From Pseudomonas bubulae (GTDB lineage Bacteria > Pseudomonadota > Gammaproteobacteria > Pseudomonadales > Pseudomonadaceae): a DNA stretch of 64,000 nucleotides. The notes under the pieces are model-generated. The model searched no databases and was not told the origin of the DNA. It was given only the letters and a program-made list of their open reading frames with translations. Positions 1 through 64,000 of the stretch are shown piece by piece. Position 1 is the first letter of the stretch. The number at the start of each line of letters is the position of its first letter. The stretch spans positions 3,881,001-3,945,000 of the forward strand of contig NZ_CP146077.1 of assembly GCF_037023725.1 (NCBI RefSeq). The letters run 5' to 3'. A program made the position numbers and the translations under genes.

Positions 1-794
1 TCGGCGCCGTGGCGCTGCGGTGCTGTACCGTTCTTGATCAGTTGCAGGGGGATACGCCCTTCGGACGCCATAAAGCGATCCATAAGGCCGGTTTTGTTCA
101 TTTCCAGACTGAACACCATCACGCTCTTGCTCTCGCGAATGGCGGCATGGGAGGCGATGTTCATGGCCAGGGTGGTCTTACCCATCGCGGGGCGCCCGGC
201 GATGATGATCAATTGCTCGGCCTTGAGCCCTTGAAGCTTGGCGTCCAGATCAGGAATACCGGTAGACAGGCCGTCGATGCCCTCCCCGCGATCTGCCCGG
301 GCCTGCAAAACCTCGATGTAGTCATCCAGAATGTCTTCGGCCATCACCACTTCGGACGTGGCCGACTGGCTATCGATGGCCTGGGCCTCAGCCTGCACAG
401 CCGCGACCTTGTCCACGGTCGGCTGGTCGCTGTGGGCAATCTCGTTGATGCGATCGCTGAGCGCGATCATGGCCCGATCGAGGCTGCGCTCGCGCACGGT
501 GATGGCGTATGAGGCGGCATTGGCAGCGCTTGGCGTGTTGCGGGTGATTTCAGCCGCATACCAAGTGGCGTTCTTGCTGCTGGGCAACTCACCCAAGTAA
601 ACGCCCACCGTGACGGCATCGGCCGGCTTGCCTTCGGCGTGCAAGGCCAGAATGCCGCGATACAGGGCTGCGTTGTCCTGGTAGTAAAAATCATCGACAG
701 CCAGGTCCGCACTCAGGATGTCGATCAGCTCAGGGCGCAGGAACATCGCACCCAGCACGCCGTGTTCGGCCTCAACGCTGTAGGGATCACGCAT
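1..794 (-). CDS. DnaB-type replicative helicase of the prophage (partial, runs off left edge)
   Basis: The visible 264 codons begin with a DnaB N-terminal domain (start MRDPYSVEAEHGVLGAMF) and continue into the RecA-like ATPase domain. The Walker A motif GRPAMGKTT is at about residues 206-214, followed by a SLEM motif typical of DnaB. The protein would unwind DNA at the phage origin and load the host replisome. The start codon at 794 overlaps the end of the upstream gene by eight bases, implying translational coupling. The C-terminal half, including Walker B and the DNA-binding loops, is beyond position 1, so intactness is unknown. It is probably a phage copy and not the chromosomal dnaB, given its neighbours. 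Confidence 0.93.
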   Translation of the reverse strand, partial: MRDPYSVEAEHGVLGAMFLRPELIDILSADLAVDDFYYQDNAALYRGILALHAEGKPADAVTVGVYLGELPSSKNATWYAAEITRNTPSAANAASYAITVRERSLDRAMIALSDRINEIAHSDQPTVDKVAAVQAEAQAIDSQSATSEVVMAEDILDDYIEVLQARADRGEGIDGLSTGIPDLDAKLQGLKAEQLIIIAGRPAMGKTTLAMNIASHAAIRESKSVMVFSLEMNKTGLMDRFMASEGRIPLQLIKNGTAPQRHGA

Positions 795-1497
795 TGTAAT
801 TACCCTCCACAACCTTGACGAAGTTGCTCGGGGCGATCAGCCAGTCGAAGGTGGCGCGGAATGGCTTGCCGCCGTTGCGGCCTTCACCCTGCCCCATCAG
901 GAATTCACTTTCTCCAACCAGGGCGAAGAAGTCAGCCCAGAAATCCAGATCCTGGTGCACGTCACTTTCGTTCCAGCGCGCATTGATCTTGGTTTTTCGA
1001 TCCTTGGTGAGCATCGCCACTTGTGGCAGCCCTGGAAGGGTGTTGTTGAACAGGTCAACGATGGCCTGTGGGTCGCACTTCGGCTTCGAGACTTTCAGTG
1101 GATTCGAACCATCCCCGAGAGGTGACGGTTCAATTGATGGTTCCTTTACGGTTCTGGGGGCAGCTGCTGCCGGGGTAACCGGCACCTCCTGCCGGGGTGG
1201 TGGGGCATCTGCTGCCGGGGGGCATTTAGTGCCGGGGGCATATCCTGCCGGGGTTATCGTGTACCAGGTTGACCGGCCATAACGCTGATTGCTGACCAAA
1301 ACACCGGCCTCTTCCAGCCAGCGCAATGCGCCACGAACAGCGCGTTCTGACAAGCAAGTGCGAATACCGATGGTGTTGATCGAAGGCCAGCAAACGCCCT
1401 CATCGCTTGCATTGTCGGCAAGGCTGATCAGCACAGCTTTCTGGGTGGGGCTCATGCCTTGCAGCGGCCAGCAGGCGCTCATGATGATCGTGCTCAT
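787..1497 (-). CDS. Phage replication protein with N-terminal winged helix-turn-helix
   Basis: A 236-aa protein whose first 80 residues form a winged-helix DNA-binding domain. The pattern LTPTQK/SLADNAS-like, CWPSINTIG and SERAVRGALRWLEEAG is typical of phage replication initiators and plasmid Rep-like proteins. A Pro/Ala-rich linker (about 85-135) precedes a C-terminal domain ending with a FDWLIAPSNFVKVVEGNY motif, common in O-like or helicase-loader proteins. It immediately precedes and overlaps the DnaB-type helicase, so a job in origin recognition or helicase loading is inferred. The start ATG overlaps the stop of the upstream small gene. Confidence 0.85.
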   Translation of the reverse strand: MSTIIMSACWPLQGMSPTQKAVLISLADNASDEGVCWPSINTIGIRTCLSERAVRGALRWLEEAGVLVSNQRYGRSTWYTITPAGYAPGTKCPPAADAPPPRQEVPVTPAAAAPRTVKEPSIEPSPLGDGSNPLKVSKPKCDPQAIVDLFNNTLPGLPQVAMLTKDRKTKINARWNESDVHQDLDFWADFFALVGESEFLMGQGEGRNGGKPFRATFDWLIAPSNFVKVVEGNYNA

Positions 1498-1688
1498 GCA
1501 GAAGTCTCCTGCCCAGGCACAAGCGATGCTTTCAGGTGTTCAAGGCACTCCCGACTGAACTGGGCTTTGGACTCGCTGGAGTACTGGTAACGCACCAGGA
1601 GTGCAGCGCGCATGGCCGCGGACTGGTGATTTCTGCCGGATTGCGCTGCGTTCTCAGAGGTGTTGCTTGATGATGGAATGGTGCTCAT
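1494..1688 (-). CDS. Small prophage protein of unknown function
   Basis: A 64-aa ORF, Ser/Ala-rich at the N terminus, ending in an ATGA-type overlap with the replication gene. It is therefore probably co-translated in the leftward early operon. A GGGG run lies a few bases upstream of the ATG. No domain is recognised. Its place between the Cro-like gene and the replication genes matches where lambdoid phages keep a CII-like activator, but the sequence shows no convincing helix-turn-helix. Confidence 0.6.
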   Translation of the reverse strand: MSTIPSSSNTSENAAQSGRNHQSAAMRAALLVRYQYSSESKAQFSRECLEHLKASLVPGQETSA

Positions 1689-1712
1689 AATGACCCCGCA
1701 AGTGTTGTACTG

Positions 1713-1739
1713 AAGCCGGTCTAGCCACCGGCTTTTTTT
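1713..1739 (+). terminator. Intrinsic terminator pointing rightward, antisense to the early operon
   Basis: A perfect 8-bp stem (AAGCCGGT/ACCGGCTT) with a six-base loop is followed by seven T on the plus strand. It lies in the gap between the Cro-like gene and the small ORF, both minus strand. It would stop a plus-strand transcript coming from the left, where no plus gene is seen. Confidence 0.6.
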
Positions 1740-1762
1740 CGTCTACGATTTGATTACTGGAT

Positions 1763-1779
1763 GGATTAACAGCTAATCC
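1763..1779. repeat. 17-bp inverted repeat between cro-like gene and early operon
   Basis: GGATTA-ACAGC-TAATCC is a perfect 6-5-6 inverted repeat. It has the same geometry as the repressor operators of this element but a different sequence. It lies just downstream of the Cro-like gene. It may bind another phage regulator; this is inference from symmetry only. Confidence 0.4.
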
Positions 1780-1799
1780 GAGGCGCTGTTTATCGATCT

Positions 1800-2069
1800 C
1801 TAAGAGGCCGATAATTCGCTTATCAAATGGATTGGCTGTTCAGACTCAGCCGCAATTTCGGCCAGCCTCGGAAAAAAAGAGAACGCCGAAATCTCACCGG
1901 AAGTAGCCTTGTGCAGTTTTGCGGCAACGTACTCGGACGGCTTTCGGTGGCCCCCAGCGATCAGCCAGAGGTAGCCAACAGAGATCCCTGCTTCGTCGGC
2001 AACCCGCTGTCGCTCGTCGTTACAGGCTTTTGTGAGCCATCGCTGCATACCGGGAATCGGAATTTTCAT
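1800..2069 (-). CDS. Cro-like phage repressor (HTH)
   Basis: An 89-aa basic protein with a single helix-turn-helix domain (about residues 8-50; motif RVADEAGISVGYLWLIAGG), the size and make-up of Cro family proteins. It is transcribed leftward, divergently from the S24 repressor gene at 2185. The 115-bp spacer contains two operators of the TTTATC-N5-GATAAA type. It is expected to turn down repressor synthesis and early transcription during lytic growth. The start at 2069 has an AAGG nine bases upstream. Its role rests on position and fold, so Cro is inferred. Confidence 0.78.
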   Translation of the reverse strand: MKIPIPGMQRWLTKACNDERQRVADEAGISVGYLWLIAGGHRKPSEYVAAKLHKATSGEISAFSFFPRLAEIAAESEQPIHLISELSAS

Positions 2070-2099
2070 GTGCAGTGCCTTTGCTGGATATTTATCAAA

Positions 2100-2116
2100 T
2101 TTATCTCATTGATAAT
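2100..2116. promoter_or_regulatory. Repressor operator, cro-proximal
   Basis: TTTATC-TCATT-GATAAT is an inverted repeat with one mismatch at the outer base, 31 bp upstream of the Cro-like start. A further TTTATC half-site lies at 2091-2096. It matches the site at 2150 and those at 3048 and 3073. Confidence 0.65.
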
Positions 2117-2149
2117 TTCAAGGCAAGAAAGCATTGATCGTTCTGATTA

Positions 2150-2166
2150 TTTATCAGATAGATAAA
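2150..2166. promoter_or_regulatory. Repressor operator, repressor-proximal
   Basis: TTTATCAGATAGATAAA is a perfect 6-5-6 inverted repeat ending 18 bp upstream of the S24 repressor ATG. With the site at 2100 it brackets the divergent promoter region, as expected for autoregulation and repression of the early operon. Confidence 0.7.
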
Positions 2167-2184
2167 AGGAGGGATCATTAGGGT

Positions 2185-2895
2185 ATGGACACCAACAGCA
2201 TTCGCAGAGAAAACCTCAGAGCCCTTGCAGCCACGCACAAATCCCAAGCGGATTTCGCAGCGGCCTGCGGAACAGCGGCATCGGTAATTAGCCTGATCAT
2301 TTCCCCCAACCCAAAACGCAATTTGGGGCACAGGCTGGCCAGAAAAATCGAAGAGGCCCAAGGCTTGCCTCTGGGCTGGCTGGATAGTGAGCATTCCGCT
2401 TCAGCTGAGCCGCCAATAGAAGTTGATTTTCTGCCGGCCGCCCTGGCACAGAAAATTTCGTCTTACCGACCCGTAATTGAAATCGAACGCTTTGATGTAG
2501 CGGGCTCGATGGGCTCCGGCTCTGAACCGCCTGAATTCAACGGCGTTGTAGAGGCCATGAGCCTTGACGCCTCTTGGGTGCGCCAAAACCTGGTGTTCAC
2601 ATCCATCGACAATATCAAGCTGATTTCTGGTCGCGGGGACAGCATGTCACCCACTATTCGCAGCGGCGACCCGGTACTTGTAGACATTGGTGTTGTGTCG
2701 GTTGAATCAGATGCGATCTATTTTTTCCAGATGCGCGGGCAACTCCACATCAAGCGCATACAGCGAGACCTGGATGGGCTGACGATCATTTCTGACAACG
2801 ACAAATATCAATCCATCAGGGTTCCTGCGGACCGCGAAGATGATCTGACCATCATGGCGCAGGTAATCTATTGGTGGAATGGCCGAAACTTTTGA
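2185..2895 (+). CDS. CI/LexA-like prophage repressor (XRE HTH plus S24 peptidase)
   Basis: A 236-aa protein with an N-terminal XRE helix-turn-helix (about residues 5-55) and a C-terminal S24 peptidase fold (about 125-230). The catalytic serine is in GDSMSPTI (about residue 154) and the probable catalytic lysine in LHIKRIQ. A possible Ala-Gly autocleavage site lies in DVAGSMG around residue 109. Such repressors maintain lysogeny and self-cleave with RecA* after DNA damage. Upstream lies AAGGAGGG, about 11 bases from the ATG. Operators occur on both sides of the gene, and a terminator follows it. All key residues are present, so it looks functional. Confidence 0.9.
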   Translation: MDTNSIRRENLRALAATHKSQADFAAACGTAASVISLIISPNPKRNLGHRLARKIEEAQGLPLGWLDSEHSASAEPPIEVDFLPAALAQKISSYRPVIEIERFDVAGSMGSGSEPPEFNGVVEAMSLDASWVRQNLVFTSIDNIKLISGRGDSMSPTIRSGDPVLVDIGVVSVESDAIYFFQMRGQLHIKRIQRDLDGLTIISDNDKYQSIRVPADREDDLTIMAQVIYWWNGRNF

Positions 2896-2970
2896 TGGCC
2901 CTGGCAGCATCTCGCTTCCCTTCGAGCATTAAGGCCACCCCATAGCACCTGCACAGAATTGATACACACG

Positions 2971-2997
2971 AAATCCCGCCGTCGAGCGGGATTTTTT
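2971..2997 (+). terminator. Intrinsic terminator of the repressor gene
   Basis: A 9-bp perfect stem AAATCCCGC/GCGGGATTT with loop CGTCGA ends in a T tract. It lies 75 bp after the repressor stop codon and insulates it from the downstream rightward promoter. Confidence 0.85.
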
Positions 2998-3047
2998 GTG
3001 TCTGTGATAAAGCAATTGATCAAAAAACCAATGAACGCGGAGATAAA

Positions 3048-3064
3048 TTTATCAAAATGATATT
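3048..3064. promoter_or_regulatory. Repressor operator (degenerate) upstream of rightward promoter
   Basis: TTTATC-AAAAT-GATATT has the same 6-5-6 layout as the other operators with two mismatches at the outer end. It abuts a GATAAA half-site at 3042-3047 and ends on the -35 box of the promoter at 3063. Confidence 0.5.
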
Positions 3065-3091
3065 GACAGTAATTTATCGCAGAGATAAATT
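3063..3091 (+). promoter_or_regulatory. Sigma-70 promoter overlapped by repressor operator
   Basis: A perfect -35 box TTGACA (3063-3068), a 17-base spacer and a -10-like TAAATT (3086-3091). The spacer and -10 are covered by a perfect operator TTTATC-GCAGA-GATAAA (3073-3089). It fires rightward, after the repressor terminator, into a structured leader and the LuxR-type gene. It should be silent in the lysogen and open on induction. Confidence 0.72.
3073..3089. promoter_or_regulatory. Repressor operator within promoter spacer
   Basis: Perfect inverted repeat TTTATC-GCAGA-GATAAA, identical in both arms to the operator at 2150. It lies across the spacer and -10 of the promoter at 3063. Confidence 0.7.
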
Positions 3092-3545
3092 CACTCCATC
3101 GCCGGCCAACACCGGCAACGCTGCAGAGATGCCAGGGGCAACCCGAACGCTCTTTAACAACGAACAGCTACACAGCGCCGGACGGGAAAGGTCGTTAGCG
3201 CACTCAAAGGCTGGAGCCTCCCTGAGTGTTGCCGTATCGACCTCGGTAAGACGGCGCGCAACAACACACCTCAGCAAATGGAGGGTTTGCAGTCATGCAC
3301 ATGTGAGCGATTCACCTGCGTGGAGCGGAAAGCCTGAAGGCCGCTCCCAATACCTGGTCAGGCAGCGGACAGCGGGGCCGACGATGTGACCGCGCATCAG
3401 CCGAAAGGCAGGCCCAACCCAACGTACCAAGCAAACTTGATGCAACAACCCCGGGCCGTCGCCAGTAGCGAGCCCGGGTGCTTCACGGACAGTTTCACTT
3501 CTGCCACCGCATCGGTGGCAGCGGGAAAACAACCGGGTAAACATC
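3092..3545 (+). other. Structured untranslated leader with boxA motif
   Basis: No convincing gene lies in these 454 bases. At 3149-3159 is GCTCTTTAACA, identical to the core of the bacterial rRNA boxA antitermination signal. It is followed by a GACGGGAAAGGTC hairpin candidate flanked by GCGC repeats (about 3174-3202). Further on are a stem CCCGGGC/GCCCGGG (3450-3456 with 3472-3478) and a perfect hairpin TGCCACCG-CAT-CGGTGGCA (3502-3520). Together with the repressed promoter upstream this resembles a phage leader under antitermination control. Function is inferred. Confidence 0.55.
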
Positions 3546-3929
3546 ATGGAATCGACAATCGTAGACGGTGCATGGAAAGGCCACCTCGGCCGAGGCCTTG
3601 CGCCGCGGGAACTGCAATTTCTTCTTGCCGTGGCACAAGGCATGACCGCAAAGGAAATCGCCAGAGCGTTCGGCATTGCGCCGGGCACCGTGGTCAAGCG
3701 ACTGGCCTGCGCCATGTTCAAGCTCGGCGTTCACCGTCAGGGCGCTATGGTCGCCGAAGCGATGCGCCGCCAGATCATCACCCCGCTCTGCCTGCTGCTG
3801 GTCGCGGTGATGACCATGCAGGGTCTTGATGACAGCGGGATAGCTCGCCGTGATCGTCGCCCAACTGAGCGCCGAGGTGGCGAGCTGAGAATGGCGCGCC
3901 GCGCTGACTCTTTTGATCTGGTCGGTTAA
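3546..3929 (+). CDS. LuxR-type HTH transcriptional regulator of the prophage
   Basis: A 127-aa protein made almost entirely of a LuxR/FixJ-type DNA-binding domain (about residues 15-72; motif LAPRELQFLLAVAQGMTAKEIARA in which LxxREx5-6AxGxxxxEIA is typical). There is no receiver or ligand-binding domain. A hydrophobic stretch at about 78-92 and a basic tail follow. It is the first gene after the repressor-controlled promoter at 3063 and its boxA leader, so it is likely made on induction and may control later phage genes. No strong ribosome-binding site is seen, so the start is less certain. Confidence 0.75.
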   Translation: MESTIVDGAWKGHLGRGLAPRELQFLLAVAQGMTAKEIARAFGIAPGTVVKRLACAMFKLGVHRQGAMVAEAMRRQIITPLCLLLVAVMTMQGLDDSGIARRDRRPTERRGGELRMARRADSFDLVG

Positions 3930-4120
3930 TCGAATCAACCAGCGCCACGACAGCCTGTCGCTAACTGCCCGAGCCCCTGGTACTCCCCAGCACCAGGCCG
4001 TATCGGTCTGATCTTCGGCATATTCCGGCCAGAGTACAGACCGATGCGGACGCCAACCCAGCAGACGCTGGAGACCTGCATCCCCCTTCCCTACAGACGC
4101 TCAAACCGGAGGACTCAGCC

Positions 4121-4132
4121 ATGCACAAGTAA
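4121..4132 (+). CDS. Three-codon mini-ORF (Met-His-Lys-stop)
   Basis: ATG CAC AAG TAA is preceded at seven bases by GGAGGA (4108-4113), the strongest Shine-Dalgarno match in this part of the element. No longer reading frame uses this start. It sits 63 bp before a terminator. Lambda-type minigenes of this size sequester tRNA through peptidyl-tRNA drop-off; a similar role, or a leader-peptide role, is only inference. Confidence 0.4.
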   Translation: MHK

Positions 4133-4195
4133 CCAAGACGGGCACGCCCGCACAGCCAGGCTCTTACATACGGTGGCGTTTTAAGAGTGCAACAC

Positions 4196-4219
4196 AGCCC
4201 GGTTTCGACTGGGCTTTTT
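4196..4219 (+). terminator. Intrinsic terminator ending the rightward prophage transcript
   Basis: An 8-bp stem AGCCCGGT/ACTGGGCT (one G-U pair) with a TTCG tetraloop is followed by a T tract. It ends the transcription unit begun at 3063, unless antitermination lets polymerase through to the gene at 4321. Confidence 0.85.
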
Positions 4220-4320
4220 AATACCTGCGTTTATCCGTCAGCAGTCCATTGCGCGCCCAGCGGCAAACAGTGTGATGCCTGAGTGCTGACGAATAACCGT
4301 AACCCTGTCGAGGATCGACC

Positions 4321-4668
4321 ATGCACCCATCAATCGCCCAGCGCATCACCGTTCTCGACGGGTTGCGCGCACGTGCCCACCAGGCCACGGCCGAGTTCTA
4401 CCAAAAGCCCGGTGTACAACCACCACCGCTGGCCCCGCTGATCATCGTCCGGCCGAGCGGCAACAACACCTTTTCGCTGATCAATCGGGCTACAGGCGTG
4501 GTTGTGGCCGAGCGCTTCGGCCACAACAACGCCACCAGCCATGCCCGGGCGCTGGAAGCCAAAGCGGCGCAGTTCGGCATCAAGCAATTCGGTCAGCTAC
4601 TGAGAGACTGGGCATTACGCATCAGCGCAATACTGGCCGTACTTGCCCTTTTCAAAAGTCATCTGTGA
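4321..4668 (+). CDS. Conserved-looking prophage protein, unknown function
   Basis: A 115-aa protein, Ala/Arg-rich, with a central segment PSGNNTFSLINRATGVVVAERFGHNNATSHARALEAKA that looks like a small alpha/beta domain. A C-terminal hydrophobic helix (about residues 98-113) could anchor it in the membrane. GAGG lies seven bases before the ATG. It follows a terminator, so expression may depend on readthrough or its own promoter. No family is recognised. Confidence 0.65.
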   Translation: MHPSIAQRITVLDGLRARAHQATAEFYQKPGVQPPPLAPLIIVRPSGNNTFSLINRATGVVVAERFGHNNATSHARALEAKAAQFGIKQFGQLLRDWALRISAILAVLALFKSHL

Positions 4669-4851
4669 AGCATATTAACACCTCAGTGGTACGCCACCCT
4701 CCCTAAGCCCAGTACCAATTGCGACTAAGCGAGTTTGAAATCAAGGGAAATAGCCAAAAACATCCACCGAAAAGGAGCGCGAACAGCCCGACCTCCATAA
4801 ACGCCTGCAGCGAGTCCCAAACGATCGTGCGGAGCAAACCTATGAGCTTTA

Positions 4852-5586
4852 TTATGTGACAAATTTGAAAACATACCGAACCCCCTGTAGCTCCGGACTA
4901 AAGTAATACAAGCCAACGATTGAAAATATCGAAACAAATATAACAAAGGCCAGAGCAAACCAAATAATTTTTACGTTTGAAAAAACCTTAAACTGAACTG
5001 AAATCATGATATTGAAACCTATGAGCAAACACCAAAAAATCAAAACAAGCACAGCCGCAGACACAACGCTTTCCGCCTTTGAGAAAACATTTATTGTTAC
5101 TGCAATGAACGCAAAAAATGAAACAAAAACTGACAGCGCAGAAATCGCATTACCCTTTATATACTTCACCTCTTCCTGCAATTCAGCTTGAAGCTTTTGA
5201 GAGTTACTAGTCTGCGACTTAATATTTTCCAAGCTCAAATTAATAGAGGCAATTAAAGCTTCTGAACTTTCCAATCTTTGAGAAACCTTCTTCTCAGACT
5301 GCTGAACAAAAACTAACTTCTCAGTGAAAATTTCATTGATTTTCGCAGCAGCCGCTGCAGTTGACACCTGAATATACTCATCTATCTTTCTACTGATCAC
5401 CTCTTCCGCAGTAAACGATGACGATCCTCCTACTGGTGAGTTTGGATTTACTGATCCCGTGTTGGTTGAGGATGATGGGTAAAAAGGAGATCCATTTGAG
5501 TTTGTAGATGACGTACTATTATTTTTGTTGTTAACTGCTGAACGATTACTTTTTTGGTTAGCCCCAGAGCTCTCATCTTTTGACAT
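4852..5586 (-). CDS. Unknown membrane protein with Ser/Asn-rich N terminus and coiled coil
   Basis: A 244-aa protein in three parts. Residues 1-55 are a low-complexity Ser/Asn/Gly-rich region. Residues 57-145 are helical and rich in Glu, Lys and Gln (KVSQRLESSEALIASINLSLENI), probably a coiled coil. Residues 147-235 hold about four hydrophobic segments (about 147-168, 173-185, 186-197 and 208-230), so the C terminus lies in the inner membrane. It is the second gene of a two-gene minus-strand operon, starting five bases after the stop of the 220-aa partner, with AAGGTG as ribosome-binding site. Base composition is much more AT-rich than the flanking genes, which points to separate acquisition as a phage cargo gene. 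A sensor-plus-membrane-effector role in phage exclusion is possible but unproven. Confidence 0.75.
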   Translation of the reverse strand: MSKDESSGANQKSNRSAVNNKNNSTSSTNSNGSPFYPSSSTNTGSVNPNSPVGGSSSFTAEEVISRKIDEYIQVSTAAAAAKINEIFTEKLVFVQQSEKKVSQRLESSEALIASINLSLENIKSQTSNSQKLQAELQEEVKYIKGNAISALSVFVSFFAFIAVTINVFSKAESVVSAAVLVLIFWCLLIGFNIMISVQFKVFSNVKIIWFALAFVIFVSIFSIVGLYYFSPELQGVRYVFKFVT

Positions 5587-5590
5587 TTCA

Positions 5591-6253
5591 TTACACCTTA
5601 ATAAAGTCTTTTAAACTGCCGAGTTCAGTTAAAGCGCTGGCTTCAAGTACATAATCGATAACTTCTTTATCATCCAAACTCGACGAATCTGAAAGATCTG
5701 TATTTATATCCCTATTAAATGCGACTCCCGACTCACCAAAATCATTCTGCCCAGTTGAAAAAATAAAAATATTATTACTTTGCTTATTTGCACAAATTAC
5801 TTTTTTTGTTAGCGATATAGTGACCTCACAGATATCATCAGAAGACACCTTCATCAATTCATCTATCAAAAAATCAGCCTTTGCTTGAGCAATAAAAAAC
5901 AACCTAACAAATCCAACTCTTGAAAATACAATTTTCTTCTCGGATAGAATTGACATCAAACTTTGACAGCTAAGAATAAAAGAACAGATATCACCGTCAT
6001 CTATTCCTAGAGGTAACGCTAAAAACAAATCAATTCTACTTTTACTCATAGCTAATCGATAGCCTTCCGAGGTATTAATTTGAAGCCTAGGAAACTCATC
6101 TGGCATCCCGGCCATTTCTGGAATAATCATTGGCTCAAACTCCCCAATATTCATTCTATTCCTAACAGCACTACTAAGCTCGTCTGCTCTGATCGATCCA
6201 GAACTTATAAATAATGCAAGCTGAACAGAGAGAGTTCTAATTCCTTTAAGCAC
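5591..6253 (-). CDS. Unknown 220-aa cytoplasmic protein, partner of the membrane protein
   Basis: The start is set at a GTG (6253) with AGGAG eight bases upstream. An ATG ten codons further up overlaps the -10 box and has no ribosome-binding site. The protein is soluble, without a signal or clear catalytic motif. The middle part (PRLQINTSEGYRLAMSKSRI and later RVGFVRLFFIAQ) and a late DINTDLS motif loosely recall the TIGR04255 family of uncharacterised proteins, but this is a weak impression. Codon use is AT-rich like its partner. It lies inside a prophage, opposite in strand to its surroundings, which is typical of cargo genes for superinfection immunity or defence. Confidence 0.72.
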   Translation of the reverse strand: MLKGIRTLSVQLALFISSGSIRADELSSAVRNRMNIGEFEPMIIPEMAGMPDEFPRLQINTSEGYRLAMSKSRIDLFLALPLGIDDGDICSFILSCQSLMSILSEKKIVFSRVGFVRLFFIAQAKADFLIDELMKVSSDDICEVTISLTKKVICANKQSNNIFIFSTGQNDFGESGVAFNRDINTDLSDSSSLDDKEVIDYVLEASALTELGSLKDFIKV

Positions 6254-6281
6254 GGTAATTACTCCTAAAAAATGGCCGACC

Positions 6282-6287
6282 ATTATA
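6282..6287 (-). promoter_or_regulatory. -10 box of the two-gene cassette
   Basis: A perfect TATAAT on the minus strand lies 29 bp upstream of the GTG start of the 220-aa gene. The region 17 bases further up (TTTTTA) is a poor -35, so an activator or an AT-rich UP element may help. Confidence 0.5.
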
Positions 6288-6289
6288 GC

Positions 6290-6631
6290 ATTATGATGCC
6301 ATGATAAAAATCTACGGCGATATAGCCATTTCTAATATGACAGGTCAGGCTTACGTACAGGAGTGAGCGCTAGCAGAAGACGATGAGGCCGACATCAAAG
6401 TAAGGTGACTAATTTCAGCAACCTTTGGAGCCAGAATGGTTTGACGGCCCGAGGATGAACCCGCACCGATTCAACTGTGAGGCGTTTACAAACACGGCGC
6501 AGCTCATTGTCCTGAAAGAACGAGGGTAGTTCTGTTAAGGCTCGGTCAATGTACGTGTCCCGCTCGATATAGCTGAAGATATACGTAATTCACCTTCAAC
6601 TGATCATCCTTACGGGGCGCATAGTGAGCCG
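6290..6631 (+). other. Decayed or non-coding prophage stretch
   Basis: About 340 bases without a normal gene. Short plus-strand reading frames look like remnants: 6301-6366 starts MIKIYGDIAIS and stops after 21 codons, and 6456-6530 starts MNPHRFNCEAFTNTAQ and stops after 24 codons. I see no promoter, hairpin or repeat that explains it. It is probably a deletion scar between the cassette and the excision genes. Confidence 0.4.
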
Positions 6632-6772
6632 ATGACGAAACTTATCGGCGATGAGTGGTGGCACCTGTCTTGCGACTCCACCGAACCAAACCAATACTAC
6701 ATATCCCTTGAGCGAATCATTCTCGCGATCCAGCTTGAACTGGGCCAAGAACAGCATCACGCAGCAGAATGA
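6632..6772 (+). CDS. Small prophage protein, possibly remnant
   Basis: A 46-aa reading frame with codon use like real genes (start MTKLIGDEWWHLSCDS, end ELGQEQHHAAE). The frame is open upstream to about 6540 without a better start, so it may be the C-terminal end of a longer, broken gene. It ends in an ATGA overlap with the next frame, the arrangement of translationally coupled phage genes. No ribosome-binding site is evident and no family is recognised. Confidence 0.4.
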   Translation: MTKLIGDEWWHLSCDSTEPNQYYISLERIILAIQLELGQEQHHAAE

Positions 6773-6994
6773 GCGCATACGACAAATAAACCAAATCCAG
6801 CAAGTTGCGTCAGAGTGAAGCAGCTTATTCGTCACATGATCAAGACCTAGCAGATACTGCTGACAGCCAAGGTCCATATAGACCGCAACGTCCAGCGCTC
6901 CGAAGTGGTATCACGCCGCGATAGCAATGATATGTGGGCCATGGCCGAACAACTCGAAGCAATCGCCAAACGTAGCAGCAAGAAATACCCATAA
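6769..6994 (+). pseudogene. Broken small prophage gene
   Basis: The ATG at 6769 overlaps the previous stop, but its frame ends after six codons (MSAYDK). Coding-like sequence continues in another frame: VKQLIRHMIKT, then a TAG, then QILLTAKVHIDRNVQRSEVV and on to EAIAKRSSKKYP before a stop at 6992-6994. One frameshift and one nonsense change would explain it. The pieces read together as a short helical phage protein. A sequencing error could also produce this pattern, so reads should be checked. Confidence 0.45.
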
Positions 6995-7045
6995 CCCCTC
7001 CCTCCCCTTAAATGCCTGCCGGTTATCGGCGGGCGAGGTACTCCT

Positions 7046-7585
7046 ATGTCTGCACTTCAGCGATTCCACCAGGCGGCCAATGACACATTGGTAAAGCTGA
7101 GCGAGCACTGCCTGCCAGGCGCCAAACTAGCCTTGGTGATCTACACCACGGGCGAACCAGAGCGGGACATTGTCCTTGAGGATCAAGGCCTCGATAGAAA
7201 TGAAGTAGTCAGCGCCCTGCGCCGGCGCGGCCTAAGCATTGATGGTGACAACGCCTACAAGCGCGACTTGTGCGACTCGATTGTAGGAGCCTTGGCCTCT
7301 GGCGCCCAGAACACCAACCCACCGCCGACCGATCACTGGGGCCAACGGTTTTGGAATATCGGTCGCGAGGAACGATCTTCCACCGAAGAACTGCTGAAAG
7401 CATTTATCAAGTTGGCCGAAATAGCCCGCGAATGTGAACAAATCGCCAGCAACTACAGCGGCACCATTGACGGGATTTTTGAACACGGCGGCGACGACCA
7501 CGAAGACCCGAGCTGCGCAATTTTCCACAAACTGCATTACGCCATGTTCGATGCACGCACCGCCATCGCCAAAGCCACCCGATAA
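7046..7585 (+). CDS. Prophage protein of unknown function (179 aa)
   Basis: A soluble, helix-rich acidic protein of 179 aa with GAGG ten bases before its ATG. The N-terminal half includes LVIYTTGEPERDIVLEDQGL, the C-terminal half EELLKAFIKLAEIARECEQI. It contains no recognisable catalytic motif. It precedes the excisionase-like gene by 43 bases and is in the same direction as the integrase, so it belongs to the excision/integration end of the element. Confidence 0.7.
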   Translation: MSALQRFHQAANDTLVKLSEHCLPGAKLALVIYTTGEPERDIVLEDQGLDRNEVVSALRRRGLSIDGDNAYKRDLCDSIVGALASGAQNTNPPPTDHWGQRFWNIGREERSSTEELLKAFIKLAEIARECEQIASNYSGTIDGIFEHGGDDHEDPSCAIFHKLHYAMFDARTAIAKATR

Positions 7586-7628
7586 CCCGTCCTATGCCGC
7601 CCAGCGCGGCGGCTTGGAGTATTTCACC

Positions 7629-8045
7629 ATGGCAAACGCAACAGCCGCAAAGGTCGGACAGCACCTGCCGCGCATTCTTCGCGCCGGCGAAGCACCAGGT
7701 TACCTCGGAATGTGCCGCGGCGAATTCGACAAAACAGTCAGACCCCACGTCCGGGAATTTCGTATCGGCACCCAGGGTGTCGGCTTTGACCGGATCGAGC
7801 TGGACGAGTGGGTAGATGCGTACATCGCAAGCAAGCTGATTGAAAAAGCAGTCAATCAGGACAACAATCGGCCTCGCAGCGAGCGCCAAGGCAAAGATAA
7901 CGGAGCTACGCCATGGCCCAAAAAGCAATCACCGGCCTCCAGAAAATGCCGAGCGGCATCTGGAAAATCGACAAAAAGTACAGAGGAGAACGAATTCAAG
8001 AGAGTACTGGCACTTGTGACCGCCAAGAAGCCGAGCAGTACCTGA
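7629..8045 (+). CDS. Excisionase-like DNA-binding protein
   Basis: A 138-aa protein. Residues about 12-70 resemble AlpA/excisionase winged-helix proteins: a GYLGMCRGEFDKTVRP helix-turn-helix, then a beta turn and FDRIELDEWVDAYIASK as recognition and wing elements. The C-terminal 45 residues are basic and disordered and overlap the integrase start by 133 bases in another frame. It would direct the integrase toward excision. The unusually long overlap suggests either coupled control or a true integrase start further downstream. Confidence 0.75.
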   Translation: MANATAAKVGQHLPRILRAGEAPGYLGMCRGEFDKTVRPHVREFRIGTQGVGFDRIELDEWVDAYIASKLIEKAVNQDNNRPRSERQGKDNGATPWPKKQSPASRKCRAASGKSTKSTEENEFKRVLALVTAKKPSST

Positions 8046-9097
8046 TCCACTTGCTGGAAAAGCTTCGACAGGAAAAGGTCTACGGTGTCAAAAAGGTAAG
8101 GACGTGGCGAGAAGCGGCTACCCGCTTCTTGCTGGAGGTGAAGGATCAAGCGTCAATCCATATATCTGCAACCTATATGGCTCAGCTTGATCCGTTCATT
8201 GGGGACATGCCGATCACGCACATCGATGACGACTCCCTGGCACCGTACATTCATTCCAAGCTGCACCCTGCCGAGGGCAAGCCTGTAACGAATCGCACGG
8301 TCAACATTGCCCTTCAACGGGCAATCAGGGTTCTCAATCTATGCGCGCGCAAATGGCGTGATGATGAGCGCAGACCATGGCTAGATGTTGTGCCGATGAT
8401 CTCGCTCCTGGATGAGAAGACGAACTGTCGCAAGCCCTACCCGCTTTCTTGGGAAGAGCAGTCGATCTTGTTCGCTGAACTGCCGGCACACCTGCAGACC
8501 ATGGCCATGTTCAAGGTCAATACGGGGTGTCGGGAGCAGGAGGTTTGCAAGCTTCAGTGGGATTGGGAAATCGCGGTACCGGAGCTGGATACCACGGTGT
8601 TTTTGATTCCGGCCGGGTTCGGCGGACGAAGCGCAAGGTCTGGCGTGAAGAACAGGGACGAGCGCCTGGTGATTCTCAACACGGTGGCCAAGTCGGTCAT
8701 TGAGAAGCAGCGAGGCCAGCACAAGCTCTACGTCTTCCCTTTAGGCAAGCCAGACGGCGAAGGCGACGAAACAATGGTTCACCGCATGAATGACTCAGCC
8801 TGGAAGAAGGCCAGGGTCAGGGCGGCGAAGAAATGGCAGGAGAAGTATTTGCGGCCGGCACATGATGGTTTCGCCCGGATCCGCATTCACGACCTGAAGC
8901 ACACCTTTGGCAGAAGGCTGCGTGCAGCAGGCGTGACTGAGGAGGATCGCAAAGCTTTGCTCGGCCATAAGAACGGCAGCATCACCAGTCACTACTCAGC
9001 GGCAGAGCTGGACCAACTGATTGAGGCGGCAAACAAGGTATCAGTAACCGACTCACGCGCACCAGCGCTGACGATCCTGAAGAGGAGGCAGGGATAA
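7913..9097 (+). CDS. Tyrosine recombinase (phage integrase)
   Basis: A 394-aa tyrosine recombinase. The N-terminal core-binding domain (about 55-160) is followed by the catalytic domain (about 170-375). Visible catalytic residues are the box I Arg in NTGCREQEVCKL, the His of RIHDLKHTFGRRL, the His of LLGHKNGSIT and the nucleophile Tyr in SHYSAAELDQL. Box II reads HxxK where most family members have HxxR; integrases of this kind in Pseudomonas phages can carry it. The gene points at, and ends 84 bases before, the tRNA-Pro 3' end, which is the likely attachment site. Confidence 0.95.
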   Translation: MAQKAITGLQKMPSGIWKIDKKYRGERIQESTGTCDRQEAEQYLIHLLEKLRQEKVYGVKKVRTWREAATRFLLEVKDQASIHISATYMAQLDPFIGDMPITHIDDDSLAPYIHSKLHPAEGKPVTNRTVNIALQRAIRVLNLCARKWRDDERRPWLDVVPMISLLDEKTNCRKPYPLSWEEQSILFAELPAHLQTMAMFKVNTGCREQEVCKLQWDWEIAVPELDTTVFLIPAGFGGRSARSGVKNRDERLVILNTVAKSVIEKQRGQHKLYVFPLGKPDGEGDETMVHRMNDSAWKKARVRAAKKWQEKYLRPAHDGFARIRIHDLKHTFGRRLRAAGVTEEDRKALLGHKNGSITSHYSAAELDQLIEAANKVSVTDSRAPALTILKRRQG

Positions 9098-9141
9098 CAG
9101 GAAAACCCAAGGTCACTCGAAAAGTCACTAGGGTAGAAATG

Positions 9142-9164
9142 AAAAAGCCACCGAGAAGGTGGCT
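9142..9164 (-). terminator. Terminator downstream of tRNA-Pro
   Basis: On the minus strand AGCCACC-TTCTC-GGTGGCT is followed by TTTTC. It lies 17 bases past the tRNA 3' end, on the element side of the likely attachment core. The inserted element therefore supplies the tRNA terminator, and may also stop transcripts leaving the integrase gene less efficiently on the other strand. Confidence 0.7.
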
Positions 9165-9180
9165 AAGTCATTGAATAATA

Positions 9181-9257
9181 TGGTCGGGACGGAGTGATTC
9201 GAACACTCGACCCCTAGCACCCCATGCTAGTGCGCTACCGGACTGCGCTACGCCCCG
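9181..9257 (-). tRNA. tRNA-Pro (anticodon GGG)
   Basis: A 77-base cloverleaf can be folded. The acceptor arm is CGGGGCG with CGTCCCG (one G-U pair), discriminator A and encoded CCA. The anticodon stem is CTAGC/GCTAG with loop ATGGGGT, giving anticodon GGG. The T arm carries GTTCGAATC. It is the last gene of the merR-ihfA-pheT-pheS block and the integration target of the neighbouring phage element. Confidence 0.96.
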
Positions 9258-9336
9258 ACTAGGCGTTACAACTTGCTAGAACGTTGAGAAATATACCTTA
9301 AGCTTTTGAAATACGAAAGTATTTTAAATGCCTCGG

Positions 9337-9693
9337 TTATTTCTTCAGTACCAGCAAGACATCCTCCAATTCGGAGATCGTTTGGCGGATCAGCTGCTTG
9401 TATTGCGTGGTGTCATCTTTGGCTTCATCACCGGAAAGCCGCAAGCGCGCACCTCCAATGGTGAAACCCTGGTCATAAAGCAGCGCACGAATCTGCCGGA
9501 TCATCAGCACATCCTGGCGCTGATAATACCGGCGGTTTCCGCGACGTTTTACGGGGTTGAGCTGAGGGAATTCTTGCTCCCAGTAGCGCAGCACATGCGG
9601 CTTTACACCGCACAGCTCGCTGACTTCGCCTATGGCGAAGTAGCGTTTGCCAGGGATCGGCGGGAGCTCGTCGTTATGACTTGGTTCCAGCAT
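9337..9693 (-). CDS. MerR-family regulator next to ihfA
   Basis: A 118-aa MerR protein. The winged-helix starts near residue 17 ([23 protein letters not shown]) and the dimerisation helix follows from about 85. No metal-binding cysteine cluster is present at the C terminus, and the only Cys is in the HTH, so it is not a typical metal sensor. It overlaps the end of ihfA by 20 bases and is in the same operon, an arrangement constant in Pseudomonas. The target genes are unknown. Confidence 0.9.
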
Positions 9694-9976
9694 AAGCCTC
9701 TACTCGGGCCTTCAACTTCTGCCCTGGACGAAAAGTGACTACACGGCGAGCCGTGATCGGGATTTCTTCTCCCGTTTTCGGATTGCGGCCAGGCCGCTGT
9801 CGCTTGTCACGCAGATCAAAATTGCCAAAACCTGACAGTTTGACCTGCTCGTTGTCTTCAAGAGCGTGCCTGATTTCTTCAAAAAACAGCTCGACCAATT
9901 CTTTGGCCTCGCGTTTATTCAGGCCCAACTCTTCGTAAAGACGTTCCGCCATCTCAGCTTTTGTCAGAGCCCCCAT
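9674..9976 (-). CDS. ihfA: Integration host factor subunit alpha
   Basis: A 100-aa HU/IHF-fold protein with the alpha-subunit start [19 protein letters not shown] and the DNA-intercalating beta arm containing [14 protein letters not shown], which places the conserved proline. With IHF-beta it bends DNA at sites needed for sigma-54 promoters, phage integration and replication. It lies four bases after pheT. It may take part in the integration of the adjacent phage element. Confidence 0.98.
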
Positions 9977-9979
9977 ACG

Positions 9980-12358
9980 TCACTTCCTTAGCGTGGCGTT
10001 CAACCTTTGTTCAAGCGAGGTGAGGATATTTTGCGTTGCGGCGTTCACCTCATCGTCATTAAGAGTGCGCGATGGATGCTGCCAGGTCAAGCCAACTGCA
10101 AGGCTTTTTCTATGCGGATCAATGCCTTTACCCTGGTAAACATCAAATAACCTTAGGTCTGTCAGCCATTCGCCTGCATTTTCACGAATTACATCCAGCA
10201 CAGCACTGGCTGCAACGTCACGATCGGCCAACAACGCCAGGTCACGACGCACTTCAGGAAAGCGCGATAACTCATGGAATTTCGGCATTTTACCTGCCGC
10301 CACTTCTGCCAGAACCAGTTCAAAAACAAACACTGGACGGTCAAGACCAAGGTTTTTTGAAAGCTCAGGGTGGATGGCACCGACATAGCCAACTTCGCGA
10401 CCGTCACGCTCGATACGTGCAGTCTGGCCCGGATGCAGAGCAGGATGTTTGCCCGGCACGAAGGTAAACGCGTCCAGGGCACCGGCAAAACCCAGCACCG
10501 CTTCTACATCAGCCTTGACGTCGAAGAAGTCGACAACATCACGACCTTGAGCCCAGCCTTCAGGCAGACGACTGCCGCAAACAACACCCGCCAGCATCGG
10601 CTCTTGTTTCAGACCCTCAAGCTGGCCAACAAAACGCAGGCCGCTTTCAAACAGGCGAACGCGATCTTGCTGACGGTTCAGGTTGTGCTGCAACGACTTG
10701 ACCAGGCCGGGCCACAACGAGGCACGCATGGCAGCCATGTCGTTGGAAATCGGATTGGCCAGCAACAGCGGTTCAACACCCGGGCTAAACAGTTCGAACT
10801 GTTTCGGGTCGATAAAGCTGTAGGTGATTGCTTCCTGATAACCACGAGCAACCAGCAAACGACGCAACTCTGGCAGGTCGCTACGCGCCTCTGCTTTGGC
10901 TTGCGGTGCCAGACGGGCCTGCGGGTAACGGACCGGCAGGCGGTTGTAGCCGTACAGGCGCGCCAGTTCTTCGATCAGGTCAACTTCCAGGCTGATATCG
11001 AAGCGATGGCTTGGCACTTCTACGCGCCATTGCCCTGCCCCTTCAGCGGTGATGGTCAGGCCCAGGGCGCTGAGCAGACGCTCAACTTCCGCCGCGTCCA
11101 TTTCCATGCCGAGCATCTGGCTGATACGCGCTGCACGCAAGGTGATCGGTGCAATCGATGGCAGATACTGCTCGCTGACGGTTTCAACGATCGGTCCAGC
11201 TTCGCCGCCAGTGATTTCCAGCAGCAGGCCAGTGGCGCGCTCCATGGCTTCACGGGCCAGTTTCCAGTCCACGCCACGCTCGTAGCGGTGCGAAGCGTCG
11301 GTGTGCAGGCCGTAGGAGCGGGCCTTGCCAGCAACGGCGATCTGATCAAAGAAAGCGCTTTCAAGGAATATGTCGCGGGTCTTGTCGGTCACACCGCTGT
11401 GCTCGCCACCCATTACGCCGGCAATGGCCAAAGCGCGGGTATGGTCTGCAATCACCAGCGTGTCGCTGCGCAAGGTGACTTCCTGGCCGTCGAGCAGTAC
11501 CAGCTTCTCGCCTTCTTCAGCCATGCGTACACGAATGCCGCCATTGATCTCGGCAAGGTCGAACGCGTGCAACGGCTGACCCAGTTCCAGCATGACATAG
11601 TTGGTAATGTCGACAGCGGCATCGATGCTGCGCACGTCAGCGCGACGCAGGCGCTCAACCATCCACAGCGGCGTTGGCCGGGACAGGTCGACATTGCGGA
11701 TCACACGGCCCAGGTAGCGCGGGCAAGCAGCAGGTGCCAGCACTTCAACCGGACGCACTTCCTCGTGTACCGCAGCAACTGGCGCAACCACCGGGCGAGT
11801 CACCTGGGCGTTATACAGAGCGCCCACTTCACGCGCCAGACCTGCCAGCGACAGGCAGTCGCCACGGTTCGGCGTAAGGTCGACTTCAATGCTGGCGTCT
11901 TCAAGACCCAGATAGACGCGGATGTCCTCGCCCACCGGTGCATCGGCCGGCAACTCCATCAGGCCGTCATTGCCCTCGCCCACTTGCAGTTCTGCTTGCG
12001 AGCACAGCATGCCGTTGGACTCAACGCCACGCAGCTTGGCCTTTTTGATTTTGAAGTCACCCGGCAGTTCGGCACCGATCATGGCGAACGGGATTTTCAA
12101 GCCAGGGCGCACGTTGGGCGCACCACACACTACCTGAAAAGTCTCGGCACCATTGCTGACCTGGCAAACACGAAGCTTGTCAGCATCAGGGTGTTGCTCG
12201 GTGCTCAGCACCTCGCCCACAACCACGCCACTGAATACACCGGCGGCCGGCGTAACGCTGTCGACCTCAAGACCGGCCATCGACAGACGAGCAACCAGCT
12301 CGTCGCGACCTACCTGCGGGTTTACCCAACCACGCAGCCATTGTTCACTGAATTTCAT
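9980..12358 (-). CDS. pheT: Phenylalanyl-tRNA synthetase beta subunit
   Basis: A 792-aa protein of the normal length for bacterial PheT. The order is an N-terminal tRNA-binding (EMAP-like) domain (about 40-150, VVCGAPNVRPG), B3/B4 editing domain (about 210-385), B5 domain (about 400-475), the catalytic-like core and a C-terminal anticodon-binding (FDX-ACB) domain. It pairs with PheS as an alpha2-beta2 enzyme charging tRNA-Phe and edits mischarged Tyr. The gene follows pheS by 26 bases. Confidence 0.98.
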   Translation of the reverse strand: MKFSEQWLRGWVNPQVGRDELVARLSMAGLEVDSVTPAAGVFSGVVVGEVLSTEQHPDADKLRVCQVSNGAETFQVVCGAPNVRPGLKIPFAMIGAELPGDFKIKKAKLRGVESNGMLCSQAELQVGEGNDGLMELPADAPVGEDIRVYLGLEDASIEVDLTPNRGDCLSLAGLAREVGALYNAQVTRPVVAPVAAVHEEVRPVEVLAPAACPRYLGRVIRNVDLSRPTPLWMVERLRRADVRSIDAAVDITNYVMLELGQPLHAFDLAEINGGIRVRMAEEGEKLVLLDGQEVTLRSDTLVIADHTRALAIAGVMGGEHSGVTDKTRDIFLESAFFDQIAVAGKARSYGLHTDASHRYERGVDWKLAREAMERATGLLLEITGGEAGPIVETVSEQYLPSIAPITLRAARISQMLGMEMDAAEVERLLSALGLTITAEGAGQWRVEVPSHRFDISLEVDLIEELARLYGYNRLPVRYPQARLAPQAKAEARSDLPELRRLLVARGYQEAITYSFIDPKQFELFSPGVEPLLLANPISNDMAAMRASLWPGLVKSLQHNLNRQQDRVRLFESGLRFVGQLEGLKQEPMLAGVVCGSRLPEGWAQGRDVVDFFDVKADVEAVLGFAGALDAFTFVPGKHPALHPGQTARIERDGREVGYVGAIHPELSKNLGLDRPVFVFELVLAEVAAGKMPKFHELSRFPEVRRDLALLADRDVAASAVLDVIRENAGEWLTDLRLFDVYQGKGIDPHRKSLAVGLTWQHPSRTLNDDEVNAATQNILTSLEQRLNATLRK

Positions 12359-12384
12359 CCTGCTCTCCTAAGAATTCGTTACGA

Positions 12385-13454
<1,070 letters not shown>

Positions 13455-13510
13455 TATGACGTTTAGCACCCGGGCTTACACAGGCAAGCCCAAGTGACTG
13501 TCGGGGGTAC

Positions 13511-13867
13511 TTAAGCCAGAGTGGCTTTAGCTTTCTCGACAATCGCAGCAAACGCCGCTTTTTCGTTCACTGCCAGATCAGACAGAACCTTACGGTCGAT
13601 CTCGATGGAAGCTTTTTTCAGGCCGGCGATGAAACGGCTGTAAGACAGACCGTTGATACGAGCACCAGCGTTGATACGAGCGATCCACAGAGCGCGGAAC
13701 TGACGTTTTTTCTGACGACGGTCACGGTAGGCGTATTGGCCTGCCTTGATTACCGCTTGCTTGGCAACACGGAATACGCGTGAGCGTGCGCCGTAGTAGC
13801 CTTTAGCCAGTTTCAGAATTTTTTTGTGACGTTTACGGGCGACAACGCCACGCTTTACACGAGCCAT
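13511..13867 (-). CDS. rplT: 50S ribosomal protein L20
   Basis: A 118-aa, strongly basic protein with the typical L20 start [20 protein letters not shown] and the globular part from about residue 60. It is needed early in 50S assembly by binding 23S rRNA. In enteric bacteria it also represses translation of rpmI-rplT; the same may hold here. It lies 29 bases after rpmI. Confidence 0.99.
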
Positions 13868-13896
13868 GAGTTACTTCCTCTAGTCTTAACCAAAAA

Positions 13897-14091
13897 TTAA
13901 CGAAGGCGCAGCATGCGCTCGACTTTTGCCACGTCAGACGGATGCAGCAAGCTGCTACCGCGCAGTTGACGCTTACGCTTGGTCGACATTTTGGTCAGGA
14001 TGTGGCTCTTGAAAGCGTGCTTGTGCTTGATACCGTTAGCAGTTTTCAGAAACCGCTTAGCAGCACCACTTTTAGTCTTCATCTTTGGCAT
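13897..14091 (-). CDS. rpmI: 50S ribosomal protein L35
   Basis: A 64-aa basic protein of standard L35 length with the motif [18 protein letters not shown] at its N terminus and a C-terminal [19 protein letters not shown]. It sits between infC and rplT, the conserved bacterial order. Confidence 0.99.
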
Positions 14092-14151
14092 GTTCGGATA
14101 CTCCGCATTCAGTTGATAAACATAATCAGAAGGCCTGCCGTGCCCAATTGA

Positions 14152-14703
14152 TTACTTCTTCTTTTTCGGGGCGATGACCATGATCAGCTGGCGTCCTTCC
14201 ATCTTAGGATGCTGTTCGACGGTACCGTATTCCGCAAGGTCAGCTTCAACCCGCTTCAACAGTTCCATACCCAGCTCCTGGTGGGCCATCTCACGGCCGC
14301 GGAATCGTAACGATACCTTGGCCCTGTCCCCATCACTCAGGAAACGTACCAGGTTGCGCAGTTTTACCTGGTAATCCCCTTCCTCCGTCCCTGGACGAAA
14401 CTTGATTTCTTTAACCTGAATCTGTTTCTGGTTTTTCTTTGCAGCAGCAACCTGTTTCTTCTTTTCGAAGATAGATTTGCCGTAGTCCATCAGCTTGCAA
14501 ACTGGGGGTACTGCATCAGCGGAAATTTCCACCAAGTCCAGTTTGGCCTCTTCAGCTTTAAGAAGCGCGTCTTCAATTGACACAATCCCAAGCTGCTCGC
14601 CTTCAGCCCCAATTAACCGAACCTCGCGTGCCGAGATATTCTCGTTGATCGGGGCTTTCGGTGCAGCTCGTTTATCTTGTCTCATTTCACGCTTAATAAT
14701 AAT
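14152..14703 (-). CDS. infC: Translation initiation factor IF-3 (ATT start)
   Basis: IF-3 keeps 30S subunits free and checks the start codon. From the ATG at 14685 the protein would lack six residues found in Pseudomonas IF-3. Upstream in frame are three consecutive ATT codons (14703, 14700, 14697) after GGAGTA, then AAG CGT GAA ATG. Starting at the first ATT gives 183 aa, the usual Pseudomonas length, and overlaps the thrS stop by one base. An AUU start is a known device by which IF-3 limits its own synthesis. Which of the three ATT codons is used is open. N-domain, linker helix ([16 protein letters not shown]) and C-domain are intact. Confidence 0.95.
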
Positions 14704-16625
14704 TACTCCGAATCATGGCGACCACGCCGGGAAACCGCTTGTGCGAGGAATTCAGCGAATTGCGCGACGGGCATCGAGCCCAGGTCAGCACCTTCACGTG
14801 TACGCACAGCGACAGTCTGCATCTCGACTTCCCGATCTCCGATAACCAAGAGATAAGGAACCTTGAGCAAAGTATGCTCGCGGATTTTAAAGCCGATCTT
14901 TTCATTTCTCAAGTCAGACTTGGCACGAAATCCGCTCTGATTGAGAGTTTTTTCAACTTCAGCAGCAAAATCTGCCTGTTTGTCAGTGATATTCATGATC
15001 ACTGCCTGGGTTGGAGCCAGCCAAGCAGGGAATGCGCCTTCGTAATGTTCGATCAGGATACCGACAAAACGTTCGAACGATCCAAGGATCGCGCGGTGCA
15101 GCATAACCGGGTGCTTACGGCTGTTGTCTTCGGACACATATTCTGCGCCAAGACGGATCGGCAGGTTGAAATCGAGCTGCAGGGTACCACATTGCCAGAC
15201 ACGACCCAGACAATCTTTCAGAGAAAATTCAATCTTGGGACCGTAGAAGGCACCTTCGCCCGGTTGCAAATCGTACGCCAGGCCAGCGCTATCAAGGGCT
15301 GAAGCCAATGCGCTTTCGGCGCGATCCCACAGCTCATCCGAACCCACACGCTTTTCAGGACGCGTCGACAGCTTGAGCTCAATGTCCTTGAAACCGAAGT
15401 CAGCGTAGACATCCAGCGTCAGCTTGATAAAAGCTGCCGACTCGGCCTGCATCTGCTCTTCAGTACAGAAGATGTGGGCATCGTCCTGGGTAAAGCCACG
15501 CACACGCATGATGCCGTGCAGGGCGCCCGACGGCTCGTTACGGTGACAGGCACCGAATTCGGCCAGACGCAGCGGCAGCTCGCGGTAGCTTTTCAGGCCC
15601 TGGTTGAACACTTGCACATGGCAAGGGCAGTTCATCGGCTTGATCGCGTAGTCGCGGCTTTCCGACTGGGTAGTGAACATGTTCTCGGCGTAGTTGGCCC
15701 AGTGCCCGGACTTTTCCCAGAGGCTGCGATCAACGACCTGAGGAGTCTTGATCTCCAGGTAGCCATTGTCGCGCTGTACTTTGCGCATGTACTGCTCAAG
15801 TACCTGGTACAGGGTCCAGCCATTCGGGTGCCAGAACACCATGCCCGGGGCTTCTTCCTGGGTGTGGAACAAGCCAAGGCGCTTGCCGATTTTACGGTGA
15901 TCGCGCTTTTCGGCTTCTTCGATACGCAGGACGTAGGCCGCCAGCTGCTTTTTGTCAGCCCAGGCCGTGCCATAGATACGCTGCAACTGCTCGTTCTTGG
16001 CATCGCCACGCCAGTAGGCGCCCGACAGCTTGGTCAGCTTGAACGATTTGAGGAAACGCGTGTTCGGCACGTGAGGACCGCGGCACATGTCGACGTATTC
16101 TTCATGGAAGTACAAGCCCATGGCCTGCTCGTCCGGCATGTCTTCGATCAGGCGCAGTTTGTAGTCTTCACCACGGGCAGCAAACAGTTCGATCACTTCG
16201 GCACGCGGCGTCACTTTCTTGATGACGTCGTAGTCTTTTTCGATCAGTTGCTGCATGCGCTGTTCGATAGCAGCCATGTCATCCGGGGTGAACGGACGCT
16301 CATAGGCGATATCGTAGTAAAAGCCTTCGTCGATGACCGGCCCGATGACCATTTTGGCCGTCGGGAACAGCTGCTTCACCGCATGACCGACCAAGTGGGC
16401 GCAAGAGTGACGAATGATCTCCAGCCCCTCTTCATCCTTGGGCGTGATGATTTGCAAGGTGGCATCGTTTTCAATCAGATCACAGGCATCCACCAGCTTG
16501 CCGTTGACCTTGCCGGCCACGGTGGCTTTAGCCAGGCCGGCGCCAATTGAAGCGGCAACCTCGGCTACTGAAACTGGATGATCGAAAGAGCGTTGACTGC
16601 CGTCGGGAAGAGTAATAGTTGGCAT
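14703..16625 (-). CDS. thrS: Threonyl-tRNA synthetase
   Basis: Charges tRNA-Thr and edits Ser-tRNA-Thr. The start at 16625 ([14 protein letters not shown]) has AGGAGGCGCC directly upstream and gives 640 aa, the normal length; an ATG 11 codons earlier lacks this. Domains in order are TGS (1-61), the editing domain with [16 protein letters not shown] (about 73-88), the class II core with the zinc-ligand motif MNCPCH, and the C-terminal anticodon-binding domain from about 540. It is the first gene of the thrS-infC-rpmI-rplT unit. Confidence 0.98.
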
Positions 16626-16987
16626 GGCGCCTCCTCTCCTAGTGGTGACCCCTACCAAAGGTCACGTGGGTTGGGATGAGCCAGTACGCGATTCGGTGGT
16701 ATGCCTGCCTCACAGTGGCAGGAGCCTTGCGGCGAACCTAAAACCGAACCAGAGTGACTGGAGTTCAAATCAAAAAGGTTAATGGCACTGCATGGCGGTT
16801 CAAGGAACACGCGAATGCAGGAAATAGCCAGGGCGGCATGCTAGCACAGATGGATACGCCTGTTGCGCACCCCTCCCCGCATCCGCGAGAAAACGGGGTT
16901 TTTTACAAAAGGGTGAACTTGAGCTCCACTTACCTTTCACATACTCAGTGATACACACTCGGTTTTAATGCCTACAAGGAGCATCTT
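16626..16987. other. Intergenic region upstream of thrS
   Basis: About 360 bases without a credible gene. It must contain the thrS promoter (minus) and the promoter of the small secreted protein (plus; AAGGAG before 16988). A stem CGCGAGAAAACG with T tract near 16882-16902 could be a weak terminator. No tRNA fold is present. A T-box would be unexpected in Pseudomonas and I see none. Confidence 0.5.
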
Positions 16988-17290
16988 ATGCGCACGATCC
17001 GCTTACTCGCCTTCGCAGCCCCCCTGGCGCTGCTGCTACCCCTGAGCGCCCAGGCCGATAACTGGCCTGCAGGCGCCAAAAAAGACTACATGAAGGACTG
17101 CGTAGCGGCAGCCAGCCAAAGTGTTGACGCAAAAACGGCCCAACAGCATTGCGCATGCGGTGCGGACAAGCTGTCCGAGAAGTTTACAAGCGCCGAAATC
17201 ACACAGCTGATGAGCAAGACAACCCAGCCTAGCGCAGAGCTTCGCACCCGGGCTCTGGACGCCATCCAGGCTTGCCGGGCCAAGAAATAA
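16988..17290 (+). CDS. Small secreted protein with conserved cysteines
   Basis: A 100-aa protein with a clear signal peptide (cleavage likely after AQA at about residue 24). The mature part carries four cysteines: one in YMKDCVAAA, two in HCACGADKL and one near the end in IQACRAKK, so two disulfides or a metal/heme-like site are possible, though no CxxCH is present. AAGGAG lies eight bases upstream. Function is unknown; it is predicted to be periplasmic. Confidence 0.82.
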   Translation: MRTIRLLAFAAPLALLLPLSAQADNWPAGAKKDYMKDCVAAASQSVDAKTAQQHCACGADKLSEKFTSAEITQLMSKTTQPSAELRTRALDAIQACRAKK

Positions 17291-17295
17291 CCACC

Positions 17296-17326
17296 CTCCT
17301 CACGGCTCGAATTGAGCCGTGAGGAG
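17296..17326 (+). terminator. Long hairpin after the secreted-protein gene
   Basis: A perfect 13-bp stem CTCCTCACGGCTC/GAGCCGTGAGGAG with loop GAATT lies five bases past the stop codon. It lacks a T run on the plus strand, so it may act as an mRNA-stabilising or Rho-assisted end. A second stem CCCCCGTAAACCGGGGG follows at about 17410. Confidence 0.55.
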
Positions 17327-17584
17327 AGCAAAAACAGTCAAAAACGCTTTTGCACGTAAAAAATATTGATTCTCGACTGCTTTTTTTCTAACAGCCTTTA
17401 GCCCTCAACCCCCCGTAAACCGGGGGTCTTGAGCATTTCAAAGAGCAGACGAGGGTTAACATTGCAGCAATCTGTAGCTCAGGGGGGCTCCCAAAGCGCA
17501 CATTTCGACTATGATACCTCGGTGTGCCCAGTTGGCCTGAGCAGCACAGTACTACTGAAAATATAAGTTTCTTGGAGATACACC

Positions 17585-17797
17585 ATGTCTAATCGCCAAA
17601 CCGGCACCGTAAAATGGTTCAACGATGAAAAAGGCTTCGGCTTCATCACTCCTCAAGGTGGCGGTGACGACCTGTTCGTACACTTCAAAGCTATCGAAAG
17701 CGACGGTTTCAAAAGCCTGAAAGAAGGCCAGACCGTTTCCTTCGTGGCTGAGAAAGGCCAAAAGGGTATGCAAGCTGCACAGGTTCGTCCGGAGTAA
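17585..17797 (+). CDS. Cold-shock protein of the CspA family
   Basis: A 70-aa single cold-shock domain with both RNA-binding motifs, KGFGFITP (RNP1) and DLFVHF (RNP2). It binds single-stranded RNA/DNA as a chaperone. TTGGAGATACACC provides the ribosome-binding site. The 290-bp upstream region is free of genes and long enough for the structured 5' leader typical of cold-induced csp genes. The length and sequence match the CapB/CspD-like proteins of cold-adapted pseudomonads, but the exact paralogue cannot be named. Confidence 0.96.
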
Positions 17798-17811
17798 ATC
17801 TCCCGCGAACA

Positions 17812-17842
17812 AAAAAACCCCGTCCATGTGACGGGGTTTTTT
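17812..17842. terminator. Bidirectional terminator between csp and I78 gene
   Basis: A 13-bp stem AAAAAACCCCGTC/GACGGGGTTTTTT with loop CATGT. The A and T tracts on both arms let it work in both directions, ending the convergent csp (plus) and I78 inhibitor (minus) genes. Confidence 0.92.
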
Positions 17843-17867
17843 ATGCCTGACGCAATGTCAGGCCAGG

Positions 17868-18176
17868 TTAGCCGCAGTTAACCCGGGTAATGATGCCAGC
17901 GTCGTCCGCGTTGAGATTGAGACGGTCCGAGCGGTACTCAAGCGTCATCACGTCATGCGGCATCAAAATACGCGCGTTCTGCGCACCAGCCTTGATACGG
18001 GCCTGCTCCAGAAGCTGCGCCGAAGCCTTTTGACCGACTGCAAATGCTGCTGATTTAGCATCGCAACGGCTATGCCCCGCCTCGGCGACAGGCTCCTTGA
18101 CCGAACTTGCGGTGCTGCATCCGGACAGTGCCAAGACCGCCAACAACGAACCCAATGACACTAGCTTCCAAGACAT
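17868..18176 (-). CDS. I78-family peptidase inhibitor lipoprotein
   Basis: A 102-aa protein with a lipoprotein signal (lipobox LSGC, lipidated Cys at about residue 20). The mature part matches the I78 elastase-inhibitor family: a first Cys (SRCDAKSA), then AGAQNARILMPHDVMTLEYRSDRLN and a final Cys in VNCG, which form the family disulfide. The protein is presumably anchored in the envelope and inhibits serine proteases. The gene stands alone with its own terminator. Confidence 0.85.
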   Translation of the reverse strand: MSWKLVSLGSLLAVLALSGCSTASSVKEPVAEAGHSRCDAKSAAFAVGQKASAQLLEQARIKAGAQNARILMPHDVMTLEYRSDRLNLNADDAGIITRVNCG

Positions 18177-18335
18177 GAAGCCTCCTTAAGATAAATAGTC
18201 TGAACCCTTGCGACAGCTTTTTCGCACATAGGTTGCATGACGCCTCTCAGCGCCTTCTGATTTGCCAGCACCGGCAAGTGTGCCCGAGCCGACTTTTACC
18301 GTGCACCCCTAATCATTGCCAAATATGTTCAGGTG

Positions 18336-18641
18336 TCAGTACACATCAATGTAATCGAACGGCGGATTAGGCCAGTTGTCCTTGAGGGCATTGAATATCT
18401 GCATGACCCAGACCTCATCGCTTGCTGCAACTTTTCCGACATAGCCAGAACCTGCCGCCCAGGTCTCCAGCCTGAAAAGCAGACCGTCGATATCGACACC
18501 GCCCACCACACCCGAAGAAATATAAGCGATACCCGTCTTGGTCACGCGCAACTGTGTATGGGCATCATCACTGGCCGAGGCCAGCAACTGACGCACAGCG
18601 CCAAGAGTAAAGCCCTCAGGGTTGTTTAGATCAATTTGCAT
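18336..18641 (-). CDS. Conserved hypothetical protein (101 aa)
   Basis: The likely start is the ATG at 18641 (MQIDLNNPEGFTLGAVRQLL); an ATG 12 codons upstream lies in less gene-like sequence. The protein is small, soluble and without signal peptide, with a C-terminal ALKDNWPNPPFDYIDVY. The codon use fits the host. I recognise it only as a type of small protein common in Pseudomonas, with no known role. Confidence 0.72.
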   Translation of the reverse strand: MQIDLNNPEGFTLGAVRQLLASASDDAHTQLRVTKTGIAYISSGVVGGVDIDGLLFRLETWAAGSGYVGKVAASDEVWVMQIFNALKDNWPNPPFDYIDVY

Positions 18642-18799
18642 GGCCTGCACCGCTCCCAAAAAGTGCAAGTGTGGCACGCAGTGCGGGGGTCATGGGCTGT
18701 TGAGGGTGCAAAAACCAATATTTACTTTGGTCTATTCATAGCGAAATGACGACTTTTTGCTAAAATCGCCTTTTCACGCCCCCTTCCCATGAGCACCCC

Positions 18800-19000
18800 A
18801 TGACAACAGTCAGCATCGATGCAGATATCAAGGCCAAGTGGCATCAAGGACAGTGCTCATACAGCCCTGGCAGCCCTGAAGAGCTGGCCATTATCGGCAT
18901 CGACCTTTTGGTTAAAGAGCTCGGCACGGAAGCTGCCCGAGCGTTCGTCAGTCAGGTGTTCGAAAAGTACAAACCGGCCGAGCCCGTCAGGCTGACCTGA
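18800..19000 (+). CDS. Small conserved hypothetical protein (66 aa)
   Basis: A 66-aa acidic soluble protein, start MTTVSIDADIKAKWHQGQCS, with a helical middle LAIIGIDLLVKELGTEAARAFV. An ATG four codons further up (CCCATGAGCACCCC) is out of frame. A TAAAAT sequence at about 18761 may be its -10 box. No family is recognised. Confidence 0.65.
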   Translation: MTTVSIDADIKAKWHQGQCSYSPGSPEELAIIGIDLLVKELGTEAARAFVSQVFEKYKPAEPVRLT

Positions 19001-19017
19001 CGGCGCGCAACCTCACG

Positions 19018-20046
19018 TCACTTGAGCCGGCCCAGACGCGCGGTAAGCAAGTCAAAAAAGCCCTGCGCGTCACCGCTCTCGACCCAAAAGGCGTTTTTGG
19101 GCTGGTTCAAGGTGTTGTACCAGTCCGGGATAGTCTGGCCAAAGGTCGGCCCCTCGCGAGTATCCACGACCAGGTTGACTTCACGCCCGGAGAACAGCGC
19201 AGGATTGAGCAGGTAGGCAATGACACTGGCATCGTGAACAGGCCCGCCAGGCAGTCCGTAGTGCACCATGTCGCCTTTCACATATTCATTGAGAATATCG
19301 CCCACCAGTTTGCCGGCCGTATTGCCCAGTGCAGCGATCTGCTTCAGTCGCGCCTCGCTGGTAAGGATCTTGTGTGTCACATCCAGCGGTACATAGGTCA
19401 GTTTCACCCCGCTCTTCAACACCACGTCTGCCGCATGCGGATCGGCATAAAGGTTGAACTCGGCAACCGGGGTGATATTACCGCCATTGAAATGGGCGCC
19501 GCCCATGACCACGACTTCCTTGATTCCCTGCGTGATTTCCGGGGCCTGGATCAAGGCCAGGGCCAGGTTTGTCTGCGGGCCGAGCATGGCAATGGTCACG
19601 CTGCCTGGCTTGGCTGCACGCAAGGTATCAACCAGGTAATTGACCGCATTGGCCTTTTCGAGACCTTTGGCCGGCTCATGCACAGGCACACCGGTGACGC
19701 CTTCCTGGCCGTGAATGTTCTCGGCGTAAATCGGCGTACGCACCAGGGGTTTAGGGGCCCCGGCATACACCGGCACGTCTTCGCGCCCTGCCCACTCCCG
19801 GGCCAGCCGGGCATTGCGCGAGGTCTTGTCGAGCCGTACGTTGCCCGCCACGGTGGTAATGGCCCGCACCTGTAACTGCTCCGGTGAAGCCAGTGCCAGC
19901 AGCAGAGCGACCACATCATCGGCGCCGGGGTCCGTGTCGATGATCAAATCGATCTTGTCTGCGGCTTGAACACTCGACATCGTGATGGCGGACACGAACA
20001 AGACACTCCTGATCAATGGCTGAAAAATCCGGGTAAAACGTGGCAT
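19018..20046 (-). CDS. Exported inosine-uridine-type nucleoside hydrolase
   Basis: A 342-aa nucleoside hydrolase of the IunH/RihC family with an N-terminal signal peptide (about 1-29, cleavage near VQA). The metal-binding motif DTDPGADD is at about residues 37-44, and the conserved HDASVIAYLLNP segment late in the protein supplies catalytic His/Asp. It hydrolyses ribonucleosides to base and ribose. It ends the rbs operon, 18 bases after rbsD, so periplasmic ribose release would feed RbsB directly. A GTG one codon upstream is an alternative start. Confidence 0.92.
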   Translation of the reverse strand: MPRFTRIFQPLIRSVLFVSAITMSSVQAADKIDLIIDTDPGADDVVALLLALASPEQLQVRAITTVAGNVRLDKTSRNARLAREWAGREDVPVYAGAPKPLVRTPIYAENIHGQEGVTGVPVHEPAKGLEKANAVNYLVDTLRAAKPGSVTIAMLGPQTNLALALIQAPEITQGIKEVVVMGGAHFNGGNITPVAEFNLYADPHAADVVLKSGVKLTYVPLDVTHKILTSEARLKQIAALGNTAGKLVGDILNEYVKGDMVHYGLPGGPVHDASVIAYLLNPALFSGREVNLVVDTREGPTFGQTIPDWYNTLNQPKNAFWVESGDAQGFFDLLTARLGRLK

Positions 20047-20067
20047 CACAACTCCCTGGTTATTTGT

Positions 20068-20472
20068 CTAAAAAGTCACGCCAGAGACCAAGGCAATATT
20101 GCAGTACGGGCGACACTCTCCAGTACGAACAATCACCTTTGCCTGCAGGCATAGTTCCTTGAAAGCATTATGGGTGAGCAGGCTCCTTGAGCCCAACTCC
20201 CCCTTGCCTGCATATTCGTCGATACATGACAGCGCCGGGCATGGCGCCTGCAACAACTCAGTGGCGAGCACATGGCTTTGCACCTGCATCTCACTGAGCA
20301 GGGCGCGCAACGTGCTGGCAACATCAGGCACGCCTTGAGTCAGGGCCAGATCAATCAGTTCGATGCCCTTGGGCACCGGCAAACCGGCATCGGCAATCAC
20401 CACGATGTCGCCATGCCCCAGCGAGGCAACCAGCCGCGACAAGGCGATATTCAGCAGCGGTGTTTTTTTCAT
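20068..20472 (-). CDS. rbsD: D-ribose pyranase
   Basis: A 134-aa RbsD-type mutarotase converting beta-pyranose ribose to the furanose form used by RbsK. The N-terminal [22 protein letters not shown] contains the catalytic His of the GHGD motif, and the C-terminal [16 protein letters not shown] is the family signature. It overlaps the end of rbsK by four bases. Confidence 0.96.
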
Positions 20473-21389
20473 GGTGCTTTAAAGCCCTGAACATCACGCA
20501 ACAATGGAATCGAAGGCTGAGCCCCCGCCCGAGTGACCGATAACGCGGCGGCGACCTGCGCAAAGCGTATCGCGTCGTCCTCTTCCATACCCGCCGCCAG
20601 CGCGGCAGAGAAGCCGCCGACAAAGGTATCGCCCGCCGCCGTGGCATCCACCGCCTCGACCTTGGGCGCAGTAAAGTGCATCACTCGGTGGGCACTGACA
20701 AACAAGGCCCCCAGCGCGCCCAGGGTGACAATCACCTTGCCCGCGCCCAGCTCGACCAACCGCCGGGCAGCCCGCCCGGCCGACTCAAGGGAATCAACCG
20801 GCACACTGCTAAGCGCCCAGGCCTCGCTCTCATTCGGGATCAGGTAGTCGATGGCGCCATACCAGTGCCCCGGCAACGGAGCACTGACCGGGGCGGGATT
20901 GAGGATCACCACTTTGCCCAGTTCACGTCCACGCGCCAGCACGCATCCGACTGTTTCCATCGGCACTTCAAGCTGGCAAACAAGCACTTGCGCACCTTGC
21001 AAGACGTGATCAAAGGCGCGGATATCTTCCGCGGCCAGGCAGCCATTGGCACCCGGCACCACCACAATGGTGTTCTGGCTGCAGGCATCCACCGTGATAA
21101 GGGCCACGCCGCTGGCACAATCAGGCACGGTGCGCACTGCCACACAATCAACCCGGTCAGCCAGCAAGCCGTCGCGCAACTGCACGCCATAGGCGTCACC
21201 GCCGACACAGCCGAGCATTGCCACCCGGGCACCCAGGCGCGACGCTGCTACCGCCTGGTTCGCGCCCTTGCCACCGTGCACGGTGGTAAAGGATTGCCCG
21301 AACACCGTTTCCCCCGGGCGCGGCAATCTCTCGGTACGCGTGACCAGATCCATATTCAGACTGCCTGCAACCACAACATTCGCTTGCAT
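20469..21389 (-). CDS. rbsK: Ribokinase
   Basis: A 306-aa PfkB-family kinase that phosphorylates ribose to ribose-5-phosphate. Signature 1 is [16 protein letters not shown] (about 40-55); signature 2 [18 protein letters not shown] (about 250) carries the catalytic Asp, preceded by the ATP-binding TLGALGALF. Its start is ten bases after the rbsR stop. Confidence 0.97.
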
Positions 21390-21399
21390 GTATCGACAC

Positions 21400-22434
21400 T
21401 CATCCAGTGATTGTAGGGGGGGATTTCAACGGTGCTTGCGCATAAGCCCGGGTGGACTCGCGCAGCACAATGTCGGGCTTGACGATCCGCTGCTCCACCG
21501 CCCGCCCGGGTACGGCAATGCGGCGCAACAATAACTGGGCAGCGATCTCGCCCAATTGCAGGATCGACTGCCCGACAGTTGTCAGCGACGGATAGACATA
21601 ACGGCTCATCTGTACATCATCAAAACCAATCACCGACAACTGCTGGGGTACCCGAATATTGCGCTCGGCCGCCGCTCGCAATACGCCGATGCCCATCATG
21701 TCGTTGCAGGCAAAAATGGCCGAGGGCGGGTTGTGCTGCAGCAAGCTGACCGCCGCGTTGTAGCCCCCGACACTGCTGAAGTCACTCTCGACCATCCACT
21801 GCCCCTGAGGCGTTATACCCGCCTCCAGCAGCGCACGCCGATACCCGGCCATACGCAACTGCGCGACACGGGTGGCGGCGGGCCCGCCAATGCAGGCAAT
21901 GGCACGATGCCCCAGATCGAGCAAGTGCCGCGTAGCCAGATAAGCCCCCAGTTCGTGGTCGATGCACACCAGGTCAGCCTCAACCCCCTCAAAGCTGCGA
22001 TCGACAATCACCATCGGCGTGCGTACGCCGACCAACCCGCTGGCCATCCCCAGGTCGCCTGTGGACGAAGCGACCACCAGCCCGTCCACACGCTTTTCCA
22101 GCAGCACCCGCAGGTAATTGCGCTGCTTGACCGGGTCATCATCACAGTTGCACAGGATCACGCAGTAATTGTTGCGCTCACAGTAATCCTCGATACCTCG
22201 CGCCAACTCGGCAAAGTACGGGTTCAGGCTATTGGCCACCAGCAGGCCGATGGTCGCTGTGGTCTTGGCCTTGAGCGAGCGTGCTACCGCGCTGGGTACA
22301 TACTCCAGGTGTGCAATGGCTTGCTCAACCTTCAAGCGCACAGGTTCACTGACAGGGCGGGTTTTATTCAAAACATGAGAAACCGTCGTGTACGAAATGC
22401 CTGCCATTGCCGCGACATCTTTAATCGTTGCCAT
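21400..22434 (-). CDS. rbsR: LacI-family ribose operon repressor
   Basis: A 344-aa LacI/GalR protein: helix-turn-helix at residues 2-24 (ATIKDVAAMAGISYTTVSHVLN), hinge helix (PSAVARSLKAK) and a periplasmic-binding-like ligand domain. It is encoded within the rbs operon, three bases after rbsC. A perfect palindrome GCAAACGTTTGC, typical of this family, overlaps the predicted rbs transcription start (26104), so autoregulated repression relieved by ribose is likely. Confidence 0.95.
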   Translation of the reverse strand: MATIKDVAAMAGISYTTVSHVLNKTRPVSEPVRLKVEQAIAHLEYVPSAVARSLKAKTTATIGLLVANSLNPYFAELARGIEDYCERNNYCVILCNCDDDPVKQRNYLRVLLEKRVDGLVVASSTGDLGMASGLVGVRTPMVIVDRSFEGVEADLVCIDHELGAYLATRHLLDLGHRAIACIGGPAATRVAQLRMAGYRRALLEAGITPQGQWMVESDFSSVGGYNAAVSLLQHNPPSAIFACNDMMGIGVLRAAAERNIRVPQQLSVIGFDDVQMSRYVYPSLTTVGQSILQLGEIAAQLLLRRIAVPGRAVEQRIVKPDIVLRESTRAYAQAPLKSPPTITG

Positions 22435-22437
22435 TGC

Positions 22438-23415
22438 TCAATTCCGTCGCTGTGCGCGTTGACTGCGGTAAGTGTCCAATACCACTGCTATCACAATGAC
22501 AGCACCGGTAATAATACGCTTGGTGGGTTCCGTCGCGCCGATTTGAGCCAGCCCTGCGGCCAATACTGAAATAATCAGCACACCAAAAAACGTACTGATC
22601 ACCGAACCGCGCCCGCCCATCAAGCTCGTGCCACCGATCACCACGGCCGCAATCACCTGCAGTTCAAGGCCCGAACCGGCATTGGGGTCTGCCGCCTCGA
22701 GGCGGGATATCTGAAACAGCGCCGCCACTCCTGCCAACAACCCCATCAGGCTAAAGACCAAAATCTTGTAGGGCTTTGGATTGATACCGGCCAGGCGCAC
22801 GGCTTCTTCGTTGGTGCCAATGCCAATCAGATAGCGCCCAAACACCGTGCGCGTCAGCACCGCCTGGGCGATGACAATAATCAGCAACGCAATAATGAAC
22901 GCGGGCGAGATGCCAAAGGCAACCGGATTGGCAAGCCAGGCGAACGCGTCGCCGATATACGCCGTGCGCGATCCTGTAAGCTGGTAGGCCCCGCCCCGGG
23001 CCATTTCCAGCACCCCCAGCGAGACAATAAAAGACGGGATTTTCCAGGCCACCGTGATCGACCCCGTAAGGGTCCCCGCCAGGGCCGCACAGCCCATGCC
23101 CAGCAAAGCGGCAGGCAATACACTCCAGCCCCAGCCCAGAATCGCAACGCTGACCGCCGACGCTGCCAGGGCCAACACCGAGCCGACCGACAGGTCGATG
23201 CCGCCGATGATCAGCACAAATGTCATGCCGACCGACAACACCATCAAGTCGGGGATCTGGTTGGCCAGCGTACTGAGCGTGTCATAGGAGAAAAAATGTT
23301 CACTCAGGCTGGAAAACAGAATGATCATGGCCAGCAAGGCGCCCGCCAACCCGAGGTAGGTGCCCATTCCGTAGTAGTTATGTGCACTTTTATGCGGCAC
23401 GCGGGTAGGGTTCAT
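22438..23415 (-). CDS. rbsC: Ribose ABC transporter permease
   Basis: A 325-aa permease with eight to ten hydrophobic segments. The motif GGIDLSVGSVLAL (about 68-80) and ANAGSGLELQVIAAVVIGGTSLMGG late in the protein are hallmarks of the RbsC/AraH family. It would form the membrane channel with RbsA and RbsB. The start overlaps the rbsA stop by four bases. Confidence 0.96.
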   Translation of the reverse strand: MNPTRVPHKSAHNYYGMGTYLGLAGALLAMIILFSSLSEHFFSYDTLSTLANQIPDLMVLSVGMTFVLIIGGIDLSVGSVLALAASAVSVAILGWGWSVLPAALLGMGCAALAGTLTGSITVAWKIPSFIVSLGVLEMARGGAYQLTGSRTAYIGDAFAWLANPVAFGISPAFIIALLIIVIAQAVLTRTVFGRYLIGIGTNEEAVRLAGINPKPYKILVFSLMGLLAGVAALFQISRLEAADPNAGSGLELQVIAAVVIGGTSLMGGRGSVISTFFGVLIISVLAAGLAQIGATEPTKRIITGAVIVIAVVLDTYRSQRAQRRN

Positions 23416-24968
23416 GAGGCTTCCTTTGGCGTGGCTTCAGCAAGCAACGCATCTCGTTTTTGATAACCGGCAAAAGCTGCCGCCAGTAACTGTTCCTGAC
23501 TCCAGCTGTCACGTTCAAAGGTATCGATCAGCCGGCCCGCAGACAGCACGCCAATGCGGTCACAAATCAGCATCAACTCGCGAAGATCGCTCGACACCAC
23601 CACCAGCGCCTTGCCCTTGCGCGTCAGCTCGCCCAGCAGCCGGTAAATATCGAACTTGGCGCCAATATCGATACCGCGCGTAGGCTCATCGAACAGCAGA
23701 ACCGAACAGTCGCGCTCCAGCCAGCGGCCAATGACGACCTTCTGCTGGTTGCCACCGGACAGTTGCGACACCACTTGTTCCGGGCCGCTGCTGCGGATGC
23801 CCATGGCGTCTATCTGACGCCGGGCCAATGCGGCCTCCTGCTCCCGGTTGACCAAGCCACGGCTTGAAATCCGATCCATATTGCCCAGGCCGATGTTGGC
23901 ACTGATCGACTGGGTCAGCAGCAAGCCTTCACCCTTGCGGTCCTCAGTAATCAGTGCAATACCCTGCCGGACAGCATCTGCCGGCGAATGGATGGTCACT
24001 ACCTGCACAGGAGTACCCACTGCAACCGTGCCGCTGTCGGCCACATCGGCACCATAGATCAGTCGCAGCAGTTCGGTGCGCCCTGCCCCGATCAGTCCGG
24101 AAATCCCGAAAATCTCGCTTTTTCTGACTTTAAACGATACATCTCGTACCTTGTCCGAGCGGCTGATACCACAGACTTCAAGTGCCGTTTCACCCAAGCT
24201 ACGTTCGCCCAAATCCAGCTGGTCACCCAACTCGCGGCCCACCATCAAGTTGACCAGTTGTTCGCTGTTGTAATCGGCAATGGGCTCGACGCACACCAGG
24301 CAACCGTCGCGCAGTACGGCAATCCGCTGCGCCACCTGTGCCAGCTCTTCAAGTCGATGGGAGATATACACAATCGCCACGCCACGGGCCTGCAGCCGTT
24401 CGATTTGCACAAAAAGCATTTCAACTTCACGGGCGGTGAGCATGGCCGTGGGCTCATCGAGGATAAGCACATGGCAATCGCCGATCAGGTTGCGCGCAAT
24501 CTCGACCATCTGCTGATGGCCAATGCCCAGCTCCCCGACCAGGGTGTCCGGGTCAATCGCCTCCAGACCCACCTGGCTCATGGCCTCAATGGCCGCTTTG
24601 CGCAACTGCTTGCGGCTGATCCAGCCCAGGTGGCCGGGCAATTTGTCCAGAAACAGGTTTTCCGCCACCGTCAGCGTGGGCAGCAGGTTCAGTTCCTGCA
24701 TGACCATGCGCACACCCAATTGCTCGGCCTGCGCACGACTGCCCGGGGCATAGGCCTGGCCATTGAATTGCATGCGCCCGAGAGTCGGCACCTCCAGGCC
24801 ACCCATGATCTTCGATAGTGTGCTTTTGCCAGCGCCATTCTCACCCGTCAGGGCCAGAACTTCGCCGCGATGCAACGACAGCTCGATAGCAGCCAGTACC
24901 GGCTGCTGAGTGTAGGTTTTACCAATCCCGCTGACCGTGAGGACCACGCTGGCATCAGGAGCAGACAT
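23412..24968 (-). CDS. rbsA: Ribose ABC transporter ATPase (double ABC)
   Basis: A 518-aa protein with two ABC domains. The first has Walker A TGENGAGKST (about 40), signature LGIGHQQMVEIARN and Walker B VLILDEPTA. The second has a degenerate Walker A (GLIGAGRTEL), signature LSGGNQQKVVIGRWL and Walker B LLFDEPTRGIDIG. This asymmetry is normal for sugar ABC proteins. The start at 24968 follows GGAGAAATGTC; the frame stays open 69 codons upstream but that part is not protein-like. Confidence 0.97.
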   Translation of the reverse strand: MSAPDASVVLTVSGIGKTYTQQPVLAAIELSLHRGEVLALTGENGAGKSTLSKIMGGLEVPTLGRMQFNGQAYAPGSRAQAEQLGVRMVMQELNLLPTLTVAENLFLDKLPGHLGWISRKQLRKAAIEAMSQVGLEAIDPDTLVGELGIGHQQMVEIARNLIGDCHVLILDEPTAMLTAREVEMLFVQIERLQARGVAIVYISHRLEELAQVAQRIAVLRDGCLVCVEPIADYNSEQLVNLMVGRELGDQLDLGERSLGETALEVCGISRSDKVRDVSFKVRKSEIFGISGLIGAGRTELLRLIYGADVADSGTVAVGTPVQVVTIHSPADAVRQGIALITEDRKGEGLLLTQSISANIGLGNMDRISSRGLVNREQEAALARRQIDAMGIRSSGPEQVVSQLSGGNQQKVVIGRWLERDCSVLLFDEPTRGIDIGAKFDIYRLLGELTRKGKALVVVSSDLRELMLICDRIGVLSAGRLIDTFERDSWSQEQLLAAAFAGYQKRDALLAEATPKEAS

Positions 24969-25023
24969 GACATTTCTCCGGGCACCTGCCCGACCGGGCA
25001 AGTGCCTGCGACAGCGAGTGGGA

Positions 25024-25977
25024 TTACTTGTTGATGACCAGTTCGACAGGGGTATCGATGACACCGTCCTTGAGGTTTTCAACCGGTTCTTTTTTGACCA
25101 GCTTGAGCGCCGTTTCGATGCCATAAACCGCCTGTTTGGCGGCAGCCTGATCGGCCGTTGCCAGCACACGGCCATCCTTGAGCATGGGTTTTATCGCATC
25201 GATGTTGTCATAGCCGACCACTTGCACCTTGCCGACCTTGCCTGCAGCCCGGATAGCCGATACCGCGCCCAGCGCCATGCTGTCATTGCCCGCCAGGATG
25301 GCCTTGAGGTTTGGATACTCGCTGAGCATGCCCGCCGCAACCTTGTTGCCACCGTCGATTTCCCAATTGCCCGACTGCACCGGCACAATCTTCATCCCGG
25401 CAGCGTTCATCGCATCCGTGAAACCCGCTGTGCGCATTTGCGCATTGGTCGTGGTCGATACACCCTCGATGATCCCGACCTCATCACCGGCCTTGAGCCT
25501 GGTGGCCAGGTACTCGCCGACCTCACGAGCCCCCTGCCTGTTGTTGGGCCCCACAAAGGGTACTTCGAGCCCTTTGCTTTTCAGCACCTGGGGGTCGAGC
25601 TGGTTGTCGATATTGACCACCACAATGCCACGGTCACTGGCCTTTTTGATGGCAGACACCAGCGCCTTGGAGTCTGCGGGCGCAATCACCAGCGCATCGA
25701 CCTTGGCGATGATCATCTGATTGATGATGTCGATCTGGCCCGCAGTGTCCGTTTCATTTTTGATCCCGTTGGAAATCAGGTCGAAACTGGCGGCATTGGC
25801 CTTTTGATAATCCTCGCCACCCTTTTGCATGGTGACAAAGAACTCGTTTGCCAAGGACTTCATGACCAGGCCGACTTTGGGTTTTTGTGGCGTATCGGCA
25901 TTGGCGACAGGGAGGGTAAGGGATGCCGCAGCCAGCATGGCGACAGCAAGAAGGCGTCCAGCAAATGGCAGCTTCAT
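25024..25977 (-). CDS. rbsB: Ribose-binding periplasmic protein
   Basis: A 317-aa type I periplasmic sugar-binding protein with signal peptide (MKLPFAGRLLAVAMLAAASL, cleavage near ANA). The mature protein starts with KPKVGLVMKSLANEFF, typical of ribose binders, and includes VDALVIAPADSKALV and GYDNIDAIKPML. The start at 25977 has GGAG nine bases upstream. It is the first gene of the operon, next to the promoter at 26125. Confidence 0.96.
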   Translation of the reverse strand: MKLPFAGRLLAVAMLAAASLTLPVANADTPQKPKVGLVMKSLANEFFVTMQKGGEDYQKANAASFDLISNGIKNETDTAGQIDIINQMIIAKVDALVIAPADSKALVSAIKKASDRGIVVVNIDNQLDPQVLKSKGLEVPFVGPNNRQGAREVGEYLATRLKAGDEVGIIEGVSTTTNAQMRTAGFTDAMNAAGMKIVPVQSGNWEIDGGNKVAAGMLSEYPNLKAILAGNDSMALGAVSAIRAAGKVGKVQVVGYDNIDAIKPMLKDGRVLATADQAAAKQAVYGIETALKLVKKEPVENLKDGVIDTPVELVINK

Positions 25978-26103
25978 GGGGGCAACTCCGATCTTATGAT
26001 TATTGTGAGCAACGTCCTGCTCGCACACGCCTGAGCGCCAAAAGCTGGGTGACTGGCATCAGGTCCTGCCTGACTGCCAGAAATACAGACTCAAGAAAAC
26101 GGC

Positions 26104-26115
26104 GCAAACGTTTGC
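26104..26115. promoter_or_regulatory. RbsR-type operator
   Basis: Perfect 12-bp palindrome GCAAACGTTTGC with the central CG typical of LacI/GalR-family sites. It starts ten bases downstream of the -10 box, so a bound repressor would cover the transcription start. RbsR is encoded in the operon. Confidence 0.85.
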
Positions 26116-26124
26116 TAGGCCCTC

Positions 26125-26153
26125 ACTATGGAAAGCCACCTGTTATTTGTCAA
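26125..26153 (-). promoter_or_regulatory. rbs operon promoter
   Basis: Minus-strand TTGACA (26148-26153), 17-base spacer and CATAGT (26125-26130). The -35 is perfect. The predicted start near 26118 falls at the edge of the RbsR operator, and the leader to rbsB is about 140 bases. Confidence 0.8.
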
Positions 26154-26216
26154 TGTGAAAAAAAACGCGATCAGACACATCGATATTCGACTCTCCGAAC
26201 AAAAAAAACGCTTCTG

Positions 26217-26230
26217 TTCGGAAAACCGTC
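26217..26230. promoter_or_regulatory. Candidate AauR-type activator site upstream of asparaginase
   Basis: TTCGG-AAAA-CCGTC matches eight of ten positions of the inverted repeat TTCGG-N4-CCGAA, reported for the acidic-amino-acid regulator AauR in P. putida. A wider inverted pair TCCGAAC (26194-26200) and GTTCGGA (26216-26222) overlaps it. It lies about 85-100 bp upstream of the sigma-54 candidate, a normal enhancer distance. Confidence 0.5.
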
Positions 26231-26313
26231 CGATTTCTTTTCCAGAAAGCGGATCGTGGAAATAAAGACCCATAAATCAATACGTTGTGTGCGCCCCGAG
26301 AAACTTCGCTTAG

Positions 26314-26329
26314 TGGCACAAATAGTGCT
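26314..26329 (+). promoter_or_regulatory. Candidate sigma-54 promoter of the asparaginase gene
   Basis: TGGCACAAATAGTGCT has the -24 GG and -12 GC at the required ten-base spacing and keeps TGGCAC and TGCT of the consensus. A second, poorer match TGGCACATGCCGAGCA lies at 26357-26372. Nitrogen- or Glu/Asp-dependent expression of this gene type in Pseudomonas fits. Confidence 0.6.
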
Positions 26330-26355
26330 TTCCAGTCTCTATGCATGGTCAATAA

Positions 26356-27495
<1,140 letters not shown>

Positions 27496-27531
27496 GTGCT
27501 TGCTTGACGCCTTGGCGCGCTGAATAAGCAA

Positions 27532-27562
27532 GGCCGCCTCCCCTATGGGAGGCGGCCTTTTT
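27532..27562 (+). terminator. Terminator of ansB
   Basis: A perfect 11-bp GC-rich stem GGCCGCCTCCC/GGGAGGCGGCC with loop CTAT and five T, 36 bases after the stop codon. Confidence 0.95.
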
Positions 27563-27668
27563 ATTGGCCGGACAAAAGCTGCGGCACAACCGGCAGTTGC
27601 ACCAAACAGTTGCCAAACGTGGCGCAGTTAAATACTGTATGCGCATACAGCACACCAAGGATTGCATC

Positions 27669-27920
27669 ATGGCTAAAAAAGCAGCAAAAGAGCCGACTCC
27701 GCCAAGCCCCTATGAAATTTTCGGCACACGTATACAAAAAATCATCAGCTCGCCAAAAGCTCAAAAAGACAAAATGGCGGTGCTTGAGCGACTCGAAGGC
27801 GATAACCCTGAGTTCTGGGAACGCCTGCTGGAAGAAATTTCTGAAAACGATAACGTCACTGTCGCCCACCGCGATGATGGCGGCGTGAATGTTTTCTGGA
27901 CCGTGCTTGAGGAAGACTGA
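27669..27920 (+). CDS. DUF1654-type small protein
   Basis: An 83-aa protein starting at the ATG at 27669 (MAKKAAKEPTPPSPYEIFG). The core YEIFGTRIQKIISSPKAQKD and the end DNVTVAHRDDGGVNVFWTV match what I recall of the Pseudomonas DUF1654 family. Family function is unknown; members often sit near stress or prophage genes. It is four bases upstream of the endonuclease gene, so both are probably one operon. Confidence 0.82.
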   Translation: MAKKAAKEPTPPSPYEIFGTRIQKIISSPKAQKDKMAVLERLEGDNPEFWERLLEEISENDNVTVAHRDDGGVNVFWTVLEED

Positions 27921-27924
27921 GTCA

Positions 27925-28614
27925 ATGAGGGTTTGTTTACTGGTACTGCTCGGTCTTTTCACCGTTGCAAGCGCACAGGCCGCGGCCCCGAATACCTTCA
28001 GCGAAGCCAAGAAGGTTGCCTGGAAGCTCTACGCGCCGCAGTCCACCGAGTTCTACTGCGGTTGCAAATACACCGGCAACCGCGTCGACCTGAAAGCCTG
28101 CGGTTATATCCCGCGCAAAAATGCCAACCGTGCCGCACGCATCGAGTGGGAACATATCGTTCCCGCCTGGCAGATCGGCCATCAGCGCCAATGCTGGCAA
28201 AGTGGCGGGCGAAAAAACTGCACTCGCAACGACCCGGTGTTCAAAGTTGCTGAAGCCGACTTGCACAACCTGGTACCCAGCATCGGCGAGGTCAACGGGG
28301 ACCGCAGCAATTTCAGTTTTGGCTGGTTGCCCGAGCAAAAAGGCCAATATGGTTCGTGCCTGACACAAGTCGATTTCAAATCAAAAAAGGTCATGCCCCG
28401 CCCCTCCATTCGCGGGATGATCGCGCGCACCTACTTTTACATGAGCAAGCAATACAACTTGCGTCTGTCCAGGCAGGACCGCCAGCTTTACGAAGCCTGG
28501 AACAAAACCTACCCGGTTCAAGCCTGGGAGCGCCAGCGCAATCAGGCGGTGGCCTGCGTGATGGGCCGTGGCAACGAATTCGTCGGCCCGGTCAACCTCA
28601 AAGCCTGCAGTTAA
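27925..28614 (+). CDS. endA: Secreted endonuclease I
   Basis: A 229-aa EndA/Vvn-type nuclease with signal peptide (about 1-20, cleavage near AQA). The active-site motif is RIEWEHIVPAWQIG (catalytic His about residue 84), with the metal ligand Asn region EVNGDRSNFSFG. Cysteines in YCGCKY, QCWQ and NCTRN fit the family disulfides. It degrades double-stranded DNA in the periplasm or outside the cell. GGAAG about nine bases upstream is the ribosome-binding site; the gene is coupled to the DUF1654 gene. Confidence 0.93.
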   Translation: MRVCLLVLLGLFTVASAQAAAPNTFSEAKKVAWKLYAPQSTEFYCGCKYTGNRVDLKACGYIPRKNANRAARIEWEHIVPAWQIGHQRQCWQSGGRKNCTRNDPVFKVAEADLHNLVPSIGEVNGDRSNFSFGWLPEQKGQYGSCLTQVDFKSKKVMPRPSIRGMIARTYFYMSKQYNLRLSRQDRQLYEAWNKTYPVQAWERQRNQAVACVMGRGNEFVGPVNLKACS

Positions 28615-28704
28615 AATCCCCCCTGCCTGCACCCGCCTTGAGCCCTGGTTAAAACTGCGGTTCAAGGTGCTGTCCCTGCCCTTCGACGTTCGCTTTCGGC
28701 CAAT

Positions 28705-28751
28705 CATTGTCCGACTGGATTCAGAGGGCGAATATTGCCGAACCGACAATG
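28705..28751. promoter_or_regulatory. Inverted repeat upstream of GntR gene
   Basis: CATTGTC (28705-28711) and GACAATG (28745-28751) form a perfect inverted pair, 33 bases apart and ending 19 bases before the GntR start. It could be a pair of operator half-sites for autoregulation. No other support. Confidence 0.3.
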
Positions 28752-28770
28752 CTGAGCTATTACTTTCGGC

Positions 28771-29484
28771 ATGATCAAACAGGTTCGATTCAATAAAAAA
28801 CAACGGGTGGTAGACGAACTCGTCCACCGTATCGAAAGCGGGCTTCTGGCAGACGGTCACCTGCTGCCGGAAGCAGACCAATTGGCTCAAGAACTGCGTG
28901 TCAGCCACAGTACGTTGCGAGCAGCACTGGCCGAACTGGAAAAGCGAAAATACATTGCCAAACGCACCGAGGGCGGCGCCATCGTCACCTACGACGGTAT
29001 TACGCTCGACCAAAACAACGGCTGGACACAGGCCCTGGCCAACACCGGCGCCCGTATCCACACCGAGCTGCTGCGACTCGAGGCCATAGAGCGTGCGGAC
29101 CTCCTGCATCGTTTCGGCTTGAGCCAGTTCGTGATCCTTGAGCGCCGCCGTCGCCGCGATGATGGCACTGCGATTTCTCTGGAACGCTCGTTCGTGCCCG
29201 CAACAGGTGGCCTGGAAGGTCTGCCACGTATAGGGCTGATTGACGACTCGCTCACCATTACGCTGGCGGCCTATGGCTTTGTCGGTGATCGTGGCGACCA
29301 ATGGATTGGCGCCGAGCCGCTCGATGAAGAAGACGCACTATTGCTCGGCCGCCCCGCCGGCACGGTTTTTCTCAAAGCCCTGCGCACCACCTACGACCGC
29401 CAAGGACGCTTTATGGAAATGGTCGAGAGCTGGCTGGATCCTGTGCACTTTCGCATGTACCACTCATTTGGCACGCCAACATGA
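28771..29484 (+). CDS. GntR/HutC-family regulator of the nucleoside cluster
   Basis: A 237-aa protein with N-terminal GntR winged helix (LLPEADQLAQELRVSHSTLRAALAEL, about 30-55) and C-terminal UTRA ligand-binding domain (about 85-230). It is the first gene of a four-gene plus-strand unit with an ADP-ribosylglycohydrolase, a permease and a kinase. This matches E. coli yegW in the yegTUVW cluster, so it probably senses a nucleoside-related ligand or sugar phosphate. Its stop overlaps the next start (ATGA). Confidence 0.88.
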   Translation: MIKQVRFNKKQRVVDELVHRIESGLLADGHLLPEADQLAQELRVSHSTLRAALAELEKRKYIAKRTEGGAIVTYDGITLDQNNGWTQALANTGARIHTELLRLEAIERADLLHRFGLSQFVILERRRRRDDGTAISLERSFVPATGGLEGLPRIGLIDDSLTITLAAYGFVGDRGDQWIGAEPLDEEDALLLGRPAGTVFLKALRTTYDRQGRFMEMVESWLDPVHFRMYHSFGTPT

Positions 29485-30485
29485 CGCAGCCGGATCTCGC
29501 CCTTGGCGCACTGTACGGCCTGGCCCTGGGTGATGCGCTGGGCATGCCGACCCAATCGTTCAGTCGCGGACAGATCCAGGCCCGCTTCGGGCGCATTACA
29601 ACCCTTGAAAATGCCCCGGCCGATCAACCCATTGCGCCAAATATGCCCGCGGGCTCAATCACCGACGATACCGAGCAGGCAATACTGGTCGGCCAACTGC
29701 TGGTTGAAGGCAAAGGCAATATTGACCCCCACCAGCTTGCCCGGCGCCTGATCAGTTGGGAGTCCGGCATGCGGGCCAAGGGTTCCCAGGACCTTCTGGG
29801 GCCATCAACCAAGCGCGCAATCGAGATGATCCTCGCTGGCCACAGCCCCACCGAATCGGGCCGCTACGGCACCACCAACGGCGCGGCCATGCGCATTGCT
29901 CCGGTAGGTATCGCCAGCGATATCAACCAGCCGGAACGCTTCATCCATTGTGTGGTTCAGGCGTGCCAGGTGACGCACAACACCAGCCTGGGGATTGCCA
30001 GCGCAGCCGCAGTGGCCGCCGTCATCTCCAGTGGCATAAACGGTAAAAAACTTGAGCACGCCCTCAATGCTGGCACTGAAATGGCCTTTATCGCCGAACA
30101 CCAGGGTCACTGGGTTGCCGGGGGCCGCATCGGCCCGCGTATTCGCTGGGCCAGGCAGGCCAGCAGCGAGTGCAACCCCGACAATTTTGGCGACCTGCTC
30201 TATGACGTGATTGGCACTTCGGTCGCCTCCCAGGAGTCCGTAGTAGTCGCCTTTGCCCTTGCCCAACGCGTGGCCAGCGCAGGGCTGAACCGTTTCGATG
30301 CCCTGTGCATGGCCGCCAGCATCGGTGGCGACACCGACACCATTGCCGCCATCCTCGGTGCCATGCTTGGTGCCTGTGGAGGAATGCAACAGTGGCCCGC
30401 GACACTGATCGAACAGATCACAAGGGTCAACGACCTGCATCTGCAGCCTCTGGCACGCGATCTGTTAGCCCTGCGCCTTGCGTAA
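29481..30485 (+). CDS. ADP-ribosylglycohydrolase family protein (YegU-like)
   Basis: A 334-aa all-helical enzyme of the DraG/ARH fold. Metal-binding motifs are GDALGMPTQ near the N terminus, ITDDTEQA (about 58-65) and GGDTDTIAAILGAM near residue 280. Family members remove ADP-ribose or hydrolyse N-glycosidic bonds. Given the nucleobase permease and sugar kinase alongside, the substrate may be a nucleoside or ADP-ribose-like compound and not a modified protein. Substrate is inferred. Confidence 0.9.
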   Translation: MTQPDLALGALYGLALGDALGMPTQSFSRGQIQARFGRITTLENAPADQPIAPNMPAGSITDDTEQAILVGQLLVEGKGNIDPHQLARRLISWESGMRAKGSQDLLGPSTKRAIEMILAGHSPTESGRYGTTNGAAMRIAPVGIASDINQPERFIHCVVQACQVTHNTSLGIASAAAVAAVISSGINGKKLEHALNAGTEMAFIAEHQGHWVAGGRIGPRIRWARQASSECNPDNFGDLLYDVIGTSVASQESVVVAFALAQRVASAGLNRFDALCMAASIGGDTDTIAAILGAMLGACGGMQQWPATLIEQITRVNDLHLQPLARDLLALRLA

Positions 30486-30583
30486 AAAACCTGCCATGGA
30501 CAGCAACACGACGGGCCTGGCACAAAGTCAGCGCCACACACAGCCTGCGACAACGATAACAAGCGCATCAGGAGCCATACGCC

Positions 30584-32047
30584 ATGACTTCCCCTGACCC
30601 CGGGCACAGTGCCGGGCAACTGGAAACACGCGGCATCGAGCCGGTTCCCGAAAACGAGTGCAACGGCAACCCCGGGCAGCTGTTCTGGGTATGGTTTGCT
30701 GCCAATATCAGCATCCTCGGCCTGCCACTGGGCGCCACGCTGGTGGCCTTCCATCAACTGGCCATCTGGCAGGTGGTCATCGTCGCCTTGATCGGGGCTG
30801 GCGGCTCGTTCGCCCTGGTCGGCGTCATCTCCATCGCCGGTCGACGGGGCCGAGCACCAAGCCTGACCCTATCGCGAGCTATATTCGGCGTACGGGGCAA
30901 TATAGGTCCTACGCTGGTTTCACTGATTTCCCGTGTCGGCTGGGAAACCGTAAACACCACCACCGCGGCATTTGTGCTGCTGGCCTTGTCTTCAATCCTG
31001 TTCAATACCCCCACCGAAGCCAAAAGCGCACCGGTGCTCACCCTGGTGTTTATCGCCCTCTTCACCCTGCTGACCCTTGCGGTTTCAGGCCTGGGCCACG
31101 CCACGCTGCTGCTGATCCAGAAGTGGGCAACTTATGTGTTCGGCGCGCTCAACCTGCTGGTCGGCGGTTTTCTCTGCGCCACCATCGACTGGCCAGGCGT
31201 CTTCAGCGCCAGCCCGGCACCCGTCAGCGCCGTGATTATCGGGATTGGCATCATGGCCGCGGGCACCGGTATCGGTTGGGCCAACGCCGGGGCTGACATG
31301 TCGCGCTACCAAAAATCCAGCGTCAGCGCCGCGCAACTGGTGGCCAGCGCAGCCTGGGGCGCAGGGATTCCACTGGTTCTGCTGATTACTCTGGGGGGGT
31401 TGCTGACGGTCGGCAACCACGCGCTGGCATCCGCAACCGACCCCATTGCAGCAATCCGCAGCCTGCTGCCCTCCTGGATGGCGGTTCCCTACCTGGTCAG
31501 CGCCTTTGGCGGCCTGTTGCTGTCCAATCATCTGTCCGTCTATTCGGCCGGTCTCACTACCCTGACCCTGGGTGTAAGGATCAAGCGGGTGCAGGCCGTC
31601 GTCGTGGATATCGTGGCGATTTTCTGTGGTTCGATTTACTTCATGCTATTTGCCGACAGCTTTTACGGCCCTTTCATCACTTTTATTTCACTCACTGCCA
31701 TCCCGATTACCGCCTGGGTAGCGATTTTTGTCGTCGACCTGCTGCACCGTCACTGCTACAGCGCCAACGACTTGCTCAACGTCAGCCCCAGCAGCGCCTA
31801 CTGGTACAGCGGCGGCATCGAATGGCGGGCCTTGAGTGCCTGGGCCGTGGCCCTGCTGCTGGGGTTATGCTTTACCCGGGTTGGCAGCAACGATGCCGAC
31901 TGGTTTACCGGCCCGCTCGCCGATTCCTGGCTGGGCCACAACGGCCTCGGCTGGGTCGTGACTTTCATCGTGGCTGGCGGCCTGTATGCGCTGCTGGGCG
32001 GCGCCAGAGACCGCCGCCTGCCAGCACAGGACAGCGCCCATGCCTAG
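30584..32047 (+). CDS. NCS1-family purine/cytosine permease
   Basis: A 487-aa membrane protein with about 12 hydrophobic segments. The sequence NPGQLFWVWFAANISILGLPLGA at the start and GRRGRAPSLTLSRAIFGVRGN match the NCS1 (CodB-like) family of nucleobase:cation symporters. AGGAG lies eight bases before the start. In E. coli the comparable cluster uses a nucleoside transporter of a different family (YegT), so the transporter has been exchanged while the enzymes are kept. Substrate is unknown. Confidence 0.9.
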   Translation: MTSPDPGHSAGQLETRGIEPVPENECNGNPGQLFWVWFAANISILGLPLGATLVAFHQLAIWQVVIVALIGAGGSFALVGVISIAGRRGRAPSLTLSRAIFGVRGNIGPTLVSLISRVGWETVNTTTAAFVLLALSSILFNTPTEAKSAPVLTLVFIALFTLLTLAVSGLGHATLLLIQKWATYVFGALNLLVGGFLCATIDWPGVFSASPAPVSAVIIGIGIMAAGTGIGWANAGADMSRYQKSSVSAAQLVASAAWGAGIPLVLLITLGGLLTVGNHALASATDPIAAIRSLLPSWMAVPYLVSAFGGLLLSNHLSVYSAGLTTLTLGVRIKRVQAVVVDIVAIFCGSIYFMLFADSFYGPFITFISLTAIPITAWVAIFVVDLLHRHCYSANDLLNVSPSSAYWYSGGIEWRALSAWAVALLLGLCFTRVGSNDADWFTGPLADSWLGHNGLGWVVTFIVAGGLYALLGGARDRRLPAQDSAHA

Positions 32048-32969
32048 ATTGCTGCACACAGGCCAGGTGATCATCGATCTGGCCATGAGCCTGGACACAC
32101 TGCCCGCCTCCGGCGGCGACGCGCTGGCCCACAGCGCCAGCTTTCACGCCGGTGGCGGGTTCAACGTAATGGCCGCTGCCCAGCGCAACGGCCTGCAGAG
32201 TGTGTACCTGGGGCGTCATGGTCAGGGACAGTTCGGTGACATGGCTCGCCAGGCCATGCACGCCGAGGGCATACACATGACCCTGCCAGTAGACCCGCAT
32301 AAAGACACCGGGCTGTGCGTCGCACTCACCGAAGCCAGCGCCGAGCGTACTTTTATTTCCTGCATTGGTGCCGAAGGCGGGTTGTCTGCCCACGACCTCG
32401 CGCACGTCAGCGTGCAGCCCGACGACCATCTCTATGTCAGCGGTTACAGCCTGCTCCATGTCGGCAAGGCGAGGCCGCTTTTGCAGTGGATACAGGGCCT
32501 GGCGCAGAGTGTCCAGGTGACCTTCGATCCCGGCCCGTTACTGACCGATATTGACCCGCAACTGCTCGACGCCCTGCTCCCGCGCCTGAACCTGTGGACC
32601 GGCAACACTGCCGAAGCGCTGAGTTTTACCCATGCCCCCACACTGACCGACGCCCTGCCTGCCCTGAGCGCACGCCTGCCCACACACTGCCTTGCGGTTG
32701 TGCGCGACGGCCCGCAAGGCTGCTGGATCAGTGACCGCCACGGTCAGCAACACATCGCCGGGTTCAAGGTGCAGTGCATCGACAGCAATGGTGCCGGGGA
32801 TGCTCATACAGGCGTGCTGATTGCCGCATTGGCGGCCGGGCATCCCGCACCGCAAGCGGCGCAACGGGCCAATGCAGCAGCGGCAATCGCCGTGACCCGT
32901 CGGGGGCCTGCCACAGCGCCGGGCGCTGGCGAAATTGATCGTTTATTGGGCGAAAATGGTTTTCATTGA
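32040..32969 (+). CDS. PfkB-family sugar/nucleoside kinase (YegV-like)
   Basis: A 309-aa ribokinase-fold kinase. The first signature is AGGGFNVMAAAQRNGLQ (about 39-55) and the catalytic motif SNGAGDAHTGVLIAAL (about 250). The start at 32040 overlaps the permease end by eight bases, so it is co-translated. It likely phosphorylates the sugar or nucleoside freed by the hydrolase or imported by the permease. Confidence 0.92.
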   Translation: MPRLLHTGQVIIDLAMSLDTLPASGGDALAHSASFHAGGGFNVMAAAQRNGLQSVYLGRHGQGQFGDMARQAMHAEGIHMTLPVDPHKDTGLCVALTEASAERTFISCIGAEGGLSAHDLAHVSVQPDDHLYVSGYSLLHVGKARPLLQWIQGLAQSVQVTFDPGPLLTDIDPQLLDALLPRLNLWTGNTAEALSFTHAPTLTDALPALSARLPTHCLAVVRDGPQGCWISDRHGQQHIAGFKVQCIDSNGAGDAHTGVLIAALAAGHPAPQAAQRANAAAAIAVTRRGPATAPGAGEIDRLLGENGFH

Positions 32970-33191
32970 TCGAAAAAGAATTCCCCTACATGCAAATACG
33001 ACTATAGGCCTGCCCACAACAGGACTAAAGACTGTAAAAAACATCTGCAAAAACATGATGAAACGTTAGAAAATATTCAAAATACTGTTTTAACCCTAAC
33101 CAGGCTCACGGAATGCAACTCCAGCGCCCGATAACTCTTCTAGAGGTCGGGCCATTTGTGCGTGTTTGCAGGGCTGCGTTTCTCCTGAATT

Positions 33192-34103
33192 GTGAAGATA
33201 CTCTTGAAACTCATCATTATTGCTGTCTACGTCTTGTCCATCGCCTATGTCCACCTGCGGGGCAAGGTTCGCCATAAGCTCGGGCGTCAACTGACCGATC
33301 ACTCCTCCTTCCTGGCTCCGATCAACTGCTTTTTGTATCTGTTTTCCAAAGTGCCCGGCCAGCCCTACCTCAAACCTGCCGATTTCCCGGAACTGCAACC
33401 CTTGCAGGATCACTGGCAGGAAATCCGTGAAGAAGCGCGAAACCTGATGCAGGCGGGCGAGATCAAGCGTTCCGAGCAACCCAACGATGTCGGCTTCAAC
33501 TCGTTTTTCAAAAGTGGCTGGAAGCGCTTTTACCTGAAGTGGTATGGCGACAACCACCCTTCGGCGGTCGAACTGTGCCCGCGCACCATTGAGCTGCTCA
33601 ACAGCATCGGTACGGTCAAGGCCGCCATGTTTGCCGAATTGCCCCCTGGCTCCAAACTGGTGCGTCACCGCGACCCCTACGCCGGATCGCTGCGTTTTCA
33701 CCTGGGCCTGGACACCCCGAATGATCCAGGCTGCTATATCAACGTTGACGGCCAGAACTACGCCTGGCGTGACGGCGAGGCGGTGATGTTTGACGAAACC
33801 TTTATCCATTACGCCGAAAACACTACCGATAAAAATCGCATCATCCTGTTCTGCGATGTCGAGCGTCCGATGCAGTATCGCTGGGCCAGTGCCTTCAATC
33901 AGTGGTTCAGCCGCACAGTGATGGCATCCGCCAGTTCGCCTAACGATGCCAGTGACAAAACCGGCGCCCTGAACCGCGCATTTACCCGGTTATACAAGAT
34001 TCGCCTGCGCGGCAAAGAGCTGAAAAAGCGCAATCGCACGCGTTACTACGTAGAAAAATGGTTGGTGTTCGGCGGGCTGCTGGGTGTGTTTTTGTTGGTC
34101 TAG
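33192..34103 (+). CDS. lpxO: Lipid A 2-hydroxylase (aspartyl/asparaginyl beta-hydroxylase family)
   Basis: A 303-aa Fe(II)/2-oxoglutarate dioxygenase. A hydrophobic N-terminal segment (1-20) and a C-terminal one (about 287-302) flank the cytoplasmic domain. Iron-binding motif is LVRHRDPYAGSLRFHLGL (first His) with the distal His in DETFIHYAENTT and an Arg in KNRIILFCDVERP binding 2-oxoglutarate. LpxO hydroxylates the secondary acyl chain of lipid A, a Pseudomonas envelope modification. The start is a GTG with a weak ribosome-binding site. Confidence 0.92.
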   Translation: MKILLKLIIIAVYVLSIAYVHLRGKVRHKLGRQLTDHSSFLAPINCFLYLFSKVPGQPYLKPADFPELQPLQDHWQEIREEARNLMQAGEIKRSEQPNDVGFNSFFKSGWKRFYLKWYGDNHPSAVELCPRTIELLNSIGTVKAAMFAELPPGSKLVRHRDPYAGSLRFHLGLDTPNDPGCYINVDGQNYAWRDGEAVMFDETFIHYAENTTDKNRIILFCDVERPMQYRWASAFNQWFSRTVMASASSPNDASDKTGALNRAFTRLYKIRLRGKELKKRNRTRYYVEKWLVFGGLLGVFLLV

Positions 34104-34111
34104 CCTTGAAG

Positions 34112-34209
34112 CCGCTACGAGGCACGAAGCTGCGAAAGGCTGCGTAGCGGGCCCGCACTTTTAGAGTCCTGCGGCCCTTAATGCAGCCTCGCACCTCGTC
34201 AGCCGCTAC
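34112..34209. repeat. REP-like hairpins between lpxO and copD
   Basis: CCGCTACG and CGTAGCGG (34112-34119, 34143-34150) make a perfect 8-bp stem around GAGGCACGAAGCTGCG. A second inverted copy of the same theme (GCAGCCTCGCACCTCGTC, then AGCCGCTACA) runs into the copD stop codon. This theme is repeated in many Pseudomonas genomes. It probably also acts as terminator for the convergent genes. Confidence 0.65.
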
Positions 34210-35054
34210 ACCACCAGCGGCGGCAAGGTGCCCAGCAATGACACGGCGGCGACTGCCGCCAAGCCAAACAGCCATTCCAATGCAACGCTTCTGCGCATCA
34301 GGGTGAAGCGACCCGCACGACTCATCAGCAGATTGAACAGCGCCAGCAGCAACATCACCCCCACCAGGGTCACCTTGATCAACAGAATCAGGGCGAAGCC
34401 TTCAAACAAAGGTGAAGGCCAGAGCGCACCGGTCAGCACGCGGGTATTGATCAGCCCGGTAAGAATAATCCCGGCGACCAACATAAACCCCAGATTGCTG
34501 AAGCGCTGCAACACAGCGCCCACGTCCTGACCGACAGGCCGCACAAGGATAAGCTGCAACCCCAACAGACCACCGATCCAGGCCCCCACACACGCCAGAT
34601 GCACCCACTGGTTAAGCATCAGCAATTGCCCGCGCCAGCCATCCAGCATCGCGCCGTGACCCACCGGAGCCAACGTGCCCAACAACAGAAAACTCAGCAA
34701 CCAGATAAGGTTAAATCCGCTACGGGCATACAAGGCGAGCAACAACAGCACGCAAAACAGCAGATGAAAAGCCCACACCTGGCCGAAAAAGGTACTGCCC
34801 AACACCAGCCACAACGTCGCCGGGGCCAGGGTTTCAGGCCAGCTTCCTGCCATCGAGTGGGTGGTCAACAGTAACCAGGCAAGGCCGCTGGCCAGCGCCA
34901 CCCAGGCCAGCACCCGGTTGACCTTAAGCAATTGGCCATCAATGTCGAAGGATGGCCATGCCCCGCGCAACAGAGGCCTGAATGCACAGGCTCCGAAGAT
35001 CAGCAACACCACACTGAAATGCACAAACCGGCAGATCACCATTGCACTGAGCAT
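34206..35054 (-). CDS. copD: Copper resistance/uptake membrane protein CopD
   Basis: A 282-aa protein with eight hydrophobic segments, matching the CopD/PcoD family. His residues in membrane segments (VHFSVVLLIF, WAFHLLF, GHGAMLDGW, NQWVHLACVGAWIGG) could bind copper. It works with CopC in copper transfer across the inner membrane. The start ATG lies four bases after the copC stop; a TTG just before it is an alternative. Confidence 0.92.
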   Translation of the reverse strand: MLSAMVICRFVHFSVVLLIFGACAFRPLLRGAWPSFDIDGQLLKVNRVLAWVALASGLAWLLLTTHSMAGSWPETLAPATLWLVLGSTFFGQVWAFHLLFCVLLLLALYARSGFNLIWLLSFLLLGTLAPVGHGAMLDGWRGQLLMLNQWVHLACVGAWIGGLLGLQLILVRPVGQDVGAVLQRFSNLGFMLVAGIILTGLINTRVLTGALWPSPLFEGFALILLIKVTLVGVMLLLALFNLLMSRAGRFTLMRRSVALEWLFGLAAVAAVSLLGTLPPLVV

Positions 35055-35058
35055 CAAC

Positions 35059-35433
35059 TCAGTTGCTCACCGTAAAGCTGTAATCGCCGGCACTTTTGTG
35101 GGTATCGACAGACACGGCGTTCCATTTGACGTTATAGGTACCCGCCGGCAACGGCTGTGCCGGTGTCACAATCAGGGTTTTCTTGTTGCCGGGTTCGGTC
35201 TTGATGCTGCTCACCGGCACCGGCGCCTGGTCATGGCTGATCACAACCTGGGTAAACGCCTGCTCCACGCCTTCACTGAACACCAGGCGCAGTTCGTTGA
35301 CGCTGTTCACCGTGCTGTCGGCGGCGGGGGTCGCCTGCTCCAGATGGGCATGGGCAAACGCAGCCCCGGCCCCGGTCATCAGTGTCAGTAACGCAGCCGT
35401 ATTAAGAACTTTCTTCAAAAAAGCAGCAGCCAT
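35059..35433 (-). CDS. copC: Periplasmic copper-binding protein CopC
   Basis: A 124-aa protein with signal peptide ending at AFA (about residue 26), so the mature protein begins HAHLEQATPA and offers the N-terminal His used for Cu(II). The second His is in SVDTHKSAGDYSFTV. The Met-rich Cu(I) loop of plasmid CopC proteins is absent, so it is of the Cu(II)-only type. Operon with copD. Confidence 0.94.
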   Translation of the reverse strand: MAAAFLKKVLNTAALLTLMTGAGAAFAHAHLEQATPAADSTVNSVNELRLVFSEGVEQAFTQVVISHDQAPVPVSSIKTEPGNKKTLIVTPAQPLPAGTYNVKWNAVSVDTHKSAGDYSFTVSN

Positions 35434-35542
35434 TGCACAGTACCTTGAGAGTGAATTACACGGTCATAATACTCGCCTAAACTGATTTGAAGGGCGAGCG
35501 CAGACAACACAAACACAACGTCTCCCCCGCAAGGATTCCGGT

Positions 35543-36088
35543 ATGCCCACCCGCCTCAGCTTTATTTGTCATGCCCGCACAGAAGCCCAGCGTCTGGGCC
35601 GCTTTGCGCTGGATGAGGCGGCTGACCCGAAAGGTCTGCTGTTGGCCGCCGAATTGAGTGCCAGGCTGAAAAAGCCGGTACGCATACTCTGCGCGCCCGA
35701 AACCCGCACCCTGCAAACCGCGCAGGCACTGGGTGGCGAAATCGAGATTGTCCCGGCCCTGGGCGACTACGATATCGGCGACTGGCAGGGCCAGCGCCTG
35801 TCAGACCTGCAACAAAGCATGCCCCAGGCGCTAGCCAACTGGATCAGCAACCCCGATGCCGCGCCCCATGGCGGTGAGTCGATACAGGCCCTGTGCCTGC
35901 GGGTCAGCGCCTGGCTCGACGAGTTTCGCGAAGAGGGTCATTTTGCCGTGGTGACTCATCCTTTTGTGATCCGTGCTGCCATATTGCACGCCCTGGCAGC
36001 GAGCACTGCCTCCTTCAACCTGATTGACGTAGAGCCACTGGCGGTGGTCGACCTGCGCTTCAACGAGCGCTGGCGCTTGCGGGTGTAA
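35543..36088 (+). CDS. Histidine phosphatase superfamily protein with variant motif
   Basis: A 181-aa protein with the branch-1 phosphoglycerate-mutase fold. The catalytic His is in FICHARTEAQR, where the usual RHG is replaced by CHA. The second His is retained in VTHPFVIRAAILHAL, with Arg in APETRTLQTAQAL and Glu region GDYDIGDWQGQ. The changed first motif may alter activity or substrate. Start at 35543 after AAGGATTCCGGT. Neighbours give no clue. Confidence 0.82.
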   Translation: MPTRLSFICHARTEAQRLGRFALDEAADPKGLLLAAELSARLKKPVRILCAPETRTLQTAQALGGEIEIVPALGDYDIGDWQGQRLSDLQQSMPQALANWISNPDAAPHGGESIQALCLRVSAWLDEFREEGHFAVVTHPFVIRAAILHALAASTASFNLIDVEPLAVVDLRFNERWRLRV

Positions 36089-36089
36089 T

Positions 36090-36578
36090 TCACTCCTCCA
36101 GCGTCAGCCCGCCAGGAGGCAATGGCAGCGCAGTTTTGTAGCGCACCTGTTTGAGGGCGAAGCTGGAGCGGATATTGGCCACGCCGGGCACCTTGGTCAA
36201 AAAGTCCATCATGAAACGCTCCAGCGCCTGGATGCTGGGCACCAGCACCCGGATCAGGTAATCCGGGTCGCCGGCCATCAAGTAGCACTCCATGACTTCA
36301 TGGCGATCGGATATCGCCGCTTCAAAATGCTGCAGGGCTTCCTCGACCTGTTTTTCCAGGCTCACATGGATAAACACATTGACATGCAGCCCCAGCATAT
36401 CGGCGTCAAGCAGGGTCACCTGCTCGCGGATCAGGCCGCGCTCTTCCATGGCCTTGACCCGGTTGAAACAGGGCGTCGGCGACAGGTTGACCGAACGCGC
36501 AAGGTCCGCATTGGTGATGCGCGCATTCTGCTGAAGGCTATTGAGAATCCCGATATCAGTTCGATCTAGCTTGCGCAT
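36090..36578 (-). CDS. bkdR: Lrp-type regulator of the bkd operon
   Basis: A 162-aa Lrp/AsnC protein: helix-turn-helix at about 5-45 ([26 protein letters not shown]) and C-terminal RAM ligand domain. It is divergent from bkdA1, exactly the position of BkdR in P. putida, which activates the bkd operon in response to branched-chain amino acids. The 205-bp spacer is AT-rich and includes a palindrome CAAGATCTTG (about 36697). Confidence 0.95.
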
Positions 36579-36627
36579 GAGACAAAAGCACCTGTTTTTT
36601 ATGTTTATGCAGAATTCTTATCCTTAA

Positions 36628-38016
<1,389 letters not shown>

Positions 38017-38020
38017 CCAG

Positions 38021-39076
38021 ATGAACGACAACAATAAAATTCAGATGGAGAACGCCGTGAGTACCAGCACCATGACGATGATCCAGGCCCTGCGCTCGGC
38101 CATGGATGTGATGCTCGAGCGCGACGATAACGTGGTGGTGTTTGGCCAGGACGTGGGCTACTTCGGCGGTGTGTTCCGCTGCACCGAAGGCCTCCAGGCC
38201 AAGTACGGCAGTTCGCGGGTGTTCGACGCACCGATCTCGGAAAGTGGCATCGTCGGTACCGCCGTGGGCATGGGCGCCTATGGCCTGCGCCCGGTGGCCG
38301 AAATCCAGTTTGCCGACTATTTCTACCCGGCGTCCGACCAGATTGTTTCTGAAGCGGCGCGCCTGCGTTACCGCTCTGCCGGCGAGTTTATCGCACCAAT
38401 GACCATCCGCATGCCCTGCGGCGGCGGGATTTACGGTGGTCAGACCCACAGCCAGAGCCCCGAGGCCATGTTTACCCAGGTCTGCGGCCTGCGTACCGTG
38501 ATGCCATCCAACCCCTACGACGCCAAGGGCCTGCTGATTGCCGCCATCGAGAACGATGACCCGGTGATCTTCCTCGAGCCAAAACGCCTGTACAACGGCC
38601 CGTTCGACGGCCACCACGACCGTCCGGTAACCCCCTGGATGAAGCACCCGGCCAGCGCCGTGCCCGACGGTTACTACACCGTCCCGCTGGACTGCGCCGC
38701 CATTGTGCGGCCCGGTACTGAAGTCACCATCCTGACCTACGGCACCACCGTTTATGTGGCCCAGGCCGCCGCCGAAGAAACCGGCATCGACGCTGAAGTA
38801 ATCGACTTGCGCAGCCTCTGGCCGCTGGACCTGGACGCCATTGTCACCTCTGTAAAAAAGACCCGCCGCTGCGTTGTTGTTCACGAAGCCACCCGTACCT
38901 GCGGGTTTGGCGCCGAGCTGATCGCACTGGTTCAAGAGCACTGCTTCCACTACCTGGAAGCGCCGATCGAGCGCGTAACCGGCTGGGATACCCCCTATCC
39001 CCATGCCCAGGAGTGGGCCTATTTCCCCGGCCCGGCGCGAGTGGGTGCTGCACTACAACGGGTTATGGAGGTCTGA
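38021..39076 (+). CDS. bkdA2: Branched-chain 2-oxoacid dehydrogenase E1 beta
   Basis: A 351-aa transketolase-like beta subunit, start MNDNNKIQMENAVSTSTMT four bases after bkdA1. It has GQDVGYFGGVFRCTEGLQ near residue 42 and a C-terminal transketolase domain containing VVVHEATRTCGFGAEL. It pairs with BkdA1 to form the active site. Confidence 0.97.
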   Translation: MNDNNKIQMENAVSTSTMTMIQALRSAMDVMLERDDNVVVFGQDVGYFGGVFRCTEGLQAKYGSSRVFDAPISESGIVGTAVGMGAYGLRPVAEIQFADYFYPASDQIVSEAARLRYRSAGEFIAPMTIRMPCGGGIYGGQTHSQSPEAMFTQVCGLRTVMPSNPYDAKGLLIAAIENDDPVIFLEPKRLYNGPFDGHHDRPVTPWMKHPASAVPDGYYTVPLDCAAIVRPGTEVTILTYGTTVYVAQAAAEETGIDAEVIDLRSLWPLDLDAIVTSVKKTRRCVVVHEATRTCGFGAELIALVQEHCFHYLEAPIERVTGWDTPYPHAQEWAYFPGPARVGAALQRVMEV

Positions 39077-40357
39077 ATGGGTACGCACGTTATCAAGATG
39101 CCGGACATTGGCGAAGGCATTGCGCAAGTAGAACTGGTGGAATGGTTTGTCAAAGTCGGTGACATGGTCAGCGAAGACCAGGTGGTCGCCGATGTGATGA
39201 CCGACAAGGCCACGGTAGACATCCCCTCCCCCGTGGCCGGCAGGGTCCTGGCCCTGGGTGGCCAGCCTGGCGAAGTCATGGCCGTGGGCAGCGAACTGAT
39301 CCGCATCGAAGTCGAAGGCGCCGGCAACCTGCGTGAAAGTGTGCAAGCTGGCCCTGCAGCGGAACCTGTGGTCGCCGTAGTAAAAGCCGCCCCTCAAGCT
39401 CGCGTAGAAGTGGCCGTGGTGGCCGCCCCACCGATCAAGGCGGCACCGGCACAACGATCGGCGCCTGTGGCCCGTGAAGCCAACGAGCGCCCGCTGGCCT
39501 CCCCGGCCGTGCGCAAGCGCGCCTGGGATAGCGGTATCGAGTTGCGCTTTGTGGTTGGCAGCGGCCCGGCGGGCCGTGTCCTGCATGACGACCTGGATGC
39601 ATACCTGGCCCGCGACACCGCAACCAGCGTGGCACCGGCCAGTGGTTACGCCCTGCGCAACGACGAGCAACAGATCCCGGTGATCGGCCTGCGCCGCAAG
39701 ATCGCCCAACGCATGCAGGACGCCAAGCGCCGTGCCGCACACTTCAGCTATGTCGAGGAAGTGGACGTCACCGCCCTGGAAGAACTGCGTGCCCAGCTCA
39801 ACCAAAAATGGGGGGACAGCCGCGGCAAACTGACCCTGTTGCCGTTTCTACTGCGGGCCATGGTCGTGGCCTTGCGCGACTTCCCGCAGATCAACGTGCG
39901 CTACGACGACGAAGCGCAAATCATCACCCGCTTTGGCGCCGCCCATATCGGCGTCGCCGCGCAAAGCGACGGTGGTTTGATGGTGCCTGTGGTGCGCCAT
40001 GCCGAGACCCTCAACCTGTGGGGCGCCGCCGATGAAATCGCCCGCCTGGCCAACGCCGTACGCACCGGCAAGGCTACCCGCGAGGAACTCACCGGCTCGA
40101 CCATCACCCTGACCAGCCTGGGAGCCTTGGGCGGAATTGTCAGCACACCGGTGGTCAACCTGCCCGAAGTGGCGATCATTGGCGTCAACCGCATCGTCGA
40201 GCGCCCGGTGGTGGTCAAAGGCCAGATCGTGGTGCGCAAAATGATGAACCTCTCCAGCTCCTTCGACCATCGTGTGGTCGACGGCATGGACGCGGCGCAA
40301 TTTATCCAGGCCATGCGTGGCTTGCTCGAACAACCTGCCACCCTGTTTGTGGAGTGA
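39077..40357 (+). CDS. bkdB: Branched-chain 2-oxoacid dehydrogenase E2 (lipoamide acyltransferase)
   Basis: A 426-aa E2 with a single N-terminal lipoyl domain (lipoyl Lys in [12 protein letters not shown], about residue 44), an Ala/Pro/Val-rich linker, a peripheral-subunit-binding domain (about 137-172, [16 protein letters not shown]) and a catalytic domain with the active-site motif [15 protein letters not shown]. It transfers the acyl group to CoA. It starts at the stop of bkdA2 without a gap. Confidence 0.97.
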
Positions 40358-40359
40358 AC

Positions 40360-41748
40360 ATGCAGCCAACCCAACACACCACGCTGCTGATTATCGGCGG
40401 CGGCCCCGGCGGCTATGTGGCAGCGATCCGCGCCGGCCAGCTGGGCATTCCGACGGTCCTGATCGAAGGCCAGTCGCTGGGCGGTACCTGCCTGAACGTC
40501 GGCTGCATCCCGTCCAAGGCCCTGATCCACGTTGCCGAACAGTTCCATGCCACCCAGCGCTACAGCACCTGTACTTCACCGCTGGGGATCAAGACCCAGG
40601 CCCCGACCCTGGACATCGGCCAGAGCGTGCAATGGAAAAACACCATTGTTGATCGCCTGACCAGCGGCGTCGGCGCTCTGCTGAAAAAGAACAACGTCAA
40701 GGTCATTCACGGCTGGGCCAAAATCCTCGACGGCAAGGCGGTTGAAGTCGGCGGCCAGCGCATCGAATGCGAACATCTGTTGCTGGCCACCGGCTCGCAA
40801 ACGGTCGACCTGCCGATCCTGCCCATTGGCGGGGCGATCATTTCGTCCACCGAAGCCCTGCAGCCCACCACCATTCCCCGACGCCTGACCGTGGTTGGCG
40901 CTGGCTATATCGGCCTGGAACTGGGGATCGCCTACCGCAAGCTGGGGGCCGAAGTCACGGTGGTTGAAGCCCGTGACCGTATCCTGCCAACTTACGACAA
41001 GGACCTGACCTTGCCCGTGGCAGAATCCCTCAAGGCACTGGGGATTACCCTGTATCTGGAGCACAGCGTCGAAGGTTTCCAGGCCAGCAGCAAAACCCTG
41101 TCGATGCGTGACCGCATGGGCCAGAGCCAGACCCTGGAAACCGATCAGGTGCTGGTGGCGGTGGGTCGTCGGCCGCGTACACAAGGCTTCAACCTTGAAG
41201 CGCTGGCGCTGACCATGAACGGCCCGGCGATTCGCGTCGACAACCGTTGCCACACCAGCATGCGCAATGTCTGGGCGATTGGTGACCTGACCGGCGAGCC
41301 GATGCTGGCCCACCGGGCCATGGCCCAGGGTGAGATGGTTGCCGAAATCATTGCCGGCAAACAGCGTGAGTTCAGCCCTGCGGCGATTGCCGCGGTGTGT
41401 TTTACCGATCCCGAAATCGTCGTGGTGGGCAAAACCCCGGTTGAGGCGCAAGAGGCCGGTCTGGACTGCATCAGCGCCAGCTTTCCGTTCTCTGCCAATG
41501 GCCGGGCCATGACCCTGGAAGCCAAAACCGGCTTTGTGCGGGTTGTGGCGCGCCGGGACAATCACCTGATTGTCGGTTGGCAAGCCGTGGGGGTCGGTGT
41601 TTCGGAGTTGTCGACGGCCTTTGGCCAGTCATTGGAAATGGGCGCCTGCCTGGAAGACATCGCCGGCACCATCCACGCGCACCCGACCCTGGGCGAAGCC
41701 GTCCAGGAAGCCGCGTTGCGTGCGCTGGGGCATGCGTTGCACCTGTAA
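40360..41748 (+). CDS. lpdV: Dihydrolipoyl dehydrogenase of the branched-chain complex (E3)
   Basis: A 462-aa flavoprotein close to P. putida LPD-Val. FAD motif [18 protein letters not shown], redox disulfide [18 protein letters not shown] motif [12 protein letters not shown] and the C-terminal His-Glu [11 protein letters not shown] are all present. The ATG at 40360 has GGAG five bases upstream; a GTG at 40354 overlapping the bkdB stop is an alternative. Last gene of the operon. Confidence 0.97.
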
Positions 41749-41760
41749 TCCCCCCCTTAC

Positions 41761-41847
41761 TGTGGGAGCGGGCTTGCTCGCGATGCAGGCGACGCGGTTT
41801 ATCTGATAGACCGAGTGGCTGCTATCGCGAGCAAGCCCGCTCCCACA
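41761..41847. repeat. REP inverted pair after lpdV
   Basis: Two perfectly complementary 24-bp arms (41761-41784 and 41824-41847), each with the Pseudomonas REP core GAGCGGGCTTGCTCGCGA, enclose a 39-bp spacer. Each arm also forms its own small hairpin. It lies 12 bases after the lpdV stop and may protect the mRNA end or halt transcription. Confidence 0.93.
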
Positions 41848-41931
41848 GCAAGTCAGGCCCTGCGCAATCCAACACTGGGCGTAATGGCTCAACACCAGTA
41901 GAATCGCGCTCTTTTTTCCAGGGCGCTCGCC

Positions 41932-43317
41932 ATGACCTCTCTTAAAACCCCGCTCGAAGCCGAGTCCCAAACCAGCGAGCTGGTCTTAGGTCTTGAAGAC
42001 CGTCCCAAGCCGTGGATCGCCTTTCTGGCCGCCCTGCAGCACCTGCTGGCCATTATTGTGCCGATCGTCACCCCCGGCCTGCTGATCTGCCAGGCCCTGG
42101 GTGTGTCCAGCCGTGATACCAACCTGATTGTCTCCATGTCGCTGGTGATCTCCGGTATCGCTACCTTTGTTCAGTGCAAACGCTTTGGCCCCTTTGGCGC
42201 CGGGCTGCTGATCGTCCAGGGCACCAGTTTCAACTTTGTCGGCCCGCTGATTGCCGGCGGCGCACTGATGGTCAAGCAAGGCACGCCGGTTGAAGGCGTG
42301 ATGGCGGCGATCTTTGGCGTGGTGATTGCCGGCTCGTTTGTCGAAATGGGTATCTCGCGCATCCTGCCTTTTGTAAAACGCATGATCACCCCGCTGGTCA
42401 CCGGCATCGTGGTGCTGATGATCGGCCTGACCCTGATCAAGGTCGGCCTGATCAGCATGGGCGGCGGCTTCACGGCCATGGGCAACGGTACCTTCGCCAA
42501 CGGCGAAAACCTGATGCTCTCGGGTGTGGTGCTGGCCATTATCGTGATCCTTAACCGCATCCCGCTGGTGTGGATGCGCAGTTGCGCCATTGTTATCGCC
42601 CTGGCCGTGGGCTACGCCCTGGCAGGCTACCTGGGCCGCCTGGACTTCACCGGCATGCACCAGGCCGAGCTGTTCCAGGTGCCAATGCCCTTGCATTTCG
42701 GCCTGGGGTTTTCCTGGGCGCTGTTTATTCCCATGCTGGTGATCTACCTGGTCACGTCGCTGGAAGCCATCGGTGACGTCACGGCCACCAGCAAGGTGTC
42801 GCGCCAGCCGGTCGAAGGCCCGGTGTGGATGCAGCGCATCAAGGGCGGTGTGCTGGTCAACGGCGCCAACTCGTTTCTGGCGGGTATCTTCAACACCTTC
42901 CCGAGTTCGGTGTTTGCCCAGAACAACGGTGTCATTCAGCTCACCGGTATCGCCAGCCGCCATATCGGTGTGTGGATTGCCGGCATGCTGATCCTGCTGG
43001 GCCTGTTCCCCAGCGTTGCCGGTGCGATTCAGGCAGTGCCTGAGCCGGTACTGGGCGGTGCGGCCATGGTGATGTTCGGCGCCGTTGCCGCTTCGGGCAT
43101 CAATATTCTGGCCAGCATTACCCTGGACCGCCGCGCCCTGCTGATCATTGCCGTGTCCCTGGCGCTGGGCCTGGGCGTATCGCAAGTGCCAGAGTTCCTG
43201 GCGCATATGCCTGCGGCTCTGCGTAACGTACTGGAGTCAGGTGTGGCTACAGGCGGTATCTGTGCCCTGCTGTTGAACTGGTTCCTGCCGGAAACAGAGA
43301 AAAAACCGACGTTGTAA
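41932..43317 (+). CDS. NCS2-family purine (xanthine/urate) permease
   Basis: A 461-aa membrane protein with 12-14 hydrophobic segments. The NCS2 signature QNNGVIQLTG follows NTFPSSVFA, and VTSLEAIGDVTATSK carries the conserved Glu used in substrate binding. In this family it belongs to the xanthine/uric acid (XanP/UacT-like) branch by overall appearance, not the uracil branch; exact substrate is not certain. No purine-degradation gene is adjacent. Confidence 0.9.
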   Translation: MTSLKTPLEAESQTSELVLGLEDRPKPWIAFLAALQHLLAIIVPIVTPGLLICQALGVSSRDTNLIVSMSLVISGIATFVQCKRFGPFGAGLLIVQGTSFNFVGPLIAGGALMVKQGTPVEGVMAAIFGVVIAGSFVEMGISRILPFVKRMITPLVTGIVVLMIGLTLIKVGLISMGGGFTAMGNGTFANGENLMLSGVVLAIIVILNRIPLVWMRSCAIVIALAVGYALAGYLGRLDFTGMHQAELFQVPMPLHFGLGFSWALFIPMLVIYLVTSLEAIGDVTATSKVSRQPVEGPVWMQRIKGGVLVNGANSFLAGIFNTFPSSVFAQNNGVIQLTGIASRHIGVWIAGMLILLGLFPSVAGAIQAVPEPVLGGAAMVMFGAVAASGINILASITLDRRALLIIAVSLALGLGVSQVPEFLAHMPAALRNVLESGVATGGICALLLNWFLPETEKKPTL

Positions 43318-43453
43318 GCGACGCAGCCAGGCAGGAGTGCCTTTTGCCCTCCTGCTTGTGCTTACAAAAACGGGTCGTTATTCACCGCCCATCTTTCCCA
43401 ATTTCTTCATTTGGCCTACTATTTTTTCAAACCCTTTATGCCTGACATAGGCG

Positions 43454-43723
43454 ATGTTTATGAACACATACGGTGAGCGACTCAAACATGAGCGTTTGCG
43501 CCTGAAACTGACACAGGCACAACTGGCGGATGCGGGGGGTGTGGGGCGCCATGCACAAAGCTACTATGAACGCGATATCACCTTGCCCCGCGCCGACTAT
43601 CTGGCGGCCATTACTCTGCTCGGTATTGATGTGGTGTTCATCATCACCGGCAAGCACACCCTGCCTGTTTACGAGGAAATCAGTTGTGACCGAACCCGGC
43701 ACCCGGCATCAAAAAGCACTTGA
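43454..43723 (+). CDS. Small XRE-family regulator
   Basis: An 89-aa protein made of one helix-turn-helix domain (YGERLKHERLRLKLTQAQLADAGGVG and the recognition part AQSYYERD). Its last 12 codons overlap the next gene in another frame. A second ATG two codons in is also possible. The tight overlap with a small acidic partner resembles regulator/partner or antitoxin/toxin pairs, though the partner shows no toxin motif. Confidence 0.82.
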   Translation: MFMNTYGERLKHERLRLKLTQAQLADAGGVGRHAQSYYERDITLPRADYLAAITLLGIDVVFIITGKHTLPVYEEISCDRTRHPASKST

Positions 43724-44021
43724 TCGCTTTCTCAGTGACCACCCTGAACTGGTCGTGGCGCTTGAGACATTGAACCCATTGGCCGCCCGCGCTATCGGCC
43801 AATCGATAAAGGAATATCGCCAGGAACGCTTGAACGAAGCCTTTGAGGCCGAGGCTGAGCGTCTGGGTTTTTTCGCCTGGGAGCTGACCCTGCAATTGAC
43901 CAGCGCAAGCCCGCAAGAATTCGAGGCCCAGCGCCTTGAAGTGCATCGCGAAGTGGCGCAAATGGCCGGCATGGAATGGGTTGAATACTGCGAACTGCAT
44001 GGCCCGCTCCGTAGCAGTTGA
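43686..44021 (+). CDS. Unknown 111-aa protein overlapping the XRE gene
   Basis: The frame is open well upstream but the first sensible start inside the gap is the GTG at 43686 (VTEPGTRHQKALDRFL), giving a 38-base overlap with the XRE gene. The protein is helical and acidic (LNPLAARAIGQSIKEYRQER) with a Glu-rich middle. No catalytic motif, signal or membrane segment is seen. Function is unknown. Confidence 0.65.
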   Translation: MTEPGTRHQKALDRFLSDHPELVVALETLNPLAARAIGQSIKEYRQERLNEAFEAEAERLGFFAWELTLQLTSASPQEFEAQRLEVHREVAQMAGMEWVEYCELHGPLRSS

Positions 44022-44037
44022 CGAGCCGTGCGAGGCT
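44011..44037. repeat. Fragment of Pseudomonas repeat
   Basis: GTAGCAGTTGACGAGCCGTG followed by CGAGGCT resembles the arm of the REP-like hairpin at 34181-34209. It straddles the ends of two convergent genes. Confidence 0.45.
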
Positions 44038-44623
44038 AGGGCAGCCAGATACTCGAACATACCTTCTGCAACAACGCCTTGTTGTGACTGAACACAATCA
44101 TCCCCAGCTCCCGACGCCTGGTCTCTTCGAGCAAGACTTGCCACACCTGCGCCTGTACATGCGCATCCAGTTGCGCCGTCACTTCATCGGCAATCAGGTA
44201 GCGGGTGCGCGGATCCAGCGCCCTGAGCAAAGCGATACGCGCCAGTTCTCCGCCAGACAATTCGTCCGGGCGACGGGCCAACCACCCGGGATTCACCGCC
44301 AGGCGTGCCAGCCAGGCGGCATCTGGCGACCAGGCATCACGCAGGCTCTCGCCCGTTGTGCGATAAGGGTTGAAGGTCTGTTCAGGATGCTGCGGCACCA
44401 GCTGCACCGGGCAATAGCCCTTTTTCGCAAGCGCTTTGCCATCCACGGTGATGCTGCCCGAGGTTGCTGACTGCCATTGCGCCAGCACCCGGCCCAGGGT
44501 GGTTTTGCCATAACCGCTGGGCGCCGAGATGCCCTGACGCTCCCCCGGCCGCACCTGAAACGACACACAGTCCCAGAGCTGCTGGCCATCCTGGACAATG
44601 CTTAACTGCTGGACCTCAAGCAT
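44036..44623 (-). CDS. ABC transporter ATPase, OppF/NikE type
   Basis: A 195-aa ATPase starting at 44623 (MLEVQQLSIVQDG), overlapping the previous gene by eight bases. Walker A is SAPSGYGKTT, signature DELSGGELARIALLRAL, Walker B YLIADEVTAQLD, and the H-loop His is in VFSHNKAL. It is shorter than typical OppF and lacks the C-terminal oligopeptide extension, as in nickel/metallophore importers. Fifth gene of the operon. Confidence 0.9.
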   Translation of the reverse strand: MLEVQQLSIVQDGQQLWDCVSFQVRPGERQGISAPSGYGKTTLGRVLAQWQSATSGSITVDGKALAKKGYCPVQLVPQHPEQTFNPYRTTGESLRDAWSPDAAWLARLAVNPGWLARRPDELSGGELARIALLRALDPRTRYLIADEVTAQLDAHVQAQVWQVLLEETRRRELGMIVFSHNKALLQKVCSSIWLP

Positions 44624-45407
44624 ATTCCGGCACCCGCCGGGCAAAAAACTGTTGTTCCGGCAAGGCTGCCCACAACGACTGCAACCAGGGGCTGCCGCCG
44701 TTTTCGCGCAGTTCCAGGGCACTCAGGGTTTCGTGCAACTCGCCCTGATGCAACACAGCGATCCTGTCGGCAAAGCGCGCCGCCAGGGCCAGATCATGGG
44801 TCACCCACAAAATCCCCCGACCTTGCAGGCAAAAGCCCTTGAGATGGGTCAACAGTTGGCAGGCATGTTCGTCATCCAGCCATGAGGTGATCTCGTCCGC
44901 GAGGATATAACGCGCAGGAGTCAAGGCCGCGCAACTGGCCAGAACGCGCTTGGCCATGCCCCCTGACAACATGCGCGGGAATTCGTCCACCAGTTCTGGC
45001 TTGAGGTTGTAGTGCGTGAGCTGCTCGGCCACATCGCCAAGCCCCAGCCTGACCCCGCTCAAGTGCGCAGCACGCTGCAATTGCGGCCCGACCTTGATCA
45101 GCGGGTTCAGGGCGTTGACACCCTGGGGTACATAGCACAGGGCTTTGCCCCGCTGATTGACCTTGCCGGCCTCCCCCAACACCTGCCCGTCGAGCACTAT
45201 TTCGCCGCGACAACGCATGTTTTCCGGGAGCAAGCCCAAGGCACTTTGCAGCAGCAGGCTTTTGCCTTCGCCGCTGGAGCCCACCAGCGCCGTCAATTCT
45301 CCGGGGCGTACTTCAAGGGAGATATTGCTCAGCAGCGGATGCCAGGTTTTATGGCCCAACCAATGATAGTGCGCAACGTCGATCGCAAACCGGTCGAATT
45401 TCAGCAT
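44616..45407 (-). CDS. ABC transporter ATPase, OppD/NikD type
   Basis: A 263-aa ATPase with Walker A GSSGEGKSLL (about 42), Q-loop CYVPQGVNALNP, signature MLSGGMAKRVLASCA, Walker B YILADEITSWLD and H-loop WVTHDLALA. It forms the heteromeric ATPase with the neighbouring OppF-type subunit. It starts on the last base of the permease gene. Confidence 0.9.
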   Translation of the reverse strand: MLKFDRFAIDVAHYHWLGHKTWHPLLSNISLEVRPGELTALVGSSGEGKSLLLQSALGLLPENMRCRGEIVLDGQVLGEAGKVNQRGKALCYVPQGVNALNPLIKVGPQLQRAAHLSGVRLGLGDVAEQLTHYNLKPELVDEFPRMLSGGMAKRVLASCAALTPARYILADEITSWLDDEHACQLLTHLKGFCLQGRGILWVTHDLALAARFADRIAVLHQGELHETLSALELRENGGSPWLQSLWAALPEQQFFARRVPEYA

Positions 45408-46213
45408 CAGGTAATCCTTATCCAGAGCTGCTGCAATGCCCGTGCAAACTGGTCAAAAACCAGTACCAGGCCCACCAGAATCAAACCCGGAAAAAACGCC
45501 AGCCACCAGGCACCACTGCTCAAATACCTTAGCGCATCGGCCAGCAACAGGCCCAATGACGGATCATGGGGCGCCAGGCCGAAGCCCAGGAAACTCAACG
45601 CCGCCGAATGCAGAACTGCGTGGGGGAACATCAACAGGATACCGACGATCCACTGCGGCATCAGCAACGGCAACAAGTGATGACGCCAGCGATAGAAGCT
45701 GCTGTTGCCCAGGCGATGGGAGAGCATCACAAAATCGGTCTCGCGGATACGCAGGATCTCGCCGCGCAGGATCAGGGCCAGGCGTGGCCAGTGGGTCAGC
45801 GCCACGGCCAGGATGACCCCCTGCTTGCCACCGCCCAAGGTGAAGCAAATCAATACCAGCAGCAACAAATGCGGCAGCGCCAGCATGCTGTCGATCAGCC
45901 CGCGAATCAGGTAATCCAGGGTTTTGTTCAGCGCACACAGACTGGCGGCCAGCATCGCCAGAAAACCGCTGCTGAACGCTGCGGTCAGGCCGATCTGCAG
46001 GCTGGTGGTCATCCCCTGAAAACACCGCAGCCACAGATCACGGCCCAGGCTGTCAGTGCCAAACCAGTACTCGGCAGACGGTGGCAGGCGCCGTGCCAGC
46101 AGATCCATGGAGACATCAATATTGATGATTGAGATACCGTAGGCGATCAACCCCAGCAGCATCAGCAACGAGAGGCAGAGCCTTAGCAAGGCGCGATTGG
46201 GGTTGTAGGTCAT
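45407..46213 (-). CDS. ABC transporter permease, OppC/NikC type
   Basis: A 268-aa permease with about five to six hydrophobic segments. FGTDSLGRDLWLRCFQGMTTSL near residue 50 is the classical DppC/OppC motif, and the ATPase-contacting EAA-like loop is around RGEILRIRETDFV. It pairs with the OppB-type permease, whose end it overlaps by four bases. Confidence 0.92.
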   Translation of the reverse strand: MTYNPNRALLRLCLSLLMLLGLIAYGISIINIDVSMDLLARRLPPSAEYWFGTDSLGRDLWLRCFQGMTTSLQIGLTAAFSSGFLAMLAASLCALNKTLDYLIRGLIDSMLALPHLLLLVLICFTLGGGKQGVILAVALTHWPRLALILRGEILRIRETDFVMLSHRLGNSSFYRWRHHLLPLLMPQWIVGILLMFPHAVLHSAALSFLGFGLAPHDPSLGLLLADALRYLSSGAWWLAFFPGLILVGLVLVFDQFARALQQLWIRIT

Positions 46214-47193
46214 ACCTGGCGCGCCGCCCCGCGGTTAAGGCGCAGTAACAGCGCGTTGGCAATGCTGTTGCCGGTGAATACCAGCACCGCACAGAACATC
46301 ACGATCCCCATCAACAATGGAATATCGCCGCGTAATCCGGCATCGATCGTGGCCTGCCCCAGGCCTGGATAAGCGAACACTTTTTCAGCCAGCAACGAAC
46401 CGCCGATCAACTCCCCCACCGAGGCAAATTGCAGGCACAAGGCCGGGGTGATGGCATGGCGCAGGATATGAAAGTTGATCAGCGGCCAGCCTTTGTCGCC
46501 CTGGGCATGGGCGAAACGAATAAATTCGCTGTTCATCACTTCAGCCACCCGCGAGCGGGTATGCAGGGCGATATTGCCCACGCCCAGTACACCCAGGGCC
46601 AGCATGGGCAGGATCAAGTGTCGCAACTCGTCGCCCCAGGTTGCGGTTTCGGCATTGCTGCCGGGGGTCCAGGCGCAGCAGATCGGCGCCCAGTTGAGCG
46701 TCACGGCAAACAGTGACAGCAACAGCAGGCCAATCCAGAACGTCGGCATGGATGCCAGCACATAGGACAGCGTCGAAATAAGGCGGTCAGGCCAACGGTT
46801 CAAATAACGCCCGGCCGTCAGCCCCATGGCCAGGCCGACGATGCCGGAAAACAGCCAGGCCGAAAACAGCAGTGCAAAGGAGGTGGCAAAACGCTCTCCA
46901 ATCACCTGCGAGACCGGCGCGTTATAGAGCATTGAATAGCCGAAATCGCCTTGCAGCATTTGCCCGAACCAGCGCAAAAAGCGCTCCCATAACGGCAGAT
47001 CGAGCCCCCAGCGCGCCGCAATCAATGGATATTGCTCGGGCGGTACATGCAACAGATCGTTACCTATATAGGCCCGGATCGGGTCTACCGGAGAAAAACT
47101 GAGCAAGGCAAAGGTGCCCGCTGCCGTTACCAGCAGCAGGCCCAGCAAACGCAGCACAAACAGCGATAGGCCGCGGATCACCGGCAGGTCCAC
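46210..47193 (-). CDS. ABC transporter permease, OppB/NikB type
   Basis: A 327-aa permease with six hydrophobic segments. The N-terminal AAGTFALLSFSPVDPIRAYIG and the later GDFGYSMLYNAPVSQVI are typical of the DppB/NikB family. The start is a GTG that overlaps the binding-protein gene by 16 bases. It has Cys residues (PICCAWTPG) in a periplasmic loop, which is unusual and could touch a metal or ligand. Confidence 0.9.
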   Translation of the reverse strand: MDLPVIRGLSLFVLRLLGLLLVTAAGTFALLSFSPVDPIRAYIGNDLLHVPPEQYPLIAARWGLDLPLWERFLRWFGQMLQGDFGYSMLYNAPVSQVIGERFATSFALLFSAWLFSGIVGLAMGLTAGRYLNRWPDRLISTLSYVLASMPTFWIGLLLLSLFAVTLNWAPICCAWTPGSNAETATWGDELRHLILPMLALGVLGVGNIALHTRSRVAEVMNSEFIRFAHAQGDKGWPLINFHILRHAITPALCLQFASVGELIGGSLLAEKVFAYPGLGQATIDAGLRGDIPLLMGIVMFCAVLVFTGNSIANALLLRLNRGAARQV

Positions 47194-48758
47194 TTCCAGT
47201 GATCAACGCTGTTGAGCAGCGACCAGGAACCGTGGATTTCCGGGGCGCCCTTACCCAGATCGATGCACTCATCGGTGAGGTAAGTGTGCTGAACATTGAG
47301 CAACCAGGCCCAGGCGGCATCTCCTTTAACGCCGACGCCGGTTTTGCCGTCCCACTCCACTTGCTGCCAGAACGGCACCGCCTGCTGCCAGGTCGGCGCA
47401 TCGAGGGCTTGCTGCAGATGCTGATCGACAACCGGGTTCTGGTAATAACCGGGGTTGTAGTATTCCACGCCTGCCGCCTTGCTGCTGTAGTGATGGTAAA
47501 GCTCCATCGGGTCGAGGCTGCCCCAGCCAAACAGGGTCGGGTTGGCGTGCATGTTGCGCTCAACGGTTTCCCAACTGCCGGACTTCAGGTCTACGTCGAT
47601 GCCCACGGGCTTGAGCATTGAGCGCACGGCCTGGGCCAGATCCCGGCGAGTGGCATCGCCACTGGCGTACCACAGGGTGATTTTGGCCGGCAGGCCGTTT
47701 TTTTCACGGATGCCATGGGCGTTTTCAATCCAGCCTGCGTCTTCCAGTATCTGCCGGGCTTTGTCGGTATCGCCATCCTTGAACAGCGCATCCGGGTTAT
47801 CCCACGGTAAACCCTGCACGCCGGTGTAGGCCGGGATCGCGTGGCCTTCGAGAATCTGATCGGCAAGCAGTTGGCGATTGATGGCGTAGTTGATGGCTTT
47901 GCGGATGGCCACATCAGCCGTCACATCATTGCCAATCGGGTAGCCCTGGGCATCTTTTTTACCGGACGCGAGGGTTGGCATCACGATGCCACGGTTTTCC
48001 ACACTGGGGCGAACCCACAGTTTCATGCCCGCGGCAGGCGTCACGGCCAGCGCAGGGGCGATGCGCACAATACCCAGCTGCTTGCTTTGGGCGGCAGCGA
48101 AAGCGCTGTCTTCATCCAGGAACACAAACACCAGTTTGTTGAAATCGTTCTTCTGCCCTGCGTAGTACGGGTTGGCCTCAACGATCAACTGCTGACCCGG
48201 CTGGTAGCTGACCAACCGATAAGGCCCGGCGCCAATCGGCTTTTGCGCGTAGGTTTTGGCGTCGTATTGGTCTGCCGAGACAATCCCCAGCGAACCGAGC
48301 ACATTGACGAACGTGCTTTGCGGCGCCTTGAGCTCAATACGCACCGTGAGCGGATCAACCGCCTCGGCCTTGAGGAAGTTGCCCATATCGACCTTGCCAC
48401 CACTGGCCGCCGCATTGTTGTAGGTGTAAGCCACGTCCTTGGCGGTCAGTGGCGAACCGTCGGAGAACTTGAGGTCGGGCTTGAGCTTGAGGGTCCAGGT
48501 CTTGCCATCCGCGCTAGCCTGATAATCGCTGAGGAGAAAACCGCTCCAGGACAAATCTTCGTTTTGCTTGAGCAAAGGGCTGTGCAACAGCAGATAACTG
48601 CCGTGGCTCCAGCCCAGCATTGGATCAAAGCCTTCAGTGGGCTCATCACCAATGGCCAGTTGCAGGGTGCGATCCTGCGCTGAGACAACAGGCGCTGCCA
48701 ACACACTCAACAAGGCCGCAGCCACCAGGGTGTTACGCATCCATGCGGGTTTTGACAT
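47178..48758 (-). CDS. Periplasmic binding protein, family 5 (nickel/peptide/metallophore type)
   Basis: A 526-aa solute-binding protein with signal peptide (cleavage near VSA, about residue 27). The mature start LQLAIGDEPTEGFDPMLGWSHGSYLL recalls binding proteins of nickel and opine-metallophore importers. AGGAGGATAG precedes the ATG. It is the first gene of a five-gene importer (binding protein, two permeases, two ATPases). Metal-chelate or peptide uptake is likely; no metallophore synthesis gene is nearby. Substrate is open. Confidence 0.9.
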   Translation of the reverse strand: MSKPAWMRNTLVAAALLSVLAAPVVSAQDRTLQLAIGDEPTEGFDPMLGWSHGSYLLLHSPLLKQNEDLSWSGFLLSDYQASADGKTWTLKLKPDLKFSDGSPLTAKDVAYTYNNAAASGGKVDMGNFLKAEAVDPLTVRIELKAPQSTFVNVLGSLGIVSADQYDAKTYAQKPIGAGPYRLVSYQPGQQLIVEANPYYAGQKNDFNKLVFVFLDEDSAFAAAQSKQLGIVRIAPALAVTPAAGMKLWVRPSVENRGIVMPTLASGKKDAQGYPIGNDVTADVAIRKAINYAINRQLLADQILEGHAIPAYTGVQGLPWDNPDALFKDGDTDKARQILEDAGWIENAHGIREKNGLPAKITLWYASGDATRRDLAQAVRSMLKPVGIDVDLKSGSWETVERNMHANPTLFGWGSLDPMELYHHYSSKAAGVEYYNPGYYQNPVVDQHLQQALDAPTWQQAVPFWQQVEWDGKTGVGVKGDAAWAWLLNVQHTYLTDECIDLGKGAPEIHGSWSLLNSVDHWKWTCR

Positions 48759-48999
48759 CTATCCTCCTGATATGAAATGGCCTCGCCCAAACGGGCCGTA
48801 CGCAGGTTATCGCGCCCCACAGTAATAGCAGGCTGATTTTAAATAGCCAGTTATGCATCTGATTTTTTAGGGGTTTTCCAGGCGATACGTCTTACCTTGT
48901 AACAATTGCCACAGGTCAGGTTCCCCGGGCATGACTGTGCTATACCAATGGGTACGCTTATTCAGTCACGCCATACAGACACAGCTGACAGAGGTTCGC

Positions 49000-49491
49000 A
49001 TGTTCAAAGGATTAGCCGGTCACCTCACAGAAAAAAACGTTCACTCGATCAACACCTTGCCGTCCAACAATATCGAATTGTTCGACTGCTATGCCGGTTT
49101 GATCCTGGGCCACCTGTACCGTAACTTCCCCTTGCCCATCACCCTGACTGCCGAGCGCTTTATCGACTACAAAGGCCTGGCGGACAGCAACCGCGAGGCG
49201 CTGGAAAAAGAAGAGAACCTGTTCCTGGCCACGGTCAAATGGCTGGCGGATATTGGCTACATCCACTTCGACGGCATGTCGGGCGTAGCCTTTTACGAAG
49301 TGGTTCTGACCAACAGCGGGCTGCTGATCCTGCGCGCTTACCCGGAAGGCACCGACACTGCGCCGACCCTGGGCGAAAAACTGGCGCAGTGCGTCAACAA
49401 CGAAAACACCGCCGATATGAGAGCGCTGGTAACCCAGGCACTGAGTCTGGGCGTGCGCATGATCAGCCCGATGAGTCGGTCGGGGATTTAA
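49000..49491 (+). CDS. Conserved-looking hypothetical protein (163 aa)
   Basis: The start at 49000 (MFKGLAGHLTEKNVHSIN) has GAGG seven bases upstream. An in-frame start 23 codons earlier lacks one. A soluble protein with FIDYKGLADSNREALEKEEN and a winged-helix-like middle (FLATVKWLADIGYIHFDG...YEVVLTNSGLLILRA), which may be a DNA-binding fold without a known family. Downstream is a short hairpin with GTGCATTTAAA. Function is unknown. Confidence 0.75.
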   Translation: MFKGLAGHLTEKNVHSINTLPSNNIELFDCYAGLILGHLYRNFPLPITLTAERFIDYKGLADSNREALEKEENLFLATVKWLADIGYIHFDGMSGVAFYEVVLTNSGLLILRAYPEGTDTAPTLGEKLAQCVNNENTADMRALVTQALSLGVRMISPMSRSGI

Positions 49492-49554
49492 GCCAGGCCC
49501 ATCAATGCACTTGGCCATGAACGCTCACCGTGACCAAGTGCATTTAAACAGCCA

Positions 49555-50451
49555 TTATCCTCCACTCACTACCCGCCGCCCTCCCACCCGCCACCCCAGC
49601 TGAATCCCGGCTGCCGCGATTAAAATCGCCGCCACGCCCACCCATTGCAGCGGTTCCAGGCGATGGCCAAAGGCAAACCAGTCCACAAATATCGCTGCAA
49701 TGGGGTAGATAAAGCTCAGTGCTCCGATCAATGCCGTGGGCAGTTTCTGGATTGCTCCGTAGAGCAGTACATACATCAAGCCGGTATGGACTACGCCAAG
49801 CGTCAGTAAGGCGCCCCACGCCTGTGCGCCAGCAGGCAGCTCAGTGACGTTGGCCAGGGGTGCCAGCAGCAGTGCGCCGGTGCTGACCTGGATCAGCGCG
49901 ATCAGGTGCGGGGGGATCCCGCGCAGGCGTTTGATGATCAGCACGGCCACGGCGTACATCAAGGCCGCACTCAGCGCCAGGGCAATCCCCAGCAAGTACT
50001 CACTGCCGCTCTCCCCTTGCCCGTGGTGGGCGCTGACGATCGTCAACATGCCCACAAACGACACCACCAGCCAGGCCAGTTTGTGCAGGGTTATTCTTTC
50101 ACCCAGGAACAACGCTGCCAGACCGAGCAGGATAAATGGCTGAACGTTGTAGACCGCCGTACCAATGGCGATTGAGGCCCTGGAGTAGGACGCGAACAAC
50201 AACACCCAGTTGGCAACGATGGCCACGCCGCTCAAAACTACCAGCGCAAAGGTAGTGCGGTTCAGCAGACCGCGGCGTAAAAAACCCATCCGCGCACAGA
50301 TCAGCAGCAACGTCACCGCGCCAAACACACAGCGCCAGAACACCACATCCAGCACTGCTTGCCCGCTTAGCAGGACAAGCCAGCCAATGGTGCCGGAGAT
50401 AAGCATGGCTGCGACCATTTCCAGCGAACCGCGTTGCGTGGTTTTGTCCAT
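49555..50451 (-). CDS. EamA-family (DMT) transporter
   Basis: A 298-aa protein with ten membrane segments in two EamA repeats. The start MDKTTQRGSLEMVAAMLISG has GGGAGGCAAAT upstream. Members export amino acids and other metabolites. It is divergent from an Lrp-type regulator with an inverted repeat between them, so it is probably an amino-acid exporter regulated by it. Confidence 0.9.
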   Translation of the reverse strand: MDKTTQRGSLEMVAAMLISGTIGWLVLLSGQAVLDVVFWRCVFGAVTLLLICARMGFLRRGLLNRTTFALVVLSGVAIVANWVLLFASYSRASIAIGTAVYNVQPFILLGLAALFLGERITLHKLAWLVVSFVGMLTIVSAHHGQGESGSEYLLGIALALSAALMYAVAVLIIKRLRGIPPHLIALIQVSTGALLLAPLANVTELPAGAQAWGALLTLGVVHTGLMYVLLYGAIQKLPTALIGALSFIYPIAAIFVDWFAFGHRLEPLQWVGVAAILIAAAGIQLGWRVGGRRVVSGG

Positions 50452-50515
50452 ATTTGCCTCCCTCAAAGTAGGAAACAGTATGGCAATCGCGATTCATGCA
50501 GCGCCATAATCCAGA

Positions 50516-50541
50516 AAAGGCAATTCGTCATTTTTGCCTTT
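50516..50541. promoter_or_regulatory. Inverted repeat between EamA and Lrp genes
   Basis: AAAGGCAA and TTGCCTTT (50516-50523, 50534-50541) make a perfect 8-bp inverted pair with a ten-base spacer. A further partial copy GGCATTCTGCC lies at about 50553-50563. A likely operator for the adjacent Lrp-type regulator. Confidence 0.55.
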
Positions 50542-50581
50542 AGTGTTAAGGCATTCTGCCAATTTGGCCTAAGGAGCAAAG

Positions 50582-51019
50582 ATGAGCGACGAGATAGATC
50601 AGCTGTTGATCAGCGCACTGATGCAAGACTCACGCAGCTCCCTGAAAACACTGGCCAGCCTCAGCGGCCTGTCGTCACCCAGCGTCGCCGAGCGCATTCG
50701 CAAGCTCGAAGAGCGCGAAGTGATCAAGGGTTACACCGTGGAAGTCGATCCCAAAGCCTTTGGCTATCAACTCCAGGCCATCATCCGCATTCGACCGCTA
50801 CCGGGGCAGTTGCAGGAAGTGGAGCGCCAGATCCAGAACATCCCCCAGTTCACCGAGTGCGACAAGGTGACGGGCGATGACTGTTTTATTGCCCGTCTGC
50901 ATGTGCGTTCAATCGAGCAATTGGACAGCCTGCTTGATGGCCTCAATGCTTACGCCGAAACCAATACGTCGATCATCAAAAAAAGCCCGGTCAAACGCCG
51001 GTTGCCGCCCATGGCCTGA
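50582..51019 (+). CDS. Lrp/AsnC-family regulator
   Basis: A 145-aa protein with HTH (LISALMQDSRSSLKTLASLSGLSSPSVAERIRKLEER) and RAM domain. AAGGAG precedes the ATG. It sits back to back with the EamA transporter and probably controls it in response to an amino acid. Confidence 0.93.
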   Translation: MSDEIDQLLISALMQDSRSSLKTLASLSGLSSPSVAERIRKLEEREVIKGYTVEVDPKAFGYQLQAIIRIRPLPGQLQEVERQIQNIPQFTECDKVTGDDCFIARLHVRSIEQLDSLLDGLNAYAETNTSIIKKSPVKRRLPPMA

Positions 51020-51031
51020 GTGCGCCCCTCC

Positions 51032-52363
51032 CTAAGCATGGGCCTGAACCACCCACTTCACTTTCGCGAGGCCCTCACGCAGGGCCGTCATGCCCACCGA
51101 GCCCAGCGCCAGCCTTATCGCATGGGGCACATGGGCCGAAGTTGCAAAGGGCTGCGCGGTCGACACCGAGACCTGCTCACGCGCCAACGCCGCAACAACC
51201 TGGTCCGCCCGGGCGTCCTCTGACAGAGGCAACCAGACAAAGTAGGACGAAGGATGGCGGATCCTGTGCAACCCCGCCAACTGCTCATCAGCAATGAGCT
51301 GCCTTGCCTGTGCGTCTTTGCGCTTTTGCGACTCCAGCCGGGTCACGGTGCCATCGTCGAGCCAGGCACTGGTGATAGCGGTCATCACACCGGGAGCATT
51401 CCAGGCAGTCACTCGGATTATCCGCTCAAGGACACTGACCTTTTCTGCGGGCGCGACGATAAAGCCCACGCGTAAACCCGCTGCGACACTTTTGGAAAAC
51501 CCAGACACGTAAACGGTTCTTTCCGGCGCCAAGTCAGCCAAAGACGTCGGCGGGTTATCGACCAGAAAAGCGTAGGCCGCATCTTCGATGATATGCAGAT
51601 CATGTGCCCGGGCGATCGCGACCAAGTGTTGGCGCTGCTCCAGGCTCATCACCCACCCCAACGGATTGTGCAACGTCGGCATGCTGTAGACAGCACGCAC
51701 AGAGCGACGGCGACACAGCCTGGCGAGGGCATCCAGATCCGGCCCGCTTTCCGTGCTCGGGATGGGCAGCAATTCAAGGTGCAGGGCCAGCGCCAGTGCC
51801 TTGAAACCCGGGTAGGTCAAGGCGTCCACCGCGATCACGTCACCAGGCTGGAGCAGTGCCATCAGCACCACGCTCAACCCGTGTTGTGCGCCGTTGACGA
51901 TCAACACCTGTTCGGCGGGCACATTCAACCCGCTCCTGGCCAGGTGCCTCGCGACCGAGGCGCGCTCATGCAGGCGCCCGCCATGGGGCTGGTAGCGCAA
52001 CAACGATTCCAGATCGCCAGACAACGCCAACTGCCGCAGCGCAGTACGCAACAGTTCGGCCTGGCCCGGCAAGGAGGGATAGTTGTAATTGAGATCCAGC
52101 ATCCCCGCGATCACGTCGGGCTGGTCTATACCGTGGCCTGGTGGTAGCGAGGTTTCCCGGACAAAAGTGCCACGCCCGGTTTCGCCACTGACCAGCCCCA
52201 TGGCCTCTAGCTCGGCATACACGCGACTGGCCGTGACCAGCGCCAGCCCTTCGCTGGCTGCGAGCTGGCGATGGGTAGGCAAACGCGTACCCGGCGACAG
52301 ACGGCCTGAGCGGATATCGGCAGCAAAGCCGTCAACCAGCGACTTGTAGCGGGAACGGGACAT
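51032..52363 (-). CDS. MocR-type regulator (GntR HTH plus aminotransferase-like domain)
   Basis: A 443-aa protein joining a GntR winged helix (about 1-70; LPTHRQLAASEGLALVTASRVYAELEAMG) to a fold-type I PLP domain. The PLP-binding Lys is in VSGFSKSVAAGLRVGF (the SGFSKS motif), with Asn-Pro in PTLHNPLGWV. Starting at 52363 avoids reading through the palindrome at 52378-52399; an ATG at 52399 lies inside that palindrome. It is divergent from an EamA transporter, the usual pairing in this family. Confidence 0.92.
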   Translation of the reverse strand: MSRSRYKSLVDGFAADIRSGRLSPGTRLPTHRQLAASEGLALVTASRVYAELEAMGLVSGETGRGTFVRETSLPPGHGIDQPDVIAGMLDLNYNYPSLPGQAELLRTALRQLALSGDLESLLRYQPHGGRLHERASVARHLARSGLNVPAEQVLIVNGAQHGLSVVLMALLQPGDVIAVDALTYPGFKALALALHLELLPIPSTESGPDLDALARLCRRRSVRAVYSMPTLHNPLGWVMSLEQRQHLVAIARAHDLHIIEDAAYAFLVDNPPTSLADLAPERTVYVSGFSKSVAAGLRVGFIVAPAEKVSVLERIIRVTAWNAPGVMTAITSAWLDDGTVTRLESQKRKDAQARQLIADEQLAGLHRIRHPSSYFVWLPLSEDARADQVVAALAREQVSVSTAQPFATSAHVPHAIRLALGSVGMTALREGLAKVKWVVQAHA

Positions 52364-52377
52364 CGGGCTTTGTATCC

Positions 52378-52399
52378 ATGACAATTTTTTGATTGTCAT
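52378..52399. promoter_or_regulatory. Operator-like palindrome in the MocR/EamA gap
   Basis: ATGACAAT and ATTGTCAT form a perfect 8-bp inverted repeat around TTTTTG. It lies between the regulator start (52363) and the divergent transporter, where MocR regulators bind. Confidence 0.7.
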
Positions 52400-52461
52400 T
52401 AATCATCAGCCATAGGATGGACTGTATGCAATCCCGCGATTGGCCTTGAGCGTGAGACTCG

Positions 52462-53358
52462 ATGGAACGTACTTCCAACTTGCAAATCCCCACCACCGAA
52501 AAAAACCTCAGCGGCTGGATCAACGGCTTTATCGGCGTGGTCATTTTCAGCGCCTCATTGCCCGCAACCAAGGTGGCGGTGCTGGAGTTCGATCCCGTGT
52601 TCCTCACCCTGGCCCGTGCCAGTATTGCCGGGGTACTGGCCCTGGCCATGCTCGGGTTGTTCAAGGCCCGGCGGCCGCAGCGCAACCAGCTGGTGCCCCT
52701 GCTGCTGGTGGCAACCGGGGTGGTGGTGGGGTTTCCGCTGCTGACCGCGCTGGCTTTGCAGCATGTGACATCGGCCCACACCATTGTCTTCCTTGGCCTG
52801 CTGCCGCTGTCTACCGCCATTTTCGCCGTGGTGCGCGGGGGTGAACGGCCACGGCCAGCATTCTGGCTGTTCTCGATCCTGGGCAGCGCGTGCGTCGTGG
52901 CCTATGCCCTTGCGCAGGGTCTGAGTGCAGCGCCCGAGGGTGACATCCTGATGCTCCTGGCTGTATTGATCTGCGGTCTTGGCTATGCCGAAGGGGCCAG
53001 GTTGTCGCGTACGCTGGGCGGCTGGCAGGTCATTTCATGGGCACTGGTGCTGTCACTGCCATTGATGGCTCCGCTGGCATGGTTGTGGGCCCCCGCTTCG
53101 TTCAAAGGCATTAGCGCACCTGCCTGGCTCGGCCTGGCTTACATCTCGATCTTCAGCATGCTGATAGGCTTTGTATTCTGGTACCGGGGGCTGGCCCAGG
53201 GCGGGATTGCCGCCGTTGGGCAGTTGCAGCTGCTGCAACCATTTTTTGGCCTGGCACTGGCTGCCACCTTGCTGCACGAGACTGTAAGCATGGGCATGTT
53301 TGGTGTTACAGCGGCGGTGATCCTGTGCGTTGCCGGGGCCAAAAAGTTCGCCCGGTAG
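52462..53358 (+). CDS. EamA-family (DMT) transporter controlled by MocR
   Basis: A 298-aa protein with ten hydrophobic segments in two EamA repeats (IGVVIFSASLPATKVAVLEFDP; AYISIFSMLIGFVFWYRGLA). Transcribed away from the MocR regulator, which suggests export or import of an amine or amino-acid-related compound, possibly a PLP-linked one. Substrate is unknown. Confidence 0.9.
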   Translation: MERTSNLQIPTTEKNLSGWINGFIGVVIFSASLPATKVAVLEFDPVFLTLARASIAGVLALAMLGLFKARRPQRNQLVPLLLVATGVVVGFPLLTALALQHVTSAHTIVFLGLLPLSTAIFAVVRGGERPRPAFWLFSILGSACVVAYALAQGLSAAPEGDILMLLAVLICGLGYAEGARLSRTLGGWQVISWALVLSLPLMAPLAWLWAPASFKGISAPAWLGLAYISIFSMLIGFVFWYRGLAQGGIAAVGQLQLLQPFFGLALAATLLHETVSMGMFGVTAAVILCVAGAKKFAR

Positions 53359-53483
53359 CCTGTAGCCCCCGTGCTTGACCTCTGAGAAGTCGGTACTGAC
53401 TATGCCGATGACACTTTTGGAGCGAATCGTTTCAGCCGCTGCCTCGATAATCATTGCTTACTGAGGACAGGTCGAGGTGCAGC

Positions 53484-54821
53484 ATGACAAGCGTATCCAT
53501 AGAGCAGGTCAGCCCTGAAACGCTGAGAAAAGTGATTGTCGCCGCCGCCATCGGTAATTTCGTCGAATGGTTCGACTTCGCCGTCTACGGTTTTCTGGCC
53601 ACCACCATCGCTCAGCAGTTTTTCCCCAGTGGCGATGCCAGTGCCGCATTGCTCAAGACCTTTGCTGTGTTTGCGGTGGCCTTTGCCTTTCGCCCCCTTG
53701 GCGGGATTTTTTTCGGCATGCTGGGGGACAGGATAGGCCGCAAGCGTACCCTTGCCATGACCATTTTGCTGATGGCCGGGGCCACTACCTTGATCGGTAT
53801 ATTGCCCACTTATGCTGCAATCGGGGTTATGGCGCCGATCCTGCTCACCCTGATTCGTTGCGCCCAAGGCTTTTCTGCAGGCGGTGAATACGCCGGGGCC
53901 TGTGCCTATTTGATGGAGCACGCCCCCAGCGATAAAAGGGCCTGGTATGGCAGCTTTGTGCCGGTTTCGACATTTTCCGCTTTTGCCGCTGCGGCCGTAG
54001 TGGCCTACGCCCTTGAGGCTTCGTTATCCGCTGAAAGCATGGGCAGTTGGGGCTGGCGCCTGCCGTTCCTGATTGCTGCGCCACTGGGCCTGGTAGGGCT
54101 TTATTTGCGCTGGCAGCTGGATGAAACCCCGGCCTTCCAGGCCGTGAAGGAGGAGCATGCGGTCGCCCACTCCCCACTCAAGGACACCTTGCGCAACCAT
54201 GGCGCGGCGATCTGCTGCCTGGGAGCCTTTGTGTCGCTGACGGCACTGTCCTTCTACATGTTCACCACTTACTTCGCGACCTACTTGCAGGTCGCGGGCG
54301 GCTTGAGCCGGGCAACCGCTTTGCTGGTGTCGCTGATCGCCCTGCTCTTCGCCGCCGCCATCTGCCCGCTGGCCGGGCTGTATTCGGACCGGGTCGGGCG
54401 GCGGGCGACCGTGGTGACCGCGTGCGTTCTACTGATGGTCGCGGTGTATCCGTCGTTCCTGATGGCCAGCTCGGGCGGGTTCGCAGCGTCCATCGTCGGT
54501 GTCATGCTGCTGGCAATTGGCGCGGTGTTGTGTGGCGTGGTGACCGCAGCTTTGCTCTCGGAGACGTTTCCGACCCGCACTCGCTATACCGCTTCGGCCA
54601 TCACCTACAACATGGCGTACACCCTTTTTGGCGGCACCGCACCGCTGGTGGCGACATGGCTGATCAGCACCACCGGCAGCAATATGTCGCCCGCGTTTTA
54701 TCTGATGGCCGTTGCACTGCTCGCCCTGGCTGGCGGCCTGGCATTGCCGGAGACCTCGCGGATTTCCTTGCATGATGTGGCGACACCCGAAAATGCGGCG
54801 CAAGCCGTCGCTGCGGTCTGA
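53484..54821 (+). CDS. MFS metabolite:H+ symporter (MHS family)
   Basis: A 445-aa transporter with 12 membrane segments. GNFVEWFDFAVYGFLATTIA near the N terminus and GDRIGRKRTLAMTILLM between segments 2 and 3 mark the metabolite:H+ symporter group (ShiA, ProP, citrate and alpha-ketoglutarate permeases). GAGGTGCAGC precedes the ATG at 53484. It is encoded next to, and convergent with, the two-component system at 54877. The substrate may be a carboxylic acid; not certain. Confidence 0.9.
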   Translation: MTSVSIEQVSPETLRKVIVAAAIGNFVEWFDFAVYGFLATTIAQQFFPSGDASAALLKTFAVFAVAFAFRPLGGIFFGMLGDRIGRKRTLAMTILLMAGATTLIGILPTYAAIGVMAPILLTLIRCAQGFSAGGEYAGACAYLMEHAPSDKRAWYGSFVPVSTFSAFAAAAVVAYALEASLSAESMGSWGWRLPFLIAAPLGLVGLYLRWQLDETPAFQAVKEEHAVAHSPLKDTLRNHGAAICCLGAFVSLTALSFYMFTTYFATYLQVAGGLSRATALLVSLIALLFAAAICPLAGLYSDRVGRRATVVTACVLLMVAVYPSFLMASSGGFAASIVGVMLLAIGAVLCGVVTAALLSETFPTRTRYTASAITYNMAYTLFGGTAPLVATWLISTTGSNMSPAFYLMAVALLALAGGLALPETSRISLHDVATPENAAQAVAAV

Positions 54822-54876
54822 GGGGCCAAGAGGCTGAGAGTGCCGGGGCTGCCCGGCACTCTCTGCAGAAGATCAT

Positions 54877-56232
54877 TCACCCTGCCCCCTTGAGCACCGG
54901 CAACACAACCCTCACCGCCAACCCGCCACCCGTGCGGTTGCTCAGGGTTAGCGATCCGCCGTGTTCCAGCACAATCGCTCTGGCTGCCGACAGTCCGAGC
55001 CCCACCCCGCCGGTGCTTTTGTTGCGCGATTCTTCAAGCCGATAAAAAGGCACAAACACCTGCTCATGACTTTGGACAGGAATGCCCGGCCCCCGGTCAA
55101 GAACGAAAACAGTGACCTGCTCATCGTCCCGACTCAGCTCGATGGCCGGCTCGCCTGCGTACTTGATAGCGTTATCCAGCAGGTTGGTCATCACCCGTTT
55201 CAGGCCAAGCGGCCGGCCCAAATACACCAGGTGCTCAGGACCGTTGAAGGCAATGTCAATGGACTGGTCGCGGTAGTCATCAATCAGGGTTTGCAACAAC
55301 CCTGCCAGGTCAAATTGCGTGGCCTGCTCCAGCCGGGCATCGTCGCGAAAGAACTCCAGGCTGGAGTTGATCATGGCCTGCATCTCGTCTACATCGCGAA
55401 ACAGACGCTGTTGTTGGTCCGGGTCGTCAATAAACTCACCGCGCAGTCGCATGCGTGTCAGCGGGGTGCGCAAGTCATGGGAAATGGCCGCGAGCATCTG
55501 GGTACGGTCTTTGATGAAATGCTGCAACTGCGCTTGCATGGCGTTGAACGCAAGAATGGCCTGACGGATCTCCCGGGGGCCAATCGGTTCAATGGGCGGC
55601 GCACGAAAATCGACACCAAAACGCCGAGCGCCCTCGGCAAATTGCTGTAAAGGCCTGGCCAGATGGCGAGTGGCGATCAGCGCCACAAGCACCGTGGACA
55701 ACAACACCAGCAGGATCAAAATCAGGTTTCGCTGCCATTGGCCCAGGCCCCAGCTGCGCGATGCGATGCTGAACATAAGCCATGAGCCATCCTCCAGTTG
55801 CACCAGCAGGGCGTAATGCCCGTTGTGCTGTGGCCAGTCATCAGGCTGATAGGCTTCGAGGCGTCGCTCTGGGCTATTGAACAGTCGCTGCGCCAGCGGC
55901 GTGGCCGTGCGACTGGCCGCTTCGGCCACCTGCGGCAAATCCAGGCCGGCACGGCTGGCATGCCAACTGATGCTCAGGGCGCTGTCAGTGGCTGCCGCAG
56001 CCAGACGTTGGCGCTGTGGCGCCGGCGAAGCTTCGATCAGCTTGGTCGTCAGGGAAATCTTTTCCAGCAGCCCGATTTCACTCAGCGGCGGGTAAGCCCA
56101 AACACCCGCCAACTGAGTAAACAGCGCATTGAATGCCAGCGCCGTAAGCATCGCGACAATGGTGGTCAAGGCAATCCAGCGTGCGATGGTGTTGCGTGAG
56201 CGCAGGCGCCAGCCTGAAATCCAGCCCGTCAC
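54877..56232 (-). CDS. Sensor histidine kinase, EnvZ-like
   Basis: A 451-aa inner-membrane kinase: first membrane helix about 17-40, periplasmic sensor about 41-160, second helix about 165-190, HAMP, then the dimerisation box with phosphorylated His (AISHDLRTPLTRMRLR, about residue 250) and the ATPase domain (N-box NLLDNAIKYAG, G1 DRGPGIPV, G2 GVGLGLSAA). It overlaps the response regulator gene by four bases. Signal unknown. Confidence 0.93.
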   Translation of the reverse strand: MTGWISGWRLRSRNTIARWIALTTIVAMLTALAFNALFTQLAGVWAYPPLSEIGLLEKISLTTKLIEASPAPQRQRLAAAATDSALSISWHASRAGLDLPQVAEAASRTATPLAQRLFNSPERRLEAYQPDDWPQHNGHYALLVQLEDGSWLMFSIASRSWGLGQWQRNLILILLVLLSTVLVALIATRHLARPLQQFAEGARRFGVDFRAPPIEPIGPREIRQAILAFNAMQAQLQHFIKDRTQMLAAISHDLRTPLTRMRLRGEFIDDPDQQQRLFRDVDEMQAMINSSLEFFRDDARLEQATQFDLAGLLQTLIDDYRDQSIDIAFNGPEHLVYLGRPLGLKRVMTNLLDNAIKYAGEPAIELSRDDEQVTVFVLDRGPGIPVQSHEQVFVPFYRLEESRNKSTGGVGLGLSAARAIVLEHGGSLTLSNRTGGGLAVRVVLPVLKGAG

Positions 56233-56939
56233 TGACAGGTCACCCCGGGCGTGAACAGGTAACCGACATTGCGCACGGTGCGAATCATCTCGACCCCTTT
56301 GCTGTCGAACTCCAGCTTGCGCCGCAAACGGCTGACCTGTACGTCGATGCTGCGATCGAACGCGTCATGGCCAGCGCCACGAGCCAGATCCAGCAACAGT
56401 TCGCGAGTCAGAATGCGCTGGGGATGTTCGACAAACACCAACAACAAATCGAACTCTCCGGCAGACAAGGGAATCATCACCTGATCCGGGGAACGAAGTT
56501 CGCGGCGGGTCAGGTCCAGTTGCCAGCCCGCAAACTTCATCAGTGGCCGCGGCACCTGCCCGACCGAGGGCTGGCCCTGCCCTGCCCGGCGCAACACGGC
56601 ACGCACCCTGGCCAACAGTTCCCGGGCATCAAAAGGTTTGCTCAGATAATCATCGGCGCCCATTTCAAGACCGACGACCCGATCACTCAGCTCACCCATG
56701 GCCGTCAACATGATGACCGGCGTGGGGTATTGCTGACGCAAACGCTGACACAGCATCAGGCCGTTTTCGCCAGGCAGCATCAAGTCGAGAATAATCAGGT
56801 CCGGAGGTTGCAGCGCCATCGCCGCCCACAGTGACGTGCCATCGGTGGCCACCTCCACCGAATATCCGTGTTGTACAAAAAACTTCTTCAGAAGCGCGAG
56901 GACCTCCAGGTCATCGTCCACGATCAAAAGGCTGCTCAC
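56229..56939 (-). CDS. OmpR-family response regulator
   Basis: Receiver domain with phospho-acceptor Asp in LIILDLMLPGENG, acidic pocket VDDD near the start and Lys in LSKPFDAREL; the C-terminal winged helix ends FDRSIDVQVSRLRRKLE...IRTVRNVGYLF. I chose the GTG at 56939 (VSSLLIVDDD, 236 aa) because response regulators start close to this motif; an ATG 12 codons upstream (56975) is possible. It is co-transcribed with the kinase and may control the adjacent MFS gene. Confidence 0.93.
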   Translation of the reverse strand: MSSLLIVDDDLEVLALLKKFFVQHGYSVEVATDGTSLWAAMALQPPDLIILDLMLPGENGLMLCQRLRQQYPTPVIMLTAMGELSDRVVGLEMGADDYLSKPFDARELLARVRAVLRRAGQGQPSVGQVPRPLMKFAGWQLDLTRRELRSPDQVMIPLSAGEFDLLLVFVEHPQRILTRELLLDLARGAGHDAFDRSIDVQVSRLRRKLEFDSKGVEMIRTVRNVGYLFTPGVTCQ

Positions 56940-57110
56940 CGGCGCATTCCACTTAAGGTATGTAAAGGCTTCCATCTAAAACTATTCGTCCCGCTGCGTC
57001 ATATATTTCAACTTGGTAACAAAGTTGCGGCCAGGCAAAAAAGCAGACATATCCAGGCAAACCGCGAATGCGAGGATCAGACCTCTTTCCTGCCAAGAAC
57101 GCGTGTACCC

Positions 57111-57368
57111 ATGCCTTGCGAAAACCCGGCCATGATCCTGGAGCAGCGACTGGTAAAGCGTGCCAACGCCGCCCTGCACTGTCGCGAAACAAGCCTGCGC
57201 CTGTCGAGCGATCGCGACACGCTGGTACTCAGCCGCTATATCGAGCATTACAGCCATGAAGGTGTTCAGTGGGTCGAGAGCACCCATACAGTGCCGGTGA
57301 GGGCTTTGCTGAAATGGATGATCAGCCACGGCGAACCGCAAACCCTGAGCCAGGATAAAGACCTGTAG
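57111..57368 (+). CDS. Small hypothetical protein (85 aa)
   Basis: A gene-like frame ending MISHGEPQTLSQDKDL, with start at 57111 or, 7 codons on, at 57132 (MILEQRLVKRANAALHC). The regular alternation RDTLVLSRYIEHYSHEGVQW suggests a small alpha/beta domain. No clear ribosome-binding site. It is divergent from the response regulator. Function is unknown. Confidence 0.5.
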   Translation: MPCENPAMILEQRLVKRANAALHCRETSLRLSSDRDTLVLSRYIEHYSHEGVQWVESTHTVPVRALLKWMISHGEPQTLSQDKDL

Positions 57369-57434
57369 CCATCTGGTGACCCCGGCGCAATAGACTTAGC
57401 ATGGTGCTCCCTATCCCCAGCCAGAGGAACGGCC

Positions 57435-57998
57435 ATGCCCCTGATCAAATCCGATGCGGCACTGATCATCATCGATATGCAAAAAGGGATAAGCCTTCCC
57501 GGGCTTGGTCGCAGAAACAACCCGCACACCGAGCTCAACGTACAGCGCCTGCTGGAAACCTGGCGGCATGTACAGCGTCCGGTAGTCCATGTCCGGCATA
57601 TATCCCGATCGCCTGCCTCGGTATTCTGGCCCGGCCAGCCTGGCTGCGAGTTTCAGGAGGGGCTGGCCCCGCTCGATAGTGAGCACGTGGTTGAAAAGAA
57701 CGTACCCGATGCATTTACCAACACAGGCCTGGAACGCTGGTTGCGCACGCGCGGGATTGAGCAGTTGGTCATCGTCGGCGTGATCACCAATAATTCCGTA
57801 GAGAGCACGGTTCGCTCAGCAGGTTGCCTGGGGTTCGATGTGATTGTGGGATCGGATGCCTGCTATACATTCGATCAGATAGACCTGAATGGACGCCTGT
57901 GGCCTGCCGAGGATGTACATGCACTGTCGCTTGCCAGCATGGCAATGGATTACGCCAGGGTCCGGGACGTCAACCAGATACTTGAACAGCAGGGCTAG
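57435..57998 (+). CDS. Isochorismatase-like hydrolase without the catalytic cysteine
   Basis: A 187-aa protein of the isochorismatase-like superfamily: catalytic Asp in ALIIIDMQKGI (about residue 14), Lys in VVEKNVPDAF (about 94), but the position usually Cys in GVxTNxCVxxT reads NNSVEST (about 121-128). The Cys is thus replaced by Ser, as in some subfamilies with STNNSVEAT-type motifs. It may not follow the nicotinamidase-type covalent mechanism. GGAACGGCC precedes the ATG. Substrate unknown. Confidence 0.85.
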   Translation: MPLIKSDAALIIIDMQKGISLPGLGRRNNPHTELNVQRLLETWRHVQRPVVHVRHISRSPASVFWPGQPGCEFQEGLAPLDSEHVVEKNVPDAFTNTGLERWLRTRGIEQLVIVGVITNNSVESTVRSAGCLGFDVIVGSDACYTFDQIDLNGRLWPAEDVHALSLASMAMDYARVRDVNQILEQQG

Positions 57999-58037
57999 GA
58001 AGGAAGCCGCCGAACTTGCGTTCGGCGGCAGCCGGGG

Positions 58038-59126
58038 TCAGGAGACCGCGTCCAGCGCGGTTTTTTCCGCCTTGGCCAGCGAGCGACTGCGCAGCCAGCT
58101 GAAGCAAATGGCGAGGATCAGCGCAAAGCCTACGTAGCCCAGCAGCGGATACACGGTGCCCACCAACTTGCTGAAACCACCCAGGCTCAAAGCCAGGCCG
58201 ACACAAACGGTCACTGCACTAAACAACTTGAAACGGCCCGATTCCGGCTTGGCAAAGCGTGCACTGAAGGCAAAGAACATCCCAACCGCAGTGCTGTAGA
58301 CCATGCACACCAGTGCGATGGACATCACCACCGAGAGTAGTGGCGAGATGCGTCCGGCCAGTGCCAGGGACGGCATTTCAATACCCTGCAGCTGGTTGAT
58401 GTTGGCAAACAGGCCGATGTTCAACAACAGGATCAGGGCGCCCAAACCAAGCCCGCCGAGCACACCGCCGAGAGCGGCCGCCTTGGGTTGTTTGGTCATG
58501 CCACCGATCACTGCCAGCATCGGGAAACCTACCGCGATATTGAACGAAGCGTAGAGCAAGGCGCCGACAAACCAGTTGCCAGTGACCGTCTCGTTGTTTT
58601 CACGCGCCACAGCATCCAGGGTCTCGATTGGAGCGTTGTAGCTGAAAATCGAGTAGGTCGTGATGATTAGCACCATCGCCAGCAGAAAAGGCATGACTGC
58701 GCTGATCAGATCAATGATGCGCTTGACGTTCATGCACAGCGTGGCGATCACCAGCACGGTCATCAATACACCGCCAAACAATGGGGGCAGATCGTACTGC
58801 TGGGCAAAAATCGAACCGCTACCGGCCAGCATCACCACACCAACCCCATAGAGGAAGAATGACAGCACCACATCGACGACCCAGCCCAGACGTGCGCCGA
58901 ACAGAGCGTAGAGTACTTCCTTGTGCGAGTTGGCCTGCATCTTCGAACTCATGCGGGCGATCTGCATACCGAGGAAGGCAAACATCAAACCGCTTACCAG
59001 GGTGCCCAGGATACCGATAAGCCCATAGCCGGTGAAAAACTGCAGCACCTCCTGCCCGGAGGCAAAGCCACCACCGATAACTACGGACATGTACGCAAGC
59101 GCAATCTGGATCGACTGTTTATTCAT
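58038..59126 (-). CDS. YkvI-family membrane transporter
   Basis: A 362-aa protein with about ten hydrophobic segments in the LeuT-like fold. The start MNKQSIQIALAYMSVVIGGG is supported by the GGGFASGQEVLQFFTGYG motif of the family; a start 20 codons earlier is poor. It is distantly related to amino-acid carriers. No gene nearby suggests a substrate. A stem with CGGCGG repeats separates it from the isochorismatase-like gene. Confidence 0.85.
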   Translation of the reverse strand: MNKQSIQIALAYMSVVIGGGFASGQEVLQFFTGYGLIGILGTLVSGLMFAFLGMQIARMSSKMQANSHKEVLYALFGARLGWVVDVVLSFFLYGVGVVMLAGSGSIFAQQYDLPPLFGGVLMTVLVIATLCMNVKRIIDLISAVMPFLLAMVLIITTYSIFSYNAPIETLDAVARENNETVTGNWFVGALLYASFNIAVGFPMLAVIGGMTKQPKAAALGGVLGGLGLGALILLLNIGLFANINQLQGIEMPSLALAGRISPLLSVVMSIALVCMVYSTAVGMFFAFSARFAKPESGRFKLFSAVTVCVGLALSLGGFSKLVGTVYPLLGYVGFALILAICFSWLRSRSLAKAEKTALDAVS

Positions 59127-59748
59127 TACACTTTTTCTCATTCTTAGACTTATTAGGTGCAGGAAACAAGACGACGCGGACACCACCTCATTTACGCAGG
59201 GTGGCTATCGCCATAGCAGTTCGATCACTCATCGTGATTGGCTGAACTGTACAGGTACGTAGACACCGCGGGCAGTATAGGAAGTGTTGCGCAGGTAATT
59301 TCACCATATACACAACAAAATTCAGCTAAAACGTCATGCTGGAGAGGTTTTACCCTATCAATTATCTCGCAAGCGGCATTATTGACCGCAAAACCATCAG
59401 AAACATTTAGATACATGCTTATTTTTATAAATCAGTCACTTAGCTTATTTCTGTGCTGGCCTCTGCGCATTTTTGCACGCCCCCGCGTACAGCCCCGGGA
59501 ACAGCCAATGACCACAAGAAAATGATGGAATGAACGAACAACATAATAACGACACACTAAACAAACATGACACACATTAAATTTCGCACAAATATGAAAA
59601 GAAATGAACCACGCAAGTAACAGAAAAAAACTACATACTTTAGCGAGCCCAAAAATCTATTGTTTTTACGCAGAAAACTTAAAACATGAACACCTAAAAA
59701 CGTCTGACTCGCACAGCCAATCAAGCGTCATAAACCGGAAATCAAATA
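59127..59748. other. Long AT-rich intergenic region
   Basis: About 620 bases without a credible gene. The right part (59530-59740) is conspicuously AT-rich with A tracts, unlike the surroundings. It holds the promoter for the YkvI gene (minus) and for the cupin gene (plus). Short frames at 59238-59525 and 59604-59840 have no ribosome-binding site or gene-like composition. Confidence 0.5.
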
Positions 59749-60141
59749 ATGAAAGGCACGCCCCCAGCCATATTTATGTTGAGTGCCGTCCTCTGGGCGG
59801 GAGCTGCCATCGCAGACATGCCAACACCCGCAAAGTCTGACGTGTTGCAACGAATCGACATGCCTGATACCCACTATCAAATGGGCTTGCAAAAAGCAGT
59901 ACTCGCCCCGAACGAAGTCAAGGCTCGCCACATACATACAGGACCAGAAGTCGCCTATGTGCTTGAAGGCGAGGTCATCATTACAATGGATGGGCAGCCT
60001 GAAAAGCGAATAAAGGCCGGTGACAGTTTTCAACACCTGGCGCACGAACCCCACATCAGCAAAGCGGGCCCGCAGGGCGCTACCGTTCTTGCCACCTGGG
60101 TAGTGGAAAAAGGCAAGAGCTTTTCTGTCCCTGCACCCTGA
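59749..60141 (+). CDS. Exported cupin-domain protein
   Basis: A 130-aa protein with signal peptide (cleavage near AIA, residue 22). The single cupin domain has motif 1 EVKARHIHTGPEVAYVLEGE (two His and a Glu as metal ligands) and motif 2 GDSFQHLAHEPHISKA. It is probably a periplasmic metal-binding protein or small enzyme. GGAAATCAAATA precedes the ATG. Substrate unknown. Confidence 0.88.
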   Translation: MKGTPPAIFMLSAVLWAGAAIADMPTPAKSDVLQRIDMPDTHYQMGLQKAVLAPNEVKARHIHTGPEVAYVLEGEVIITMDGQPEKRIKAGDSFQHLAHEPHISKAGPQGATVLATWVVEKGKSFSVPAP

Positions 60142-60293
60142 TCCAGCGACTGCGCATCACACCGGGCAGCATCTTGCATGGCTAACATGAGGTAAATTAG
60201 GGGGAGGATATACTGCTTCTTTTTGCATGGTCACTGAAGACATTACAATGGATCCGTACTCTCATTGATGACCCCCCTGATGTTTAATCCGTT

Positions 60294-61187
60294 TCAATCA
60301 GCAGGCACAAAGTCCGCGACCTTTAACTTGGAACGCACATCCAAAAACCAACGACTCAGTTGCGAATCGAAACCCTGAGCAATCCGGTCTGCAGCATGGA
60401 GTGCCTCATCAGCGCTTCCCCTATTGCCCAGCCCTTGGCAAGCTTTAGACACTTGAAGCAGCAAGAATGCCCTGTCCACCTCCTCCACCCCGTTCGATTC
60501 GATAATGACCAGTGCCTTGCCAGCACTATCCAGAGCACTCTGCCACTGCCCGAACCGGTTAAAAGTCAACGCACATAAATAAAGGCTCCGCTCATGGTTC
60601 AACCAGGTTCCAAACTGCATCCAGAGCCGCTCACACACAACAGCCGCATCCATGATGACGTTTCGATGGGACAGCTCGTCACCCTGAAGGCGGGGGTCAT
60701 CAATCAGCTTGGAAATAATATTATTCAAGGCCGCCGCCGCACCTTTACCCACCAGTGAATTCGACGGCTTACCCAGCAGGTCGACGCACCCTTCCACTGC
60801 GTTAACCGACTGAGCGATATCCACAGAACCTTGCAAACTTTGTACGCATAGCAAACCAACATGCGCCTTGGCCTCTATCAAAGAAGCGCCTGTAAGTTCG
60901 GCATATTCAAGTTCGGCAGCAAACGCATGCACAGGATGTGCAGAGCAATAGGCCGCACAGGCCAAAAACTTGAAATAAATAGCGGAGCCTTCCCACCTAT
61001 TGCATAAAAGCAAGTCAAAAGCCGCGACCCAATCAGAAAGCAACTCTCCAACCACATGATTGACCAGCCAGATAAAAGTATTCTTCTCTTGATCAGTCAA
61101 ATCACTAAAAACAATAGACTTCAATAAAACAGCCGCCAACCCTGGATCTTCATCATGAATATCCAGGACTCTTTCCAAACTGGACAT
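60294..61187 (-). CDS. Unknown helical-repeat protein (297 aa)
   Basis: The start at 61187 (MSSLERVLDIHDEDPG) has AGGT eight bases upstream, while an ATG 18 codons earlier lacks one. The protein is wholly helical, with paired-helix segments (FLACAAYCSAHPVHAFAAELEYAEL; QWQSALDSAGKALVIIESNG; RAFLLLQVSKACQGLGNRGSADEALHAADRIA) like tetratricopeptide repeats, especially near the C terminus. No signal or membrane segment. It is somewhat AT-richer than its neighbours and alone on its strand, so a recently acquired gene is possible. Function is unknown. Confidence 0.75.
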   Translation of the reverse strand: MSSLERVLDIHDEDPGLAAVLLKSIVFSDLTDQEKNTFIWLVNHVVGELLSDWVAAFDLLLCNRWEGSAIYFKFLACAAYCSAHPVHAFAAELEYAELTGASLIEAKAHVGLLCVQSLQGSVDIAQSVNAVEGCVDLLGKPSNSLVGKGAAAALNNIISKLIDDPRLQGDELSHRNVIMDAAVVCERLWMQFGTWLNHERSLYLCALTFNRFGQWQSALDSAGKALVIIESNGVEEVDRAFLLLQVSKACQGLGNRGSADEALHAADRIAQGFDSQLSRWFLDVRSKLKVADFVPAD

Positions 61188-61482
61188 GCAAGCACCTGAC
61201 TTATAATAAAACGGCCTCTGACACCGCACAAACAACTCCATGTATTACACCGACCACAGACCTGATCGCACCCAACAGGACATCAACTTAGAAGAGCATT
61301 ACACCACTGTCAATTAAAAACCAACAAGCCCATAGTTGGGCACTCACATTGCAAACGCATTATTTCAGTGCATACCTTGCATAAGACTTTGGCCTATTCA
61401 CGTCTATAGCGAGGTTATTTCGGTGCCGCGAGCGCACCAAAAACCATCCCGGGCTTCTGGTGCACTCAGTTGGGGCTTGCTG

Positions 61483-63084
61483 TTACTTATCCAGGCTCAC
61501 CCCGTAGAACGGTGTCAGCCCAAAGGGGCTGATTTTGAAATCAGTCACTTCCTTGCGCAGGGGCTGGAAAACCGTCGAGTTCGCAATGGGTGTAATCGGA
61601 ACTTGCTCCTTGAGGATCTTCTGCGCCTCTTGATACAACTTGATGCGTTGTTCGCGGTCGCTGCTGAGTTTGGCTTGCTGCACCAGCTTGTCATAGTCTG
61701 GGTTGCACCATTTGGCGTAGTTGCTGCCCTTGACCGCCGCGCAGCTGTAGAGCACGCCGAGCCAGTTATCCGGGTCGCCGTTGTCGCCCGTCCAGCCGTA
61801 AATCATCACGTCGTGCTCGCCGTTCTTGGCGCGCTTGATGTACTCGCCCCACTCGTAGCTAACGATATTGGCCTTGATGCCGACCTTGGCCCAATCCTGC
61901 TGGATGATTTGTGCCGACATACGCGCGTTCGGGTTGGAGGCGCGTTGAACGGTCATCGCCCACAGGTTGATAGTGGTCCCTGGTGCAACCCCAGCTTCTT
62001 TTAAAAGCTGCCGGGCCTTGACCGGGTCGTAGGTGGCATCCTTGATTGTCGGGTCATAAGACCACTGCGCAGGTGGCAAGGCGTTCTGCGCCAATTGCCC
62101 TGCGCTCTGGTACACGGCCTTGATGATTGCCGGCTTGTCGATGGCCATGTCCAGGGCCTGACGCACCTTGAGTTGGTCCAGCGGCGGATGTGTCACGTTG
62201 TAAGCCAGAAACCCCAGGTTGAACCCGGCTTGCTGCAGCACTCGCAAGTTGGGATCCTGCTTCATCACTTCGATATCCGCCGGTCGCGGGTAACCGCTGA
62301 CCTGGCACTCCCCGGCTTTGAGTTTCTGCAGGCGCGACGCCGCGTCAGGGGTGATGGCAAAAACCAGGTTGTCGAGTTTCACATCCTCGGGCTTCCAGTA
62401 CTGTTTGTTGCCGACGTAACGAATCTGCGAGTCCTTCTGATAGCGCTTGAACACAAACGGCCCGGTGCCCACCGGTTTCTGATTGATCTCTTCAGCCTTG
62501 CCCTGCTTGAGCAGTTGGGCTCCGTATTCGGCGGACTGCACCGAGGCGAAGCTCATGGCCAGGTTTTGCACAAAGGCGGCATCAACGTTATTGAGGTTGA
62601 AACGCACGGTTCGGTCGTCGAGCTTGTCGACGCTCTTGATCGTGGTGTTCAAGCCCATATCGGTGAAATAGGGCGATTCGGACGGGTAAGCCTTGCGGAA
62701 CGGACTCTGGGCATCCAGCAGGCGATCGAAAGTAAACAACACGTCATCCGCGTTGAAATTCCGGGTCGGGGTGAAGAAATCGGTGGTATGGAACTTGACG
62801 CCATCGCGCAGGTGGAAGGTGTAGGTCAGGCCGTCATTGGAGACATCCCAGCGGGTGGCCAGGCCAGGTTCGACTTCAGTACTACCCCGTTTGAACTGGA
62901 TCAGGCGGTTGAATACGGTTTCGGCGGAGGCATCAAAATCGGTACCGCTGGTGTACTGGCTGGGGTCAAAGCCGGCGGGGCTGGCTTCGGAGCAGTAAAC
63001 CAGCGTGCTGGCGGCGTGGGCCATTGGCATGAACGCCAGGAGGCCGGCGACGAGAAGGAGCGGTTTGAAGGCGATTCTATCCAT
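61483..63084 (-). CDS. Dipeptide-binding periplasmic protein, DppA-like
   Basis: A 533-aa family 5 solute-binding protein. The signal peptide MDRIAFKPLLLVAGLLAFMP is cleaved near AHA. Mature start STLVYCSEASPAGFDPSQYTSG and the motif GWTGDNGDPDNWLGVLYSC are typical of DppA. The start at 63084 has AAGGG about six bases upstream. No permease or ATPase genes follow in the window, so it appears to be an orphan binding protein sharing a transporter encoded elsewhere. Confidence 0.92.
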   Translation of the reverse strand: MDRIAFKPLLLVAGLLAFMPMAHAASTLVYCSEASPAGFDPSQYTSGTDFDASAETVFNRLIQFKRGSTEVEPGLATRWDVSNDGLTYTFHLRDGVKFHTTDFFTPTRNFNADDVLFTFDRLLDAQSPFRKAYPSESPYFTDMGLNTTIKSVDKLDDRTVRFNLNNVDAAFVQNLAMSFASVQSAEYGAQLLKQGKAEEINQKPVGTGPFVFKRYQKDSQIRYVGNKQYWKPEDVKLDNLVFAITPDAASRLQKLKAGECQVSGYPRPADIEVMKQDPNLRVLQQAGFNLGFLAYNVTHPPLDQLKVRQALDMAIDKPAIIKAVYQSAGQLAQNALPPAQWSYDPTIKDATYDPVKARQLLKEAGVAPGTTINLWAMTVQRASNPNARMSAQIIQQDWAKVGIKANIVSYEWGEYIKRAKNGEHDVMIYGWTGDNGDPDNWLGVLYSCAAVKGSNYAKWCNPDYDKLVQQAKLSSDREQRIKLYQEAQKILKEQVPITPIANSTVFQPLRKEVTDFKISPFGLTPFYGVSLDK

Positions 63085-63804
63085 GGAGACCCTTGAAGTT
63101 GCAGACATAAATATGCGCCTAGACGAAACCGGCACCCACCGAGATTAACGTCGTTGCCGAACATCAGATAGCGGAAACCTGAATTATTGGAGAACGGACG
63201 GCATACACGCCTGCAGAACTTCGAAATCAAGGGCGATAGAGTCGCCTCAGCGCCCTGGACACCTCCAGCCCCGAAAAAACAGCGGCCAGGCTCATTTCGC
63301 TGTATGTACAGCACAGGAGCCTTGAGTGGGCGGGAAGTTGGCGCACCCGGCTTTTGGCCCCGTATTTTATTTCGTGCCTGATGCTTCCTTGCCACAGGCT
63401 TTCAGCGCGATCAGGCTGATCATTGGTTGAGCATGCGCTTGGTCAAGTCGGGCTCTATGGACACCCTAAATCACACCGCCGGCGAGGCGGGTGACTTGTA
63501 ATAAATAAACCCCTCGAACTGTTTCAGTCGTGCACTTTCAAGCGTAGGAATTCCTCTGAATAATCCACCATCGGGCTGCACACCCTCATGACCGCTTAGA
63601 CCTGAACATGCCAATACCAGCCCTTGTATCCCCCTGCATACTTTAAACAGACGCCGCACAGGCCACTGCTTAGCGATGGCGCTGAGTGTTCTGTATCGCA
63701 AATCGTACAGGACACAATTAACAGCGGGCGCGGCAAAGTGCAGACAACAAACACCTTTATTCTGCAAGTGTGCCGCACCCACTTGAATAGTGACCCATCG
63801 AAAC
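63085..63804. other. Gene-poor region upstream of dppA-like gene
   Basis: About 720 bases with no reading frame I can support. It must hold the promoter of the DppA-like gene. It contains a short palindromic TGTATGTACA (about 63301-63310). No repeats, tRNA or insertion sequence are visible. Confidence 0.5.
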
Positions 63805-64000
63805 TTAATACATATTTGTCAAGACCACACCCGTAAAGTAATTACATCCGCCGCCGGATTCATCCAGAAGAGACACTTGCTGGCCTGTCAGCTTCGACAG
63901 GGACAGCATATTAAGCAGTGCATAACCTGTGGGATCATTCAGATTGCGCTCCCCATGAACTGCCCACCAGCGCGTTCCGGTCGAAGTTAACATTACGCTG
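63805..64000 (-). CDS. 3' end of an unknown gene (partial, runs off right edge)
   Basis: The frame is open to the window end, and an ATG at 63993 may be internal. The visible 64 codons read like a real protein: RWWAVHGERN, DPTGYALLNMLSLSKLTGQQ, SGGGCNYFTGVVL, with one Cys. Such a short Trp/Gly-rich beta-type C terminus with a helix occurs in small exported Pseudomonas proteins. I cannot assign a family from this piece. Confidence 0.5.
   Translation of the reverse strand, partial: SVMLTSTGTRWWAVHGERNLNDPTGYALLNMLSLSKLTGQQVSLLDESGGGCNYFTGVVLTNMY

What the first reader, a model, noticed from the sequence alone, without database searches (positions are those of the whole stretch)
4852..6287. AT-rich two-gene cassette inside the prophage: candidate superinfection-exclusion or defence system
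Two tightly coupled minus-strand genes with their own TATAAT promoter lie in an otherwise plus-strand, GC-richer part of the element. One encodes a soluble 220-aa protein of no clear family. The other encodes a protein with a Ser/Asn-rich N terminus, a coiled coil and about four membrane segments. A soluble sensor beside a membrane effector in phage cargo position is a recurring layout of anti-phage systems. Neither protein matches a defence family I can name; the link of the first to TIGR04255 is a faint impression.
Basis: partly seen in the sequence, partly recalled or inferred. Interest (0 to 1): 0.72.

Follow-up and report, generated by a model that had tools for sequence, protein, structure and literature searches.

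The report
Prophage sensor–membrane pair, likely phage defence
Two adjacent genes in a prophage of a Pseudomonas-like bacterium, one for a soluble protein and one for a predicted membrane protein, recur side by side in other phages and, with a different membrane partner, on tiny plasmids of gut bacteria; they are likely a phage-defence pair that would stop infected cells, which nobody has tested.

Summary
Two minus-strand genes at 36% GC (4852-5586, 5591-6253), with an extended -10 (TGCTATAAT) and AGGAG, sit in a plus-strand, GC-richer part of a ~38-kb tailed-phage prophage at tRNA-Pro. The membrane protein has three predicted segments, not four. Neither protein matches a Pfam, PHROG, NCBIfam or PADLOC family at E 0.001. 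In all 13 loci read, a relative of the soluble gene is followed at once by a gene for a Ser/Thr/Asn-tailed membrane-type protein: tailed phages in two positions, a Pf-like element, seven small enterobacterial plasmids, one other chromosome. On plasmids the soluble family is kept but the membrane partner is a different, shorter protein. In related prophages the slot between repressor and integrase is variable and often holds AT-rich minus-strand genes, among them TIR-TM and AAA-ATPase defence types. The soluble protein is acidic, models confidently as a duplicated alpha/beta fold, and is at best a remote relative of TIGR04255. Most likely a two-component anti-phage module that works like RexAB (soluble sensor, membrane effector) without being a RexAB member. 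No function is shown. New variant of a known kind.

The parts
5591..6253 (-). soluble protein gene, 220 aa, GTG start; proposed sensor
   Evidence: model pLDDT 90
4852..5586 (-). predicted membrane protein gene, 244 aa; proposed effector
5410..5586 (-). Ser/Thr/Asn-rich tail, residues 1-59, predicted disordered
   Evidence: 58% Ser/Thr/Asn; pLDDT mostly under 50
5143..5409 (-). helical stalk, residues 60-148, predicted cytoplasmic
5092..5148 (-). membrane segment 1 (residues 147-165), the most conserved part
   Evidence: mean majority-residue share 0.91 for residues 149-170
5002..5058 (-). membrane segment 2 (residues 177-195)
   Evidence: 0.80 for residues 174-198
4912..4968 (-). membrane segment 3 (residues 207-225)
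   Evidence: 0.55 for residues 205-229
6282..6290 (-). extended -10 promoter element TGCTATAAT
6262..6266 (-). ribosome-binding site AGGAG
4576..6814 (.). cargo slot: stretch not shared with the nearest relative L130
2185..2895 (+). CI-like repressor, left of the slot
4321..4668 (+). phrog_6742, left border gene of the slot
7046..7585 (+). phrog_16138, right border gene of the slot
7913..9097 (+). integrase of the prophage
9177..9225 (.). 49-bp attachment repeat within tRNA-Pro, also at L009 11332-11380

Best explanation
The two genes are a conserved cargo module of prophages, a soluble protein predicted to have an alpha/beta fold followed by a predicted membrane protein, and they are likely a two-component anti-phage system of the abortive-infection type, in which the soluble protein would sense infection and switch on the membrane protein. 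Shown by sequence and calls: the pairing and its order, the variable cargo slot, the AT-richness, the promoter element, the recurrence of the soluble family with another membrane partner on small plasmids. Predicted: the fold, three membrane segments, a disordered tail and a stalk on the cytoplasmic side. Inferred: with a promoter of their own both proteins would be present in the lysogen; the soluble protein would bind a phage product (its acidity makes bulk DNA a poor candidate) and then act through the tail or stalk, so that the conserved first two membrane segments open or disrupt the inner membrane and the cell stops before phage is released. Every functional step is untested.
For: Adjacent in all 13 loci read: window, L001, L002, L006, L047, plasmids L230, L232, L234, L236-L239, L243. 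Distance matrices of 13 pseudomonad-type pairs agree (Mantel r 0.79; 0 of 5000 permutations; 8 of the 13 were paired by equal contig length, not seen side by side). The slot in related prophages is variable: 17 of 25 distinct slots hold an AT-rich ORF, 26 of 58 minus-strand against 3 of 89 plus-strand ORFs, among them TIR-TM and an AriA/PtuA-type ATPase. A defence hotspot between cI and integrase is described for a P2-related Vibrio phage (PMC9122126, passages). Soluble-plus-membrane prophage pairs that abort infection are known, one in Pseudomonas putida (PMC12894663, parts 1-4 of 9). The most conserved region of the membrane protein is its first segment.
Against: No phage phenotype exists. 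PADLOC has no model for either protein, and PADLOC matches in the slot are not special to AT-rich genes: all 118 GC-richer ORFs scanned as control matched 183 models, the 25 listed ones of methyltransferase type. 8 of 25 slots hold no AT-rich ORF. The pair is rare (1 of 398 genus genomes), and the other genome of the same species searched lacks it. Three relatives sit behind lysis genes. Interaction of the two proteins was not modelled. A sensor role rests on layout alone.
Confidence: 0.45

Rival explanations
1. Toxin-antitoxin or addiction module: the membrane protein is a toxin held in check by the soluble protein, and the pair keeps prophage or plasmid in the cell.
For: Soluble gene first, membrane gene second, with overlap or a gap of at most 4 bases; carried by elements that gain from addiction, including small Rop-type plasmids.
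Against: The soluble protein (217-226 aa in most members) is larger than usual antitoxins (recalled); AT-rich neighbours in the slot include defence types rather than other addiction modules. Such modules can also abort phage infection, so the two readings overlap.
Confidence: 0.2
2. Superinfection exclusion by blocking entry: the membrane protein sits in the inner membrane and stops DNA of other phages (or plasmids) from entering, with no harm to the cell; the soluble protein helps to place it.
For: Own promoter in a lysogen, three predicted segments, tail and stalk; the same kind of pair is on plasmids, which also exclude relatives (exclusion by plasmids is recalled).
Against: A soluble partner conserved more widely than the membrane protein is not needed by the entry blockers I can recall, such as P22 SieA or T4 Imm.
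Confidence: 0.15
3. Lysis function: the membrane protein is a holin or holin regulator of the carrier phage.
For: In L001, L002 and L006 the pair directly follows endolysin and Rz, and I recognised no holin in those stretches (ORF lists and two proteins per locus scanned, not a search for holins).
Against: In the window the pair is at the other end of the integrated prophage from its endolysin and Rz genes and reads against its neighbours. It also occurs on plasmids (and on), in L243 and in a Pf-like element, a group released without lysis (recalled).
Confidence: 0.05

Closest known systems
RexABpp of Pseudomonas putida prophage P1, PP_5643-PP_5644 (PMC12894663, parts 1-4 of 9 read)
   Same: Prophage-borne pair of a soluble and a membrane protein in a pseudomonad, near the repressor, both genes needed for protection there.
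   Different: RexApp is a 37.5-kDa DNA-binding protein like lambda RexA, RexBpp has four segments; here a 220-aa acidic protein and a tailed protein with three segments, transcribed against the neighbouring operon. The sequences were not compared directly: I had no copy of PP_5643-5644.
lambda RexAB, with Sbash gp30/gp31, CarolAnn gp43/gp44 and Butters gp30/gp31 (PMC7542560 and PMC11077077, passages; Sbash and CarolAnn papers in a search listing only)
   Same: Soluble plus membrane component in a prophage; heterotypic phage exclusion.
   Different: The membrane components there are described as four-segment proteins; RexA has a basic patch and RdgC-like fold. None of this is found here.
TIGR04255 (sporadic family of unknown function, NCBIfam)
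   Same: Distant profile similarity in order over 151 columns; members L011-L013 also stand just before a gene with a hydrophobic stretch (by eye).
   Different: No member of the present family matches the TIGR04255 model at E 10.
Prophage defence hotspots of P2-like phages, P4-like satellites and a Vibrio phage (PMC9122126, passages)
   Same: A small variable slot between conserved phage genes filled with diverse cargo that includes defence systems; the Vibrio one lies between cI and integrase.
   Different: Another phage group; most cargo in the present slot has no named family.

Membership tests
RexAB-type systems | soluble component related to lambda RexA | tested here: inconclusive
   Sequence profile of the soluble family finds no RexA in the PDB at E 5; RexA is not among the 50 rows of the structure comparison, which does not exclude it
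RexAB-type systems | membrane component with four segments | tested here: not met
   three segments in 37 of 37 aligned members and in the model
RexAB-type systems | non-specific DNA binding by the soluble component | not testable with these tools
   calculated pI 4.6-6.2 speaks against it but is no test
RexAB-type systems | encoded beside the repressor of a prophage | tested here: inconclusive
   within 2 kb of the repressor in the window but in the opposite direction; beside an HTH regulator in L047; behind lysis genes in L001, L002, L006
RexAB-type systems | aborts phage infection through membrane damage | not testable with these tools
   needs bench work
TIGR04255 | match over the curated cut-off of 30 bits | tested here: not met
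   0 of 27 family members match at E 10; own genome has none
TIGR04255 | common profile over the whole domain | tested here: inconclusive
   with 28 members score 33.8, prob 27.6, above all 250 permutations (maximum 21.1) and reversed profiles (15.4); with 34 family members score 32.3, prob 20.5; with only 5 TIGR04255 members prob 0.4
phage holins | encoded with endolysin and spanin | tested here: not met
   true of L001, L002 and L006, not of the window, L047, L243 or the seven plasmids read

The most novel reading that the evidence does not exclude
An undescribed family of anti-phage systems shared by tailed phages, filamentous phages and ColE1-type plasmids: one conserved acidic sensor with a duplicated TATA-binding-protein-like fold drives interchangeable membrane effectors, which it recognises by their Ser/Thr/Asn-rich disordered tail, so that the tail and not the membrane domain is the common interface.
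Probability: 0.33. Interest if true: 0.78.

Novelty: new variant of a known kind. Interest (0 to 1): 0.62.

Why it matters
If true, it adds a sensor family and a simple rule (one sensor, exchangeable tailed membrane effectors) to the soluble-plus-membrane defences first seen in lambda RexAB. Because a form of it lives on 3-kb plasmids of E. coli, the mechanism could be tested in the best-studied host. It also points to a cargo slot in a group of Pseudomonas prophages in which most genes are still unnamed.

Tried and rejected
Family libraries: the weak matches of the membrane protein (ANG-1, DUF5693, phrog_25335 at E 0.009, Cas12c) are low scores of coiled-coil or membrane stretches and were dropped. 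One soluble homologue, the 172-aa P0063, was left out of the alignments.

G855 matched over 58 positions inside a 291-aa frame that looks like a YihY-type protein (recalled label): set aside as chance. G562 matched over 79 positions (i-Evalue 0.00017): left open. PADLOC enrichment as proof that the slot is for defence was dropped because of the control. The iterative search stopped after one round because a program was missing; its list was not used.

Papers: no held paper names TIGR04255. Searches listed no paper that I could recognise as treating this pair; as the genes are called only 'hypothetical protein', such a search is weak. PMC6118388 (passages) reports a different ColE1 gene, an ATPase annotated as abortive infection protein.

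Full report
WHAT IS THERE. The two genes lie on the minus strand at 4852-5586 (244 aa) and 5591-6253 (220 aa). The soluble gene starts at the GTG at 6253: AGGAG stands at 6262-6266 and the start agrees with the relatives, while the longer ORF would begin inside the -10 element. TGCTATAAT at 6282-6290 is the only TGNTATAAT of the window (0.58 expected). No -35 was found, which an extended -10 does not need (established knowledge). The 1.4 kb has 36% GC against a window median of 58%.

THE ELEMENT. The repressor (S24 peptidase, 2185-2895), a sigma-factor-like gene (3546-3929), phrog_6742 (4321-4668), phrog_16138 (7046-7585) and the integrase (7913-9097) all read plus. The integrase ends beside tRNA-Pro. 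A 49-bp repeat, 9177-9225, recurs at L009 11332-11380, which gives a prophage of about 38 kb. Portal, terminase, tape measure, endolysin and Rz genes were recognised in L009 and L010, so it is a tailed phage, and its lysis genes are at the other end of the integrated prophage. The integrase and tRNA end is 79.6% identical in DNA to Pseudomonas syringae phages such as phiPSA1. The host itself is unnamed.

THE SLOT. Compared with its nearest relative L130 (integrase 98.7%, sigma-like protein 99% identical), the window matches at 3485-4575, 6815-7002 and 7629-9096 and nowhere between 4576 and 6814. L130 carries there an AT-rich minus-strand gene of the MtlR kind. Of the viral loci fetched hold both borders in one direction, with 25 distinct slots; 17 of 25 hold at least one ORF of 110 aa or more at 50% GC or less. 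These are 26 of 58 minus-strand and 3 of 89 plus-strand ORFs (Fisher p 6e-10; the slots are related and ORFs were picked by length, so p is only a guide). Of the 29 AT-rich ORFs, 20 were scanned against Pfam and 6 matched at E 0.01: DUF2971, DUF5677, AAA_21 and kin, MtlR, TIR_2 (below its cut-off), SEC-C. All 29 were scanned against PADLOC at E 0.001: of 10, four matched (PDC-S31, a weak type IV restriction match, AriA/PtuA-type ATPase, TIR-TM); among the other 19, PDC-M14B matched two members, TIR-TM one, E2-type models one and PDC-S12 one, and the output does not say whether these members differ. Control: the 118 ORFs above 50% GC from the same slots matched 183 models, the 25 listed ones all of methyltransferase type with up to 10 members each. 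So the slot is a cargo site in which recognised defence genes occur, but PADLOC counts alone do not mark the AT-rich genes.

THE FAMILY. Besides the window's own proteins, searches of 5.8 billion proteins gave 13 soluble and 36 membrane relatives with single sequences, and 26 soluble ones with a profile; those with a named source are from Pseudomonas and Metapseudomonas. The pair is rare: in a draw of 398 genus genomes each protein is found in one, the own genome, and not in the other genome of the same species; among 398 family genomes in two, once a chance match is set aside. Neither protein has a relative in 50,697 phage records and the membrane protein has none in 72,556 plasmid records. 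The soluble protein does: 18 plasmid records at E 0.01 and 29 with a plasmid member as query, 28 of them from Enterobacterales genera and one listed under Flavobacterium. One plasmid form is in 6 of 5426 complete E. coli genomes, all on plasmids.

CONTEXTS READ. Tailed phage, repressor-integrase slot: window. Behind endolysin and Rz: L001 (Pseudomonas entomophila), L002, L006, of which L004 is a second copy. Pf-like element with a replication gene 53.7-56.9% identical to Pf-type phages in the eight rows listed, an integrase and an HTH regulator: L047. Small plasmids: L230, L232, L234, L236-L239. A 1.6-Mb gammaproteobacterial genome: L243. In these 13 loci a gene for a tailed membrane-type protein follows, with an overlap of up to 4 bases or a gap of up to 4. 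Three more plasmids were fetched but their partner was not read: L231 (would run across the record start), L235 (no annotation), L233 (another small ORF and an IS91 transposase follow). In five of five pseudomonad-type loci the pair is AT-richer (35-46% GC) than the locus (57-63%).

PARTNERS. The pseudomonad type has a tail, a 110-residue helix and three segments. The plasmid type has 121-163 aa, a tail, a charged stretch and two segments (one found in L238). The L243 type has a tail, one segment and a charged helical stretch (by eye). The first 45 residues hold on average 42% Ser/Thr/Asn in the 37 pseudomonad-type proteins and 31-44% in the eight others, against 17% in the soluble family. The membrane types are not alike by hhalign (prob 3.1; 13 aligned columns just behind the tail). 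What is common is therefore the soluble protein and the tail; that the tail is the contact is inference.

THE SOLUBLE PROTEIN. The model has mean pLDDT 90 and pTM 0.87 and the order beta-alpha-beta-beta-beta-alpha twice, then a last helix. Nine residues are invariant in 34 of 34 phage-type and plasmid members: Q11, A13, D24, P55, R73, D75, R112, G114, D182. Calculated pI is 4.6-6.2. Comparison with 28 TIGR04255 members aligns 151 columns in order, score 33.8, prob 27.6; 250 permutations reach 21.1 at most and reversed profiles 15.4. With 5 members the probability was 0.4. A distant common origin is plausible; membership is not met.

THE MEMBRANE PROTEIN. Mean pLDDT is 71, the tail mostly under 50. 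Segment 1 is the most conserved region (0.91), then segment 2 (0.80), segment 3 (0.55), stalk (0.52), tail (0.29). Conservation strongest inside the membrane is what a pore would show (inference). Positive charges favour a tail inside only weakly (2.4 and 1.65 against 1.0 and 1.8).

CO-INHERITANCE. Distances among 13 pseudomonad-type pairs correlate (r 0.79; 0 of 5000 permutations as high). Five of the pairs were seen side by side; eight were paired because both proteins were listed with the same longest contig length.

WORKS LIKE, AND MEMBER OF. It works most like RexAB-type systems by layout. RexABpp of P. putida needs both genes; excess RexApp makes RexBpp damage the membrane in a part of the cells and stop growth, without measured depolarisation (PMC12894663, parts 1-4 of 9). 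It is not filed as a member: the membrane components of the described systems have four segments (PMC7542560, passages), here three.

VERDICT. A real, mobile, co-inherited two-gene module in a slot that also bears defence genes; likely anti-phage; mechanism inferred; function untested.

Noticed in passing
L230, L232, L234, L236-L239 (plasmid records): Small Rop-type plasmids of Enterobacterales carry the soluble family with a 121-163 aa tailed membrane partner; on several of them little else but replication genes is annotated.
   Followed up: partly
L134:8913-9740, L144:8555-9400, L117:2775-4912, L130:9717-10337: The same slot in related prophages holds a TIR-TM match (L134; a second one in the set, probably L144, which starts alike), an AAA ATPase with a partner gene, and an MtlR-type gene.
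   Followed up: partly
L009:11852-13195 (+), near the far attachment repeat: A 447-aa ORF (phrog_9788, unknown function) that looks to me like a PIN-type domain protein lies between the attachment repeat and Rz of the same prophage, reading against the lysis genes: possible second cargo gene.
   Followed up: no
L009:14852-15985 (-): O-acetyltransferase gene (phrog_3333) beside the endolysin of the prophage; such genes can alter surface sugars that phages bind (recalled).
   Followed up: no
L009:10609-11256: A piece matching the end of the integrase gene lies just outside the far attachment repeat, as if a second related prophage had once stood at the same tRNA-Pro.
   Followed up: no
L010:17887-19212 (-): A second, different integrase-like gene (phrog_1) lies inside the prophage near its replication genes.
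   Followed up: no
L011, L012, L013: Pseudomonas-group TIGR04255 genes are followed at once by genes of 226-232 aa with a polar start and one hydrophobic stretch (by eye), an echo of the layout described here.
   Followed up: no
L244:3242-4168: A 308-aa frame in another gammaproteobacterium matches the soluble family over 79 residues and may bridge to TIGR04255.
   Followed up: partly
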